Assembly: GCA_021014325.1 (NCBI GenBank)
Contig: CM037476.1
Location: forward strand, 22,232,827 to 22,296,826
Length of the DNA stretch: 64,000 nucleotides
Origin: Plazaster borealis
Lineage: Eukaryota; Echinodermata; Asteroidea; Forcipulatida; Labidiasteridae
Reading direction: 5' to 3'
The position numbers and the translations under genes were made by a program. Shown here piece by piece: positions 1 through 64,000 of the stretch (position 1 is its first letter; each line of letters starts with the position of its first letter). Under the pieces are notes generated by a model. It was not told the origin of the DNA. It was given only the letters and a program-made list of their open reading frames with translations, and searched no databases.

Positions 1-256
1 ATCGAAACCATACTCTAATGATTCATCAGCCATAAGAACTTGAGTCTAATTCACAAATTCACCGCTCGTCCATGACAACAATGTCTCAGCCCTTTTAGGT
101 TCCCATTTATACACCTGGGTTAAGAGAAGCAATTATGGTCAAGTGGCTTTTTCAATGACGTAATTTTAAGTGTCATGACAGGGAACAAACCCACACTCAG
201 ATTCAGCCATCAGAACTCGAGTCCGGTTCACCAGACCACTATAGGCACAACAAAGA
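1..256 (-). repeat. Two degenerate tRNA-derived SINE head fragments
   Basis: Two stretches (about 25-84 and 168-254) resemble the complement of the SINE head read clearly at 39.7-39.8 kb. Each contains a form of 'gagtc(c/t)ggttcac' followed by a short copy of the A-box complement, and the second also has the 'aacccacactc' B-box side. Both are too decayed to be transcribed. The similarity is by eye. Confidence 0.4.
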
Positions 257-412
257 TCACGAGCCATGACTTGCTTTACTCACGATAAGGATAAAATGGA
301 TCGAATTCATTTATGTGTTTAAAAAGAAAATAGAACCGAAAGTTTACGAGGATGTTTACACTAAACTTTGCCAGGCAAGCACTTCAGGATGTTCGTCAAA
401 CTTAGGCCGTGT

Positions 413-624
413 CCGAATTGACGGCCTCGGCAGTGGCTATACGGCCGGAACACTAGAAAAGTACAACATTCTCCAACGTTGTCGTTGCAGCCAACAGCCA
501 TTGGCGGCTAGGCTACGGCTGGATCGCCATGTTATCATGCATTGAGAAGTATAGGATATCATTAGCAACCACACCCTTAGCAATAGTCGTAGCCGGAGCC
601 GTAGCCGCAAATTTGGATAGCCAC
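413..624. mobile_element. Foldback element, family G
   Basis: The left end GGCCGTGTCCGAATTG follows TTA. The right end has the complementary 'cgtagccggagccgtagccgc...ggatagcc'. Other family copies are at 5037, 43364, 47178 and 61743. The centre shares 'attgagaagtataggat...cttagcaa' with the 61.7 kb copy. The short overlapping ORFs here are by-products of the GGCTAC-rich arms. Confidence 0.7.
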
Positions 625-959
625 AAAATTCTATTGTATAGCTAAGGTATACAATGTGGTGTTCAAGGAAGTACACGATTTCATTTTGTATATACCGTCA
701 TGCTTATAGCGCAGTGTGAACTAAGTTCGGTACCCTGCTGTCCCAAAATCAACATGAAGTACTCCAGTCAGAAACGCTGTTTAGATAGTTAGAACAAAGA
801 AGATAACAACAAATCTACCCACCCCTACAATTGCTTTCGAATTTGATTTGTCGTCATTGTTGAAATCGCTGTTATTTCATTTCACAGTTTTATGCTGAGG
901 TTACTGTTTCGAGGCTGGTAGTTCGGGGTTTTTCTTCTCATTTCTTTTTCAAAAGCAGT

Positions 960-1285
960 TGTTTTTGTCAAGTATATAGAGCAACTTTTTTGTGTGATTC
1001 AACATATGCATGAACAAACAAACCTGTGAAAGTTTCAGCTCAATTGGTCATCGAGATCACGAGTTAATAGTGAAAAGAGACCTTATGTGTTTTTCTGATT
1101 TTCAAACATCGAGTTTTTATCGCGAGTGATAAAAACTATTGTTTTACTCATTTCTCAGAAACGATAGCATTTTAGGCAGAAACATTTTATGGAACCCTTT
1201 CAACCATTACTTACTTTAAATCATGTGTGTGAATCTGTGAACATTTGTGTTTTTCGATCTCACCAATAGTGTACAGGGCCTCAAT
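960..1285. repeat. Dispersed repeat, family C copy
   Basis: Shares 'acaaacctgtgaaa', 'gctcaattggtcatcga', 'ttcaaacatcgagttt' and a 'caaatctgtga..caccaatgtt'-like end with the copies at 4146 and 14365. No coding capacity is seen. Confidence 0.55.
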
Positions 1286-1288
1286 GAC

Positions 1289-1384
1289 AATAAAAATAAC
1301 TGCTCTCGAAAAAAAAATAGCTGCTCTTGAAAATAAAAACAACTGCTCTGGAAAATAAAGATATCTACTCTCGAAAGCGATAGA
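1289..1384. repeat. Short tandem repeat, ~27-bp unit, about 4 copies
   Basis: Four imperfect copies of 'actgctctcgaaaataaa', separated by A-rich sequence, lie directly before a family A element. Confidence 0.65.
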
Positions 1385-1447
1385 CTAACGGGCTTTTGTA
1401 CTGATGAATAAATTTATGTTTGCGTCAAAAGCAGACAAAATCTGAAC

Positions 1448-1821
1448 TTTAAAGGCACTGTACACGTTTGGTAATTACTCAAAATGTATTGGCATAAAAA
1501 CTGACTTGGTAACGAGCAACAGAGAGCTGTTGATAAGTATAAAACATTGTGAGAAATGACTCCCTCTGAAGTAATGTAGTTTTTGAGAAAGAGGTAATTT
1601 CTCACTAAAATAATAAAATACTTCTTGCAAGAAGCCTTTTATTCCTATCTGAAAGCACACAAATTTGTACAACAAGGGTGTTTTTTCTTTCATCACTTTC
1701 TTGCAACTTCGATGACCAATTGAGCCCACATTTTTACAGGCTTGTTGTATGCATATGTTGGGATACACCAAGTGAGAACACTGGTCTTTGACAAATTACC
1801 AAACGTGTTCACTGCCTTTAA
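1448..1821. mobile_element. Terminal-inverted-repeat element, family A
   Basis: Begins TTTAAAGGCACTGTACACG and ends with the inverse CGTGTTCACTGCCTTTAA. The internal blocks 'gaggtaatttctcac', 'caacaagggtgtttttt' and 'gatgaccaattgagccc' are shared with all other family A copies. It is about 370 bp with no transposase, so it looks like a non-autonomous MITE-type repeat. Confidence 0.8.
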
Positions 1822-2653
1822 CGGGGTATTGAGAAAATTAACACAACCAAAAAAGTCACTGCTAGTCACAATAAAAATTGCAAATGCTGTAATAATGATT
1901 GGCGTTTTAACATTTTAGTTTATTCAAATGAAGTGATCTTGTTTTCAATTTACAAATATGATGTTCCTCGAAGAAAGGAGAGGGTTGAAATGTACTAATA
2001 CTTAAGCCTCTCAGAATACTCAGGGGGTGCATCCCACTAAATAAGGAAAAAATAAAGTGTCGAGCTCATTAATTTTTTTGTAGGCCCTCAAAATATTCTT
2101 TATTAGACAGATTTTAGAGTCCCAAAAAGGCTTTCAGTGTAAAAATGTTGCCCAATAATTGTGACCTGTGGGTTGTTGACTTCCAACTTGGATGACATAG
2201 GCCCTAAAAACTGGTCCTATTTGCTGAGAGGTGTAGGGACATTTTCCAAGATTGATGCTCGGACGTTTGGAAAATTACACTGGTGTAGGGGTGTTTTTAT
2301 TTGGAGGGGGGATAACTCGACGGGCCCAGGGACTCCCCATATTAAATTGAGCAGAAAATAAAAGTTCAAGACTCAATTAATAATTTTCTCTTTACTGTAA
2401 AAAGCTGTGAGACTTCTAAGTATTTTTCGTGTAATTTTGAATATTTAGCATTTGCACTGTATGCTATGGGAGTTGATTTAGGGGGGTGCACCCTCAGGTT
2501 TCATTGGGGTGGGTGGGGGGGGGGGTATGAGATGGAGTTTGGGTGGGGAAATGGATTGGATACCCGGTAAAACTTCTTCCAGCACATCAGGGGGGGGGGG
2601 GGAGAAGGCAAATCTACTCTTTTTGGGAAGACCTATTTGGTTTTTTTGCTAAA
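1822..2653. other. Gene-free stretch with G-runs
   Basis: AT-rich sequence with several G homopolymers (around 2515 and 2590). I see no convincing exon, RNA or element boundary. Confidence 0.5.
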
Positions 2654-3235
2654 TCAATTAAAAACCCCAAGCAAATTCTTAGGTTTGTCAAAATGTTCAG
2701 GTGATTTTCCGGTCTGTTTTGTTACAATTAAATTATAGTTTTTGTAACTAAAGGACAATGTTACACTATTTATCTCTTTTTGCAATTGAATCTGGAGCAC
2801 ATCATATTCAGCAAAGCTGAATTGATTTAACCCGCTGATACTTAGTTCATTGCACCAATAATAACTGTCCCATTTCCTGGTCTTGTGTACCGTACCCTCA
2901 CACGACATTGTGACGATGAAGCTATTTATGTATAAAGAAGACCAACAAAACACACGTGTGTTGTACTCCGCGCTGCACTGTCCTATATCGCAAACGGCTC
3001 CACCACGCACATACATGTATAACCCGGTGCTCACAGCCGTACCGTTAGTATTATCCTCTCTCCAATTCATCGTCCGCTGACCTAATGATAATATGATTAT
3101 CCGCAAGTGAATAAGAACTATTTGAAGAGATAGCACCGGCTTTCCTCGATGCTCTTCCGGTATAAAACAATCACAAATCTGCGAGGAGTAAAAAGGAAAT
3201 TTTACTTCCGGGATTGAAGGGTATCGCGTCTTCAA
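2654..3235 (-). CDS. Unexplained 193-codon ORF, possibly chance or an exon
   Basis: This minus-strand reading frame starts with MKTRYPSIPEVKFP and has a mixed, globular-looking composition. It includes a Cys/Trp/Tyr-rich middle (VCDIGQCSAEYNTRVFCWSS, then KWDSYYWCNEL). It is one of the longest non-repetitive ORFs outside WASF. The sequence under the middle is a little richer in CpG than its surroundings. I do not recognise a family. It overlaps the candidate promoter of the plus-strand exon at 3393, so if both are real they are divergent and overlapping. With no homologue, no splice model and no start context it may be fortuitous. Confidence 0.22.
   Translation of the reverse strand: MKTRYPSIPEVKFPFYSSQICDCFIPEEHRGKPVLSLQIVLIHLRIIILSLGQRTMNWREDNTNGTAVSTGLYMYVRGGAVCDIGQCSAEYNTRVFCWSSLYINSFIVTMSCEGTVHKTRKWDSYYWCNELSISGLNQFSFAEYDVLQIQLQKEINSVTLSFSYKNYNLIVTKQTGKSPEHFDKPKNLLGVFN
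3150..3215 (+). promoter_or_regulatory. Candidate TATA promoter with ETS-type sites
   Basis: TATAAAA lies at 3161-3167, immediately preceded by CTTCCGG. A second site, ACTTCCGGG, lies about 40 bp downstream; this core is bound by ETS factors in many animal promoters. A start near 3190 would give a ~200-nt leader to the ATG at 3393, with one five-codon upstream ORF at about 3256. The TATA box and motifs are seen directly. Promoter activity is inferred. Confidence 0.4.
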
Positions 3236-3392
3236 ATTTGACGAGTCTTGTCACTCATGCGTCTGGGGCCGTGAAGAGCCGCTACAGCTGTCTTGGAGGA
3301 ATTTGGAGTGAGTGTTAAACGAGGAAATAACATCTGATTCACCATTGGAGGAGAAACCGATTTGGTAGTGAATAACAAAACAACAAAATACC

Positions 3393-3463
3393 ATGGAAAC
3401 CATCTCGAGACAAAGTGCGGACCAATTCGCCTCCCTGAGACGAACATCGCGGCAGCATACGCG
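3393..3463 (+). CDS. Candidate first coding exon, possible WASF N-terminal extension
   Basis: An ATG in good context (taccATGG) opens 23 codons plus two bases, reading METISRQSADQFASLRRTSR then QHT, up to a consensus donor, CG|GTGAGT at 3464. Joining it to the acceptor at 25422 keeps frame through the WASF leader without a stop. That adds 30 residues before the canonical MPLVKRE start, including a basic RRTSR stretch. The alternatives are a non-coding WASF first exon with an incidental upstream ATG, a different gene, or a chance match (in-frame joining has roughly a one-in-three chance). The implied intron is 22 kb. Confidence 0.33.
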
Positions 3464-3469
3464 GTGAGT

Positions 3470-4145
3470 TGTACACCAGACCAGACGCTTTTAATCCGTC
3501 TTAATAAAATTAAACCTTAAGAGTCAATTCGGCACGGGGTGAGATGTAATATTAATGCTGACAGAAAAATCATGTCACTGCATCAACTTTGACATTTTTG
3601 TGTTTTAAGTGATTGAATTCAATTACGTTTGTGTCAGTACGGTGTCACTTGGGGACAGTGTCAATAGCATCTTGAGCAAAAACATTACACTTCCATTTTA
3701 AGTAATTGCCGCTGTCGAGAAAGAAAATGGCGGCAATCAACCTTAGTAGGCCTATGGTTTTTGTTTTAATAAAAATAAACAACGTTTCATAATAATCATT
3801 CCGTTTAAAATTCAAGAAGTGGAACTGTTTCATTTTCTATTAACGAACAAGAATGTATTAGCCTATACAATTCTCCTTGATTTGTTATGGTCACTGTTTG
3901 TTTTATGATAAATCTATTATGCCTAAATTTATTGGTCGAATAATTTGTTTAATTAAAAAACGTGTTTACTCCAGAGGTGCAAATAAATTTAAATAAACTA
4001 ACGGATCACGTAAAATACAACACAGTAAATTGATATCAAAGAAGATGCCAAAGGTAATATATTGACAACTGTCAACATAATCCAATTCAACTCTTTAAAA
4101 CACACATCACAAAAGAACAATAACTGAACTTGCTTATAGCACATG
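3470..4145. other. Gene-free AT-rich stretch
   Basis: No exon, RNA or clear repeat recognised. If the exon at 3393 belongs to WASF, this is the start of its first intron. Confidence 0.5.
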
Positions 4146-4458
4146 TACAGCATTGGTAATTGTCAAAGACCAGTATCCGCACTTTATATGACCCAACATA
4201 ATTATAGTACATGAAATAACAAACCTGTGAAAATATAAGCTAAATCGGTCACTGGAGTCTCGAGAGTGGACCCTTATGTTTTCACTGTTTGAAGAACATC
4301 GAGTTTAGTTCTATTGATTTACTAATTTTCTAAAATTATAGCACTTCAGGCAAAATATTTCACAGGAAGTTTTCCCACCATGATTTTTATTAGCATTGTG
4401 CAAATCTGTGTGCCCCCTCCCTTAATCTTACACCAATGTTGCAAACACCCTAATTAAT
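4146..4458. repeat. Dispersed repeat, family C copy
   Basis: Opens 'cattggtaattgtcaaagacc' and closes 'caccaatgttgcaaacacc', so the ends are inverted relative to each other. The middle shares 'gaacatcgagttt' and 'caaatctgtg' with the copies at 960 and 14365. Confidence 0.6.
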
Positions 4459-5036
4459 TGTCCACATTTCTAAACGGTCTTGCTTATTTCCAAACATGGG
4501 CTTTTGCTCAAGACATACACACACATGTTTGGGTCATTTAAGTTCCAACGATTGAAATATTTTGAGGGCAATGGATAGCTTCCACATCTGGAGAATCATG
4601 ACCCGATTACCCCGTGCGGCATACCGTTCATATAGTCACCAAAGCCTCAAGCGACTATACGTTTATGGAACAGAGTCATTTGATGGTTTAAATTTGTATT
4701 TTTTATTGTTTTTTTAAAGGAGCGTTTCCCTGTTGTTCTGATGTCTTTAATTTTTCAAAACAACTGGTCGTCAGCCTCACAAAAGGTTAGGGTTAACGAA
4801 GTTGGTTTCGATTGAGGAAGTGGGCCTGGGGTTTTAACAGACAATGACTATTTAGTTTCACTGACATCAGAGTAAAAGTCAAAGCAACCTTTTTTGATGA
4901 ATAAAGCTTTCGAAGAATTAGGCATATATTTTTAGTACCTAATTATAATCTTTATAGGCAGGTGTCAGGTTAAGCCGTTGTCATTTCCTCTATTGATGCC
5001 ACACATTAAAGATAATGGCATTGGTAGATCAAAGGA

Positions 5037-5168
5037 AGGCCGTATCCGATTGAATGGCTTTGGCAGTGGCTATGGCTGGATCATCGCTGAAGTCCTATTC
5101 TTCAACGTGATCGCTACATCAGCCAACGGCTATCGTAGCCAAACTCACTTGATTCGTACATGGCCATA
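5037..5168. mobile_element. Foldback element, family G (partial)
   Basis: Left end GGCCGTATCCGATTGAATGG, then 'ggctttggcagtggctatggctgg', with the inverted 'cagccaacggctatcgtagcc' on the right. The right terminus is degraded. Confidence 0.55.
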
Positions 5169-5240
5169 GTGTTACATTTCCTCCCTCTATGTTAAACAGC
5201 TACATGTACTTGAGCAAAAAATTGTTAACGGGAGTACTAT

Positions 5241-5625
5241 TTAAAGGCACTGGACACGTTTGGTACTTTATTGCCAAAGACCAGTATTCAAACTTGGTGT
5301 ATCCCAACTATGCATAAAATAACAAACCTGTGAAAATTTGGGCTCAATTGGTCATCGAAGTTGTAAGAAAATAATGAAAGAAAAAACACCCTTGTTGCAC
5401 AAATTAGTGTGCTTTCAGATGCCTGAAAAAGGCTTCAGGCCTGAAGTCTTTTACCAGATTCAAATTTTAGTGAGAAATTACCTCTTTCTCAAAAACTACG
5501 TTACTTCAGAGGGAGTCGTTTCTCACAATGCTTGTATACTATCAACAGCTCTCCGTTGCTCGTTACCAAGTAAGTTTTTATGCTAATAATTTTGAGTAAT
5601 TACCAAACGTGTTCAGTGCCTTTAA
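5241..5625. mobile_element. Terminal-inverted-repeat element, family A
   Basis: TTAAAGGCACTGGACACG at the left and CGTGTTCAGTGCCTTTAA at the right, in the opposite internal orientation to the copies at 1448 and 6060. It carries the 'ggcttcaggcctgaag' central dyad. Confidence 0.85.
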
Positions 5626-6059
5626 ACTTGTTTATAATGTGTTTGATTATCATTTAAATGTAATTTTGATATTTCAAATTTGTACACTTCTGAATTTTCG
5701 TAATTATCGACCACAAAAATTAATTAACCTCAATGTTCACTTCTGCCATTGACGGCGTGCGTCAAAATGACAATACTTTGACGTCACAAAAATGTGGGAT
5801 GTTGCTTTGTTATACCTCCATGCTGCAACGAAGCGGCTATACAAAACGGAGCTCCCACTTATGACGTAACATGAGTGATGATGTAACAGGGCTTTTCACG
5901 AATCTTTCTTAAAAGCACCCGAAAAGTGTATTCAAATTGATTGTGTTTTACACAACAAAAGTCTGTTTAATCTCAAGTGAACTCAATTTCCTTATTGATT
6001 GAAAACATTTTTAATGAATTTTAGCAAAGAACTTGTTGCCGTTTTCGTTCAAGTAGGTC

Positions 6060-6431
6060 TTTAAAGGCACTGTACACGTTTGGTAATGACTCAAAACAAA
6101 TATTAGCAAACAAACTTACTTGGTAACAAGCAACGGAGAGCTGTTGATAGTATAAAACATTGTAGGAAACGACTCCCTCTGAAGTAACGTAGTTTTTGAG
6201 AAAGAGGTAATTTCTCACTTAAATAATAAAAACTTCTTGCAAGAAGTTTTTATTCCTATGTGAAAGCACAATTGTACAACAAGGGTGTTTTTTTCTTTCA
6301 TCATTTTCTTGCAACTTCGATGACCAATTGAGCCCAAATTTTCACAGGCTTGTTTTGTTATGCATTTGTTGTGATATACCAAGTGAGAACACTGGTCTTT
6401 GACAATTTCCAGGCATGTTCAGTGCCTTTAA
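6060..6431. mobile_element. Terminal-inverted-repeat element, family A
   Basis: Starts TTTAAAGGCACTGTACACG and ends CAGTGCCTTTAA. Its centre is the 'aacttcttgcaagaagttt' perfect dyad typical of most copies. Confidence 0.85.
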
Positions 6432-6474
6432 GTATACCAATCATCCAGAGAAATAATTAGTGTCTATAATAATT

Positions 6475-6632
6475 ATGGGCCTTTTCGAAATCACGGTTCT
6501 GGCTCGGGCTTCCGGCTTGGGCTCCGTTCGCGCCTGTTTGAAGCTCCATCTGAATGCACCCAGCTTTTCAAAATGGCTGACGGAGCCAAAGCCCGATCCA
6601 AAGCCAAAGCCGTTATTTCGAAAAGGGCATAA
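6475..6632. mobile_element. Foldback element, family F
   Basis: Left arm GGGCCTTTTCGAAATCACGG then 'ttctggctcgggcttccgg'. Right arm 'gccaaagccgttatttcg' then AAAAGGGC. Related copies are at 32143 and 50549. The two overlapping short ORFs on opposite strands come from the palindromic arms. Confidence 0.75.
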
Positions 6633-7395
6633 AAATACTACTTGAGAAAATAGCACGTGGAGACCTCAACAATCATCAACTTGTTTCGATTGCCCCAAGA
6701 AACCAATAGCTATAAATTATGAGTGTGCACAACATTCTTACAATACTAGGTAGGCCCTACTGTTGTTTTCCGACCTCGCTCGGGAAGGGCTGGAAATGTA
6801 GGTCACTGTGTAAAAAAATCCTCACCATCTTTTTTGTATTCAAAAGTTTGCACCTGATTTTTGTGAATTCCCCAAACCAAAACTAACCGGTTTAAAAATG
6901 TAGAAGGAAACAATAAATCAATAAATAAAATAAACTGCCACCACATGTCAGGGCTTTTTTCTGGTAGTATCCAGTGTCCGTCCGGTAAAAAAGGAAAGAA
7001 GAAGTTAAATAATATTTTCCATTTAACTCTGCAGTGAGGGCAGTTGTCTGCATATGCTGACATTATTTAAATATTTCTACTGTGTTAACCACATCGTATC
7101 ATCGGCTCTTACCGGTATGCCATGATATCCTAAGCTGGACCATGCCACACGTCCTAGAGGGGTTGTCGATCAACATGGGACAGTGATTTGGTTAGAAGGG
7201 GTAGGTCAAAAAAACTCTGCCATCATCCTTTGATTACAAAATCGGTATGTCAATTGTCAAGGGATAGATGAAACCATAGAGTAAGGACAGAGCTATGAAA
7301 CCAAATCAGCTTAAATTAACCCAAGCAATAACTGGACATGTTTATACACAGCACACTTAGCTAAATAAAAATGTTGAACAAGGCCAAAACAAACC

Positions 7396-7580
7396 CTCTT
7401 AAAAGGTTTTGGTAATTGGAACCCACTGTTTGTTTCAATATTGTACCAAAAAACTAACCTGTGAAAATTTCATTTCAAAAGGTTGTAGCGTTTTTGAGAT
7501 ATTGCCGAAAATCTGGAGCGGTTTAATCTGCAATTGGAATGCACAATCTGAGAAACGGTCAAACGTACACGGTCAAAATG
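7396..7580. repeat. Family B fragment (one half)
   Basis: Matches the family B half 'ttggtaattggaacccactg...gtttgtttcaa...acctgtgaaaatttcatttc...gcgtttttgagatattgcc'. It then breaks off into a family C fragment. Confidence 0.6.
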
Positions 7581-7871
7581 ATGATGATAGTAGAAAACAT
7601 CCCTAGAAATATTTCTGTCTGAAATGCCATATTTGATGAGAAATAAATAAAACTAATTTCCGGTTGGAGTTTATCGCTCATGAGCGTTTTATTCATGCAT
7701 TGTATAACACATGCAAATGTGTAATCGGTTTTTCACTATTTTCTCGTGACCCAGATGGCCGATCGATCTCAAACTTCTACAGGTTTGTCAGTTTGTATGG
7801 TGGATTATATAAAGTGCTTACACTGCCAGCAACTGTTGTTTTGTTAGCAAAAACCAATTCTGTTATGTTCC
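7581..7871. repeat. Family C fragment
   Basis: Contains 'gaaaacatccctagaaatat', 'tctgaaatgccata' and 'acaggtttgt', which align with the 14365 copy. It sits between a family B half and a complete family A element. Confidence 0.45.
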
Positions 7872-8242
7872 TTTAAAGGCATCGTACACGTTTGGTAATT
7901 GTCAAAGACCAGTGTTCTCATTTGGTGTATCCCAACATATGCATAAAACAACAAGCCTGTGAAAATTTGGGCTCAATTGGTCATCGAAGTTGCAAGAAAG
8001 AAAAAACACCCTTGTTGTACAATTAATTTGTGTGCTTTCAGATAGGAATAAAAGGCTTCTAGCTAGAAGTATTTTATTATTTTAGTGAGAAATTACCTCT
8101 TTCTCAAAAACTACGTTACTTCAGAGGGAGTCGTTTCTCACAACGTTTTATACTATCAACAGCTCTCTGTTGCTCGTTACCAAGTCAGTTTTTATGCTAA
8201 TATATATTTTGAGTAAATACCAAACGTGACCGATACCTTTAA
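7872..8242. mobile_element. Terminal-inverted-repeat element, family A
   Basis: CTTTAAAGGCATCGTACACG at the left and 'ccaaacgtgaccgataccttt' at the right, with all internal family A blocks present. The ends carry the variant 'catcgtacacg / cgatacc' rather than 'cactgtacacg / cagtgcc'. Confidence 0.85.
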
Positions 8243-9050
8243 CAAGCTCCACCAAATTGATATTTCGCCGTGGCGCCGGGACTGGAGTGTCATTTATGAC
8301 AGACACTTTTATTATTAATTTACATAATGCTTTGTGAAGTCTCAATGTTACCAGAATAAGCAGTTTCTGTCATAAGAAATGCCTTTATCTTGAATAAAAT
8401 GAATAATTTTAGGTAAATCAGGCACAAACGTAAGCCTCCAGCTCTGGAAACGGAAGTTGCGACAAATTTGCACGTGCGGCAAATAATGCGCACACGTTTG
8501 ACGTAATGACTTCTGAAGGGCCCAATGTCAAAATTAATGCTTACCACCAGAATAAAGTTACCAGCCAACAAAATACTATTCTCATGTGCCAATCGTGACT
8601 GGTATTCTGCTCAGTTGCTAAGAATGAAATTGTTTAGCAATTATTTTCTCCATAGGCAACTAGTGAAAATGAGCCCAGGCCAGACTGCGACGCCTGACGG
8701 TCTGATCGGGCCAGGCTAATTGGCCCCTGGTTCTCCTTTCGGCTATGTCCATTATCGCATGGCCAAACCCCTGCCTGGTCTTCAAATACGGCCGTTGAGA
8801 TCACTTTTAATATCACCCAAACTCCCTAAAAATAGTTAATAGAAGTTAGAACCAACTTACCAATGAAGTAATTAACATCACTTGTGTTGTTTATTAATTA
8901 TTAGGCCATGGGGACAGCGATACCCAGTGATGTCTGCTAGGGAAAGTCTGAGTGAAATTCTCTAGCTCCCTGGAGGTATTTGGGTTTTTATAAAAGAATG
9001 AAACAAAACCGTTGAAATTAGACTTACACCTACGCTTTGCGCTCTAAATA
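8243..9050. other. Gene-free stretch
   Basis: Mixed sequence with a small GC-rich dyad near 8670-8715 ('ccaggccagac...gggccaggc'). No gene is recognised. Confidence 0.45.
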
Positions 9051-9059
9051 GACAAAATT

Positions 9060-9260
9060 TTGGGCGTGGATAAAAGAGAACAGCGCCCTCTTGCAACAAA
9101 CTTTCGCCAGTGTAGTCATCAAACGCCATTTTTCATTTTCTGAACTCGTAACACTTCCGCTAAATCGACGAGTGAACCGTCCCAAACGCCGCAGATAATC
9201 GTCGAGTTTGACGGAACGTCGTTTACAGGTTGCCTTTACGAAATGATTCCTGCAGATGGT
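9060..9260 (+). promoter_or_regulatory. CpG-denser segment ending in a donor-like site
   Basis: CpG dinucleotides cluster between about 9110 and 9240 ('cgccgcagataatcgtcg', 'gacggaacgtcg') in a window otherwise poor in them. The segment ends in CAGATG|GTAGGT at 9258/9259, a good donor. It could hold an alternative non-coding first exon of WASF. No TATA box is seen. Weak evidence. Confidence 0.22.
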
Positions 9261-9670
9261 AGGTTGCTTTATGCTGATTCAGTTGTGTGTTTTAGTTATT
9301 TAATTTCTTTGAAGATTAGTAAATGACCAAATTATTGCACTAGATTGAGTGTTGAGTGAGACAGAGTCAGACGTAGACAGGCCGAATTCTAGCCCCAATG
9401 TTGGTGGGCAAGCTGAGCTCGAGCTTAGTAAAGTTCAGCCATTGTATGGAGTGGGTCATACATTCATACTTTGTATACTAATCATTGACAACTCGACAAC
9501 ACATCAAAAGTACTCATGAATTCTGTATCATGTGCTGAACAATAAAATTGCAGTTTCACCTTTTATCAATATCACGACCTCCACCACCATCATCATGGTT
9601 CAATCTCATTCAATTGTTACACAATTTCAAGGCGTTACATGTACATGTAGCACGTAGAACAACCGTACTG

Positions 9671-9760
9671 TTAGCCAGAGGGGTGTCTGGGTGTCTTTTG
9701 GACACCCTGTTTTAAATTTGGACACCCTGTTTTATCTGTCATTTATTATGTTAGACCCAG
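9671..9760 (-). repeat. Dispersed repeat, family E fragment
   Basis: 'gccagaggggtgtctgggtg' then 'tcttttggacaccctgtttta' is the complement of the copy at 19285-19462 and matches the one at 31736-31885. Confidence 0.6.
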
Positions 9761-10119
9761 TAACTGGGGCGCTGTACTTGTTTTTTTCCGAAATTTTGAC
9801 ATCTGTGAAATTCGAGCCCTGTCTGTGGTGCATGAGGTTTATCGCGATTCAGAACCGCAATGCATCATGGGAGGGCATAGGGGGCAAATGCATACTGGGC
9901 CGTGTGGTACACGATGTTTGCACGCATGGCCTAGGCCCTGTGTAAACTAAAAAAGTAAACAAGCTTATGATTTGAACGTCGCAACAATTTTATAAACAAC
10001 ACAGTCCGTCGTCGTGCGCCTAGGCTACCGGTTTCCCGGGTTGCCCCCTTTTACTACACCCGACATGCTTGGCAAAACAGCGCCCTCTCTTGGTATTTTG
10101 CTAATCGCGATAAACCTTA

Positions 10120-10687
10120 GGCCAAGTAAAATAAATAACATGTTGCTCGTCCGGACTTTTTGAAAAAGTTGGTGAGGGAGGTCCTTGTTATTTGTTATTT
10201 TCAATTTTTTTGTTATTTTTTTCAAGATGGCCACCATGTCTAAGATGGCCGCCATATCGTATTTGAAGATGGTTTTATGGTTTTATGAGTATGTTCTGTA
10301 TGTCCTCAAATTCTGTGTGTGTTTCTGTGTCCATTTTGATACATTGTAATTATCTCTAAATCATTCTTGATTTTGCTCCAAAGTTATTCTGTGTGCGTGG
10401 CATCGCGTCCTTGTGCAAAGAACTGTGGCATGCAAACCTGAAGGGCAAAACATTTCAAAGTAAAGAGTTTCTCATTATGCGTTGCAATAGCTATTCTTGT
10501 AGGCCTACATGTAAGACAGATGATGAAACTGCTCAATAAAAATAAAGGGTACATTGGAAATAGCTATAAATAATATGTAAATTGATTTTAATTTTTTTTT
10601 TTAAATAACAAATAACAAAAAAATCGGTGCGGCCGCAAAAACCGAGGCGGGCAGGGACGAGCAACATGTTATTTATTTTACTTGGCC
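10120..10687. mobile_element. PIF/Harbinger-like MITE, family J, TTA target duplication
   Basis: Terminal inverted repeats of about 34 bp begin GGCCAAGTAAAATAAATAAC at the left; the complement ends the right arm at 10687. TTA flanks both sides (10117-10119 and 10688-10690). A 3-bp TWA duplication with GG-rich ends is the signature of PIF/Harbinger elements. The interior carries 'aagatggcc(a/g)ccat' twice and no transposase. The same architecture is seen at 23136 and 39854. Confidence 0.8.
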
Positions 10688-10699
10688 TTATGCAAGGAT

Positions 10700-11796
10700 G
10701 CGATTTATCAGCCACTGGGGAAGTTTATTATGCACTTTGTAATTGACTTCAGCCAATAGGAAAATTTGTTACGCGCTACTGTACATGTACACGTGTGTAC
10801 TACAGCAATTTTGCTTGTTACAAGAATAAAACACATGGTACATCGAGAAACCCTCAGAATCTCTTGAGTGTGTTTCTTGAGAAAACCGATCCATACCCCA
10901 CTACACTGCAAAAGTAGCATTTTACTTTTTTTTGGTATGTTGCCCAATGTGCTTCAATTCATGGTACAGGTTAACTGGAAAATTGTTGTAGTGGTCAGGT
11001 CAGGTGGCAGTGTTCTCCAACCTATAGAAAAGACGTGGCGCACCGCCATGCTTTCTGCGGCGCGCGCCACGCTTTTATAATCGCCGCCAAGCTTTAAAAA
11101 AAAAAAAGTTTTCTCGGGGCCCTTGAGCGGGCAAGCTCTCGAATGTTTTTAACAAGCGTGTGCGCAAAGCAGTAACTTTTGGTGAGCCAATCAGCGTTGA
11201 TTTTTAGTGTTTCCCCAGGGGTTAGTGACGAGAGAGGTACATGTATCGATATGGCGTGCTGCCCATGGTAGCGAGGCTAGGCCTACACATGTAGTACATG
11301 TACATTGTACATTACATACATGTACATTGTAAGCCTGAATTTACAAAATGTAGACTGATTGCCTTCAAAGTAAGTTTGTACAGTACGTAACAGGTCATTT
11401 GTAGACATGTATACGTATGCTAAAAAGTCAAAACATTTAATATGTATCCCCATGTACATGTGTACAACATGTTTTAAACGTTCATTGAGCCTGCACTGTA
11501 ACACAATGAATTTGCTATTTGACAAGTTAAAAGGCAACACGTTTACACATTTACATGTAATAGGCCTATACCAAATTATTAACAATACAAAGTTCTTATT
11601 TATGGCACTTTATCACACCCAAAGGGGATCTCAAAACGCTCATTATTCTTTCTACAGTTGCGGAGCTAAGGTGTACTTGTATGTGTACAATTTATGTTTA
11701 GAATTTTCCATTTTACAACACATTGTACATGTTGTAATGGCTTACAAGGTGCCAAGGTGCAAACTAAATGCAGGCTAACCATGCCATAAACACCAG
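10700..11796. other. Gene-free stretch rich in TACATGTA
   Basis: No gene is recognised. TACATGTA-type octamers are dense, for example 11228-11345 and 11440-11470, with an A-run near 11095. ORFs of up to 123 codons here are low-complexity Tyr/Met/Cys/Val readings of those octamers. Confidence 0.5.
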
Positions 11797-11978
11797 GGGA
11801 AAACCCCTTCTCTTTCATGTCTTAGCGATAAGTGTGACGGGACCTATGGCTTTACATCCCATCCAAAGGACGAAGCAATAATGGTTAAGTGTCTTGCTCA
11901 AAGTCCAGGACTCAAACCAATACTTGCTGATCAGAAACACCAGAGCTTGAGTCCAGTGCACTGGTTGCTCGGCCTTGA
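11797..11978 (-). mobile_element. tRNA-derived SINE fragment
   Basis: 'cttagcgataagtgt', 'ggctttacatcccatcc', 'ggacgaagcaataatgg' and 'cagaaacaccagagcttgag' align with the fuller minus-strand SINE at 39406-39822. The B-box side is decayed ('aggactcaaacc'). Confidence 0.65.
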
Positions 11979-12051
11979 CATGCCATGTTTTATAGTTTGT
12001 GTCCATCTCATTAGCATTTTTTCTAATGTTTGAAATTTTGTTAAGTACAGT

Positions 12052-13644
12052 ACCTGTACCCACCCAAAAAGTGTTTAACATGTGAATGGACTTGTAGGCT
12101 TATGGGCAATTCCATGGAAAGGTGGACATTACATGAAAATTTAAACTTCAAGAAATGAAAGTTTAGGCACTACAATTTATTTATGTATGAGTTCTAGTTT
12201 TGCATCGTGAATTTTTTTTTTTTTAAGCTTTAAGATTTTTCAAAATATGACCCAAATTGTTTTAAGGACAATTTGTGCAAAAAATCCATGAAAAAATGGT
12301 AATTAGAAATGATATGATATTTCAAAGTAAATAATGGAACAAAACCAAGCTAAATGATTAATTATATTGTTATAAGTCATGTTTCTTGCCTGCCCAGAGA
12401 GAAAGTTGATATTTCATCACTGCTTAATTCTACGCTTGGGAATATTATGCATTAGAGACATTGTAACGTGAGTTACTGAAACACCAACTTTTTTCTCTAA
12501 TAATTTTTCTGAACTAAATAAAATGGTGAGATTCATTATTTTCTAATTAAACCCAATACTTTAACTTCCTATGATGCCATTTTCTGCTAATTCATCCCTA
12601 TATTTAAAAAATAAGCATCTAAAGGCTGTAACACGAGTTACCATGTAACGTGAGTTACCGCAGGTAACGCGAGTTACCACCAATTTGATACAAATTCCAT
12701 TTACTTTGGAAGTGTAGTGTACAGCTGGTCTGAATATCCAATGGAATCATACTGGATGCATCCAACATTTTGTTCACAACATAAATGTACATAAGTTGTA
12801 CGTGCACCATACTTATACTGTATGTGCGGACATGTATGCCAGTGTGTAGCTGGATGAGTTAGTTAGTAGTTACATAAGTGGGTAATCCTACTTGTTATCA
12901 ATTTGTTTTATGTAGTACATGTTGCAAACTTGACATGAACTTTAGATATGCATGTAATGAGGCTCTGTTTTTTCGCAGACAAGCTGTAACGCGATTTACC
13001 GTAACGCGAGTTACCGACATAAGAGGTCCTTTCTGTTTTTTTATCAATAGTTTTGTTATTATTTGAATGTAATCATGCATCATACATGCCTGTGTCATAG
13101 AAACACAGAAAAGTTTCCATCAGGGTTGCCCAGTTTGAGGAGAATTTGAAAACATAGCTGATGTGTTTTTATGCTATGTCCTTTTTATGTAACATGAGTT
13201 ACCGAAAATAAAGGTGCTGCCAAAAGAAGACAAAAGGTGTTTTTATTTTTTTTTTTTTGGGGGGGGGTTGTTAATCATAACTCTTACAATGTTCCTTAGA
13301 GAAATTCTATTTATCTGACCTCAAAATAAAAGAATACCAGCCCAAACATTCATGGAACTACCCATTAAATGTAACGCGAGTTACCGTGGAATTGCCCTTA
13401 AATACACTTTTAATACTGAAATTGAATTGAGGCAATTATTATAATTTTTTAAAATTAAACCCTCAATTTTCAATCAAATAATGGTGAGAACAATTTGAGA
13501 ACTATATCATCCATTTTTGCTAGAAATTTGAGGGTGTAAAAACAAATAAAACAACAAATAAAACAACAAACAAATTATTTTCATAACAAGCTTGCATGTC
13601 CATTCACATACTAAGTGAAACACTTTTTGGGTTGTCTCAGGTAC
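12052..13644. mobile_element. Long foldback element O with a gtaacgcgagttac motif array
   Basis: The left arm reads 'acccaaaaagtgttta', 'atgtgaatggac' and 'gggcaattccatgg'. The right arm has the complements in reverse order ('ggaattgccc' at 13388, 'gtccattcacat' near 13600, 'cactttttgggt' at 13621). Inside, eight near-identical copies of a 14-15 bp quasi-palindrome are scattered at 12463, 12628, 12645, 12664, 12986, 13001, 13189 and 13371. No ORF of note is present. Presumably non-autonomous. Confidence 0.65.
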
Positions 13645-14084
13645 TCATAATCATTGGAAAAACTGCTTACATGATGGATGCACAGGGCAAAGTGTTTAAT
13701 TTTGTTAGGTTAGGTACAGTGAAGTTAGGATTGGGTGTTTGATTCTGTGGGATTGTGTATCCTTGCTGCCAGGTAATGGTGTTCGAATTTGATTGAGTGG
13801 GTATGGTGGATGTGTGAAATGTACCTCCATGGTCTAATGATGTGTAATTTTGTTTGAGTGGGGATAGTTGTTTGATTATGTTACGTTGGGTAACTGTGTG
13901 ATTTCACTGATCAAATCTTGCACATGCCAAGTGTACACACTCCAACAAAATTAAACAAAAAAGGCCTGTTGGAGTTTGTTAGGTTGTGTATCGTCCCTTC
14001 TTGATTGGGTACAGTTCCCATCGCATGGTAGTGTAAGCTGTTGGAATGTGTTGGGTTAGGGATGGATTCTAGTAAAAACGCTTT
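13645..14084. other. Gene-free GT-rich stretch
   Basis: Diffuse 'ttgggttaggg' and 'tgtttgatt' phrases suggest old decayed repeats. No unit can be fixed, and no gene is seen. Confidence 0.4.
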
Positions 14085-14362
14085 GGGAGTTAGGGTTAAC
14101 AGTGGTCCGCTGGCCAAATCCAACACCTGAGGACAAGTCAGAATTTCGTCCATCTACTCCAGCTACAGTTGTGTAGCTACATTAGTTTTGCTTGCCATCG
14201 CTACGTCTGTAAACCACTTCATATTAGTTCAACTTACTGGTCTCATACTAACGACAATTGTTGAAAGAAAACTTTAAAATGGGGACCAGTGAAAAAGCTG
14301 GCAGACCAGTGAAATGACAAGCTACATGTTACTGGTCAGCTGCTGGGTAGTCACTAAAACAG
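14085..14362. repeat. Dispersed repeat, family V copy 1
   Basis: Shares 'aacagtggtc(c/t)gc', 'acacctgaggac', 'gaccagtgaaatgacaagct' and 'gtcactaaaa' with 20760-20965. Confidence 0.55.
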
Positions 14363-14364
14363 TT

Positions 14365-14718
14365 AAAGGGTGTGTACAACATTGGTAAGATCGAAAATAT
14401 AAATTCTCACAGATTTGCACATAACTTACATGGTATAAAGATAGTCATGGTAGAAAACTTCCCTTGAAACAGTTTTGCTTGAAATGCCATAGTTTTTACG
14501 AAATGAGTAAAGTAATAGTATTTATCCTGCAGGATAAATTCCGATGTTTGAAAAAAAGTTAAAACACATAAGGTTTTTTTTTCACTGTTTGCTCATGACT
14601 CCAAAGACCGATTTACATGTAGCTTAAACTTTCACAGGTTTGTTATTTCATATGTTGGGTCACATCGAGTTTGGATACAGGTGTTTGGCAATTACCAATG
14701 TTGTAAACACCCTTTAAA
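14365..14718. repeat. Dispersed repeat, family C (best copy)
   Basis: Opens 'ggtgtgtacaacattggtaa' and closes 'ttaccaatgttgtaaacacc', an inverted terminal pair. The centre 'atttatcctgcaggataaat' is a perfect dyad. Its last bases, CCTTTAAAGG, are shared with the start of the following family B element. Confidence 0.75.
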
Positions 14719-15110
14719 GGGATTGTATACGTTTGGTAATTGGAACCCATTGTTTGTTTCAATTCTACATAGTTGCAGATACCATACATGTAAAACTGAC
14801 CTGTGAAAATTTCATTTCAAAATTTGGTAGCGTTTTTGAGATATTGCCAAAAAACTGGAGTTGTTTTGTTTACGCAGGATGAATAATCTGCAATTTGAAT
14901 ACACAATCTGAGAAACGTTACTACAGTAACGCTTCTCAGAATCAAATTTTTTGGGATCAAAAGTGATATCTTTTTCCATAACCGCAGTACTTCGAAAGTG
15001 AAAAGTTTCTCAAAATGCATTTCTATCGAAAGCTGCTGTACTTCTTACCAAGTAAGTTTTGATTGCCATTAATTTTTAGAATCATTACCAAAGGTATACA
15101 GACCCTTTAA
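14712..15110. repeat. Terminal-inverted-repeat element, family B
   Basis: Left end TTTAAAGGGATTGTATACG, right end with 'ggtatacagaccctttaa'. The centre is 'gaaacgttactacagtaacg', a near-perfect dyad. A TACATGTA at 14785 is absent from the equivalent point in the copy at 37514. Confidence 0.75.
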
Positions 15111-15556
15111 AGGTATTGACACGTTTGGTAATGACTCAAAACAAATATTAGCATAAAAACTTACTTGGTAACAAGCAATGGAGAGCTGTTGAGTATAAAA
15201 CATTGTAGGAAACGACTCCCTCTGAAGTAACGTAGTTTTTGAGAAAGAGGTAATTTCTCACTAAAATAATAAAAACTTCTTGCAATTTTTAATAAAAACT
15301 TCTTGCAATTTTTAATAAAAACTTCTTGCAATTTTTAATAAAAACTTCTTGCAAGAAGTTTTTATTCCTTTCTGAAAGCACACAAATTTGTACAACAAGG
15401 GTGTTTTTTCTTTCATCATTTTCTTACAACTTCGATGACCAATTGAGCCCAAATTTTCCCAGGCTTGTTATTTTATGCATATGTTGGGATACACCAAGTG
15501 AGAACACTGGTCTTTCGTGTCTTTGACAATTACCAAACGTATACAGACCCTTCAAG
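15105..15556. mobile_element. Family A element with internal 22-bp expansion
   Basis: Left end TTTAAAGGTATTGACACG; the right end is a family B-like 'ccaaacgtatacagaccctt'. Just left of the central dyad the phrase 'aataaaaacttcttgcaatt' is repeated four times (15266-15355), which other copies lack. It shares its terminal CCTTTAAAGG with the preceding family B copy. Confidence 0.8.
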
Positions 15557-16189
15557 GGCAAAGCCTGAGATAGAGGTTCCCTTTATTGTGTATCTTGGCA
15601 TTTGCTAATCTACACCAACCATGTCTTGGTTGTAAAAAAAACAAAAAAACAAAAAAAGGAAGTTGTGTATTACCAGTGACCTTTTCCTTTGAATAACGGA
15701 GGTCAAAGCACACATTGTATAAAGTGTACAACAAATAAACATACAGTCTGTACGTTGTGTCTGTACAGTTACATGGTCCATATGTCTAGATGTGAAATCA
15801 TGTGTAGAGCAATGACCTTTCCCCATGGTAAAATCTACCCTACAACTTGTACTTCCTGATTTTCTTGACTGTCTGTGGGCAAAAGTTAATGGTGCGCGCT
15901 TGAGCTCAAATATTGACAAAAGTGAAAGGATTATTATTAGTATTAATATTAAGTATATTTCTAGTAGGCCTAATAAAACCAATGACTCAATTCACGCATG
16001 AATCGTTTCTCAGATTCAATTGTTTTTATACATTTCTAATCAACGGGGGGCATTTCACAGATGAAATAATTTCACAGGATGCTTACCATCTTTATTATCA
16101 AGTAAGCTTTCAGATAGAACTTACATGTACACAATTTTTTCGGGGTCATTTCCAAAGTATGACCCTAGTGTAGACACATGTGTTTTTTT

Positions 16190-16302
16190 GAGAGTCATTT
16201 TGATTTTTGTCTTGAAATAAATTTCTGGTCCAGTTAATATTTTGAGAGCTCTACAAACCCTGCGATCTTGTGGATGTTTTCTCCAAATTTGAGCCCTCGT
16301 GC
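16190..16302 (-). repeat. Family I fragment
   Basis: 'tctggtccagttaatatttt', 'ccctgcgatcttgtgga' and 'caaatttgagccct' match the right part of the family I element at 40709-41022. Confidence 0.55.
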
Positions 16303-16459
16303 AAGTGTGCTGCTCATCATGAAATTGCAAAATAATACCCAAAATGTATCCGTTGTTACTCAGAAATCATCAAATCTTCAGTCTAAGTAAAATTGCAGAC
16401 AAAAACATTCCCTAACATATCTGAGTGTGGAAGTGGTCTGTTCAAAAAGTATTTAAAAA

Positions 16460-16560
16460 TGATCCCCCCAAACCCCCCCCCCCCAAAAAAAAAAACCAAA
16501 ACAAAACAACAACAACAAAAAACAAACAAACAAAAAACCCCAAAACAAAACAAAAACAAT
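16460..16560. repeat. Low-complexity C-run and CAAAA tract
   Basis: A C homopolymer followed by an A-rich (CAAAA/CAA)n tract. The ORF across it (PPPPPPKKKTKTKQQQQKT) is compositional noise. Confidence 0.8.
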
Positions 16561-16636
16561 GACTGTGTTAATGCAAAATTGAATGATTACCCTTTCAATT
16601 TTATGTAGCATATTTGAAGATTAGCAGAATGCTGGG

Positions 16637-16772
16637 TTCTCCCTAGGACTGTTCAAAACTGGGGGGGGGGCATTCTGGACCCAAATTTTGAATTTAAAAA
16701 ATATTGTGTCTGTCGAAATTTGCGCAAATTGGCACGCTACGATAGCTTGTGCATCGGGAGAACCCAAGCCTA
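16637..16772 (-). repeat. Family H fragment
   Basis: 'gggttctccctagga', 'cattctggaccc', 'atttgcgcaaattggcacg' and 'gcttgtgcatcgggagaaccc' are the complement of family H (compare 22566-22881). The middle is deleted. Confidence 0.6.
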
Positions 16773-16872
16773 CTAAAAAAAATATAATCATTAATTTGAT
16801 ACAAGAAATAGTTATGCAGTGTATCATGTAAATAAAACATGTTCAGTCTAATGCAGGCCTGGAATTATACAG

Positions 16873-17287
16873 TCCTTGGCCTCTGTTGCCCTGGTCTTGG
16901 CCTCTGTTGCCCTAGTCTTGGCCTCTGTTGCCCTAGTCTTGGCCTCTGTTGCCCTGGTCTTGGCCTCTGTTGCCCTAGTCTTGGCCTCTGTTGCCCCTGG
17001 TCTTGGCCTCTGTTGCCCTAGTCTTGGCCTCTGTTGCCCTAGTCTTGGCCTCTGTTGCCCTAGTCTTGGCCTCTGTTGCCCTGGTCTTGGCCTCTGTTGC
17101 CCTAGTCTTGGCCTCTGTTGCCCTAGTCTTGGCCTCTGTTGCCCTGGTCTTGGCCTCTGTTGCCCTAGTCTTGGCCTCTGTTGCCCTAGTCTTGGCCTCT
17201 GTTGCCCTAGTCTTGGCCTCTGTTGCCCTGGTCTTGGCCTCTGTTGCCCTGGTCTTGGCCTCTGTTGTCCTGGTCTTGGCCTTGGTG
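16873..17287. repeat. 21-bp minisatellite, about 20 copies
   Basis: The unit ttggcctctgttgcccta then gtc repeats about 20 times. Copies alternate between 'cctagtc' and 'cctggtc', and one near 16993 carries an extra C. As 21 is divisible by three and the unit lacks stops, frames stay open on both strands for up to 160 codons (ASVALVL, LGLCCPS, GQQRPRP units). There is no start context or splice signal, and the single-base insertion has no coding consequence selected against. I treat it as non-coding. Confidence 0.93.
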
Positions 17288-17963
17288 CCCCATTCAATAT
17301 TCTTCAGACATTAGTCTGCTTTTTTGGGCCCTCAGAAAAAATAACAATTTTTGTTTAACTGCTTGAAGAAAAGCCTATACCATACATGTATAGGTCAGTC
17401 CTTGAACCCAATAAAATTTGCCTAGTTTTGAAGGGCCAAATATCATGCCTGATAAAATACTGTAATTATTCAATGAAAGTGCCCTTTGCAAAATGAAAAA
17501 CCCCCAGTATCATCTTAAAGATGAAATTCCAGGTCTGCTGAAATACTTAACTTTGCTGTGAAACATTTTCAGGATGAAATCATCCCCTGAAAGGAAGTCA
17601 TATTTTTTTTTATGGTGAATTAATTTTTTCTTATAAAAATAACTGGGAGACGGATGGACATTAATTTGACACATGTTACTCATATTACTGTTACATGTAC
17701 ATGATACTTTTAGGCCCTTACTATTTTCTGGGCGGAAGTTCCCTTTAAAGTAAAGGAAATGCTTTGTGTTGGTACACAAGAATAGAGTTTCGCTGTAAGT
17801 TATTCAGCGAGGTGTACACGTGAACAGAATGGACACATATTATTCTTGACCTGCTTTGTGAATGAAGAAACTGAAAAGAGCCAAGAGCAAAGTCAGTAGC
17901 TTTCTGTACATCGTACTTGAAGTCTCATACACGGACGTACATGTATCTGCATACACTCAACAG

Positions 17964-18354
17964 AGCTTGAATTTTACACTGGACCACTGGCACAAGGTTT
18001 CAGTGTTGGGCCAGTAAACTCAAGTCCGGTGGTCTTATTTTTTTTCTTCAATTTCACATCTTTGTCTCAAAAGAATGATGTTCAAATGTTGAGTTTGAGT
18101 CTCACAAATATCTTTCAATCCTGCTGAGTATCACTAACAGAAGACATAAATCTTCTCGTAGTGTTTTGTTCAAATAAAACAGGTTAGATGTTAAAACTGT
18201 GTTCTCATTTTGATTCTAGTCTCTTCTCATGTTGATTAACTGCTCTCTTCTCATTTTGATTCTGGTCTTGTAAATAAAATCCCGGTCCAGTAAAGATTCT
18301 GAGCTACAAGCCCTGCGGTCTTGTGGATTTTCCCCCCAAATTCGAGCCCTGTCT
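17964..18354. repeat. Dispersed repeat, family I copy
   Basis: Runs from 'acactggaccactggc' through 'gggccagtaaactcaagtcc' to 'ggtccagtaaagatt', 'ccctgcggtcttgtgga' and 'caaattcgagccctg'. It ends in the CCCTG terminus typical of the family, with an internal duplication of 'ctcttctcattttgatt'. Confidence 0.65.
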
Positions 18355-18454
18355 TTAAGAAAATCTCCTAAAAAGGAATTTCTGAAGCTGACAAAACTTG
18401 TTTTTAATTTTATTAATTTTTTTACTTTGTACACTGATTATCGTGTACTTTCAT

Positions 18455-18725
18455 GACTGTAGTTTTAAAGACAGAGTATTGCAAGAAGTTTTTATTATTT
18501 TAGTGAAAAATTACCTCTTTCTCAAAAACTATGTTACTTCAGAGGGAGTCGTTTCCTACAATGTTTTATACTATCAACAGCTCTCCGTTGCTCGCTAATA
18601 TTTGTTAACTTCGATGACCAATTGAGCCCAAATTTTCACAGGCTTGTTATTTTATGCATATGTTGGGATACACCAAGTATGAACACTGGTCTTTGACAAT
18701 TTCCAAATGTGTTCAGTGCCTTTAA
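18455..18725. mobile_element. Rearranged family A copy
   Basis: The first half ('gcaagaagtttttattattt' to 'caacagctctccgttgctcg') is the right half of a plus-oriented family A copy. The second ('aacttcgatgaccaattgag' to 'cagtgcctttaa') is the outer half of an inverted copy. The junction near 18596-18610 implies deletion plus inversion, or recombination between two copies. Confidence 0.7.
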
Positions 18726-19284
18726 ATAATGTGGTAAAAATGTCATTTCTCAACTCTTTGTGATTGGTTGCCAGTTGTTTTTAGAGCATTTAAAAAAAAA
18801 AAATCATCTCAAAACATCCTTGTGATTGCAAAAGTGTGTACCTCACATGTAAGGCATTTAATCTTGAAACTTAATTGTCAATTTTCCTCTAGCTTCGTGG
18901 TTTAATTGTTTATTTCATTCTCCTTGTCCATTAGAATTTGTCCAGGGTACTTTCAATTAAACATTAATTGTGCGTATGCATTAAACTATTAATTCGTGCT
19001 GACTAATGGACAGTTTATTCAGGCCGGTTAAGGCTACGACAGTGACTGTGCTAACAACAGTAGCTGCATACTGTGTATTTATACTACACATGTCCTTTTC
19101 TCTCTGTTTGAATGCATACACTTATAATGGTACACTATACATGTAGTGTACATTACGCGCATTTTGTATATACTCTGGAAAGTTTGTGCAATGTAAAATG
19201 CGGATACATAGTACGTACATCTACATTGTATGGTACTTATTACTACATGTACTTAGGGTTGGGATGTTTAACCAAAGCCCTGTG
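18726..19284. other. Gene-free AT-rich stretch
   Basis: No gene or clear repeat recognised, apart from TACATGTA-like octamers after 19085. Confidence 0.4.
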
Positions 19285-19462
19285 GGCAAGGTTTTAGCCA
19301 GGATTTGGTAAAAGCATGGAGGTAGGAATTAGCAATTTGTTGAAAATTTGAAAACTGGGTGTCCAAATTGGTCACTTACAATGTAGATGACAGATAAAAT
19401 AGGGTGTCCAAATTTAAAACAGGGTGTCCAAAAGACACCAAGACACCCCTCTGGCTAACACT
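19285..19462 (+). repeat. Dispersed repeat, family E copy
   Basis: 'aaggttttagccaggatttg' then 'ctgggtgtccaaattg' and 'acagggtgtccaaaagacac', matching 31736-31885 and the inverted fragment at 9671. Confidence 0.65.
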
Positions 19463-19966
19463 ATGCCTGTGGACCACTAAAAACTGTCCAACCTATTTTT
19501 TTATAATGCTCATAAAGTACATGATTTTTCTTCATATACCGGTAATACATTTGAAAAAATGTTTTTAATTTATGTATTATTGAGTGAGTGCATGTCATTT
19601 CATACATGTACTATGACCAATAAATTGGTTGTGATCGCTGCCATTAAATCACATCAGAAAGATAACGTTTGTCAATACATGTTTGGAGTTTGGGCTAACT
19701 TCCTGAAAGGGAAAGTATGCACAGTTTCCTAGCCTGGTGGGCTAAAGTGCAAAGCCTGATGATATTGACAAATCTGATGATCTGACTTACATGTACACCA
19801 GTACACAGTTTCAAAACTGTTCGAAGTTCATCCAAGTGTGTTTGTCATTGGATAGGGTTAGGATCCTAACTCTGTAAATCAATTCCTACATTATAGCATA
19901 CGCTGTAGAACAAGGAACAGACTGCTCTATGATAGTGTGTGTAGCTTTTTAAATGCCTACAAGTAA

Positions 19967-20443
19967 GCAGGGTTTGAACTTACATGTAGGAGAAATATCC
20001 ACAAGACCCCAGGGCTTGTACTGTATGTAGGTTACAATATTTACTGGACCAGCCCTTATTTTACAAGAACAGAAAGTAATGAGACAGAACTTCCTACATG
20101 TACACAGATTGTAAACAATTTTTGTTTGAACAAGAGATTATCTCATTAATTGTGTCTTGTGGTATTGAAATGCTTTAATATTCAACTCAATTGAAAAATA
20201 TTGTGTCTTTACCAGACTCAAAGTCAACATTGAACTTCATTTTCTTTCTTTATTAAACATTGAGGTACTGCTACATGTAGTCAATTAAAAAACACAAGAC
20301 CACCAGACTTGTCTGGTCCTAAGTTTACTGGCCCGAGGCTAAAATCAATAGCCTCGGGCCGAAGCTAAAATCAATGGCCTCGGGCCCGAAGCTAAATTCA
20401 CTGGCCTCAGGCCTGTGACAGTCCAGTGTTAAATTCGAGCCCT
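19967..20443. repeat. Family I-related copy with internal tandem repeat
   Basis: Starts 'gcagggtttgaactt', contains 'ttactggaccag' and 'cacaagaccaccagacttg', and ends 'aaattcgagccctg'. Between 20331 and 20405 the phrase 'gaagctaaaatcaatggcct' with cgggcc repeats about three times. Confidence 0.55.
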
Positions 20444-20487
20444 GATGTAAGTTACATACATTAAGATAATCACTTGTAATTTATCTT

Positions 20488-20669
20488 AAAGGGGCTGTGT
20501 TATCATGATCAAAGCAGGCCCATGACTGTTCATGGAATTACTGCAAGCGCGTTTACGCTCTCCATAGATGTGATACAGAGGGAGGGCGCACGCGTGCAGT
20601 AACTGGGTGAGAGTTCATAATCCATACAGCCACAGGCCTGCTTTGATCATGACGACACAGCCCCTTTAA
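20488..20669. mobile_element. Terminal-inverted-repeat element, family M (intact)
   Basis: Left arm TTAAAGGGGCTGTGTTATCA then 'tgatcaaagcaggcc'; right arm 'ggcctgctttgatcatga' then CGACACAGCCCCTTTAA. About 180 bp with long arms. The copy at 38197 is interrupted by a family L element, and a lone right end lies at 28292. Confidence 0.85.
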
Positions 20670-20759
20670 TTGTTTTGATGTACATGTACATGTATCCACC
20701 TTTTCTTTTTATTCTGGTCTGAATTTCACGCGTATTAGCTCAATACGCCTAAAGCCTCA

Positions 20760-20965
20760 GCGTTCTCCCTTAACAGTGGTCTGCAGGCCAAATGCCAGTT
20801 TAAACACCTGAGGACCAGTCAAAATTCTCTCCAAGTGGTCCGGCTGGCTAGGTCAGTGTTGAACAGCATCCCTAGTTCATTTGAATGGACTAGTGACAAA
20901 AGCTGGTGGACTAGTGAAATGACAAGCTAACTGGTCCAGTCACTGAAAAAGTTAAGGTCAAACCC
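20760..20965. repeat. Dispersed repeat, family V copy 2
   Basis: Aligns with 14085-14362 over 'aacagtggtctgcaggccaa', 'acacctgaggaccagtcaaa', 'ctagtgaaatgacaagcta' and 'gtcactgaaaaagtta'. Confidence 0.55.
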
Positions 20966-21518
20966 TTAATACTTGTCCAATTACTCTTTGAACTGACTGT
21001 CGGGGAAAGAACCTCAGGACATTAGACATCATTCAAAGTTCAATTATGACCTGCCCCTGGTTTCTCCTCTCTGCGCACCACAGAATTCTGCCCCTAATGG
21101 CGCCCTGTAATTTTGTAAAGCGTATAATATTTCTGTGTACCATTAGCGCAGCATTCCGCGTTATACGGCACCATGAATTTGAGCCTTGATGGACAAGCCT
21201 CTCTCTCGTCCATACATCACTCCTTCATTGACTTTACCTCTGTCATCATCATTCAATGCCAGCGCTGGATTCCATGCATATTCACAGACACAAGCTGCTC
21301 CTCCAATACAGAATGATTTGTTTGGGTACAAAACCAGCTTATGATAATAAATACCACGGTGGACTCAGAGACAGGAGAGATGGAACTTCGTATACAATTA
21401 TTTTGTACAATTTTTTGTTGTCAGTAACTGCTCTATATTTCGACACCCCTAAATGTATGGTCAGACAATTCTATGGGCTGACAACTCTGTTCCGAAAGTC
21501 TCCTTGTGATTTACACGC

Positions 21519-21536
21519 TAGGGTTAGGGTTAGGAA
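21519..21536 (+). repeat. Short TTAGGG run
   Basis: 'agggttagggttagg' is two to three copies of the animal telomere hexamer. It is too short to be more than an interstitial trace or chance. Confidence 0.5.
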
Positions 21537-21544
21537 AATACAGT

Positions 21545-21755
21545 AGGCAGGGTTCTGTGGGGCATTTTGTAACAATTTTTTTTTAATGTTTGGCCGAAGC
21601 ACGCTGAATTGAAGCAAGATGTTTTCTACTTGGTGTTAATCTTTTTTTTTGCATATCTGCCAAAATTTACGCGTACCGATGCTCAAATCGCGTGTATCGG
21701 CCCGATCGCGCGTAACGGCCCGATAAGTTAGCTTGTGCATGGTGAGAACCCTGGT
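21545..21755 (-). repeat. Family H copy, internal deletion
   Basis: 'gcagggttctgtggggcatt', 'ggccgaagcacgctgaattg', 'ttacgcgtaccgatgc' and 'gttagcttgtgcatggtgag' then AACCCTGG are the complement of family H. Confidence 0.6.
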
Positions 21756-21964
21756 AGAGGTGTCGGAATGTAGGGGTGTCGGAATATAAAGCTGTCGGAA
21801 CAAAGGTGTGTTAAACTCAGTTTGGTAAAGTCTGTGAAATGCTTCAGATCGAAGGTGGCCAGATTTTACTAGGAAATACAAAATGGTATAATCTTCATTA
21901 TTGTTCAAACCACTTGACGCCAGACGTGCCGCGCCGTGCAAGGGGTCGAATTCACAGATTCATA

Positions 21965-22310
21965 CTAAAACCCAAGCTGACAAAATAGTCGCAGACTGTT
22001 ATGTTTTGTGTGATCAACCATACATGTACATGAAATAACAAACCTGTGAAAATTTGGGCTTAATCTGTTGTGTGAGTCAGGAGAAAATAGTGAAAAACCA
22101 TTCACAATTTTTACCATGTAAACACATACAGGTTTTCAGATACAATTTTCTTAAAATATGAGTATGACCTCATTTCAGAGGGAAATAGTTCAAAAAAAAT
22201 AAAAGTTCTAATATGAACTTCATTATCAGTAAGCTTTCAGACTAAAAATAAACAAGTATTTTTATATCCTTGCCAATCCTGTAAAATACCTTTAAAAGGC
22301 ATCACATTTT
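21965..22310. repeat. Family C-related repeat
   Basis: Contains 'gaaataacaaacctgtgaaa', 'atttgggcttaatctg', 'cacatacaggttttcaga' and 'atcagtaagctttcagac'. The right end 'aatacctttaaaaggc' resembles family A/B termini. Confidence 0.45.
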
Positions 22311-22565
22311 TCTCAAGGAGAGGCCTGTTTTGAATATAGTTGGGAAAACTGCTACATGTGATCTCCCCCTTGAAACATACCATCATGATTAATGATCATA
22401 TAGGATGATATGATGTCATTGACCCCCATTGCCAATGCACTTCATCTTGTCTTTACATGTATTTATGTCAAGTACCAGACAGGTCTGTCAAGTACATGTA
22501 CCAGGGAGGTCTGTCAATTATGAGAGCTGATGATGGGTAAAAGAAGGATTCAAGCAGGATTAAAC

Positions 22566-22881
22566 CAGGGTTCTCCCCATATGCACAAGCTAGCGGGCCC
22601 ATATGCGCGTATTGCGTGCCGATACGCGCAAATTTCGTGCCGATACGCGCAAAATTCGTCCGATACGCAAAAACATATATCATTTTATTTTCACAAAAAA
22701 CAGCAGAGAAAAACATGTAGAATGCTCCAGATTGCACAGTAGGGCTTTTAAAACCAAGAAAAAACAACAAGTAGAAAACATTCCAAAGACCTTGTTTCAA
22801 TTCAGCGTGCTTCGGCCAAACATCAAACAATTTTGGTCCAGAATGCCCCACAGTTTTGAAAAATCCTGGGGAGAACCCTGT
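22566..22881 (+). mobile_element. Family H element (complete)
   Basis: Begins CAGGGTTCTCCCCATATGC and ends with GGGGAGAACCCTG. Inside, the unit 'cgtgccgatacgcgcaaatt' is repeated, followed by 'gaatgctccagattgcacag' and 'ttcagcgtgcttcggccaaa'. CAGGG/CCCTG ends are common in hAT elements, but an 8-bp target duplication could not be confirmed here (gattaaac versus taaacatg). Confidence 0.7.
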
Positions 22882-22957
22882 AAACATGTCAAAGGAATGA
22901 ACATCATTTCAATAGACGTTAAATTGTGTTTGGGATAAAGAATACTATTCCACGTGT

Positions 22958-23105
22958 TACAGGGCTCATATTTGGGGGGAAAAATCCACAAGATCACAGG
23001 GCTTTTTGCTCAAAATGTTTACTGGACCAGAATTGATTTTACAAGACCAGAATCAAAATGAGAAAAAACTTTCTGACACAGAGTTAAAACATGCATTTTA
23101 TTCCT
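22958..23105 (+). repeat. Family I partial copy
   Basis: 'acagggctcatatttggggg', 'aaatccacaagatcacaggg' and 'gtttactggaccagaattg', then a truncated remainder. Confidence 0.55.
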
Positions 23106-23135
23106 CATTATTTTGTCTTTATGGATACACTGTTA

Positions 23136-23639
23136 GGCCACATAAAAAAAAAATTGTTGATCGTCCCTGCCCGACTCTACGAAACACCCCGACCTTTTTA
23201 AACAAACAAAATTATATATATTTTTTAAATCATAAAAAACAGTCTTTTCAATGATCTTTTCAGTCAAATGTGGCCCCCAGATTTTTCAGCTCATATTTTT
23301 TCAAAATCTATAGGTTGGAAAATTTGTTTGAAGAAAGGTTATTTCATGTTGGCAAAAACAAGAATAATTCTTCAAATATTTACTTACATGTACATGTAGG
23401 CTACAATGCATTTTAGTTTTTTGAAAATGTTTACAGAAAATGTCATCTACATGTAGGAGTTAAATGGGTTTAACAAAACAACAAACCCTTTATAGTGATT
23501 GTGATGATTTCTTTATTCTTTATTTTATATTTTGCCATGTCAATAAAAGGAAAAAAACAAAAAAACCAACGCCCTCCCACCCCCACTTCCCCGCTCCCCC
23601 GGAAAAAAGGATGTTCAATTATTTGTATTTTATGTGGCC
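23136..23639. mobile_element. PIF/Harbinger-like MITE, family J, TTA target duplication
   Basis: Begins GGCCACATAAAAAAAAAATT and ends with the complement 'attttatgtggcc', flanked by TTA at 23133-23135 and 23640-23642. The subterminal 'gatcgtccctgcc' parallels 'gctcgtccggac' in the 10120 copy. No transposase present. Confidence 0.75.
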
Positions 23640-23739
23640 TTAAATACATGTACTTCATTACTCTCCATCTGATGAGTAAACATTATGCCAGTCTGCCACC
23701 AGACCATGAAGTCTACAGGCATCCTGAGCACTCTACCAT

Positions 23740-23762
23740 GGATGTGTGTGTGTGTGTGTGTT
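23740..23762. repeat. (TG)n microsatellite
   Basis: About ten TG dinucleotides in 'gatgtgtgtgtgtgtgtgtg'. Confidence 0.9.
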
Positions 23763-23937
23763 CCTAATTTTCATTTGTATCATTATCAGTCATCATCATG
23801 ATTGGGCTGGATCGTCCTTGGGCAGCATGTTGCATTACATGTAGATTGAACATGTTGGAGCTTCAAATGAAAGTCCTACATTGTACATGTGCAAAGGGCG
23901 TTCGTCAGCAATCGTGACATTACATGTACTATACTAT

Positions 23938-24337
23938 TTTACACCGGACCGCAGGCCCGAGGCCAGTGATTTTAGCCCCGGGCCAGTAAACTCATGACCT
24001 GACGGGTCAGGCAGTCTTGTGTTTTTCAATTGAATAATAATACCTCAATGTGTAATCTTTAACAGAAAGAAATGATGTTCAAATGTGGACTTTGAGTCTG
24101 GTAATACAATTCCATTGAGTATCAAAATATACTAACCCAAAACCAAATGAGATAGGCCCTAATCTTCTCTTAAATGCTTGTTCAAATACCAAAAAATGTA
24201 CTAATAAACTCTGTAGAGAGCTCTTTCTTCTGAAGATTCTGGTCTGGTAAGATAAATTCTGCTCCAGTAAACATTTTGAGCTACATGTACAAGCCCTGTG
24301 GTCTTGTGGAATTTTACGCCAAATTCGATCCCTGATA
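23938..24337. repeat. Dispersed repeat, family I (near full length)
   Basis: 'acaccggaccgcaggcccga', 'gggccagtaaactcatga', 'caattgaataataatacctc', 'gcttgttcaaata', 'tgctccagtaaacattttg', 'gccctgtggtcttgtgga' and 'caaattcgatccctg'. Confidence 0.7.
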
Positions 24338-24371
24338 CTTGTACAACGTGTATGTACTGTAGTATGTACCG

Positions 24372-24685
24372 TAGTTGTACAAGGCTCAAAATGTACACTG
24401 GACTGCAGGCCTGAGGCCAGTGATTTTAGAGTTGGGCAAGTAAACTCACGAGTCCGGTTTGTTTGTTTACTTGATGTCATTTGCAGTAAAACGTAACCCA
24501 TGTGACTTTAAGTAAAATAGTTTTTCTCTCGGTCTTAGTGCTTGTTCAAATCAAAATATGTTAAAAATGTGCAGAAAGTTGTTTTCATTGTGGTTTTGGT
24601 TTTGTCAAAAAACTTCTGGCCCAGTAAGCATTTTGAGCTATTTTGTTTTGTTTTGTTGATTTTGCCCTGAAATTCAAGCCCTTGT
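24372..24685. repeat. Dispersed repeat, family I, second tandem copy
   Basis: Follows the preceding copy within about 35 bp: 'acaaggctcaaaatg', 'cactggactgcaggcctgag', 'gcttgttcaaatcaaaatat', 'ctggcccagtaagcattttg' and 'gaaattcaagccct'. Confidence 0.65.
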
Positions 24686-24785
24686 ATATTTTGGTATCAG
24701 AAGCTGCCATGCACGTATGCACCTTTTTTGTTCTCTTTTTTTCTGAAGAATGCATATTTTATCGCAGTCAGTGTACACTATACAT

Positions 24786-24822
24786 GTACCAGGGTTCTGC
24801 CCAGGATTTCTTTAGTGCTGGA
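24786..24822 (+). repeat. Family H end fragment
   Basis: 'accagggttctgcccaggat' then ttctttagtgctgg resembles the CAGGGTTCTCCCCAGGATTT terminus. Confidence 0.4.
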
Positions 24823-25441
24823 AAATGGCCAAGTCAATTTCCTTTCGATCGTGCATGGAGTGGTTACACACGTGCGCCCTGCAGCTGTGACTTGAATGTA
24901 CCGCCATGGGAAAACACTTTACAGCAACTATAGCATGGTGCTTACTCTGCAATTCATTTTCCGTTGTATTAAACGCTATAGAATAGGGTACGCAACATGA
25001 TGAAACTGGTATCATGTTATTCGAAGCGTTTAGCTACAATCAGCGTGACTGGAAACCATTGCGAAATCAATGCGAGTTTCGTTGGATATACATGTAATGT
25101 ACATCGTACAGGCGTGAGGGATGCTCGATCCTGGATCATTCAAATAGACTCAAACCAAAGAAGGAGGGTACTCGAAACTTTGGATGAAGCTTTTTACTGG
25201 TAAATAAATTTTTTTACACGATGTTCAAAATATTTTGAAGGAAATGGTCAAAAAAGGAAAATGTGCGAAATAATTCTGCTAGTGGTGGTCGGGAATCATG
25301 AGTCAGAACCCTGATGTACCCTATGCAGTGTGTTGTTTGTTGTTCACATGTTAAGAATTGTGGATTTACAATTTGTAATAATTTTGTCATGCCTTCCCCA
25401 CCCCCTTTTCTCATAAATGCAGAAGTCTAAAACCAGTCACC

Positions 25442-25709
25442 ATGCCATTGGTCAAACGAGAAATTGAGCCGGTCAACTTGAGCCGCGGGGTCATCTCCCA
25501 GGGCATCTCCAACGAGTTAGAGTGCGTCACCAACACCACGCTCGCCGGTATCATCCGCCAGCTGAGTAACCTGAGCAAGCATGCCGAGGACATCTTCGGC
25601 GATCTGTACAACGAGGCCAACGGGCTGTGTCGGAGGTCAAACTCACTCCAGGATCGTATCGATAGACTGTCCGTCAAGGTGAAACAGCTTGACGCGACGA
25701 GAGATGATG
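25442..25709 (+). CDS. WASF: WASF exon 1: WAVE homology domain N-terminus (residues 1-89)
   Basis: Starts [10 protein letters not shown], the hallmark N-terminus of WAVE proteins. It continues through [18 protein letters not shown] and [13 protein letters not shown] to [20 protein letters not shown]. In known WAVE complexes these helices bundle with ABI and BRK1 (HSPC300). The acceptor is 'tctcataaatgcag' ending at 25422, leaving 19 bases of leader (ending gtcaccATGC) before the start codon. That leader is open in the same frame upstream. The donor is GATG|GTAAGA at 25710, phase 1. The longer ORF beyond the donor is intron read-through. The ATG was chosen because it gives the conserved start. 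Confidence 0.96.
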
Positions 25710-27014
25710 GTAAGACGACCAATTCCTGCCAACTGCTCCATGCTTTTTTGCCTGCTCTTGTCTCACTGTCCTAGAAATGATCTTTTTTTATGCATTTTGT
25801 TTCTTGTTATGCTTGGTTTTTGTTTATGATGAGTTTACTTTTTAGTGGTGTGGGGGGGGGGTGGATTGTCAATCATTTGATGACAGACATCGTTTGGTAA
25901 AAGCATTGGGAACTTAAGTTCCTTGAAGCTACATGTAATGTACATGTACTCGTGCAATGCTCTGCTTGCTCTGTTTTCATTTCAGGATAATTGAGGTCAA
26001 ATTCCTGTTTGTGAAATTGCACTCATCTTCCATTATCTATCTATTAGAAAGTGAGTGCAGCACAAAACTATAATTTGTCCTAAGAACCCCTCTTCAAGGC
26101 ATCGATTCTTAAATGTACGCATATTTGTACTATGTTCGTACATGTATGATATTGCTATCAATTAATGTGAGGACTTTCCTTTATCCAAATGTGAGGACAC
26201 AACAATACATAGGATTCCAATGTGAGGACAGCATTGTTCCTTATGTGTGCCTTTGTTCTACTGTCCCCTCTCTGCTGATAATACCATGCCATGGACATGG
26301 ACATGGACATGTACACATGTATAAAAAGATACCATAATACTGTACATACTATACCATACATACATGTACACGTGTATGTGTACATGTATCATATCATATT
26401 AAACTTTTTGCCAAGTGTTTAAAATCCCATGTACACATGTATGATGTGGTACAAAACATGTACAAATGTATGTTCGACGTACAGAGTGTTACTTAAATGA
26501 AAATTGCGAATTGCGAATTGCGCAAAAAAAAAAAAAAAAATTGTGTATTAGTTTTTGACTTCATATCAAATTCACAAAAATCTTCTTGGTAACACCATTT
26601 AGGATGCCCCAGATTGCACAGTAGGGCTTTTAAAACCAAAGATAAAAACAAAGTAAAAACATTCAGAGGACCCCATTTCAATTAAGCGTGCTCAGGCCAA
26701 ACTTCCAAAATTTAGAGTCCAAAACGCCCAACAGTTTTTGACAAATCCTGGTGAGGACGCTGCATTCCCTTTAAGTCAAATTGTTTATTCAGGCTAGGTG
26801 ATCTTTTCACAGCTTGACCAAATCTCACAATCAATCTAGATATGTGTAGACTCCCTCCCCACGCAGACATCTTAGATGGCGTCAAAAGTTGACTGACCCC
26901 AATTACTATCGGACACCTTGTACAACCACAAGACATAGTCAACGCTGAAGGGGGTGTTCATCCTCAGACACAGATCATATCAGTCTTGTGTCATTATAGA
27001 CTTGGACTGGTCAA
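25710..27014. other. WASF intron 1, proximal part
   Basis: Donor followed by AT-rich sequence with a G-run at 25850 and many TACATGTA/TACACATGTA phrases (26100-26470), including 'catggacatggacatg' at 26288. A decayed family H copy lies at 26523-26760. No further exon seen. Confidence 0.6.
26523..26760 (+). repeat. Family H fragment (right two-thirds)
   Basis: Starts at an A-run, then 'ccagattgcacagtagggct', 'aattaagcgtgctcaggcca', 'acgcccaacagtttttgaca' and 'aatcctggtgagga'. The left CAGGG end is missing. Confidence 0.6.
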
Positions 27015-27118
27015 AGGTACATTGTACTACATCTGGCAGCACCTGGTCAGGCAGGTACATGTACATGTATCTGGCGTTTTTTACGAGCCTTGAATTTTGA
27101 CGTCAGATGTTCATGCCT
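27015..27118 (+). repeat. Fragment of repeat X (also flanking the U3 region)
   Basis: 'ggtacattgtactacatctg', 'ctggcgttttttacgagcct' and 'tgacgtcagatgttcatgcc' match the inner ends of the inverted pair at 53.9-54.0 and 63.4-63.5 kb. This shows that X is a dispersed family. Confidence 0.6.
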
Positions 27119-27488
27119 TTATAGACTGTGCAAGTCTCGCGGGTATTAGAACTTCCGGGACCAAACAAGTTGGTCCGAATCACATTTTTACGTGTTAGCG
27201 ATTCGGTTTCTTCAAATGCTTAGCCATGAATTTATAAGCCTATTGAATGTAAAATATAATTTTACAAATTAACAAAGAAAACCCAAGAGTAACACCGGTT
27301 ACTTGCAAACAATTGCAAATTTTGCCCAACTGGTGTTCTCCAATCTCCAAAACTCACCTCAAGTCAAGGTGAACTTTGCTTTTTTTCTCAACAAGTAGAC
27401 ACTGTAAGAATTCAGCTGAAACTTTCACAGGTGACTTTTAATTGATTGTATCTTTCTTGATAATTTTGCAAACTGTACATAAAGACCC

Positions 27489-27815
27489 AGGGTTCTCCCC
27501 ATGCACAAGGTAGCACATGTACCTGGCATGTCTGGCCGATATGTGATTTGCGTGTACACAAATTTTTGCCGATATGCAAAAAAAACCACCAAAAAACCCC
27601 ACACTTATTATTATTATTTTTTTTCCCCACAAAAAACATCAAGAGAAAACCATAGAATGCTCCAGATTGCACAGTAGGGCTTTTACAACCAAGTTAAACA
27701 CCAAGGAAACATTTTGAAGACCTTGTTTCAATTCAGCGTGCTTCGGCCAAACTTCAGCAATTTGGGTCCAGAATGCCCCGGAGTTTTGAAAAAAACCTGA
27801 AGAGAACCCTGTATG
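27489..27815 (+). mobile_element. Family H element nested in family N
   Basis: CAGGGTTCTCCCCATGCAC to AGAGAACCCTG, with 'ctccagattgcacagtaggg' and 'ttcagcgtgcttcggccaaa' as in the 22566 copy. Confidence 0.75.
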
Positions 27816-28291
27816 ACCCTACCTTTAAAGAAAAAAAAATCTGGAGGAGTATCCGGTTGTTAAGTATGGAATGTTTCAGCTTTGAGCTACAATATAAACT
27901 TGTTCTTTGAGCTCTAGACATGACATCGATGCGTTCAATGAAGAGGAAATCCTATTATGACATGATATTTGGTGAGAAGTGTACTGTTCCAACCGGTCTA
28001 CCATACACGTCTGCAGCATACATTGTAAATAACGTGTGCATACATGTACAATACACTTCAGGCACCCATGTAAGAGGCAGAGTTTGATAATGTTGTCTCT
28101 CTAGCATGCTTAGTCCAGGAATTATTGTCAAACGTACCGCAGAATTTGTTTCAAACCATTATTCATGTTATTCGGCAGGAAATTTGTTGCGTATTATATG
28201 TATTCTCGTGGATGAGAAATTTCAAACTTTTATCTGAATTCAGTTTTTAAAAGTTTGTCTGTTAAAAAAGTTGCTGCTATTTTCTACATAG

Positions 28292-28326
28292 GCCTGCGTT
28301 GATCATGACGACAGTCCCCTTTAAAA
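28292..28326. repeat. Lone right end of family M
   Basis: 'ggcctgcgttgatcatgacg' then acagtcccctttaaaa matches the right arm of 20488-20669 with no left arm nearby. Confidence 0.6.
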
Positions 28327-29039
28327 GCATTGGCATGATTGGGCCAGTAAACCCCTCAACTCAACAAGTCCTGTACACCAAACATTTTTTGTATAAAATA
28401 GAAATTCCTCCAAATAGACTTGACCTACGTTTCCGGTGTCCTGTAAACAATTTAAGAATTTTGCCCAACTGACGTTCATGTTATCATTGCACCTACATTG
28501 TACATGTACATTCATGTACATGTACATGTATGTAATGGTCGCACAAGTTCTGGCGTGATTGATAAATGGGTTTTCTAAAAAGTAAGCATCTTTTTGTCGC
28601 AAGTTTTAATTTTGCTTCAATGTTTATTTTAACAAATTATTTGTATGAAATCAAAATCAAAATTTTATTTTACAAATTGCTTTAGGTGTATTTATTTTAA
28701 AGAATTTGGAGAACTTAACAAGAAAAAGTTAACTACATAAAAAAAAGTATTCGCTCGAGCTGTTTTCTCGTTTTCGATACGCGCGAGACTTGCACAGTCT
28801 ATTCAAAGGTCTCCTTGAGACAAGAGCTTGTTTCAAGATCAATCATAAATCATGTAATTGTTTGTTTCTGTTTCCATTTATTTTTGTTTTTGTTTGCTGT
28901 GAAGCGCTCTATTCTTCATGTACAGTAGCGCTCAGAATTCTTTGTACATACATGTACTTACATGTATTATTATTATAAATTTTTTAAATTGTATGTACAT
29001 GTGTAAACATAATAATGTAATACAATATGTATGATGTAA

Positions 29040-29525
29040 GGCCGCGTAAAAAAAAAACATGTTTATCGTCCGGGTTCCTGAAAAAAAGGAAGCGGTAGGT
29101 TTTTTTTATTTTTTCAAGATGGCCGCCATTCTTTTTAAAATTTCAAAACAACCATTGTTTTTTCCACTGTTCAACACACAATAATGAAAGAGACATGTTA
29201 GACCAGACATTGAACATGTTTACAATGGTTTTATTTAATACATGTACAGTAGTTTGTTCAGTAAAACCCCTGCTGTAGCTCACTTTCACAAGAATTTAAA
29301 ATGTACATTGTAATGTGTAACTAAACAATCTGTTTTTAACCGTGTAACCGGCACAGGCTTTAGTTCTGACTTTACAAGTATTTTAATTTCTGATATTGTA
29401 TATCAGTTGACATTTTATGGTTTTTAAATCTCATTTTGAATTGGTAAAAATAAAGATAAAATCCATGCGGTCCCTCCTAAAAGGAAGCGGGCGGGGACGC
29501 TAAACATGTTTATTTTCTACCTCGC
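29040..29525. mobile_element. Family J-related MITE (diverged)
   Basis: Left GGCCGCGTAAAAAAAAAACA then 'tgtttatcgtccggg'; right 'gcggggacgctaaacatgtt' then 'tattttctacctcgcc'. The interior has 'ttcaagatggccgccattc', as in the 10120 copy. The flanks (TAA, TGA) are no longer a clean target duplication. Confidence 0.6.
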
Positions 29526-29932
29526 CTGATGTGTACTATATCATACAATTGATTAAGTACAAACATTTTATGTTATTGTTATGTGCACACACACTTGTAT
29601 GCAGCAATCGTTTGTGTAGTTGTATATGTGGCCATTGACATTGTGGCCTTGTGAATGAGAAGGTTCACCTGTGTTTTTCAATTCGGTTTTTTTTATTTTT
29701 ATAAACTTCACTTAACTGTTTTGATTATTTATTAAGGAAACCTGGCATTGAGAACTGACATAAATAAACACAGTAATTGCATTTCTATAAAAAAGGAATG
29801 TGTAGTCTGGTCGTGGGGGGGGGGGGGGGAGACAATGAACAGGTGCGCAGTGGATAGTGGATTTTATGCACATTGAAACATTTTATGTGCAGTCTGCCTT
29901 TGACTATTTAAGTTCTGCATACAGGATTCTCC

Positions 29933-30050
29933 CCAGGATTTGTCAAAACTGGACCCATATTTTTTGAAGTTTTGCCAAAGCACGCTGATTTGAAACTATA
30001 GGTCTTTGGAATGTTCTTTTACTTGGTGTTTAGGCCCTATCGTGGCCTGC
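29933..30050 (+). repeat. Family H fragment
   Basis: 'acaggattctccccaggatt', 'tgccaaagcacgctgatttg' and 'aggtctttggaatgttc'. The right end is lost. Confidence 0.5.
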
Positions 30051-30448
30051 ACTAGTATGTGTTTATTTCCGTATACAGTTATTTTCAAACAGTGTATAAA
30101 ACTTGTTTTGAGGACACAAAAATATTTCCTTGTGTTCCGAGACTACACTTCAATGTAAAACAACAAGCATTGGTTTGAATTGAAACCAAAAGTCGGGAGT
30201 GTTTTATGTAAGTTGCCTTAAATGTCTACATGTAACTGGTGTTACTTGAGAGTTCAAAGTTAGCCTACTACAATGTACATGATGAAACTACTTCCCAGTC
30301 CAACGTGTCCAAGTCCTGTACTTCCTTCCTGTTTTTGACATTTTATAGTTGGGCATGTCAGGCAGTAGATACTCCATAGGCCTACATGTACCCTTCAGAT
30401 TGACATCCCCCATCTGATCATGGTAGGACGTACATATTTTATCAAGCA

Positions 30449-30815
30449 CTTAAAGGCACTGAACATGTTTGAAAATTGTCAAAGACCAGTGTTCTCACTT
30501 GGTGTATCCCAACATATGCATAAAATAACAAGCCTGTGGAAATTTGGGCTCAATTGGTCATCGAAGTTGCAAGGAAATGATGAAAGAAAAAACACCCTTG
30601 TTGTACAAATTTGTGTGCTTTCAGATAGGAATAAAAACTTCTTGCAAGAAGTTTTTATTATTTTAGTGAGAAATTACCCCTTTCTCAAAAACTACATTAC
30701 TTCAGAGGGAGTCGTTTCCTACAATGTTTTACTATCAACAGCTCTCCGTGAAGTTTTTATGCTAGTAAGTTTTTATGTGTTTTGAGTCATTACCAAACGT
30801 GTACGATACCTTTAA
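30449..30815. mobile_element. Terminal-inverted-repeat element, family A
   Basis: CTTAAAGGCACTGAACATG to 'cgtgtacgatacctttaa', with the central 'aacttcttgcaagaagttt' dyad. Its right end overlaps the start of the next family B element in the shared TTTAAAGG. Confidence 0.85.
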
Positions 30816-31258
30816 AGGGATTGTATGTACATGTATGTTTGGTAATTACTCATAAAACTAATGGCAATAAAAACTTACTTGGTAAGAAATGCCGCAGCTT
30901 TTGATACATGTAGTATTTATAAAAGCATTGTTTATAAACATTTCACTTTGAATTGAAGTAATGTGGTTGGAAAAAAGATATTAGTTTTTATCCAAAAAAT
31001 TTGAATCTGAGAAGCGTTTCTGTCAGAACTGTTTCTCAGATTGTGTATTCCATTGCAGATTATTCTTCCTGCGTGGACGTAACCGCTCCAGATTTTCGGC
31101 AGTATGTCAAAAACGCTACGAAAATTTCACAGGTTAGCTTTATGGTAGGCCTATATATCTACAACTATGTACATGTAGGACATGTAGGACATGTAGGACA
31201 TGTAGGATGGAAACAAACAGTGGGTTCCAATCACCAAACGTATATACCTTCCCTTTAA
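30811..31258. repeat. Terminal-inverted-repeat element, family B
   Basis: TTTAAAGGGATTGTATG to 'ccaaacgtatata' then CCTTCCCTTTAA. This copy has gained TACATGTA at 30822 and 30905, TAGGCCTA at 31146, and a 9-bp 'aggacatgt' tandem at 31170-31206 that other family B copies lack. Confidence 0.8.
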
Positions 31259-31665
31259 GAAGCATCTGGTATTTCTGTTACTCACAGTAGACTGTGATTA
31301 AAGGATCGCCAGTGATGGGATACAATTCATCACGTTGCATTCACTGTTTCTAATGAATATATTGCATACATGTATATTGTGGCCGACCGTGCCCAACAAT
31401 CTCACTGTAATTACATGTAGAATTTTGTTATGGATGACTAACAGACTTAAAACCAAATCTACATATATGTGTAATTTTTTGCAAATCCTCCGTTTTGAGG
31501 CTCTTTGTCCGTTTTTCGTTCAATTTCCTATTTTCCTCTCAGCTTGTGAAAAAAGCAATTGCTAAAAAGCTTTTTCTAAGCATCAGCAGGTGCAGTGCAA
31601 ATCTGTGAATTCCATATTAAAATTGTTTAAAAGTCCCCAATTTGAATTGTTAATGTTTTATGCAT

Positions 31666-31735
31666 GTTAGGCCTGGAATTACACAGAGGCCATTACACAG
31701 GCCATGGCCTCTGTTGCTGCCCAGGTCTCCGCCTT
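31666..31735 (+). repeat. Unexpanded relative of the 21-bp minisatellite
   Basis: 'aggcctggaattacacagag' and 'catggcctctgttgctgccc' then aggtct parallel the entry into the array at 16854 ('aggcctggaattatacagtc' then 'cttggcctctgttgccctgg'). Only one unit is present here. Confidence 0.6.
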
Positions 31736-31885
31736 GACAAGGTTTTAGCCAGGATTTGGTAAAAGGGTGTCCAAATTTGCTGGAAATTTTAAAACTGGGT
31801 GTCCAAATTGTTCACTTACAATACATTTACATAGTACATGTATGATAGATAAAACAGGGTGTCCAAAAGACACCCAGACACCAGT
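31736..31885 (+). repeat. Dispersed repeat, family E copy
   Basis: 'aaggttttagccaggatttg', 'aaaactgggtgtccaaattg' and 'acagggtgtccaaaagacac', as at 19285. Confidence 0.65.
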
Positions 31886-32142
31886 TTTGTATGAATGCAC
31901 TGGTATTTAAAACAAATTATACGAAATTGTTAAAAAGTTTTGAGACCTGCATCCACCAATGCTCAAATAGTAGCAAGCTTAAAACTGTTACATTTGGATT
32001 TGACACAAGATGATTTTATCTCATATGCATTCAAATTTGTGTCCGTTAAAATCTTCATTTTGAGGAATTGTAACAACGACTCTGTATATACAGTTTTGTA
32101 AATTGTACAGTTTTCATTTCCTTGCAGTTCAGCGGAAGTATG

Positions 32143-32295
32143 GCTGTTTTCGAAACCACAGCTTTGGCTTCAGGCTCCATCTTGGGCTCTGCATGCCTGT
32201 TTGTAACCCCTTAAGGACAGCACACATTTTCTAAATATCTTTCTGGAAGCCAAGCCCCAGCCCAAGCCCAAGCCTTGGTTTTGCAAACGGCCTAT
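32143..32295. mobile_element. Foldback element, family F
   Basis: Left 'tggctgttttcgaaaccaca' then gctttggctt; right 'cccaagcccaagccttggtt' then ttgcaaacggcc. Ends TGG/CGGCCTA are similar to the copy at 50549. Confidence 0.65.
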
Positions 32296-32867
32296 GCTTA
32301 CATTTGTAGTGTTCCGTCCCGGAACAGAGTCAGCTTTTATACATGAAAAAATTGTTGACCTGGCAAAGGAAAAGTTCATTTACATGTAGTTTACAAAACT
32401 AGAGGGGATGCTAACATTAAAATTTTAGGGGTACATGTAGATACACTGACATTAATACATTATAATTCTGTTTACTTTGTATTTTAATCATTTCTGGTGG
32501 CATTGGTGCTTGGTAAAATGGCTTTCTATATAATACAACAATTGCATCTTTTTCTCCCTTCATGCTTTCCCATCTTGCTCTTGCTTTCCTATATTTCCTT
32601 CGCTCCTTTTCATTCTCACTTTCCCTTCCAACCATCTACACCTTTCTCCCATCTCCATCTTTCTCCTTCTCTTTATCCAATTTTGACTCGCCACCACAAC
32701 TGTTAACATCTTTCTCGTATCTTCTTTGCTCCTCTCTTCAAATGCCTATCCATCCCCCTTGCTTTCCCATCTTGCCATCACTCCTCTTTATTCCAACTTT
32801 CTCTACCTACCATTTACACCTTTCTTCCATCTCCATCTTTCTCCATCTCCTTTTTCTCCACCTTTCT

Positions 32868-33215
32868 CCATGTATCTTTCTTACTACTTCTGCATCCTTC
32901 TTACTATTTCTGCATCTTTCTTACTACTTCTGCATCTTTCTTACTACTTCTGCATCTTTCTTACTACTTCTGCATCTTTCTTACTACATGTACTTCTGCA
33001 TCTTTCTTACTACTTCTGCATCTTTCGTACTACTTCTGCATCTTTCGTACTACTTCTGCATCTTTCTTACTACTTCTGCATCTTTCTCACTACTTCTGCA
33101 TCTTTCTCACTACTTCTGCATCTTTCTCACTACTTCTGCATCTTTCTTACTACTTCTGCATCTTTCTTACTACTTCTGCATCTTTCTTACTACTTCTACA
33201 TCTTTCTTTCTACTT
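32868..33215 (+). repeat. 20-bp pyrimidine-rich minisatellite, about 17 copies
   Basis: The unit ttactacttctgcatctttc repeats almost perfectly. Variants have cgtac or tcac in place of ttac, and one copy has TACATGTA at 32985. It ends about 70 bp before the exon 2a acceptor, is in the sense strand of WASF intron 1, and lengthens an existing CT-rich zone (32560-32870). Each unit offers a UACUAC branch-point-like and UCUUUC/CUUCU polypyrimidine-type sequence. The 289- and 239-codon ORFs through it are by-products that read into exon 2a. Confidence 0.93.
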
Positions 33216-33287
33216 CTTATTGTTCTATATTTTGCATCACTTTCTGCTGCTCTCCTCTCTTCTGCACACCTCGCAACCATCCCGCAG

Positions 33288-33441
33288 TCTCATTGCAAGA
33301 CATCCAGATGCGTAAAGCCTTCAAAAGCTCCACGTTATTGGACCAAGAGGTGGTGGCAAATTACACAATGCCCTCGGCAATGCGGGAAACCTACATGCGC
33401 TGTGACAAACCGCCCAAGCTCAATCTCCTAACCCCTTACAG
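33288..33441 (+). CDS. WASF: WASF exon 2a, alternative version a (residues 90-141)
   Basis: Acceptor 'accatcccgcag' ends at 33287 and donor TACAG|GTAAAA begins at 33442. The 154 bases enter in phase 1 and leave two bases of an Arg codon. The peptide begins VSLQDIQMRKAF and ends RETYMRCDKPPKLNLLTPYR, with SLQDI-MRKAF-SST and NLLTPYR matching vertebrate WAVE closely. Tyr125, equivalent to the regulatory tyrosine at this position in WAVE1, is in RETYMRC. In WAVE complex structures this stretch runs along CYFIP/Sra1. Of the two versions, this is the more conventional. Confidence 0.95.
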
Positions 33442-33768
33442 GTAAAACCAGTAACAAAACCCCCCTGTCTATTCCCAAACGGGCACAGAGGATCTTTAAC
33501 ATTCCCAATTGGGTAGGAGGATCGGATTAGGATTTGGAGATGAATCTTATCCATACTTAAGTGCTTCTCACTTCACGACTGCTTAAAAAACATAAATACA
33601 AATAATATATGAAAATGATTAATTCCACTAAATATTTTGGGGAATGCTCAACTCTGCTTTTTCCTGAGATTGAAAATATTAATGAAAATTCTAAATTAAT
33701 TAAAACACAATTACCATTTGAACGCAACTGTTCTGCATCTTCACCTTGGCTTGAAATACCCAACGGAC

Positions 33769-34220
33769 CAGTGGCAAGGGTCTGTGTGCCAGTGATCCCC
33801 ACAGCTAAACAAATCCTGCATTTTAGAGTTTTTACAAACATATACTTTTGAAGATTTGCTGATGTATCCTTTTAGCTCCTCGATTCAAAATTTTCTCCTG
33901 AAAGACAAAAAGTGGCAAGGGTCCAGTAATGTGTCGGTGACCCCCACAACTAAACAAAATCCTGCATTCGAGAGTTTTTACAAAGACATAGGCCTACTTT
34001 TGAAGATTTGCTGATGTATCCTTTTAGCTCCTCAATTCAAAATTTTCTCCTGAAAGACAAAAAGTGGCAAAGTTCCAGTAATGTGTCGGTGCCCCCCACA
34101 ACTGAACAAATCCTGCATTCTAGGGTTTTTACAAACACATACACCTGTACGTATACTTTCGAAGATTTGCTGATGTATCCTTATAGCTTCTCGATTCAAA
34201 ATATTTCCTCCTGAAAGATG
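33769..34220. repeat. Intronic tandem repeat, three units of ~140-158 bp
   Basis: Units begin at 33769, 33909 and 34067 with 'agtggcaagggtcc(a/t)g' and share 'cccccacaactaaacaaa', 'ttttgaagatttgctgatgt' and 'aattttctcctgaaagac'. They lie between exons 2a and 2b. The second unit has gained TAGGCCTA at 33989 relative to the first. Confidence 0.85.
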
Positions 34221-35160
34221 AAGAAAAAAAATCACACCATAAAAACAAAGAAGTCGTGAGCTACATCTACAAGACCGAGTGTTCTAGTGGACACTGTCTT
34301 GAAAATTTAATTGTCTATGTGTCATTGCTTTGCTCATTTTGCATTGCTGTCCAATGTATAATGCATGCGCACCTGTTCTATTGCATAGATACAGTCAGTG
34401 TGATGTACATGTCAGAATTCTAAGAGGTCAACCCAGCGAGTTGTAAAGAAACATTTTTCTTCATATATGATTGTATACAAGTTCTAGATGATGACAAAGG
34501 GCATCAAAAAGTTATCAATGTGAAAACGGGCGATAAATCTAAATGCCATCCTGGAATTGCCTTGTCATCCAGAAACATCCCCCTTTGATATCAAGCCGGC
34601 CACAAATCACCTTGGACTGTGCCGGCTTGATCCCGTTGACTTGATTGTCCGTAGCGATGACTCACCGTCGTCGGGGTGTCGTGAATACCTCACTCTCACT
34701 CTCTCTCTCCCCCTTCCCCGGTTCCCTGAAGACCGGTCTCCCTCTCTCTTTGCTCTGACAGCTAATTATTGAGGGTTATGCACCGCAGCTGTTGGGGGGG
34801 GGGACCATTTCGCATTTTAATCGTTTGTCATGAAAATGAAATATGCCGTTTTGGACACTTGTCAATGAGTGTGATGCGTAGATCATTGTGGATCAAGCAA
34901 TCCTTGATGCTCTTGACTTTGTCGGAGAGGAGGCTTGTTTAAGACGCCGTGGCAAATTACATTTTCAGATGGTTTCCGATCGTTTGAATATCGAAGAGCA
35001 ATCAAGGTATACACATCTACATGTAAGTGTTATTTGGCCACGGAGGGAAAGCAAAATTCAAAGATTCTAAAATATTTATAGGATATAAACCCCCCCCCCT
35101 CCTAAAAAGAGATATAATATATTTGGAATTATGAGACCCATTTTGCATACTATACGTGCA
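34221..35160. other. Intronic stretch between exons 2a and 2b
   Basis: No exon recognised. It contains a CT-rich run near 34690-34750, and G or C homopolymers at 34794 and 35090. Confidence 0.5.
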
Positions 35161-35162
35161 AG

Positions 35163-35421
35163 TAGCATCTTGTAACGGTTTACAAGGTGCTGTGGCGCAA
35201 GCTTTATGCAGCCCACCAAGCCAGAAACACTGGGGCGAACCTGTTCTCATAACGATAAGTGTACTGGATTCTTTTACTTGCATTACACACACACAGGACC
35301 AACGGCTTTACGTCCCATCCGAAGGACACAATTGTCAAGACCGGGACTCGAACCCACGCTCTGCTGATCAGAAACACCAGAGCTCATGAGTGCGGTTTGC
35401 TTGACCGCTTGGCCGCGCCAA
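35163..35421 (-). mobile_element. tRNA-derived SINE copy
   Basis: On the minus strand, an A-box-like 'tggcgcggccaagcggtcaa' then a B-box 'gggttcgagtcccgg' (near 35340) start the element. The body contains 'ggatgggacgtaaagccg' and 'agtacacttatcgttatgag' as in the 39.4-39.8 kb copy. It lies about 450 bp before exon 2b. Confidence 0.75.
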
Positions 35422-35873
35422 ATGTCCTGGCCCATGACACAATTGGCAGGCCAGATAAACATAAATAATGGCAATGGAGATGTATTTAATGGTATTGAAA
35501 GAAATTTCTAAATCTAAAAAGAAATTTTTTCCTCAAGTTAAACTACAATAACAAGTAATTTAGAAGCAAAAATTGTACAACAAAAAATAAGGTAAATAGT
35601 GGATTATGAATGATTGTTTAAAAACTCAGGAAAACGTTTAGAGTTGTTTCATCGGGGAAATATAAAAGAAACTGCACACAATGTTTGCAGTGCATTTGCA
35701 ACCATTCAAAAAGGGACTCCGACCTTAAAAGTTCACCTGACATTAAGAAGTAATTGAGAAGCACTATGGATGGCCAAGTTGATCTCCAAATCTTAATCCT
35801 TCCCTCCCAGGGCATCACAGATTCCCTCCCAATTAATGAAATTAAATCCAATCCAAACAAACCCAATGTTTAG

Positions 35874-36027
35874 TGGAGCTGACGCAGCTGTTGGACGTAC
35901 AGCAGTTTCGGGCTAGCACCATTCCAGACGTGGTGACGTTTGACGCAAACACCATGCAAGCGGGCATGCGGGAGACCTACCTCAGATGTGACCCGCCACC
36001 TGATCTCAATGTCTTGAGTCAGTATAG
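35874..36027 (+). CDS. WASF: WASF exon 2b, alternative version b (residues 90-141)
   Basis: Acceptor 'aacccaatgtttag' ends at 35873 and donor TATAG|GTAAAG begins at 36028. The 154-base exon is the same length and phase as exon 2a. The peptide begins VELTQLLDVQQF and ends RETYLRCDPPPDLNVLSQYR. By eye 23 of 52 residues match exon 2a, concentrated in the C-terminal half, including Tyr125. The N-terminal half (TQLLDVQQF, TIPDVVTFDANT) is strongly diverged. It is open, GC-richer than its flanks and has good splice sites, so it looks functional. Splicing after 2a would hit TAG at 35914-35916. Confidence 0.9.
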
Positions 36028-36202
36028 GTAAAGTAAAGCCCGACTGGGAATAGTACCCAGAATGGGATAGTGCCCGAGTACGGATAGTGACCGCTTTGGG
36101 GATTTAAACCCGATATGGAAAAATGCCCAGATTTGTATTTCATGTCTGCTTGTGGGGGAGCCAAAGCCATATCCAATGATTTGGTTTTGGCTATGGCCAC
36201 AG

Positions 36203-36392
36203 CCAGGGCCAAAATTCATAGAGCTGCTTAAGTTCAAAACAAAATTATGTTTACCTAATATGTTTACCAACCAAACTACCATGTCACATGCACTATCTCA
36301 GGTGACTGGTTTCCTGCTTATTTCTGCTTAGCAGAATATTTAACTAAGCAATAGTTTCAGCTTAAGCAGCTCTATGAAATTGGGCCCAGATC
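36203..36392. mobile_element. Terminal-inverted-repeat element, family L
   Basis: Left 'gggccaaaattcatagagct' then gcttaag; right 'gcttaagcagctctatgaaa' then TTGGGCCC. The interior 'accatgtcaca' and 'tgactggt' is shared by all copies. Located in the intron after exon 2b. Confidence 0.8.
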
Positions 36393-36510
36393 ACTTCAAA
36401 CTCCTAATTAGTTTTTTCCATTCCACAATCCCTCATTAATGTTGCTGCAGCTGGTGGTGGCTGCAGCTCAAAGCCAGAGTCCTCTAATTTGGACATGGCT
36501 CGTCTCCCAG

Positions 36511-36662
36511 TAGACTGTGCAAGTCTCACTCGTATTCGAGCGTACATGTACGACCCGTTAAAGTGCACAAATTTGTTCCCTTCTCACTTCACATCAATGA
36601 ATAAAGGAACCCGAGATTCCCCCAAATTTTGGAATAACATGTCCGCGAGACTTGCATGGCCT
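36511..36662. mobile_element. Short family N derivative
   Basis: Left TAGACTGTGCAAGTCTCAC, right 'ccgcgagacttgcatggcct'. Most of the interior is deleted compared with 27121-28802. Confidence 0.55.
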
Positions 36663-37513
36663 ACAGGGATATTGCCCAAATGAGAATACCCAGATAAGAA
36701 TAAGTCCCATTTAAGAATGAAGCCCATTTGAGAATAACAAGCCCAGGTTTGGATCGAATTGTGAATTTACCCCCAGTTGCGATACATCTTGATCTTCTTT
36801 GCTTAAAAAAACCAACCTGAATGAGATCGGGAAAAAATTGCTTTTTTAGGGTTAGTAACCCAATTGAAGTTTTTTGCATCCTTGTGGGGAAACTTCACCT
36901 AGATTCAAGGCTTGGCTTTATTTAAGAGACGGGGCTTCATCTAAACAAATGAAATAGAGGCCTAGCGCTCCACAGCAATGACATGCTTGGGAAAATATGA
37001 CTCAAGTGGCTTTGTGACACGCATCAATGCACATGAACGCCGTCTAATGTTGATCACTTTTACTTCCTTAATAAATCAAACATTATATACTAAGCTAAAA
37101 GGGGTGGGTTATAATAAAGAAGAGGGGGGTCAAATTAAAGTGCAGATTGTCATTAAAAGCTTTTAAACACATGTATGTGTCAGAGCTGCCAACTCTCCCT
37201 GATTCTGTAGAAAGTTCCCTGAAAATAAACCAATCTTTCCATGCTCTGATGAATAAATTTGAAAATCTCCCCTGGTTTTATGGAAACCTTTTTTCCCTAT
37301 TTATGTTGAATGTACAGGTAATTATAAATATCTCCCTGATTGTTGGACAAAATCTCCCTGATTGCAAGATGCAAATGTTGGCAGCTCTGGTGTGTACAAA
37401 AGAAGACAGTCTGAGCTGTGACCCTTGCATTGTATAATCGAGGGTGAAATTGATCTTTTCAGTCGATTTGAATGAAGTTATATATTCAGCATTGTATTGT
37501 CCACACCCCCAGT

Positions 37514-37910
37514 TTTAAAAGGTTTGTGTACGTTTGGTAATGACTCTAAAAAATAATGGTAATAAAAACTTACTTGGTAAGAAGTACAGCAGCTTTGGAT
37601 AGTATAATGCATTTTGAGAAAATTTTCACTTCAAAGTACTGCGGTTATGGAAAAATATTTCACTTTTTTTCCCCAAAAATTTGAATCTGAGAAGCGTTAC
37701 TGCAGTAACGTTTCTCAGATAGTGTATTCAAATTGCAGATTATTCCTCCTGCGTGGACATAACCGCTACAGATTTTCGGCAATATCTCAAAAACGCTACC
37801 ACCTTTTAAAATTAAATTTTCAAGGTTAGTTTTATGGTATAAATCTACAACTATATAGGATTGAAACAAACAGTGGGTTCTAATTACCAAACATATACAA
37901 TCCCTTTAAA
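37514..37910. repeat. Terminal-inverted-repeat element, family B
   Basis: 'ttttaaaaggtttgtgtacg' to 'acatatacaatccctttaaa', with the central dyad 'cgttactgcagtaacg'. It is a clean reference copy without TACATGTA gains. Confidence 0.8.
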
Positions 37911-38196
37911 TAGAGGCTTCCTGAATCTGGTGATGGGTTTTGTACCTACATTTACATGTACCTAATATACCCTCGTTGACCCTGGAGGGACAAAAGGCTG
38001 TTTGGGTTTTGTAGATGTTTTTAATGCTTGTTGACTTGTCACACACAAGACAATTTTTGAAGGCAACTTTGAGGGCCAACCAACTGCACTCCATAAACAA
38101 AATTATCACTTCGGTGGAACAAGAGACATTTTTGCAATCATTGTCTTATTATTCCCAATGCAGAGCTTGATTTTCACAAAGTGCTAAGGTTCGTCT

Positions 38197-38577
38197 TGAG
38201 GGGGTGCTTTCGTCATGATCAAAGCAGGCCTGTGGCTGTTCATGGAATTATGAACTCTCACACAGTTCCTTCACTCGCGCACCCTCCCTCCATAGCATAT
38301 CTTTTGAGGGCAGTAACTGCAGAGTTCATGAATTCATGTGCAGCCACTGGCCAGGGCCCAATTTCATAGAGCTGCTTAAGCACAAAAAGCTGCTCAGCAC
38401 AAAACAATTATGCTGAGCAGGTTTAGATTACCATTCAAAATACCATGTCACATGTACAATTTGTGACTGGTATCCTGCCCATTTTTGCTCTGCGGAAATT
38501 TGTTAAGCAATGGTTTGTGCTTAAGCAACTCTATGAAATTGGGCCCTGCTTTGATCATGTCGATACTGCCCCTTCAA
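38197..38577. mobile_element. Family M element interrupted by family L
   Basis: Left arm 'gagggggtgctttcgtcatg' then atcaaagcaggcc; right arm 'tgctttgatcatgtcgatac' then tgccccttcaag. The intact copy at 20488 reads ggcc|tgctttg without interruption where the family L element (38354-38547) lies here, so the empty-site equivalent is visible. Confidence 0.8.
38354..38547. mobile_element. Family L element nested in family M
   Basis: AGGGCCCAATTTCATAGAGC to GCTCTATGAAATTGGGCCC-like ends ('aactctatgaaattgggccc'), about 194 bp, flanked by ggcc and tgctttg. Target duplication length is ambiguous because element ends and target share GGCC. Confidence 0.85.
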
Positions 38578-39073
38578 GATGGTTTGTCAATTTTGCCATA
38601 GTGATTTGTAATGTGACATCACACGTTGCGTAGCAATTAGATTGATACACATATCAAGATCAATCCTAGCCCTTTGTGAAATCCGCCCAAGGAATACGAC
38701 CAGGTGACTGTTCTTCCCCCCTCTCGGAGATTGCATCATACCAGAGCCGTATATTGAGAGAGTTGCGACAACTTGCGATTAGAAGCCATTTTGTGTATAA
38801 AAAAAAGGCATTGGCGAATACAGGGTGCCAGACTAGTCTGCCCATTGGGTTGTGCTGCATTTGAACCGAAAATGGCGTCCTGCAACCACGTGACCGAAGA
38901 AAAACTGGTCCCTGTATGTCACAACTCTCTCAATACACAGCTCTGCATCCAAGTGGTTGCCCAGAAATTGCCCTTAGTGACAATGCCCTTAGATTAAATT
39001 CAAACAATATCTCCTCCAAGACGGTACCATTTTTAAAAAGTCTTAAACCGTTTTCTGTCGTTTTGTCTTTCAG

Positions 39074-39191
39074 GGAAGATGGCAAGGAAGCTTTGAAGTT
39101 CTACACCGACCCGAAGTACTTCTTCCAGCTTTGGTGCGAAGAGATGCAGAAGAATATTACGGATATAAGAGAAAAGAAGAATAGGAAAAAG
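39074..39191 (+). CDS. WASF: WASF exon 3: end of WAVE homology domain (residues 141-180)
   Basis: Acceptor 'gtcgttttgtctttcag' ends at 39073. The first G completes the Arg codon begun in exon 2a or 2b. Residues EDGKEALKFYTDPKYFFQLW, then CEEMQKNITDIREKKNRKK, match the conserved vertebrate segment DGKE-LKFYT-P-YFF-LW. The tyrosines at KFYT (151 by this count) and KYFF correspond to positions phosphorylated by Abl-family kinases in vertebrate WAVEs. Donor AAAAAG|GTACGG at 39192, phase 0. If neither exon 2a nor 2b were used, the exon 1-3 junction would reach TGA at 39094. Confidence 0.95.
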
Positions 39192-39405
39192 GTACGGGTG
39201 TAAGCATTGCGCAAGTTCGCGCGAGGGATTTTTTTTGGGGGGGGGGGGCGCTCCGAAGGTGTTCCGGCTTTAATAAATGGTCCACTGTAGGCCAGTCCAG
39301 AAAACATTTGGCGGATCTGCACATCATCGGATGTGAAGTGGTTAACCTCGAGTCCACGCTCTTCGGATGAGGACGTTAAAACTGCATGTCCTGTGCATTG
39401 TGTAA

Positions 39406-39822
39406 TTCACATAATAATAATGTAGTCTTATATAGCGCATGTATCCACCAATAAGGTGCTCAAGGCACTTGAACAAAGAGAGACACTTTTTAAGTTAGGT
39501 TTTGAAGTTTTTAAAAAAAAAATGATTTATGAGGTCTACCGATTTATGTAGCACCCAAGGTGCTGCTGCGCACTCGGCAGCCACTGCCAGAAGCACTGGG
39601 GCAAACCTCTTCTCTTAACGATAAGTGTACTGGGTTCTTTTACGTGCATTACACAACACACAGAACCAACAGCTTTACGTCCCATCTGAAGGACGAAGCA
39701 ATAATGGTTTAAGTGTCATGCATAAGGACACAAGTGTCATGACCAGGACTCGAACCCACACTCTGCTTGACCAGAAACACCAGAGCTTGAGTCTGGTGCG
39801 CTTGACCGCTCGGCCACGACAC
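39406..39822 (-). mobile_element. tRNA-derived SINE (longest copy)
   Basis: Read on the minus strand from 39822: A-box 'tggccgagcgg', a Leu-type arm around 'agactcaagctctgg', B-box 'gggttcgagtcctgg' (near 39750), then a body with 'gatgggacgtaaagctgttg' and 'cgttaagagaagaggtttgc'. The tail contains 'cttgagcaccttattggtgg' then 'atacatgcgctatataagac' and ends in ATTATTAT. Tails of this kind recur in SINEs of many aquatic animals. The head resembles tRNA-Leu. Lies in WASF intron 3. Confidence 0.8.
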
Positions 39823-39853
39823 ATCACGTACATTACCCAGGACACACTACTTA

Positions 39854-40639
39854 GGCCAAACAAAATAAATGTTCTGTTTCCAGTTACCCGACCTACCCTA
39901 ATTTTCCGCGACCCTAAACTTTTTATTCGGCTTGGAAAGGGAAAAAAAAAAAAAAAAAAAAAAGTCTAAAACAATAAAATAAAACAAAAAATAAAATAAA
40001 ATATATATATTGTTGTTCCATGGACAAAATGTCTGCCTTTGACCAACTTAACATGTTTAAAACAAAACTGAAATAAAAACCACAAGACATCAAGTCAAAT
40101 TTGAGTCGACAATTTTGCGATCTACGGCCGTTGTCATGTGCGTTGCATAGCGCAATCACAGAGCGCAATATACAGAGCGCAAACTACAAATTGCGCACGC
40201 TTTTGCTTGATCGGCAGATTGAGCTGCAAATTCTGCAGAGCGCAAACTACAAATTGCGCACAATTTTGTCAAATTCGTTGCGCAAATCCGTTGAATGCGC
40301 TCAACAGATGAAGGAATGACGATTTAGACATCGTTTTAGCTGAAAAATTATAATTTTTAGAAATATATTTGACACAATCGTACCTCCATAATAACCAGCA
40401 ACATCTCCTGCATACCCCATGTTAGTTTAAAGCATACTAAAGAGGTATTTCATAGGTTTTGGAGCAGTTTTTTGTCACTGTTGTTTTTGTTGAATTGAAT
40501 TGGGGAAGTTGGGAATTTTTACACACTTGCCAAACGTATCAGAACAAACAAAAAACGTAAACAAACAAAAATTCCCGACCTACCTACCATATTTTAGGAT
40601 GCCATGTAATCGGAAACAGAACATTTATTTTGTTTGGCC
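39854..40639. mobile_element. PIF/Harbinger-like element, family J, with TTGCGC dyads
   Basis: Ends GGCCAAACAAAATAAATGTT / complement, about 30 bp of terminal repeats, flanked by TTA at 39851-39853 and 40640-40642. Subterminal 'ccgacctacc' occurs on both sides. The core at 40140-40310 contains repeated 'agagcgcaaactacaaattg' then cgcac and several GCGCAA/TTGCGC half-sites. An A-run of more than 20 bp lies at 39941. No transposase seen. Confidence 0.8.
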
Positions 40640-40708
40640 TTATGGAAGAGAAGGGTCTTTCCAGGTGTTTCTGGGTCGGCTGCAGAATGCGCCCTCTCTG
40701 AGCATGTT

Positions 40709-41022
40709 CAGGGCTCGATATTTGCACTGGACCACAGGCCGGAGGCCAGTGATTTCAGCACTGGGCCAGTAAGCTCATAACTGGACAAGTCCGACGGTGT
40801 TGTGTTTTTTTTTCAATTGTTGACTTTCAGGTTAATAAAAATCTTTCAATTCTGTTGAGCATTGAAGAATACTTTCCCATAATACAATCAAGATAAATCT
40901 TCTCTCAGTGCTTGTTCAAATCAAACATGACTGGTCTTGTGAATAAACATCTGGTCCAGTAAACATTTTGGGTTACACGCCGAGCCTTGTGAATTGTTTT
41001 CTCCCCAAATACGAGCCCTGAT
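40709..41022. repeat. Dispersed element, family I (best copy)
   Basis: CAGGGCTCGATATTTGCAC at the left and 'caaatacgagccctg' at the right form an inverted terminal pair. Interior 'accacaggccggaggccagt', 'gcttgttcaaatcaaacatg' and 'tctggtccagtaaacatttt'. No protein coding. Confidence 0.75.
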
Positions 41023-41274
41023 TTTTGGAGTATTGGCCCAATTCGCCTGATCTCATCGTCACAATGATCTTGTTTGCACCGTTTTTGGGAATCAATGTCC
41101 AACTGTGTTGTACAGTGCACATTTTACACGACGCGGCGTTTAAACGCACGCTTGCCATAAATTGTCCGTGTTGTTGAGGTGCATTTGAACATGTCATTAA
41201 AGACTTGCTGCCATATGAATTTATTTATTAAAATAATTTATAAAGGGTTAATAATTTTGTGAATGAGTAGTATG

Positions 41275-41553
41275 TTGAAGAAAAATATTATTTGGTTTTG
41301 CCCTTACACCGATTATTAAGCACTGTATACTCAGTACTTTCCCGAGTCCTGTGAACAAATTCCAAAGGCATATCAATGGTCTAGGTAGGTAGTCTAGTGG
41401 TAAGACATCTGCTCTAGCATGGCAAAGGTTGTGGGTTCGAATCCCAGAGGGATATGCCTTTGGATCTCTTTTACGGGACTTGGGAAAGTACTGAGTATAC
41501 AGTGCTTAATACACATCCATGCAAGGGCAAAAACCTAATAAAATTCTTCATCC
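41275..41553. mobile_element. Foldback element with a 76-nt tRNA-like centre
   Basis: Two ~100-bp arms are inverted copies of each other: left 'aagcactgtatactcagtac' and 'tccaaaggcatatc', right 'gatatgcctttgga' and 'gtactgagtatacagtgctt'. The 76 nt between them are tRNA-like (separate entry). The transcript would form a very long hairpin capped by that sequence. It lies in WASF intron 3, sense orientation. Confidence 0.8.
41375..41450 (+). ncRNA. tRNA-like sequence with Pol III A and B boxes
   Basis: A-box TAGTCTAGTGG (41390-41400) and B-box GGTTCGAATCC (41434-41444) match the internal RNA polymerase III promoter consensus. A D-stem (gtct/agac) with loop agtggta and a T-stem (tggg/ccca) form. 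The anticodon stem is imperfect, with a possible AGC. The first and last seven bases do not pair as an acceptor stem; the flanking inverted repeat takes that position instead. I therefore do not call it a functional tRNA gene. Confidence 0.55.
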
Positions 41554-41558
41554 CCGAT

Positions 41559-41735
41559 CAGGGTTCTCCCCATGCACAAGCTAGCGTATTTGGCCGATAC
41601 ACGTGATTTACGTGCCGTTACATGCAAATTTCGGCCGATACGAAAAGAAAAAAAAGAAAAAAAAAAAAAAAAATTAAATGATAATTTCACAAAAACAGTT
41701 TTGAAAAAACCTTGGGACCTTGGGAGAATCCTGCC
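41559..41735 (+). repeat. Family H fragment (left part)
   Basis: CAGGGTTCTCCCCATGCAC, 'aagctagcgtatttggccga' and 'aatttcggccgatacg', then an A-run and 'cttgggagaatcctg'. The central part is deleted. Confidence 0.6.
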
Positions 41736-42067
41736 GATGTAAAATTAACATTTATTCATTTTGGATAAAATTAGTGCCTTAGGAAACCTACAAATAAAAA
41801 TCAAAGATGGGCTTGCAACTTTTCAATAGATCAGCTGACTTCCTTCTTTGTTGTTCTTTATGTGCTATAGAAAACTGGAAAACATTTTATGTTGTTTTGA
41901 GTGCACGGTAGTTTCCTCTGTTTTGGCGATAAACATTATATCTGAAAAGATGATTTATTTGCAGATTTTTATAGTGATAACAATTCACCATAGCTGAATG
42001 GCAATACGGCACTACTGTTAACTCTCAAACTTATTATCCTTTTTACTTGCCAACGTTGTTATTTCAG

Positions 42068-42950
42068 AAAAAACATGAGCGAAAGTCAAAACAACAAGAC
42101 AAGCCAAGTCGAATCAAAACGCGACAAGAGAAATGGCAGTCGATGGCGCTGGGTCAAGAGTTCATGCAGGACACCACGCCGACGGCGACGCCAACCTCGG
42201 AAACGAGAGAGCAGCCCTACTCCGACGGCGGGTCATCAAAGGGATCGAACCATAACATTAATCAGTATCAGCAGCAGCAGGCACCAGCGCAGCCGTACCA
42301 GCAACCTCATCTCACAAAGGAGAGCATGTCAAGGTCCTCGTCGGAAGGATTTGACGAAGTGGGTTCATACGACAGCGGTCACCAAAGATCGCAACGCCCC
42401 ATGAATCGGCCGCCCCCGCCCCCATCGAACCAACCAACACCAGAGTTTCAGCAACCGCCAATTTTAAATGGCTCCGTCAACACACCGAAGCGGCCGGCAC
42501 CACCCTTACCTTCCCAGGCAGTCAACCACCAGGTGCCACCCACGCAGGACCAGTACAGACCCCAACATATCCCTGTCAACCAGACCATTTTACCCCCCAG
42601 TCATCCAGCAGACATGGCACCCATCATGAACAACGCTGTCCCCAATCACGTGCCACCCCCACCTGCTCCTCCCGCTGCACCCATTACGAACGCAAACATT
42701 CCCCCACCCCCGCCACCTCCACCACCCCCTCCCGTTGCGGGAATGGGCGGCATACCCATACCCCCTCCACCCATGATGCCTGCCCCTGCACCTGGCTCTG
42801 GGCTGCCATCTGCTTCCCCTGCACAGGGTGGGGATATACCAGAGTCGTCAAGTCCTGGCAACTTGGCCTCTCCGAAACGAGCATCAATGCGACCAAAGCC
42901 TCCGCAAGTTAGTAATGACAGAAATAATCTCTTGACAGCCATACAGACAG
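42068..42950 (+). CDS. WASF: WASF exon 4: linker, poly-proline and start of WH2 (residues 181-474)
   Basis: Acceptor 'gccaacgttgttatttcag' ends at 42067. Residues open KKHERKSKQQDK and carry RQEKWQSMALGQEF (about 199-212), equivalent to the conserved 'EWQ-LA-G' block after the WAVE homology domain. A Gln/Ser/Pro-rich linker with RPPPPPSNQP and KRPAPPLP sites follows. An 11-proline run lies at about 393-403 and IPIPPPPMMPAPAP after it; these are probable profilin and SH3 (IRSp53/ABI-type) ligands. The exon ends in the WH2 helix, DRNNLLTAIQT|G, at a phase-1 donor ACAG|GTAAGA. The ORF's upstream ATG at 42047 is intronic and is not used. Confidence 0.95.
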
Positions 42951-43363
42951 GTAAGATGTTTCTCCAGCCCTTCTTTCTCCCCATACACAGTAAGTTTGGT
43001 CAACAATAAGCTGGGATGAGAAATTTCAGACTTTTATCTGAATTCAGACTTTTTTGTTTGCGTTTGGTGACACAAATAACTGTTATTTTCTCCCGATATA
43101 AATAAATCCTGCTCTTTGATCTACTTCCCTAGCACTGAGGATACTGTTCCCAGAAGCTCCTTGCAATCTTTAACTCCAGGGGTTACCAAAAGGTGGAAAT
43201 GCCACCATTTCAATGTACCTTCTTAAATTTAGATCGTAGTTTCAGAAATTGTTGTTAGGAATTACCCTGTGTAAGGCACAAACAATTTCAAAAATTCAAG
43301 TTTACATTTTTTTTGCAAAAGGTTTGGCTGAAGGTTATTTTGAGAACTAAAATAAGGTTGTAT

Positions 43364-43486
43364 CCAATTGGCCGCTTCGGCTATGGCTACAGCTATTGAT
43401 AAGGACAGCCTAGGCTTTAGCACATGTTACCGTGGTGATCCAGCCATAACCATAGCTGTAGCCGTTAATTCTGACACGGCCTTATG
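43364..43486. mobile_element. Foldback element, family G
   Basis: AAGGTTGTATCCAATTGGCC then 'gcttcggctatggctacagc'; right 'accatagctgtagccgttaa' then TTCTGACACGGCCTTA. Flanks TAA and TTA. Confidence 0.7.
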
Positions 43487-43764
43487 TTCAGAAAACTATA
43501 CAAAGAGTATGTGAATGTTTGTTTTAATGACACAGACAAAAGACTTGGTACTTGGTAGGTTATCCTCCTGAAACTTCCGCGAGGGGACTTGACAAGGAGG
43601 TCAGGAGAGTGTCCTCTAATAAACTGTGGATTGCTTTCGGGTTACATGTAGTTTTGGACATGTAATGTTGGACATTTTGCATGAAAATGTGTAGCAAGTC
43701 CTTAGTTGCGCAAGACAAAATTATATATTTATTTAGAAGCAACTGTTTTTTTTTATAAAACCAG

Positions 43765-43960
43765 GGCGGCCAAATTTCATAGAGCTGCTTAAGCAGACAA
43801 TGGTGCTTAACATTTTTCTGCTAAGCGAAAATAAGCAGGATACCAGTCACAAATGGCACACGTGACATTGTATTTTGGCAGGTACCCTTATTCTGGTAAG
43901 GAGAAATTAGTTGTACCTAGCTGTTTTTTGTGCTTGAGCAGCTCTATGAAATCAGGCCCT
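43765..43960. mobile_element. Terminal-inverted-repeat element, family L
   Basis: 'agggcggccaaatttcatag' then agctgcttaag; right 'gagcagctctatgaaatcag' then GCCCT. Interior 'gataccagtcacaaatg'. Confidence 0.8.
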
Positions 43961-44063
43961 GGAATGCAATTGTTGCTTGTCGTGATAAAACCAACCAAAA
44001 TCAGTGAACAGTTTAAATAATATTTCAACTTGCGACATAAATGCCACCGTTTTACCTTTCCAG

Positions 44064-44227
44064 GTATCAACCTCCGTAAAGTTGAGATACAGGAGGAGAA
44101 GGCCAGGTACCAGACACCGGCAACTAACTCTGTAGAAGCGATCTTGGCCCGCCGCATCGCTGTGGAACTGAGTGACTCCGAGTCGGAAGGCAGTGAGGAT
44201 GACGACGACGATGAAGATTGGGACTAA
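44064..44227 (+). CDS. WASF: WASF exon 5: WH2 end, central and acidic segments (residues 475-528)
   Basis: Acceptor 'ttttacctttccag' ends at 44063 and completes the Gly codon. GINLRKVEIQEEKAR finishes the WH2 (actin-binding V) motif. TNSVEAILARRIAVELSD (495-512) is the central amphipathic helix that packs on CYFIP when inactive and binds Arp2/3 when released. DSESEGSEDDDDDEDWD is the acidic tail, with the Arp2/3-binding tryptophan second from the end. TAA stop at 44225-44227. The acidic serines fit the CK2-type sites known in vertebrate WAVE. Confidence 0.96.
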
Positions 44228-45120
44228 ACGAGGCAGGGAGATGGGGGTGATTCTAACATAGGATTCACTGGGGCACTTGGGAGCGTTCAACTTTCTTATC
44301 CTTGTTGAGGGCAGTGTTCGTTTCTTAAACTTTCATTTCAAAACATTTTTTATTCAGACCAGTTTATATTCAATGCGAGTGTTGATGCAAAGTGAGTTTT
44401 GAGATTTTTAGAACATTCATCAGTGGCGTGTGTTGTGAAATAATGTAATCGCTAAGCACAGGTTCAGCCGCGGCATTTTCTCGGCCACAAATTCATTGGC
44501 TAACATTTCAATGTCCCTAGCATGCATTGATCAGTCCTTTGAACTGCCGGAGAGTAATTTTCCGATGTAGGAATGCTCCTGTAGTTCTGCACAATGTCAC
44601 GGTCCAGCAGAGCGTCCTGGCAGTCCACTGGATTGCGGGGGATATGCCCATGGGAGCGATTCTTCTTGCCTAGAACATGCCCGACTTTTCAGTTGCTCTG
44701 TAGACGAGTGTGGGTGACTCAAGACTACAGCTTGTTGGTTTTGGAACGCCAGCAATTACAAGCATTCCAAACCCACGAAAGCCTCTTTCACACTAGATGC
44801 ATTTCCCAGGAAATTCCCAGGAAACTTTTGGTTGATCTGTTCACACTTGAGTTGCTGACCCCTGGTAAACTCCTGGGAAAATAGTAAATTTTCTCGGGAA
44901 ATAACTAACCCCTGCTTGGGAGTAGGGTTAAGCGAGATAACCCTGGGGTTAGGATACTGACTGTTCAGTGTTCCGAGGAAAATTCCATTGAGTGTGAAGT
45001 GAACATGAGTTGACGGTGAGGTTAAAACTCTCCAGGTATTTCCTGGGGTTATATTTCCCGGGAATTGGCTCCGTAATGTGAATAGGGCTTAAAAGTGCGG
45101 CTGCTGCTTTTGCTTGATAC
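44228..45120 (+). other. Region downstream of the WASF stop, probable 3' UTR
   Basis: No coding region. I saw no AATAAA in the first ~1.5 kb, so the polyadenylation site is not placed. Foldback-like 'cccaggaaattcccagg' phrases recur near 44800-45070. Confidence 0.4.
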
Positions 45121-45302
45121 AGGGCCCAATTTCATAGAGCCGCTTAAGCTTACCAATTATCTGCTAAGCAGAAGTAGCAGGATACCAGTCACAAATTGTA
45201 CATGTGACATGGTTTTTTGGCTGGTAACCTTATTCTGGTTAGCATACTTTTCTTGTGCTTAGCTACTTTTTGTGCTTAAGCAGCTCTATGAAATTGGGCC
45301 CA
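45121..45302. mobile_element. Terminal-inverted-repeat element, family L
   Basis: AGGGCCCAATTTCATAGAGC to 'gcagctctatgaaattgggc' then CCA. Interior 'gataccagtcacaaattgta'. Confidence 0.85.
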
Positions 45303-45418
45303 GGTCTGGACTGATTACTGCACAGGCCAACTTATCATGCCGCCCTGCAGCGCCAGCTGTTGCATTTTTATCAAGGTCTGACAATTTTACAGTAAACACT
45401 GATGGTGTTGGACTGTAT

Positions 45419-46315
45419 TTAAATGAGGACCATCCCCAGTGAAAACTCTGGCGCGAGGTTCACATTCTTGAGAAATGCGGGAAAATTGAAAAACAAGAAA
45501 AGGTGCTTCTTAATGTTATTATAGTTGAAAGTAAGAAATATCAACCAAATCTGAGGGGTAACAAATAAGTGACAATGTGAACACTTATAACACCCCCCCC
45601 CCCAAAAAAAAAAAAAGAAGAAAGAAAAAAAATCAACAACAACAACAAACAAACAAACGAAATTCCCCAAACTATGAAAGTGTGGACTAAGCATGCATGC
45701 ATTTTCTACATTAACCCCAAAGGCCTTGTCACACAGGCCAATCTTCGCAGCCAACTTGGAGGCAACCAACTGCACTGCATGCAAAAGGAACACTTTGGAA
45801 GTACAGCAGACATTTTTACTAAAAGTGTCTAACTGTACCCAAGACAATTGTGTGAAAATGAAAGTGTGAATATTGTTTTCTTCTTCGAGATTGCCTGGAA
45901 CTGGTTGCCTGTGACTTGTTTTGTGTGACATTATATTAGCACACCCAAATCCTCCAAAATGCCCTTCATGAAGCTGTAGGATTGAGGACTGAAAGCCCAA
46001 ATAACAATTGCTTATTACTGGGCCAGGCATACCAATCTTATCCGAGTCCAAACATGTTGGTGTGAAGTGACCATAGAGTGGAGGATAGTGGAGGATTGAG
46101 GACTGCAGGCCCAAATAACAATTGCTATCATTGTGCCAGGCATACCAATCCAAACATGTTGGTTTTCCACCTTTCTGTTTTACAAACAGTAGACGCAAAT
46201 ATTTACTCGCTTTAGCATTTTTGTCATCGACTTGGCTGAATTCAAAGTAAAAACAAGTATGAAGGTGAGCACAAAATTTTGGAAACAGTTTTGCCAGCCT
46301 GAACAACTTTGACAT
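45419..46315 (-). other. 298-codon open frame over duplicated repeat sequence; not called a gene
   Basis: The minus-strand frame has an internal repeat (CYLGLQSSILHYPPL and CYLGFQSSILQL, from 45960-46020 and 46080-46150) and a Phe/Gly run from a C-homopolymer and A-rich tract at 45592-45660. The segment near 45730-45800 resembles the dispersed repeat at 38030-38100 ('caaccaactgcact'). No known domain. The length is best explained by repeats and low complexity. Confidence 0.3.
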
Positions 46316-46396
46316 GAAGTCATGTCACTTGTCATCGTTGTGTCGCCCTCTTGTGGAACATATTGTCCATGCTGGTAGATTTAACATTGACACCTT

Positions 46397-46682
46397 GGCC
46401 CAATTTCATAGAGCTGCTAAACGACTGATTTTGTGCTTACTGCGGGAGTTTCCATTTCATAGCACTGCTAACCGTAAGCACACGGAAAGACATGCTAACC
46501 TTCCGGTGCTTACTATATGAAAATGAATGACGTAACAATGCAAATCCATGGTGAACGCGCATGCTGGCCACCTAATTTTCTTGCTAACCTGTGAAATACG
46601 CTTAAGCTTAAGCAAATTTTTTCTGCTATAGTTAGCACGAAAATTTGCTTAGTTTAAGCAGCGCTATGAAATTGGCCCCTAA
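46397..46682. mobile_element. Longer family L relative
   Basis: 'cttggcccaatttcatagag' then ctgctaa; right 'gcagcgctatgaaattggcc'. Interior differs and carries a second internal 'tttcatagcactgctaa', suggesting a nested or doubled end. Confidence 0.65.
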
Positions 46683-47177
46683 CGTTTTGATTACTTAAAA
46701 GAAATGGTTTGATTGGTTGAGTTTGAACTCCTTTCTTAAAAGCAAAGTAAAACAACTTAATACCTCCGGGGACAAACAAAGCGGCTGTGAAAACATCTTT
46801 CAAAATTCCACTCGATAAAGAGGGATAAACTGTTGTTATATTCTTTAGGTTAAAAGGCATATTTTAATATTTATACAAAATGTAAACAAATTTGTAAGTA
46901 ATTTCAACAGATTTAGCTTTTCTAACTTACTGGCACTGAAGTAGCATATTTGTACAGTATCTTTCTACAAAAAAATATTATCTAAAATTAGCATGAGTAT
47001 TGTTGTGTACCTTTTTATGTGTAATTACTACATCCTTTAATTACAAATCAATTTCTGACGAGTTTGCAAACTTGGGGGGGGGGGGGAAATTGCTTGTGAA
47101 AATTCGGAAAGTTGTCTTTCATTTTTTTTGTTTACACGCCCTCAATGTACAAGTGGTGTCAATAGTCTGTTGTTTTG

Positions 47178-47266
47178 TGAAGCCGTGACCGAATGAATGG
47201 TAGTGACTATGTCTGGATTGTGGAGTTGAATGGCTTTGACTTTCGGCTTTTAGCCGTAGCCAACAT
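47178..47266. repeat. Family G fragment
   Basis: 'gaagccgtgaccgaatgaat', 'ggtagtgactatgtctgga' and 'cggcttttagccgtagcc'. Confidence 0.45.
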
Positions 47267-47935
47267 ATTGAACCATTGTGGGGCCCACTTTATAGGCTCT
47301 GCTTACCGCAGAATTACCGCTGACAGAGTTGACACCAAATTAGTAGATTTTGTAGCCAAAATATACTCCAAGAAAACTTACAGACCAAGCTGAAGAGTTT
47401 GCAAGCTCAAAAAAAAATTTTTATCTAAAAATATCTTGATCTAAAAATTTCCGTTCAAACTCATCCCAAATCGAAGTGATATTGACATAATAGAAATTTG
47501 TTGTCAATTATTATTGGTCTGGTATTATGTTATTGCTTCATCTTCATGCTGGGTTGAAAGCTATAGTTTTTCGCATTTTTTGCACTGTTACAAAGTATGG
47601 TTTAATTGTTTGGTTTGTTTTGTTTACAGAGTCAGTCATAACCTTTGTGTGAAATCCATCACATGTTCATTTTTATATCAGTTATTAACTCATTTTGTAC
47701 TCGGTTCACTAATTTTTTATTCGATGACAGACTTATCGAACACTTTTTGCAGCAGATATGTTTTTATTGTTTTGCTTTTATCTGCAACAATGCTCTAAAT
47801 ATGCAGAACTGTTGTCTTTTGAGTGTGCATCCATACACAGCCAGATTACAGTAGTGACCCCATACAGCGGCTTGAGCCACAACTGTACATTTAGATTGAT
47901 CAGTGCATCCACCTGTACCTCAATAAGAAGCTCAT

Positions 47936-48329
47936 AAAGGGACAAGTGGAAAAAGAATTTCATTCCTTATTACGTTTCCTCAAAATATTAATTGGTTCCT
48001 TCAAAATATTATTTCATTCCCTCGAAATATTATTTCAATCCCTATAAATATTATTTTGTTCTCTCAAAATATCATTTTGTTCCATCGAAATATAAAATTG
48101 TTCCCTCAAAATATTGTTTTGTTCCCTTGAAATACTATTTTGTTTCCTCAAAATAACATTTCGTTACCTGGAAATGATATTTCGGTCCCTTGGAATAATG
48201 TTTCGATTCCACGAATTAGTATATTATTTTGTTCTATCGAAATTAAATTTCAAGGGAACAAAATAGTGTACCATTAAATTATTATTAAATTTGTGTATTA
48301 TATTTTAATTAAAAACTTGTCCCTTCAAG
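47936..48329. mobile_element. Foldback R with diverged 25-bp tandem repeats
   Basis: Ends 'aagggacaagtgg' / 'cttgtcccttcaag'. Between them are about 12 diverged units of 'ttccctcaaaatattatttc' with gttc, the last inverted ('gaaattaaatttcaaggga' then acaaaat). A fragment of the same repeat is at 59985-60050. Confidence 0.7.
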
Positions 48330-48404
48330 TGGCTCCGTACTCAAATGCTACAGCTGAAGTGCAGCAGCCACATCAAATAGCCAAAGACACTATGACACTT
48401 TTGA

Positions 48405-49210
48405 ATGCTAGGTTTCTGGCTCCGGCCCAACGTTTCTGGCTTTGGCTTAGGCTTTGACCACAAGGATTCTGGCTCTGGCTTTGGCTTTGACCACAAGGCT
48501 TCTGGCTCTGGCTTTGGCTTTGACCACAAGGATTCTGGCTCCGGCTTGGGCTTTGACCACAAGGCTTCTGGCTCTGGCTTGGGCTTTGACCAAAAGGCTT
48601 CTGGCTCTGGCTTGGGCTTTGACCACAAGGCTTCTGGCTCTGGCTTGGGCTTTGACCTCAGGCCTTCTGGCTCTGGCTTGGGCTTTGACCACAAGGCTTC
48701 TGGCTCTGGCTTGGGCTTTGACCTCAAGGCTTCTGGCTCTGGCTTGGGCTTTGACCACAAGGATTCTGGCTTGGGCTTTGACCACAAGGCTTCTGGCTCT
48801 GGCTTAGGCTTTGACCTGAAGGCTTCTGGCTCTGGCTTGGGCTTTGACCACAAGGCTTCTGGCTCTGGCTTGGGCTTTGACCTCAGGCCTTCTGGCTCTG
48901 GCTTGGGCTTTGACCACAAGGCTTCTGGCTCTGGCTTGGGCTTTGACCTGAAGGCTTCTGGCTCTGGCTTGGGCTTTGACCACAAGGATTCTGGCTTGGG
49001 CTTTGACCACAAGGCTTCTGGCTCTGGCTTAGGCTTTGACCTGAAGGCTTCTGGCTCTGGCTTGGGCTTTGACCACAAGGCTTCTGGCTCTGGCTTGGGC
49101 TTTGACCACAAGGCTTCTGGCTCCGGCTTGGGCTTTGACCACAAGGCTTCTGGCTCCGGCTTTGGCTTTGACCACAAGGCTTCTGGCTCTGGCTTGGGCT
49201 TTGACCTCCT
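48405..49210. repeat. 33-bp minisatellite with a 225-bp higher-order unit
   Basis: About 24 copies of a 33-bp unit 'ggctctggcttgggctttga' then ccacaaggcttct. Two units lack six bases (27 bp). A block of six 33-mers plus one 27-mer is itself duplicated with a 225-bp period ('cctcaggcc' at 48656 and 48881). Both strands stay open ([11 protein letters not shown] on plus, [11 protein letters not shown] on minus). The flanks resemble family F arms ('cgtttctggctttggct' and 'gaagcctaagccacgg'), so it probably grew inside a family F foldback. No evidence of a real protein. Confidence 0.9.
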
Positions 49211-50546
49211 GAGCTGGAGTCGAAGCCTAAGCCACGGTTATAAAAAGGCATATTATGTATGTTAGTGATCTGATGGCTTTTATTATGGCTGTGGCTGATT
49301 GGCTGATGCTTCAATATCGATTCATAGCCTAAGCCAAAGACGCTCAATTGGGAACTTCAAAGGTGGTCCTGTTTTTGTAAAAATTTCTCTATGATCTTCT
49401 GAACTTTTGCCAGATTATCAATCCTCTTTTAAAATGGGGAGGGGGGTTGCTTTTCTTTGAATTGTGTTTTGAAGTCTAAGATACATTTTGTTAATTTGAT
49501 ATATTATTTGGTACATTGGGCTATTTACTTATTCAAAATAATAATAATTTGTTTTATTTTAGCAGAAGTTTAAGATTAAGAAGAGTTTTGAATTTGGCAA
49601 AACGTTTTGTCTTGGGGAAAAGAAGTTGCTATGCTAAACTATAATTTTGTTTTGTTTTAATATTGCAAGATGGAAACGGCTGTGTTAAATACATGCAGAA
49701 AGCAGTGTGTACTGTTATAATGTAAGAAATATTTAGATATTTTATTAATAGTGTATTATACAGAATTCAAGGGAAATGTATTTGTAATTATTAAGTATTG
49801 ATTATCGGTTTCGTTTATTGATTATTACATGCTGATAATCAGTTCATTGATTGGTTGGTTTGTATTGATGATTATATATATATGGATGATCAATTAATGG
49901 GTATCGATAATTCGTTCATTGATTATTGGGTATTTATAATCAGTTTATTGATTATTTGCCTTTTAGTCAATATATCTTTTGATACGGTAATTTAAATTTT
50001 TCTTGATGCACCAGTATTTGTGCTTGGTTTGAATTTCCAAAAACAGAAACCAAACTTTCTAATGCTGTGAAATTTGGCATTCGGCAAGTTCTTTTAACAA
50101 ACGGATAAATGCTTTATCATGTTGATTTTATATGGGGAAAATGTAGATTAATTTGCACTAAATTTATTATAGAGGAAAAAACACATCAGAATTTAGTTTT
50201 GCTTGTCAGACCTGGTGGCAATTAGGGCAGAGCGAGGTTCGACAAATCTTATCGAAATAAATTTCCAGATTAAACTTTTGATCTTTGTATCCTTCGAAAT
50301 ATTTTAAATCGATATTCACCCTTAATTTAAATCAAACTGGATCAACCGTTTGATAATCGATTTACCATAAATTTTAATTATCGATCCCTTGCACTGACGT
50401 CATCAAACGCTGGCACTGTCCTGCGCATGGTCTTCTATTTTGGGACTCAAATTCCATATAATGGCGCAAGCAAGACAACGGTGATGACGTCACTAGTCAG
50501 GTTAATTTGGTCAATGCGGTTTAACGTGTAACCTTCCAGTTTATCT
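49211..50546. other. Gene-free AT-rich stretch
   Basis: Contains diverged 'ttgattattgg(g/t)t' phrases (49800-49960) and an (AT)n tract at 49870. No gene recognised. Confidence 0.5.
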
Positions 50547-50548
50547 AT

Positions 50549-50692
50549 GGCCGTTTTCGAAACCACGGCTCGGGCTTTTGGGTTCTGTCAGTTATTTAGA
50601 AAGCGTGTGCATGTCCTTACGGTGCCTCAAATAGGCGGACGGAGCCCAGGCCAGAGCCCAATCCGAAAGCCGTGGTCTCGAAAACGCCGTAT
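50549..50692. mobile_element. Foldback element, family F (clean ends)
   Basis: TGGCCGTTTTCGAAACCACG then 'gctcgggctt'; right 'aagccgtggtctcgaaaacg' then CCGTA. Confidence 0.75.
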
Positions 50693-51419
50693 ATCTTTGA
50701 ACACTAACCAGGGTACTTGGCTTACTTATTGGGTATTTTTCTTAAGACCCTTTGTATCATCTGAGGCCCTTTTTGAATGTGGCACCGTTTTGGAAGAAAA
50801 GGAAGAAAAAAACGTAGTATCTTAAAAGTAATGAAGCTTTCAGTGAATCGTGGTTTGGGTTTTGTTTATTGTTTAGCTAAAAACTTCCAAGATAATAAAC
50901 TCCAAAGATTCCATAGTAGGCACAAGGATGACACAGAATTACGCAATATGGTAAATATTGTCGTCTGTGTTGGTTGTGCACACCCTCTATGTCCAGCTGT
51001 CGGCATAGAGGATCAACACCACGTGACACGCCTGTTTGGCAAAATTAACCAGATCAACCAATGGGCAAGCTGGAATCTGCAATACAGATACAAATCGCAG
51101 CGCGCACGAATTGCCTGAGAGCAGATGCGTCACAGAAACTACACAAACAGCATTTCTCTTGGTCTACAATTTGGTATACAATTTGTTGTTTATTTGTAAT
51201 GGGGATACCATAGTTCTGTTATCCAGTTGATGGTTTCAGCGCGTTGATAATTATGGTTGTTATTTTTACTGCTAATGAAGGGTTATCGTGCGGCCATCTT
51301 GTTAGTCGTCCCAAACCTACGTGTCCAAACTATGAATCAAACCATGCACCCACAAATGTTTAGCCAAGTCTCAAACTGAAATTATGCCATTAAAATACGT
51401 TTGATTTTTCCCTTTTCAG
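50693..51419. other. Gene-free stretch
   Basis: ORFs of 92 and 113 codons overlap here without recognisable domains. No splice or promoter support. Confidence 0.4.
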
Positions 51420-51834
51420 TTTAAAGGCATCGTACACGTTTGGTAATGACTCTGATAATTAATGGCAATCAAAACTTACTTGGTAAGAAGTACAGTAGCT
51501 TTGGATAGTATAATGCATTTTGAGAAACTTTTCACTTCGAAGTACTGCGGTAATATGGAAAAATATATCACCTTTTATCCCCCAAAACATTTGAATCTGA
51601 TGAGAAGCGTTACGCGTAACGTTTCTCAGATTGTGTTTTCCAATGCAGATTATTCTTCCTGCGTGGACATAACCGCTCCAGATTTTCGGCAATATCTCAA
51701 AAATGCTACCACCTTTTGAAATGAAATTTTCACAGGTCAGTTTTATGAAATATATCTACAACTAGGGCCTATGTAGGTTTGAAACCGACAATATAGGCTC
51801 CGATTACCAAACGTGCACGTACGATGCCTTTAAA
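51420..51834. repeat. Terminal-inverted-repeat element, family B
   Basis: TTTAAAGGCATCGTACACG to 'cgtgcacgtacgatgccttt' then AAA. The ends are family A-like while the body ('gcgtttctcagattgtgt' region and 'ttttcggcaatatctcaaaa') is family B, so A and B share termini. Confidence 0.8.
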
Positions 51835-52344
51835 AACATGAAATTATCAAAAATTTGAAGTTGTTTTGTTTTACAATCGGAGAATGTTGGGGTGAAAATT
51901 CAATTTTAAAAATGCAAAGTTAGCACAATATTATCGCGTATGTTATTACATGAATGAAAGTAGGGTTATACATTGTTTTGTTTTTTGTTAATTTAATGCT
52001 AATTTATAGGCGAAATTATCAAAAAAGATACAATAAAGGTCACATTGTGAAAGTTTCAGTGTCTATACTTGTTGAGAAAACAGCAAACAAAAACTGTCGC
52101 TGTATTTTCATCAAGAAAGTCGAATCCATTCACGTTTAGAGAAGTGGCAGCGCGTAACAACCGCATCTCTGGCTGTATAGAGGGCAGCATTCAAACCGAC
52201 ACCACAGAAATTTCCAAAAGTCGCTTGTAGGCGATCTTTGTAGATTTAAATTTCTCATCATGCTTCAACGGGGGAATTTCAGACGAATTCGCAGGATGCC
52301 TACTACCCTCTTCCATTCTCAGCACATTTTTGTTTACTTGCATT

Positions 52345-52750
52345 AACAAAGTATGATCCTATCTTTAAAGGTATCGTACACGTTTGGTAATGACTCAAAA
52401 CAATTAGCATAAAAAAACTTACTTGGTAACAAGCAACGGAGAGCTGTTGATCAAAACATTGTAGGAAACGACTCCCTCTAAAGTAACATAGTTTTTGAGA
52501 AAAAGGTAATTTCTCACTAAAATAATAACTTCTTGCAAGAAGTTTTTATTCTTATATCTGAAAGCACACAGATTTGTACAACAAGGGTGTTTTTTCTTTC
52601 ATCATTTTCTTGCAACTTCGATGACCAATTGAGCCCAAATTTTCACAGGCTTGTTATTTTATGCATATGTTGGGATACACCAAGTGAGAATACTGGTCTT
52701 TGACAATTACCAAACGTGTACAGTGCCTTTAACAAAGTATGATCCTATCT
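52345..52750. mobile_element. Family A element with an 18-20 bp flanking duplication
   Basis: The element TTAAAGGTATCGTACACG to CGTGTACAGTGCCTTTAA (52365-52732) is flanked by exact copies of aacaaagtatgatcctatct at 52345-52364 and 52731-52750. As the element ends in TTAA-type sequence, the duplication is 18 bp plus two ambiguous bases. This is the only family A copy here with a visible target duplication. Confidence 0.85.
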
Positions 52751-53369
52751 GTAAATTTATTATTATAGTTTCAAGCTTTTGTTTTATTCTGTTGTACTGA
52801 TTGAAGAAGACAAAATTCATGGGTTATTGAAGTAAGTTGAACAACTGGATTTAGACATTATATATAATAATTTTCACATTTTAGTTTATCTGGTTTTTGG
52901 TTATCACCATGTATGATACACATCGAGAAAGGCACGGCGCTTTTATGCGGTGTTTTCTTTTCTAGTAAAAACAATGTAATTTAACAAAGATTTGTTGTTG
53001 TTTCCGTGTGTTTTTGTTGTTTATGTGGTCTATGATTTTTATTATAGGTTTTCCAGGCAAAATTAAACAAAAATCCGTTCATTTTAACTCCCGGCTCATT
53101 CAATTTGAAAATGAATGCTCCGTTGAATCAGCATTCAACAGTCAAAAGGAATAACTCAATTTCACCAGTTTAGCATTTGGCAAATAAGATCATTCAATTG
53201 TATCAGGCCGCAATACTCGTTAAATTTCGTAAGAGCCAGCAGCAAGAGCTGGTCAACCATTCAATTTCATCAAGTGTAAATAGGTAGTAGATATTCAGAA
53301 TGGTCAAAGTGTAGTCTTGAATGCCTAAATGAAACAGAATGACTGAAACAAATCTGAATGAGGAAAACG
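52751..53369. other. Gene-free AT-rich stretch
   Basis: No gene. 'caattcaatttgaa' and 'ttcagaatgg'-like phrases near 53090-53360 belong to the edge of repeat X. Confidence 0.45.
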
Positions 53370-54024
53370 AAATCGTGTGCACGAAAACGAAATTGAATTC
53401 ATTAATAGCTACCAAGAAACCCAAGTTTGAGTGAATTGGGGGAAAATGCGTGATTTTTAATGCGGTTTAATGAAATTGAATGATTTTTTTGTTGACATTT
53501 GCTGGGAAAACCTATATTATTGAGAAAGGCGTAAACCACATTGGAATTTAATAGCCCCCACGTTCCCTTGGTAGTCTGAATAAGCCATTTGTGAGTTTGA
53601 TTTGAATAACGTCTCGTATTAATTACTTCCTTAGTCACAAATTGGCGCTTAATTGGAATTCCTCGGACTATAGAGACAGTTGCTGCATGCCAATTAATGG
53701 TTCGGGCAAGCTTTTGCGTAGACTGGTCCCCTGTCTTTATCTGCAAGGATAAAGACAGGCACTGGTCTTACAGGCCCAATGATTTCATTGGATACAATGA
53801 TTTCATTAGATAAATGTGCAGTGACGTAAGCTTTCCATATCTGTGTTGTGATTGGTCCGAGGTGATGTAGTTTGTCAGCTTGCACTCTCGATGGTCTGCA
53901 TGCAGCGTGTGCATAATGTTGTTTTGTTGAGGTCAAAGGTACATCTGACAGGATCCGGCCAGGCGCTCAATGCAGGTTACTGGCGTTATTCACTAGCCTT
54001 GAAGTGTGACGTCAGATGTTCACC
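53370..54024 (+). repeat. Repeat X, left inverted copy
   Basis: 'aatcgtgtgcacgaaaacga', 'gactggtcccctgtctttat', 'ggataaagacaggcactggt', 'gtgcagtgacgtaagctttc' and 'gtgtgacgtcagatgttcac' are all found in reverse complement at 63407-64000. The left copy lacks about 90 bp that the right copy has near 63510-63600. It has about 150 bp of its own near 53540-53700. Confidence 0.85.
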
Positions 54025-55029
54025 TTTTGCGTAGCAACCTCCAGATGAGCCAACCCTGGTACCATTGTGCCATACACATTCATTCAGAATTGTGTATGGG
54101 TGTTCGCATACTCTTACGTAACTACGCGAAAGCTTGCCCCGAATCATGTGACATATAGCAAAGCGGTTACTTGTGACAAAGCAAGTCATTGTACCAGAAA
54201 TTATTAAAATCTAACTCGTAATTCGCAAATGGCTTATTGCCTAGCTTCAGATGTCACGATTTTTAAGAAGACACGACAGGGCATACAAATTCCAAGAACC
54301 GGGGGGGGGGGGATCACCGAATTGTATCCGGAAACTTGGTAAACATTATTTTGTGAAGAATACAGTTGTCTTTTTGAAATGTAGGTTTTTAGACATCGCA
54401 ACAAAAAAATGTGCTGGTGTCGCTGATCCATGAATGAGTTTTATTCTACATGACCTCATTATGCTTCATGTTTCATGATTCAAGATTCAAGTTTTGAGAT
54501 TCATAATTGATGGTTGATGTCAAGAGATGGCGCTGTAAGCCTGTTGACTATAATGACGTCATCAATTTAATAGTTTTCGTTACCTTTCCTCCGATGTGTA
54601 ATAATAGTGATTGAACTCCATGGTCAACGTGACTCAGTGCTTTGAAAGAAGATTTTGAAGAAATTTATTGACAAATATTGTATGCAATATCAAACACCAG
54701 ACAGCGCAAGAAAATTTGGACTGTTTGAAGTGCACCTTTATCTCGCCTCATTGAAGCATATCCCTATAAGAATAGAGCCACATGTAGTTTTAACTTTACC
54801 CTGGTATGACTTAAGACTAAGACCAATGCAAGGCAAGCTAAGAAGACTCCACAAAAGACAGAAGGAAACAAATTAAACTGAAGATGAAAACTTGAAGAAA
54901 TAAATATATATTTGTAAAAGAAAAGAACTGAGCCCAACTGATTGAACAAAAGGCTGTTTGGTTGGGCCACGATTCGTCGGCGGCACTTGTTGTAGATTGG
55001 ATACCAGAGGGATGTCATTGTTTCTTGGG

Positions 55030-55250
55030 CCGCACCGACTAAAGATGCGCTGGGTCGACAACATCCAAGAATGGTCAGGTTGTGATACCGACGAACTGAA
55101 AGCAGCAGCACTGGAAAGACGGGCTGTGATGGGAACGGTACCATATTTCAGCGGGGTACACTTTGAGGAGGAGACCATGGGCAAATGTCTAATAAGGATG
55201 ATGTTGATGATGATGAAGTCAGCTCAGATGAAATATGCTCGTAACACTGT
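55030..55250 (+). mobile_element. LINE ORF2 C-terminal fragment
   Basis: The frame contains KMRWVDNIQEWSGCDTDELK then AAALERRAVMG. This resembles the conserved 'RW-DNI-EW-G---EL--AA-DR--W' tail of many non-LTR reverse transcriptases. It ends in a GATGAT-rich tail, as LINE 3' ends often do. The rest of the element is missing. Family assignment is by motif memory only. Confidence 0.55.
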
Positions 55251-55276
55251 AACTGGCACTTAAAAAGCAATCCGGA

Positions 55277-55892
55277 GTTACCGTAAAATGGGGTAACTTT
55301 GGCAGGTTTTTGTATGAATGGTGCAGTAATATTTTTCCATGGTTGTAGCTGGATGCTTATTAAAAATTTAACTTCTATGTGACATTAGGGGCATCCTCTA
55401 CCCTAGTGATCATGAAAAATTATAATTATTTTTTCCATTAAAACCCTGGGGGTCAATTAATATGCTGCCAAAGTTACCCCGAGTTTGGGGCAGCTTATAT
55501 GTTTTTTGTTAAATAGAGAAAAACTAAAAAATCAAAAAGCTCGATACAGATGTAAACGGTGTATTTTCTTTACATTGATGCCACTCACAGTGATTAAAAA
55601 CCCCAGCCTCGTTCAAAGTGTTTTGTTAATAAATTTCCATAAATATAATTTTTCTTCTTTTCTTTTTTTGCATATTTAACAACATATATATATATACATA
55701 TTTGTTAATATATTATTATTTACTCTGAAAATGTAGATTAATTACAAAAATGTAAACTTTAAAGGTTACTAGTTTTCCTAAACATAATACCATAGAAGCT
55801 GCGCATCGCGATTTCCCCCCCCGGTTAAAAACATCAATGCAACCCTGCCAAAGTTACCCAGGGTGCCAAAGTTACCCCATCTTAGCCGGGTG
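55277..55892. mobile_element. Foldback P with GGGGTAACTTTGGCA repeats
   Basis: The left end 'aatggggtaactttggcagg' and right end 'ctgccaaagttacccagggt' then gccaaagttaccccat are inverted; an internal copy 'gctgccaaagttacc' then ccga lies at 55464. It sits between two LINE C-terminal-like fragments. Confidence 0.7.
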
Positions 55893-55894
55893 AT

Positions 55895-56065
55895 CCTGTG
55901 GGAACCAATAACATGGAAAACCAAGCAGAGGGAATCCAAGAACATGATGAAAACGATGAAAGAAGGTGCAGGGGTGGAGACTATGGATGAACTAGCTGGC
56001 TGCATGAGTGATCGTGATGTGTGGCTTGTGATATGGCGCTCGTCTCAAGTAGCCACTTGGGTCGA
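55895..56065 (+). mobile_element. Second LINE C-terminal-like fragment
   Basis: Residues MKTMKEGAGVETMDELAGCM then SDRDVWLVIW fit the C-terminal 'G----EL---M-DR--W' pattern of LINE reverse transcriptases. Short and isolated. Confidence 0.4.
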
Positions 56066-56306
56066 CGGAATCAATCAATGTAAAGCAATAATGCAAAAGC
56101 ATTCTGGAAAATAGAGGAGTTCAAAACGGGTACCGGTATCCCACCATTGAAATTCCAAGATGTGACGACGGAGACCAAGTCAGAGCATCAGAGTATACGA
56201 ATGATGATACCAGCAACTCTCCAGCATTGGTGGGAGAGACTATCACAAATATTCCACAACCTCATATTCAAATCGCCGCACTCTAAACAAAAACTCCCGG
56301 GTCAGA

Positions 56307-56980
56307 ATAGACTGTGCAAGTCTCGCGCGTGTCGGAACGAGAAAACACGTCAAACGAAGAACATTTTTTTTCTCTGAAATCAAATATTTGTTTAAATTAT
56401 AATCTAATGATAAAATCTGAACAACAAAAATACGTAATTTTATATTAAATACACAAATAATGTGTTAACTATTATTGAACCAAATTTAAAACTCTGGGAC
56501 AAGGATGCTAATTTGATCTTAACTTTTCAGAAACCACTTACGTGGATTCGCGAAGGTCACATGGGCGTAAAATTAACGTTTGACACAGTTTAAGAGGACG
56601 CTGACGCCTCAACAACCATAGACTGCTATGAAAAGGCTTCGCAATGCAATTTTAGCATCTGGCGATTATCATTGCGCATCCAAAACAAGCGTTTACATAA
56701 GTTTTGTGATCGGAGGTGGGCACAGAATTCTTTTTTTTTGAGCAAAAGGAAGCTGAGGTCAAGTGTAATTTCGGGTTTTCTGTTTTTTATTTATTAATTT
56801 GAATTTATTTTTTTTTTTTTTTTTTATCACTTATATATATACACAACATATTTTTTTTGGTCATCATAAACCACGTTTAAATAAAATAATTGACAAAACA
56901 AAATCTTGCCCACGTAAATCTCCATATGGTTGGGACATGGTCCCGGAAGTTCAACATTGTACGAGACTTGCACAGTCTAT
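56307..56980. mobile_element. Terminal-inverted-repeat element, family N
   Basis: ATAGACTGTGCAAGTCTCGC at the left; CGAGACTTGCACAGTCTAT at the right. The left subterminal 'gaacgagaaaacacg' matches the complement of the right arm of the 27121 element. T-homopolymer at 56805. No transposase. Confidence 0.75.
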
Positions 56981-57139
56981 TGGCCCGGATTCTGGGTCCC
57001 ATGGGACCTCTGATCCAACAGGGGTCAGTGTGACCCCGGATGTTCAAGAATTGGTTATTGATAGCAGAGATAGGCCTACTTGGTTTTGAAATTTTTTGAG
57101 TACAAAATAAAGATTGTAAATTACGTAAAGTAGGCAAAA

Positions 57140-57452
57140 CATTTTGGGCCGTTGTGCGTGCTTTGTATAAGCCACGCCCCTTATATGGTTAATATATTCA
57201 CAATCATGACCTTTCAACCAGCACAGCATTAAGCAGTGAAAAAATATCATCGACTGTACTGTTTTTTTTCTCTTTGTCTTAATATACAGTGCTGTATTCT
57301 TGTAAAACAATTATAGTATGTATTATTCTTGGTTGAAAAATATATTATTACGGATGTTTTCAGCATCGTAAGTTCTACGTTTCAAAATTTACCACAGTGG
57401 TTGTAACGTGAGTGATGGAGCAACTCCTGATTCGCATTTGCAAAGGTTAAGT
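57140..57452 (+). promoter_or_regulatory. Upstream region of U3 gene 1, with candidate PSE
   Basis: The last ~110 bp are nearly the same in both U3 copies although sequence between the genes is unrelated. The best-conserved block, 'accacagtggttgtaacgtg' then agtgat, lies about 35-65 bp before the RNA start, where the proximal sequence element of Pol II snRNA-type genes is expected. No TATA box is seen at -25, as expected for Pol II rather than Pol III transcription. Confidence 0.55.
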
Positions 57453-57673
57453 AAGATCATACTTTTAGGGATCATTTCTATAGTATGTATCTTCTCTCAC
57501 GAATACACATTTGACCAATAGACGCAAACCACGATGACGAGATCAAGTGTTCCTCTCTGAGCGCGAAGCGGGTCCGAGGCGTCACCCTCTGGGTGTCTTG
57601 CTGAGGATCATTGATGAACGTTCCTCCTACCCGTTTAGAGGCAGTTGGAGGAGAGGAACACATTCTGAGTGGT
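57453..57673 (+). ncRNA. U3 small nucleolar RNA, copy 1
   Basis: Begins AAGATCATACTTTTAGGGATC and continues CATTTCTATAGTATG. This is the U3 5' domain including box A, which pairs with pre-18S rRNA. Box C'-like 'cgatgacgag', box B 'tgagcgcgaagc', box C 'atcattgatgaacg' and box D in 'cattctgagtggt' follow in the correct order. The terminal stem 'cgttcctcc / ggaggagaggaac' is intact. 221 nt, near the usual metazoan length. U3 is an independently transcribed box C/D RNA that guides the early pre-rRNA cleavages in the SSU processome. The 78-codon minus ORF across it is a shadow. Confidence 0.94.
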
Positions 57674-57715
57674 TTGCGATCTCGTGAGAACTCAAACATC
57701 AAAAAGCCAAACAAA
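57674..57715 (+). terminator. Candidate 3' box of U3 gene 1
   Basis: 'gagaactcaaacatcaa' is conserved after both U3 genes, followed by an A-rich patch. Position fits the 3' processing signal of snRNA-type genes. Inferred from conservation only. Confidence 0.4.
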
Positions 57716-57879
57716 TGTTCGACGTGGCATCCTGGTTATCAGGTCTGCGTTGTGTATTTTCATTCATGTTTTTTGGGGGGATTAGCAAAGTTATTAATTT
57801 ATGGAATATGTAGAGCATACTGAGTCAGAAAACCGATTTTCCATTTTCTCCGAGGTATGCATTTTTTTATAAATATAAT

Positions 57880-58440
57880 GGATACATGACGTAGCAACTT
57901 GGTCTTCAACGATTTTCAACGATTAAATCAACATTTTCTTGGGCAAGGAACCTTATGGTACCACTTTCAATGACCTCAGTGGCGGCCATCTTGGATATCT
58001 CACCATGGCCTTCAAAAATTAACAAATTTTATATTGTCAACTATTGTTAGTGTAGATAACCAAGGTCTTGGTTTCAACTACTAAATCTCCCTTTTTTCTT
58101 GGGGGGGGGGGGTGGGGGTGGGGTGGGGGTGGGGGAGGGCGGGGTTGCAAGGGACCCTAAAGCAAGACCAAAAACAAAGACCAACTGATTGGCGGCCGTC
58201 TTAGATTTTTTTAAATGGCAGCCAAAATTGAAATATTTTTCAATATCATGGCTTCTGGATTTCATTGTTTTAGCAATTTTTGAAATCACTGACCAAATCT
58301 ACATTTCCGTGGGCAAAGAACCTAATGGTACAACTTGCCATGACTTGGTTTTTTTTTCCAAAATGGCTGCCATTTCATATTTTCCACGATTTTGGAGTGT
58401 AGATGACGGTCCTTGGTTTTAAATCTCTTTGGGGGGGGGG
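57880..58440. repeat. Diverged tandem repeat W with GGCGGCCATCTT motifs
   Basis: Two to three units share 'ggcggccatcttgga', 'ttgggcaaggaaccttatgg', 'gtagataaccaaggtcttgg' and a G-run ('tttttcttgggggg' at 58095; 'ctctttgggggg' at 58425). It fills the spacer between the U3 genes. Confidence 0.65.
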
Positions 58441-58759
58441 GGTTCAAAAGGTGATCCCTTTCCTGCCGCTTCCCAGGTTGTATCGTAAACTTGGGTGTGA
58501 TCCCTGGCTACACGACATTTACACATTTACACATTAATCCAGTGGTCGCAGGTTCTAATCCCGCTCAACTAAATATTTCCTTGTTCATCCCAGTGAAAAT
58601 TAGATTAAACCTAGTCAGTTTCCCTTGTGGTTTATTACTTGATCTACTCTATTTTGGCAAGAAAACGTATTTTTGTATAGTTACTTTGGCGAGAAAACAA
58701 AGTTGTTCGGCATGTCACTATACCCGGGCTCCGTATAGTATACGCAGAGACACTTGGTT

Positions 58760-59133
58760 TTTAAAGGCACTGAACACGTTTGGAAATTGTCAAAGACCAA
58801 TGTTCCCACTTGGTGTATCCCAACATATGCATAAAATAACAAACCTGTGAAAATATGGGCTCAATTGGTCATCGAAGTTGCAAGAAAATGATGAAAGAAA
58901 AAACACCCTTGTTGTACAAATTTGTGTGCTTTCAGATAGGAATATAAACTTCTTGCAAGAAGTTTTATTATTTTAGTGAGAAATTACCTCTTTCTCAAAA
59001 ACTACGTTACTTCAGAGGGAGTCGTTTCCTACAATGTTTTATACTATCAACACCTCTCCGTTGCTTGTTACCAAGTAAGTTTTTATGCTAATATTTGTTT
59101 TGAGTCATTACCAAACGTGTACGATACCTTTAA
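58760..59133. mobile_element. Terminal-inverted-repeat element, family A
   Basis: TTTAAAGGCACTGAACACG to 'cgtgtacgatacctttaa', inserted between the two U3 units and absent from the equivalent place upstream of gene 1. Confidence 0.85.
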
Positions 59134-59179
59134 AATGTTAAATTAAAAAATAAAAACTGTAAAGTATATGTGAAGTAGG

Positions 59180-59513
59180 TGAACATTATTGTGGCCGTTG
59201 CGCATGCTTTGCATAAGTCACACCCCTTATATGGCCTTTGAAATAGCAAAGCCCGACCTGACTTTAAGCAGTCAAACTACCGACTGTACGACCCTAATAC
59301 GGTTTTTTTTGTCTTAATAAATATGACAATTTATATACAACATTGATGTTTTCTTGTAAAACAATTATTAGTAGGCTATGTTTTAATTCGTGAGTAAAAA
59401 GTATATTACTACGAATGTTTTCAGCATCGTAAATTCTAATTTTCAACATTTACCACAGTGGCTGTAACGTGAGTGATTGAACAAGTCTTGATTCGCAATT
59501 GCAGAGGTTAAGT
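59180..59513 (+). promoter_or_regulatory. Upstream region of U3 gene 2, with candidate PSE
   Basis: Matches 57140-57452: 'gccgttgcgcatgctttgca', 'ccccttatatgg', 'atgttttcagcatcgtaa' and 'accacagtggctgtaacgtg' then agtgat. Similarity fades further upstream, so the duplicated unit begins near here. Confidence 0.55.
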
Positions 59514-59734
59514 AAGATCATACTTTTATGGATCATTTCTATAGTATGCATCTTCTCTCACGAATACACATTTGACCAATAGCCGCAAACCACGATGACG
59601 AGATCAAGTGTTCTTCTCTGAGCGCGAAGCGGGTCCGAGGCGTCACCCTCTGGGTGTCTTGCTGAGGATCATTGATGAACGTTCCTCCTACCCGTTTAGA
59701 GGCATTTGGAGGAGAGGAACACATTCTGAGTGGT
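59514..59734 (+). ncRNA. U3 small nucleolar RNA, copy 2
   Basis: Same 221-nt length as copy 1, with a handful of substitutions. Box A core GGATCATTTCTATAG is intact, although the preceding AGGG has become ATGG. Others: 'accaatagccgcaaacc' for 'accaatagacgcaaacc', 'tgttcttctctg' for 'tgttcctctctg', and 'ggcatttggagg' for 'ggcagttggagg' in the terminal hairpin. Boxes B, C and D are unchanged. It has its own promoter-like and 3' blocks, so both copies look expressible. The first ~10 bases (AAGATCATAC) are identical. Confidence 0.92.
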
Positions 59735-59775
59735 TTGCGACCTCCTGAGAACTCAAACATCAACAAGCTAACTTA
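59735..59775 (+). terminator. Candidate 3' box of U3 gene 2
   Basis: 'gagaactcaaacatcaa' then caagctaa, as after gene 1. The two units diverge right after this. Confidence 0.4.
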
Positions 59776-59984
59776 AATAGAAGCGCCGGGCACTTATTGC
59801 CGGAGGTCCCATCGGTCATTTTTTCCGACCCCAAATTAATTGAAATTTCCCCAGTCAGTTTCACCTGTGGTGTTATTACTTGATACTTGTTGTGTCCGCG
59901 ACCTTTGCTCCTTCATCTTTTCAGTTTGGCCTCGCCAAAGGTATGGAGCCCATGAAAGGACAGGTGAACAAATTTGAAAAGGCG

Positions 59985-60050
59985 AAGGGACATTTTTTCT
60001 TTCCCTCGAAACAATATTTCGTTCCCTCGAGATTTCGTTACTTCAAAATT
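59985..60050. repeat. Fragment of the family R tandem repeat
   Basis: 'tttccctcgaaacaatattt' then cgttccctcgagatttcgttac corresponds to the 25-bp units of 47967-48270. Confidence 0.6.
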
Positions 60051-60599
60051 ACTTACTCTTACGGAGCCCCAGATATGCCATTTCACTTATCGCAGTTTGA
60101 AAAGTATTCAGAGGTGGCCTTATATTATCATGTCAAAATTGACTGTCAAAATCTCTCCTCTTTCTCCATGTCGTTTTTCACCTCCGAGGGCCATGTTGGG
60201 AAAAAATCACTATCAATCGTTTGATTGCACACATTTTGTCCAGTGATCAGTATTCAACATTTCAAAGAAGTTAAAAACTTGATCATAATCTATTATGTAC
60301 ATTTCAAATGCTACTCTCCGAATGACAATTCTGCGGTCAGTTGGCATGCTACGGAACAGAGTCACTCTGAAGTAAACTGGTTTGGGGCTTACAGGAAAAA
60401 CTGCTTGGTTTTGGATAGTAGCATGATTCTCTATTGTTACAGCATTCTGTTGTGGAATTCTTGAAGTCCCTTACTTGCTTGTTGACAAAAGGAACACGCA
60501 GTGAATGACCATTGTTGTTAGTTACAAATAGTCATTGTGAAAACCCCCCAAAATATGTACAATTTGAGGTGAGTGCGTTTGTATTTATTTATTTTCTTT
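60051..60599. other. Gene-free stretch
   Basis: ORFs of up to 114 codons begin in or near family R-type sequence. No domain or splice support. Confidence 0.4.
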
Positions 60600-60624
60600 T
60601 GAAACAATCTTATGGTTTACCGGG

Positions 60625-60745
60625 CTGGAGGGACCGGAGGCCAACGGGCCCTTTCGCGGCGTTTTACGGCTGTACAATTCTGGAACAGGACCCCCGTTTG
60701 TTTGAATATCTCTCGCCGACCCTTTTTTTAAAGCTCAAATAAAGG
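60625..60745 (+). mobile_element. Probable LINE 3' fragment
   Basis: One frame reads FTAVQFWNRTPVCLNISRRP then FF. This resembles the 'AVRLWNSLP...' ending of several LINE reverse transcriptases, followed after a stop by 'gctcaaataaagg' with AATAAA at 60737. Short and frameshifted; uncertain. Confidence 0.35.
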
Positions 60746-60944
60746 TAATCATTCCTGTTGCAAAAACTAGGACTGACAACTTTCGTTTGCTGGGACTGAT
60801 CTTAGCCCGGGGAATAATTTGAACAAGGGATGTAAAGAAAGTGTTTGTTCAAAGATGGTATGGTATTTGGGTTACACACCAGAGTTCAGGTTAGTAAAGG
60901 AATTAGATTATGGGGGCAGTTGTTGTTGTTGGTTTTTTTTTTGT

Positions 60945-61325
60945 TTTTTTGGGGGGGTACTTTTTAAGAAATAAAATCATTCGAAAAAAGGGGTTATTTT
61001 AAGCTCGTTTTTCTTTTGTTGCTGTTCTAAGTCTTGTTGTCGTATTGATGCTCTTGCTGCTGTTGTGCTGCTTTTGTTGTTGTTGCTGCTTCTGATGTTA
61101 TTGTTATAAAATTGCCGCTGTTGTTCTTGTTGCAGTTGGCTGTTGCTGCTGCTGCTGTTGTTCTTGTTGTTTTGCTATTGCTGCTGCTGCTGCATGTCCA
61201 CTGCTGGTTGTTGCTGTTGTTGTGGCTGCTGTTATTGTTCTTCTTGTTGTCCTTGTTCTTGGTTTGCTATTGCTGCTAGCTGCTGCTTTTCACTGGTGCT
61301 GCTACTGCTGTTGTTGCTGCTGTAA
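60945..61325 (+). repeat. GCT/GTT-rich trinucleotide region
   Basis: Imperfect (TGCTGT)n and (CTG)n tracts run from about 61020 to 61325 after a G-run at 60948. The Leu/Cys ORFs across it are low complexity. Confidence 0.85.
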
Positions 61326-61742
61326 AGTGCGTAGTTATATGGGCCGAAGTCTCGCGACGATAAGGTCATCATTTAGCTTCCGGGCACCTCTGAGCCATCA
61401 GCTATTCGAGATTAACGTGGGTGCATTTTTTGTGATTTTTTATTTTTGCAAATCATTTTTTTCAACCCCCAAATATATTGATGGATTGATTTACGTTTCC
61501 AAAACTAACAATGTAACCAATAAAACTGAAATAAAATCTGGAAACCTATGAGAACAAAAATATATTGCTTGACGAATTACGAATTTACGCCGACTGTGTT
61601 ACGCAGACCCTGTCGACTGCACGGAATAGCCTATGTGCTTTTGTTACTTAGCGCGAAAACAGACCGTGTCGCATGAACTTTACGTGATGTTGCACGGCAG
61701 TCGCCGAGACGTCCTAGTTTTGCGCGGTTTGGGTACCGTACG

Positions 61743-61886
61743 GCCGTGTCCGAATTGGCGGCTACAGCTACGGCTACGGCTAAATTTTCACGTCATCATG
61801 CGTTGAAGTATAGGACGTCCTTAGCAACACCCTTGGCAACAGTCGTAGCCGTAGCTGTAGCTGCCAACTCGGATACGGCCTACTAA
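61743..61886. mobile_element. Foldback element, family G, TAC target duplication
   Basis: GGCCGTGTCCGAATTGGCGG at the left and its inverse 'gccaactcggatacggcc' at the right, flanked by TAC (61740-61742) and TAC. The 3-bp duplication and GGCC ends link family G to the PIF/Harbinger-like family J. Confidence 0.75.
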
Positions 61887-62086
61887 TGTAGAAGCTTTCT
61901 CGAGTTTGCATGCGTGATTTTATGTTAACTTGAAGCGAAAATTAAGGTCAGCTTTAAAAAAGATATATATTTTTCCTAGATTTGAGAAAATGTTACAATT
62001 TTACAATTTTTAAATTCAGCTTTTATTTTTGTTCAAACCATATTCAATTAATACAATTTATTAAAACATCACATTACAAGTTCCTT

Positions 62087-62460
62087 TTAAGGCACTGAAC
62101 ACGTTTGGAAATTGTCATAGACCAGTGTTCTCTCTTGGTGTATCCAAACATATGCATAAATAACAAGCCTGTGAAAATTTGGGCTCAACTGGTCATTGAA
62201 GTTGCAAGAAAATGATGAAAGAAAAAACACCCTTGTTGTACAAATTTGTGTGCTTTTAGATATAGGAATAAAAACTTCTTGCAAGAAGTCTTTTATTATT
62301 TTTTAGTGAGAAATTACCTCTTTCTCAAAACTACGTCACTTCAGAGGGAGTCATTTCTCACAATGTTTTATACTATCAACAGCTCTCCGTTGCTTGTTCC
62401 AAGTAAGTTTTTATGCTAATATTTGTTTTGAGTCATTACCAAACGTGTACGATACCTTTC
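62087..62460. mobile_element. Terminal-inverted-repeat element, family A
   Basis: TTTTAAGGCACTGAACACG to 'cgtgtacgatacctttc', with the 'aacttcttgcaagaagtc' dyad. Confidence 0.85.
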
Positions 62461-63406
62461 AAAACGATTGCCACAATACACGCTGTAGCTGCTATTCGGG
62501 GTGCCCGGAAGTCCAGATTCTCGCGAAAGCTCGTACGTTCTCGAGGTCAATTTACACACAGTATTAAGAAATGGTACCATGCATGGCCATGTAAACAATT
62601 TTTAAGTCAACTATTGGACAAATAGACGACTGAAAAATTTGCGAGGTAGATGCCATTGCCAAAAAGAAAACATTAGACAAGTTATGACCATGAAAATTAA
62701 ACGGTAAAACAGTGGAGTCCTGGTTAACTATAAAGTCAACAAGATCCAAAATAACAACAATCGAAAAATGTGTATCCTGACAACTACAGACAGTTTCAAC
62801 TCTTTTAACAAAGCTACCTGTGCCTGCAGGGGGAATTCCCCACAAAAATGATCAATTGCATTTAAAGCGACAATTGTTACATTTTGTTACGTGCTTTGTG
62901 TTGTTTTCATAACCCAAACAAAATGACACAAAAAGAAATAATATGGCTATTGTACTAGCTTCAAATGGTAACTCATTGGTTGTCAATCATTGAATTGGAA
63001 CAAAATATATATTTCGGCTTAAGTGATATTTTATGGTTCCCTTTCATATCGTCAATTACCGGTACTGCCAGCGAATAAAGGGTGGTGGATAAACAACAAT
63101 AAACTTGGAAGTCACAGACTTCTTTGGTAAATAAACTGTCCAAAATTGACACCATAAATGCAGCAATGCAGCAAATTGTTACAACGGCTTTGATTGACTG
63201 CAGATTGTCACAACGTTTGAAGGCTGCAAAGTACCAAACACAGGCGCACGTTCGGGTAAATATTATTTGCATTTTAAACTGGGCTATCAAAATGTTCTCG
63301 ATTGTTGTGGTCTATTATTGTCAACTCCGTTGTTGAGTGATGGACTCGAAATGGGTTTTCAATCATTGCCATTGGATGTCATTAAGTAATAAAGCTTCAG
63401 GCATAG
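62461..63406. other. Gene-free stretch before repeat X
   Basis: ORFs of 93-105 codons on the minus strand have no recognised domain. Near 63124-63300 there is an open plus frame with mixed composition, but no splice or promoter support. Confidence 0.4.
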
Positions 63407-64000
63407 CCTGAACATCTGACGTCACACTTCGAGGCTCTTAAGAATAACGCCAGATACCTGCCTTGAGCGCCTGGCCGAATCCTGCCAGATGTACCTTTGA
63501 CCTCGCATCCATTTCACATGGAGATCCGCAGTCAATTCAAACGTACATGTACACATTACATAGTAAATAAAACAACATTACATGCAGCATGTAGGCTGCG
63601 AACATTTTGTACACCCTGCATGCAGACGACCGAAAGTGCAAACTGACAAACTACATCACCTCGAACTCGAACCAATCATAAACACAGATATGGAAAGCTT
63701 ACGTCACTGCACATTTCTCCAATGAAATAATTGTATCTAATGAAATCATTGGGCCTGTAAGACCAGTGCCTGTCTTTATCCTTGCGGACAAAGACAGGGG
63801 ACCCGTCTACTTCATACATCTCTTCATGGAGCTGTAATAGGCAAGTTAATAATAGGTTTCCCCCCGGTTAATTTCAGCAAAATCTAATTCAGTTTCATTA
63901 ACACGCATTCAAAATCACGCATTTCCCCCCTAATTCATTCAAACTTTGTGTTTTTTTGTAGCTGCCTTTGCAATCATTTTCGTTTTCGTGCACACGCGAT
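63407..64000 (-). repeat. Repeat X, right inverted copy (runs off the window)
   Basis: Reverse complement of 53370-54024: 'aacatctgacgtcacacttc', 'ggaaagcttacgtcactgca', 'accagtgcctgtctttatcc' and 'attttcgttttcgtgcacac'. The match continues to the last base, so the copy is longer than seen. Confidence 0.85.

Follow-up and report, generated by a model that had tools for sequence, protein, structure and literature searches.

A probable mutually exclusive exon pair at the start of the meander in the WASF/WAVE gene of a sea star

Within a 64,000-nt stretch of contig CM037476.1 of the sea star Plazaster borealis (hereafter the window; the features of the gene described below lie on its forward strand), a WASF/WAVE gene holds two versions of one coding exon, which raises the question of whether this gene makes two WAVE proteins by choosing one exon at a time and, if so, what the choice would change. 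Among the Rac-driven switches of branched actin, WAVE holds a central place, and the state in which it is inhibited is commonly viewed as one fixed structure.

The gene model comprises coding exon 1 (25442..25709; residues 1-89 plus one base, followed by a GT donor), exons 2a (33288..33441) and 2b (35874..36027), encoding the canonical and an alternative meander segment for residues 90-141, respectively, coding exon 3 (39074..39191; from the end of the codon of residue 141 to residue 180, including Tyr151), coding exon 4 (42068..42950; the proline-rich region and the start of WH2), and coding exon 5 (44064..44227; the end of the VCA region and the stop codon). The predicted protein has 528 aa with 2a as well as with 2b. 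Its identification as WASF/WAVE, made in the initial annotation, was borne out by the PDB WAVE1 chains, which match the 2a form over residues 1-183 with E-values from 6.6e-68 to 4.1e-67 and the 2b form over the same residues with an E-value of about 1e-59; by these matches, the WAVE homology domain and the meander are present in the predicted protein. In the Pfam search the sole match of the two full-length forms was WH2 at residues 462-486 (18.9 bits, under the cut-off of 23.1), and the two segment pieces gave none. Exon 4 is proline-rich and the C-terminal end is acidic (...DDDDDEDWD), as read from the sequence and aligned with sea-star WASF. Among the matches listed in the protein search, the closest proteins were those of sea stars, and exon 4 is more similar to that of Asterias amurensis (214 of 273 ungapped positions) than to that of Acanthaster (178/290).

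Two side observations concern the 5' part of the gene. The frame upstream of the ATG at 25442 is open (25382-25441), and its translation, ...RSLKPVT, recurs in the Asterias protein; the N-terminal extension counts 31 residues in the Asterias protein and 40 in that of Acanthaster, so the true start of sea-star WASF may lie further upstream. A genome search with exon 1 returned the exon itself and one distant gene (36% identity), whose product presumably resembles the Nance-Horan type of WAVE homology domain.

Exons 2a and 2b are each 154 bp long, are entered in phase 1, and end on the second base of an Arg codon; both are preceded by AG and followed by GT (donors GTAAAA and GTAAAG). When both are included, translation reaches a TAG at 35914..35916, and when both are skipped, a TGA at 39094..39096. 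The encoded peptides are identical at 23 of 52 residues, unevenly distributed between positions 90-113 (6/24) and 114-141 (17/28). All of this agrees with the initial annotation, which had also stated that only the inclusion of one of the two exons gives a full protein. The pair thus combines two features expected of mutually exclusive exons: the neighboring exons are homologous and agree in length and phase, and the frame is broken by both or by neither.

The resemblance of the two exons cannot be attributed to chance, as their alignment score is 111 and the best of 2,000 shuffles reached 14, while among 33 stretches of the AG-154-GT type found within 25710-39073, four were open in the required frame, including 2a and 2b themselves. 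A third copy was not found at E ≤ 1 in a tblastn search of the 64-kb window with both peptides. Codon positions 1, 2, and 3 of the two exons are identical at 24/51, 32/52, and 18/51 sites, respectively (positions 1 and 2 versus 3, one-sided p of 0.019). In a comparison of the introns flanking 2a with those flanking 2b, the exons matched over 84 columns at 69% and, apart from the exons and an inverted pair described below, no similarity with E below 0.06 was seen. The exon pair is real. Because both exons together, or neither of them, would lead to a truncated protein, we infer that the two exons are likely spliced in a mutually exclusive manner.

The relatives of P. borealis offered a further view of exon 2b. 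A search with residues 88-141 of the 2b form (2 candidates) returned one protein, P0001, named by the database 'actin-binding protein WASF3-like isoform X2 [Asterias amurensis]', in which 2b replaces 2a. Exon by exon, its identity to the predicted protein is 87/89, 50/52 (exon 2b), 39/39, 214/273 with 21 gapped positions, and 48/54; exon 2b is therefore about as conserved as exon 1 and more conserved than exon 4 (Fisher p of 0.0016). The initial annotation had named the absence of 2b from closely related species, or its decay there, as an argument against the pair; Asterias shows neither. As for 2a, all 52 residues are identical in Acanthaster. A 125-residue piece returned three proteins (10 candidates). 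One of them, P0123, comes from a 1,513-bp contig; this reading frame of 108 residues extends up into intron sequence and has the same 2b as P0001, residue for residue. In an alignment with degenerate codons, in which every synonymous codon is scored as a match and the fit is an upper bound on identity, P0123 agrees with exon 2b at 123 of the 125 informative positions and needs no gap there, and it agrees with the 162 intron bases preceding 2b at 126 of 137 positions, with 13 gaps. The splice sites and the frame of 2b are intact both in the window and in P0123.

Judging by the identity with A. amurensis, the contrast between the gapless exon and the gapped intron, and the codon-position pattern, exon 2b is under coding constraint, so that coding constraint on both exons, as expected of a mutually exclusive pair, joins the features listed above. 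The sequences compared indicate that the pair has been kept at least to Asterias and is very likely functional. An unused duplicate of 2a undergoing decay might be suspected from the mere 23 residues that the two peptides share, but such a duplicate would hardly have left its splice sites and reading frame undamaged in both the window and P0123, or 50 of the 52 residues unchanged in A. amurensis; this explanation is barely credible, and 2b as a chance or decayed duplicate was rejected on the shuffles and on the same comparisons.

Another possibility is that 2b acts as a poison exon, i.e., that it joins 2a, introduces a premature stop, and so lowers the amount of WAVE, its own peptide being irrelevant. 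The TAG at 35914 would serve this purpose, and the acceptor of 2b is weak, its longest pyrimidine run being 3, compared with 6-14 at the other five acceptors. A peptide without relevance, however, would not be expected to be retained in A. amurensis or to align gaplessly with P0123, and the A. amurensis database protein carries 2b in the place of 2a, not behind it; we consider the poison exon very improbable. The weakness of the acceptor suggests that the inclusion of 2b is regulated.

To see how widely the two segment types occur, WASF proteins were typed. The protein search gave 664 proteins at E ≤ 0.001 (900 candidates), and the typed set consisted of the best 120 of these and three from the 125-residue query (123 proteins, mostly vertebrate WASF3). 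The segment was of the 2a type in 117, of the 2b type in two (P0001 and P0123), and divergent in four, namely P0008 and P0121 of Apostichopus, P0016, and P0122 of Amphiura, the last lying on a contig different from that of the other listed WASF of this species. The four divergent segments have no positive net charge (-2, -2, 0, and -4 in the order given); they may be relatives of 2b or may have arisen by independent changes. It should be stressed that the protein database groups sequences into clusters at 90% identity and that isoforms differing at 29 of 528 residues would share one cluster, hence the absence of 2b from other species means little. In a tree of 23 segments (52 residues each), 2b grouped with sea cucumber segments with a support of 50 and on long branches, so this tree is not informative about a deep origin of 2b. 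Within P. borealis, a query of 2b plus exon 3 against the 560.6-Mb genome, with the best candidates scored, had three matches, all inside the WASF gene, and no other WASF locus was found as a source of 2b.

What the swap would change in the protein can be read against human WAVE1 (WASF1; PDB 3P8C, 4N78, and 7USC-7USE), which aligns without gaps over residues 1-183 with either exon. For this reason WAVE1 numbering is transferable, and Tyr125, Pro131, Pro132, Leu134, and Tyr151 are numbered alike in both species. According to passages of PMC5614565, the WAVE meander spans aa 90-184, its helix alpha2 binds the V region, and the meander sits on Sra1. Passages of PMC9481577 describe that Rac1 bound at the A site releases the meander after Q130, that alpha2 touches the W helix, and that Y151 sits in a lock formed by P131, P132, P133, L134, and L148 of WAVE1 and by Sra1. 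The initial annotation had placed the swapped segment where WAVE1 contacts Sra1, and this location can now be sharpened: following these passages, the swap begins at residue 90, exactly the start of the meander, replaces alpha2, and spans the link, alpha3, the polyproline wall, and the beginning of alpha4.

Within this segment, 30 of the 52 residues of human WAVE1 are identical to 2a and 21 to 2b. Among the 117 proteins of the 2a type, 28 positions are near-invariant (conserved in at least 95% of them), and 2b alters 15 of these (91, 93, 94, 95, 97, 99, 100, 102, 103, 109, 110, 111, 112, 118, and 130), 13 of them between 91 and 112, within alpha2 and behind it. Retained are V90, L92, F101, S104, D108, Y125, P131, P132, L134, N135, L137, Y140, and R141, and the presence of Tyr125 in both versions, claimed earlier, is thereby upheld. 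Position 133, a Pro in 108 of the 117 proteins, is Lys in 2a and Asp in 2b. The net charge of the segment is +3 in 2a and -3 in 2b, compared with +1 to +4 in the 117 others and 0 in PDB WAVE1. Predicted models of the Asterias and Acanthaster proteins (numbering offset 31 and 40), with pLDDT near 45-54 over alpha2, place the first helix at 92-98 with 2b and at 92-101 with 2a, and with both exons they contain helices at 119-127, 134-140, and 144-152.

Since alpha2 is replaced and the pocket residues are kept, the published vertebrate structures, as described in the passages cited above, would predict that the release step is kept and the clamp altered. Our reading of the 2b form is thus an altered V clamp with a retained tyrosine lock. 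The clamp would most likely be looser with 2b, a view that derives from the loss of the conserved motif and not from anything seen in the models. The helices occupy the same positions in these low-confidence models, and the clamp might instead be re-made and not loosened; the net charge of 0 in the PDB WAVE1 segment likewise counts against this reading.

The same data have to be weighed under a different explanation, in which the exons are exclusive and coding, but 2b affects the binding of partners (Sra1/CYFIP, Abi, or a new ligand) or the stability of the complex and not the clamp. Sra1 underlies the meander in the passages of PMC5614565, and the six-unit charge shift is distributed over both halves of the segment. 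On the other hand, the concentration of 13 of the 15 altered near-invariant positions at 91-112 and the retention of the tyrosine-lock residues of the segment point to the clamp, and we regard partner binding as an unlikely main effect.

A further question is how the splicing machinery would choose between the exons. The intron between 2a and 2b is 2,432 nt long and has GT-AG sites, which rules out steric crowding and mixed U2/U12 spliceosomes as means of exclusion. A stem was predicted within this intron between an arm at 33504..33586, which begins 62 nt past the 2a donor, and an arm at 35743..35812, which stops 61 nt short of the 2b acceptor (61 base pairs, -71.2 kcal/mol). It came up post hoc, as an inverted pair met during the search for traces of duplication. 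With 900 random intron stretches neither arm paired as strongly, and scans of 1,208 windows for each arm, true-partner windows included, gave means of -28.0 (sd 6.3) and -25.7 (sd 7.2). The predicted fold of the whole intron retains the stem, with a probability near 1 at the three pairs tested. The two 150-nt ends of the intron pair at -80.5, compared with a shuffle mean of -39.9 (sd 5.0) and a value reached by none of 500 shuffles, and this pairing ranks top of 15 donor-acceptor combinations (runner-up -67.9). A 91-bp query with arm 2 had one match in the genome, very common words being skipped.

Other properties of the stem are less distinctive. Its strength shows no strand bias (-71.2 sense versus -68.0 antisense), and in the P0123 alignment arm 2 is conserved no better than the surrounding intron. 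At 29.8 kb lies a rival partner for arm 2, which was rejected as a G run; instead of at least two selectors competing for one docking site, one strong pairing was found. Eight of 25 inverted pairs in the gene reach 44 bits, the stem among them; the other seven do not connect 2a with 2b, and several have arms in common, a pattern expected of dispersed repeats. We treat the stem between the flanks of the 2a donor and the 2b acceptor as a lead, predicted from the folding of this one sequence.

A CU-rich minisatellite with a 20-bp unit (32874..33217; 16.9 copies) ends 70 bp upstream of 2a and supplies the only excess seen in the counts of splice-factor motifs, i.e., that of TCTT, which occurs 16 times in the 250 nt preceding 2a and once in those preceding 2b. 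The intron between the exons also holds a tandem array at 33785-34218 (2.8 copies of a 152-bp unit). Related inverted copies at 36203-36386, 38351-38545, and 43768-43962, located in three WASF introns and sharing 71-77% identity, likely represent a dispersed repeat. Elsewhere in the window there are a 21-bp minisatellite at 16875-17290 (19.8 copies, 95% match) and a 33-bp minisatellite at 48434-49206 (23.8 copies), the latter open on both strands (longest frames 286 aa on the plus and 298 aa on the minus strand) with no evidence of a gene.

Taken together, we consider it reasonably probable, from the sequence and the published vertebrate structures, that 2a and 2b are mutually exclusive and yield two WAVE complexes predicted to differ in the restraint of the V helix. 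In the proposed mechanism, two exons of one WAVE gene would provide alternative first halves of the meander (residues 90-141), the frame rule would deny a full protein to double or null products, and the predicted stem would bring the region behind the 2a donor together with that ahead of the 2b acceptor. Exon 2b would replace the V-binding helix alpha2, and Pro131, Pro132, and Leu134, lining the Tyr151 pocket, would stay. The Rac/Abl release step would be retained and the clamp changed, most likely to a looser one, giving a different activation threshold. The complete version of this proposal, in which sea-star 2b WAVE has lost the canonical V-helix clamp, keeps the tyrosine lock, is poised near activation, and is chosen by an intronic RNA bridge, is tentative and rather doubtful as a whole. 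If true, two activation thresholds would be available to an animal with a single WAVE gene; vertebrates have several such genes. With a natural swap at the start of the meander, the V-helix clamp (alpha2) would be uncoupled from the tyrosine lock, and each would become testable with a sequence already vetted by evolution.

A mutually exclusive exon pair in WAVE was not found in the open-access literature searched, outside of which most subscription papers lie. Related arrangements are known from other genes. Passages of PMC6071210 and PMC11802352 describe long-range intronic pairing at the duplicated exons of Dscam, 14-3-3zeta, and ATE1, as predicted here. Those genes rely on competing pairings, whereas the sea-star WASF gene has a single credible one. 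In FGFR2, a stem forms between the two alternative exons (IAS2-ISAR). Its exons IIIb and IIIc are likewise an alternative pair for one domain, as described in passages of PMC5703972, which contain no WASF or WAVE; FGFR2 differs in gene, protein, and regulators, and control by Esrp or Rbfox is not indicated for the WASF pair. The closest likeness within the WASP family comes from a 2012 study of cDNA/EST clones for splice forms of WASP-family genes (PMC3298513), passages of which report no alternative exons except for one pair, exons 11A and 11B of Aplysia californica WASP. These are also mutually exclusive and, in the reading of that paper, also touch autoinhibition, but they encode part of the second WH2 and the C domain of WASP, whereas the sea-star pair encodes the meander of WAVE.
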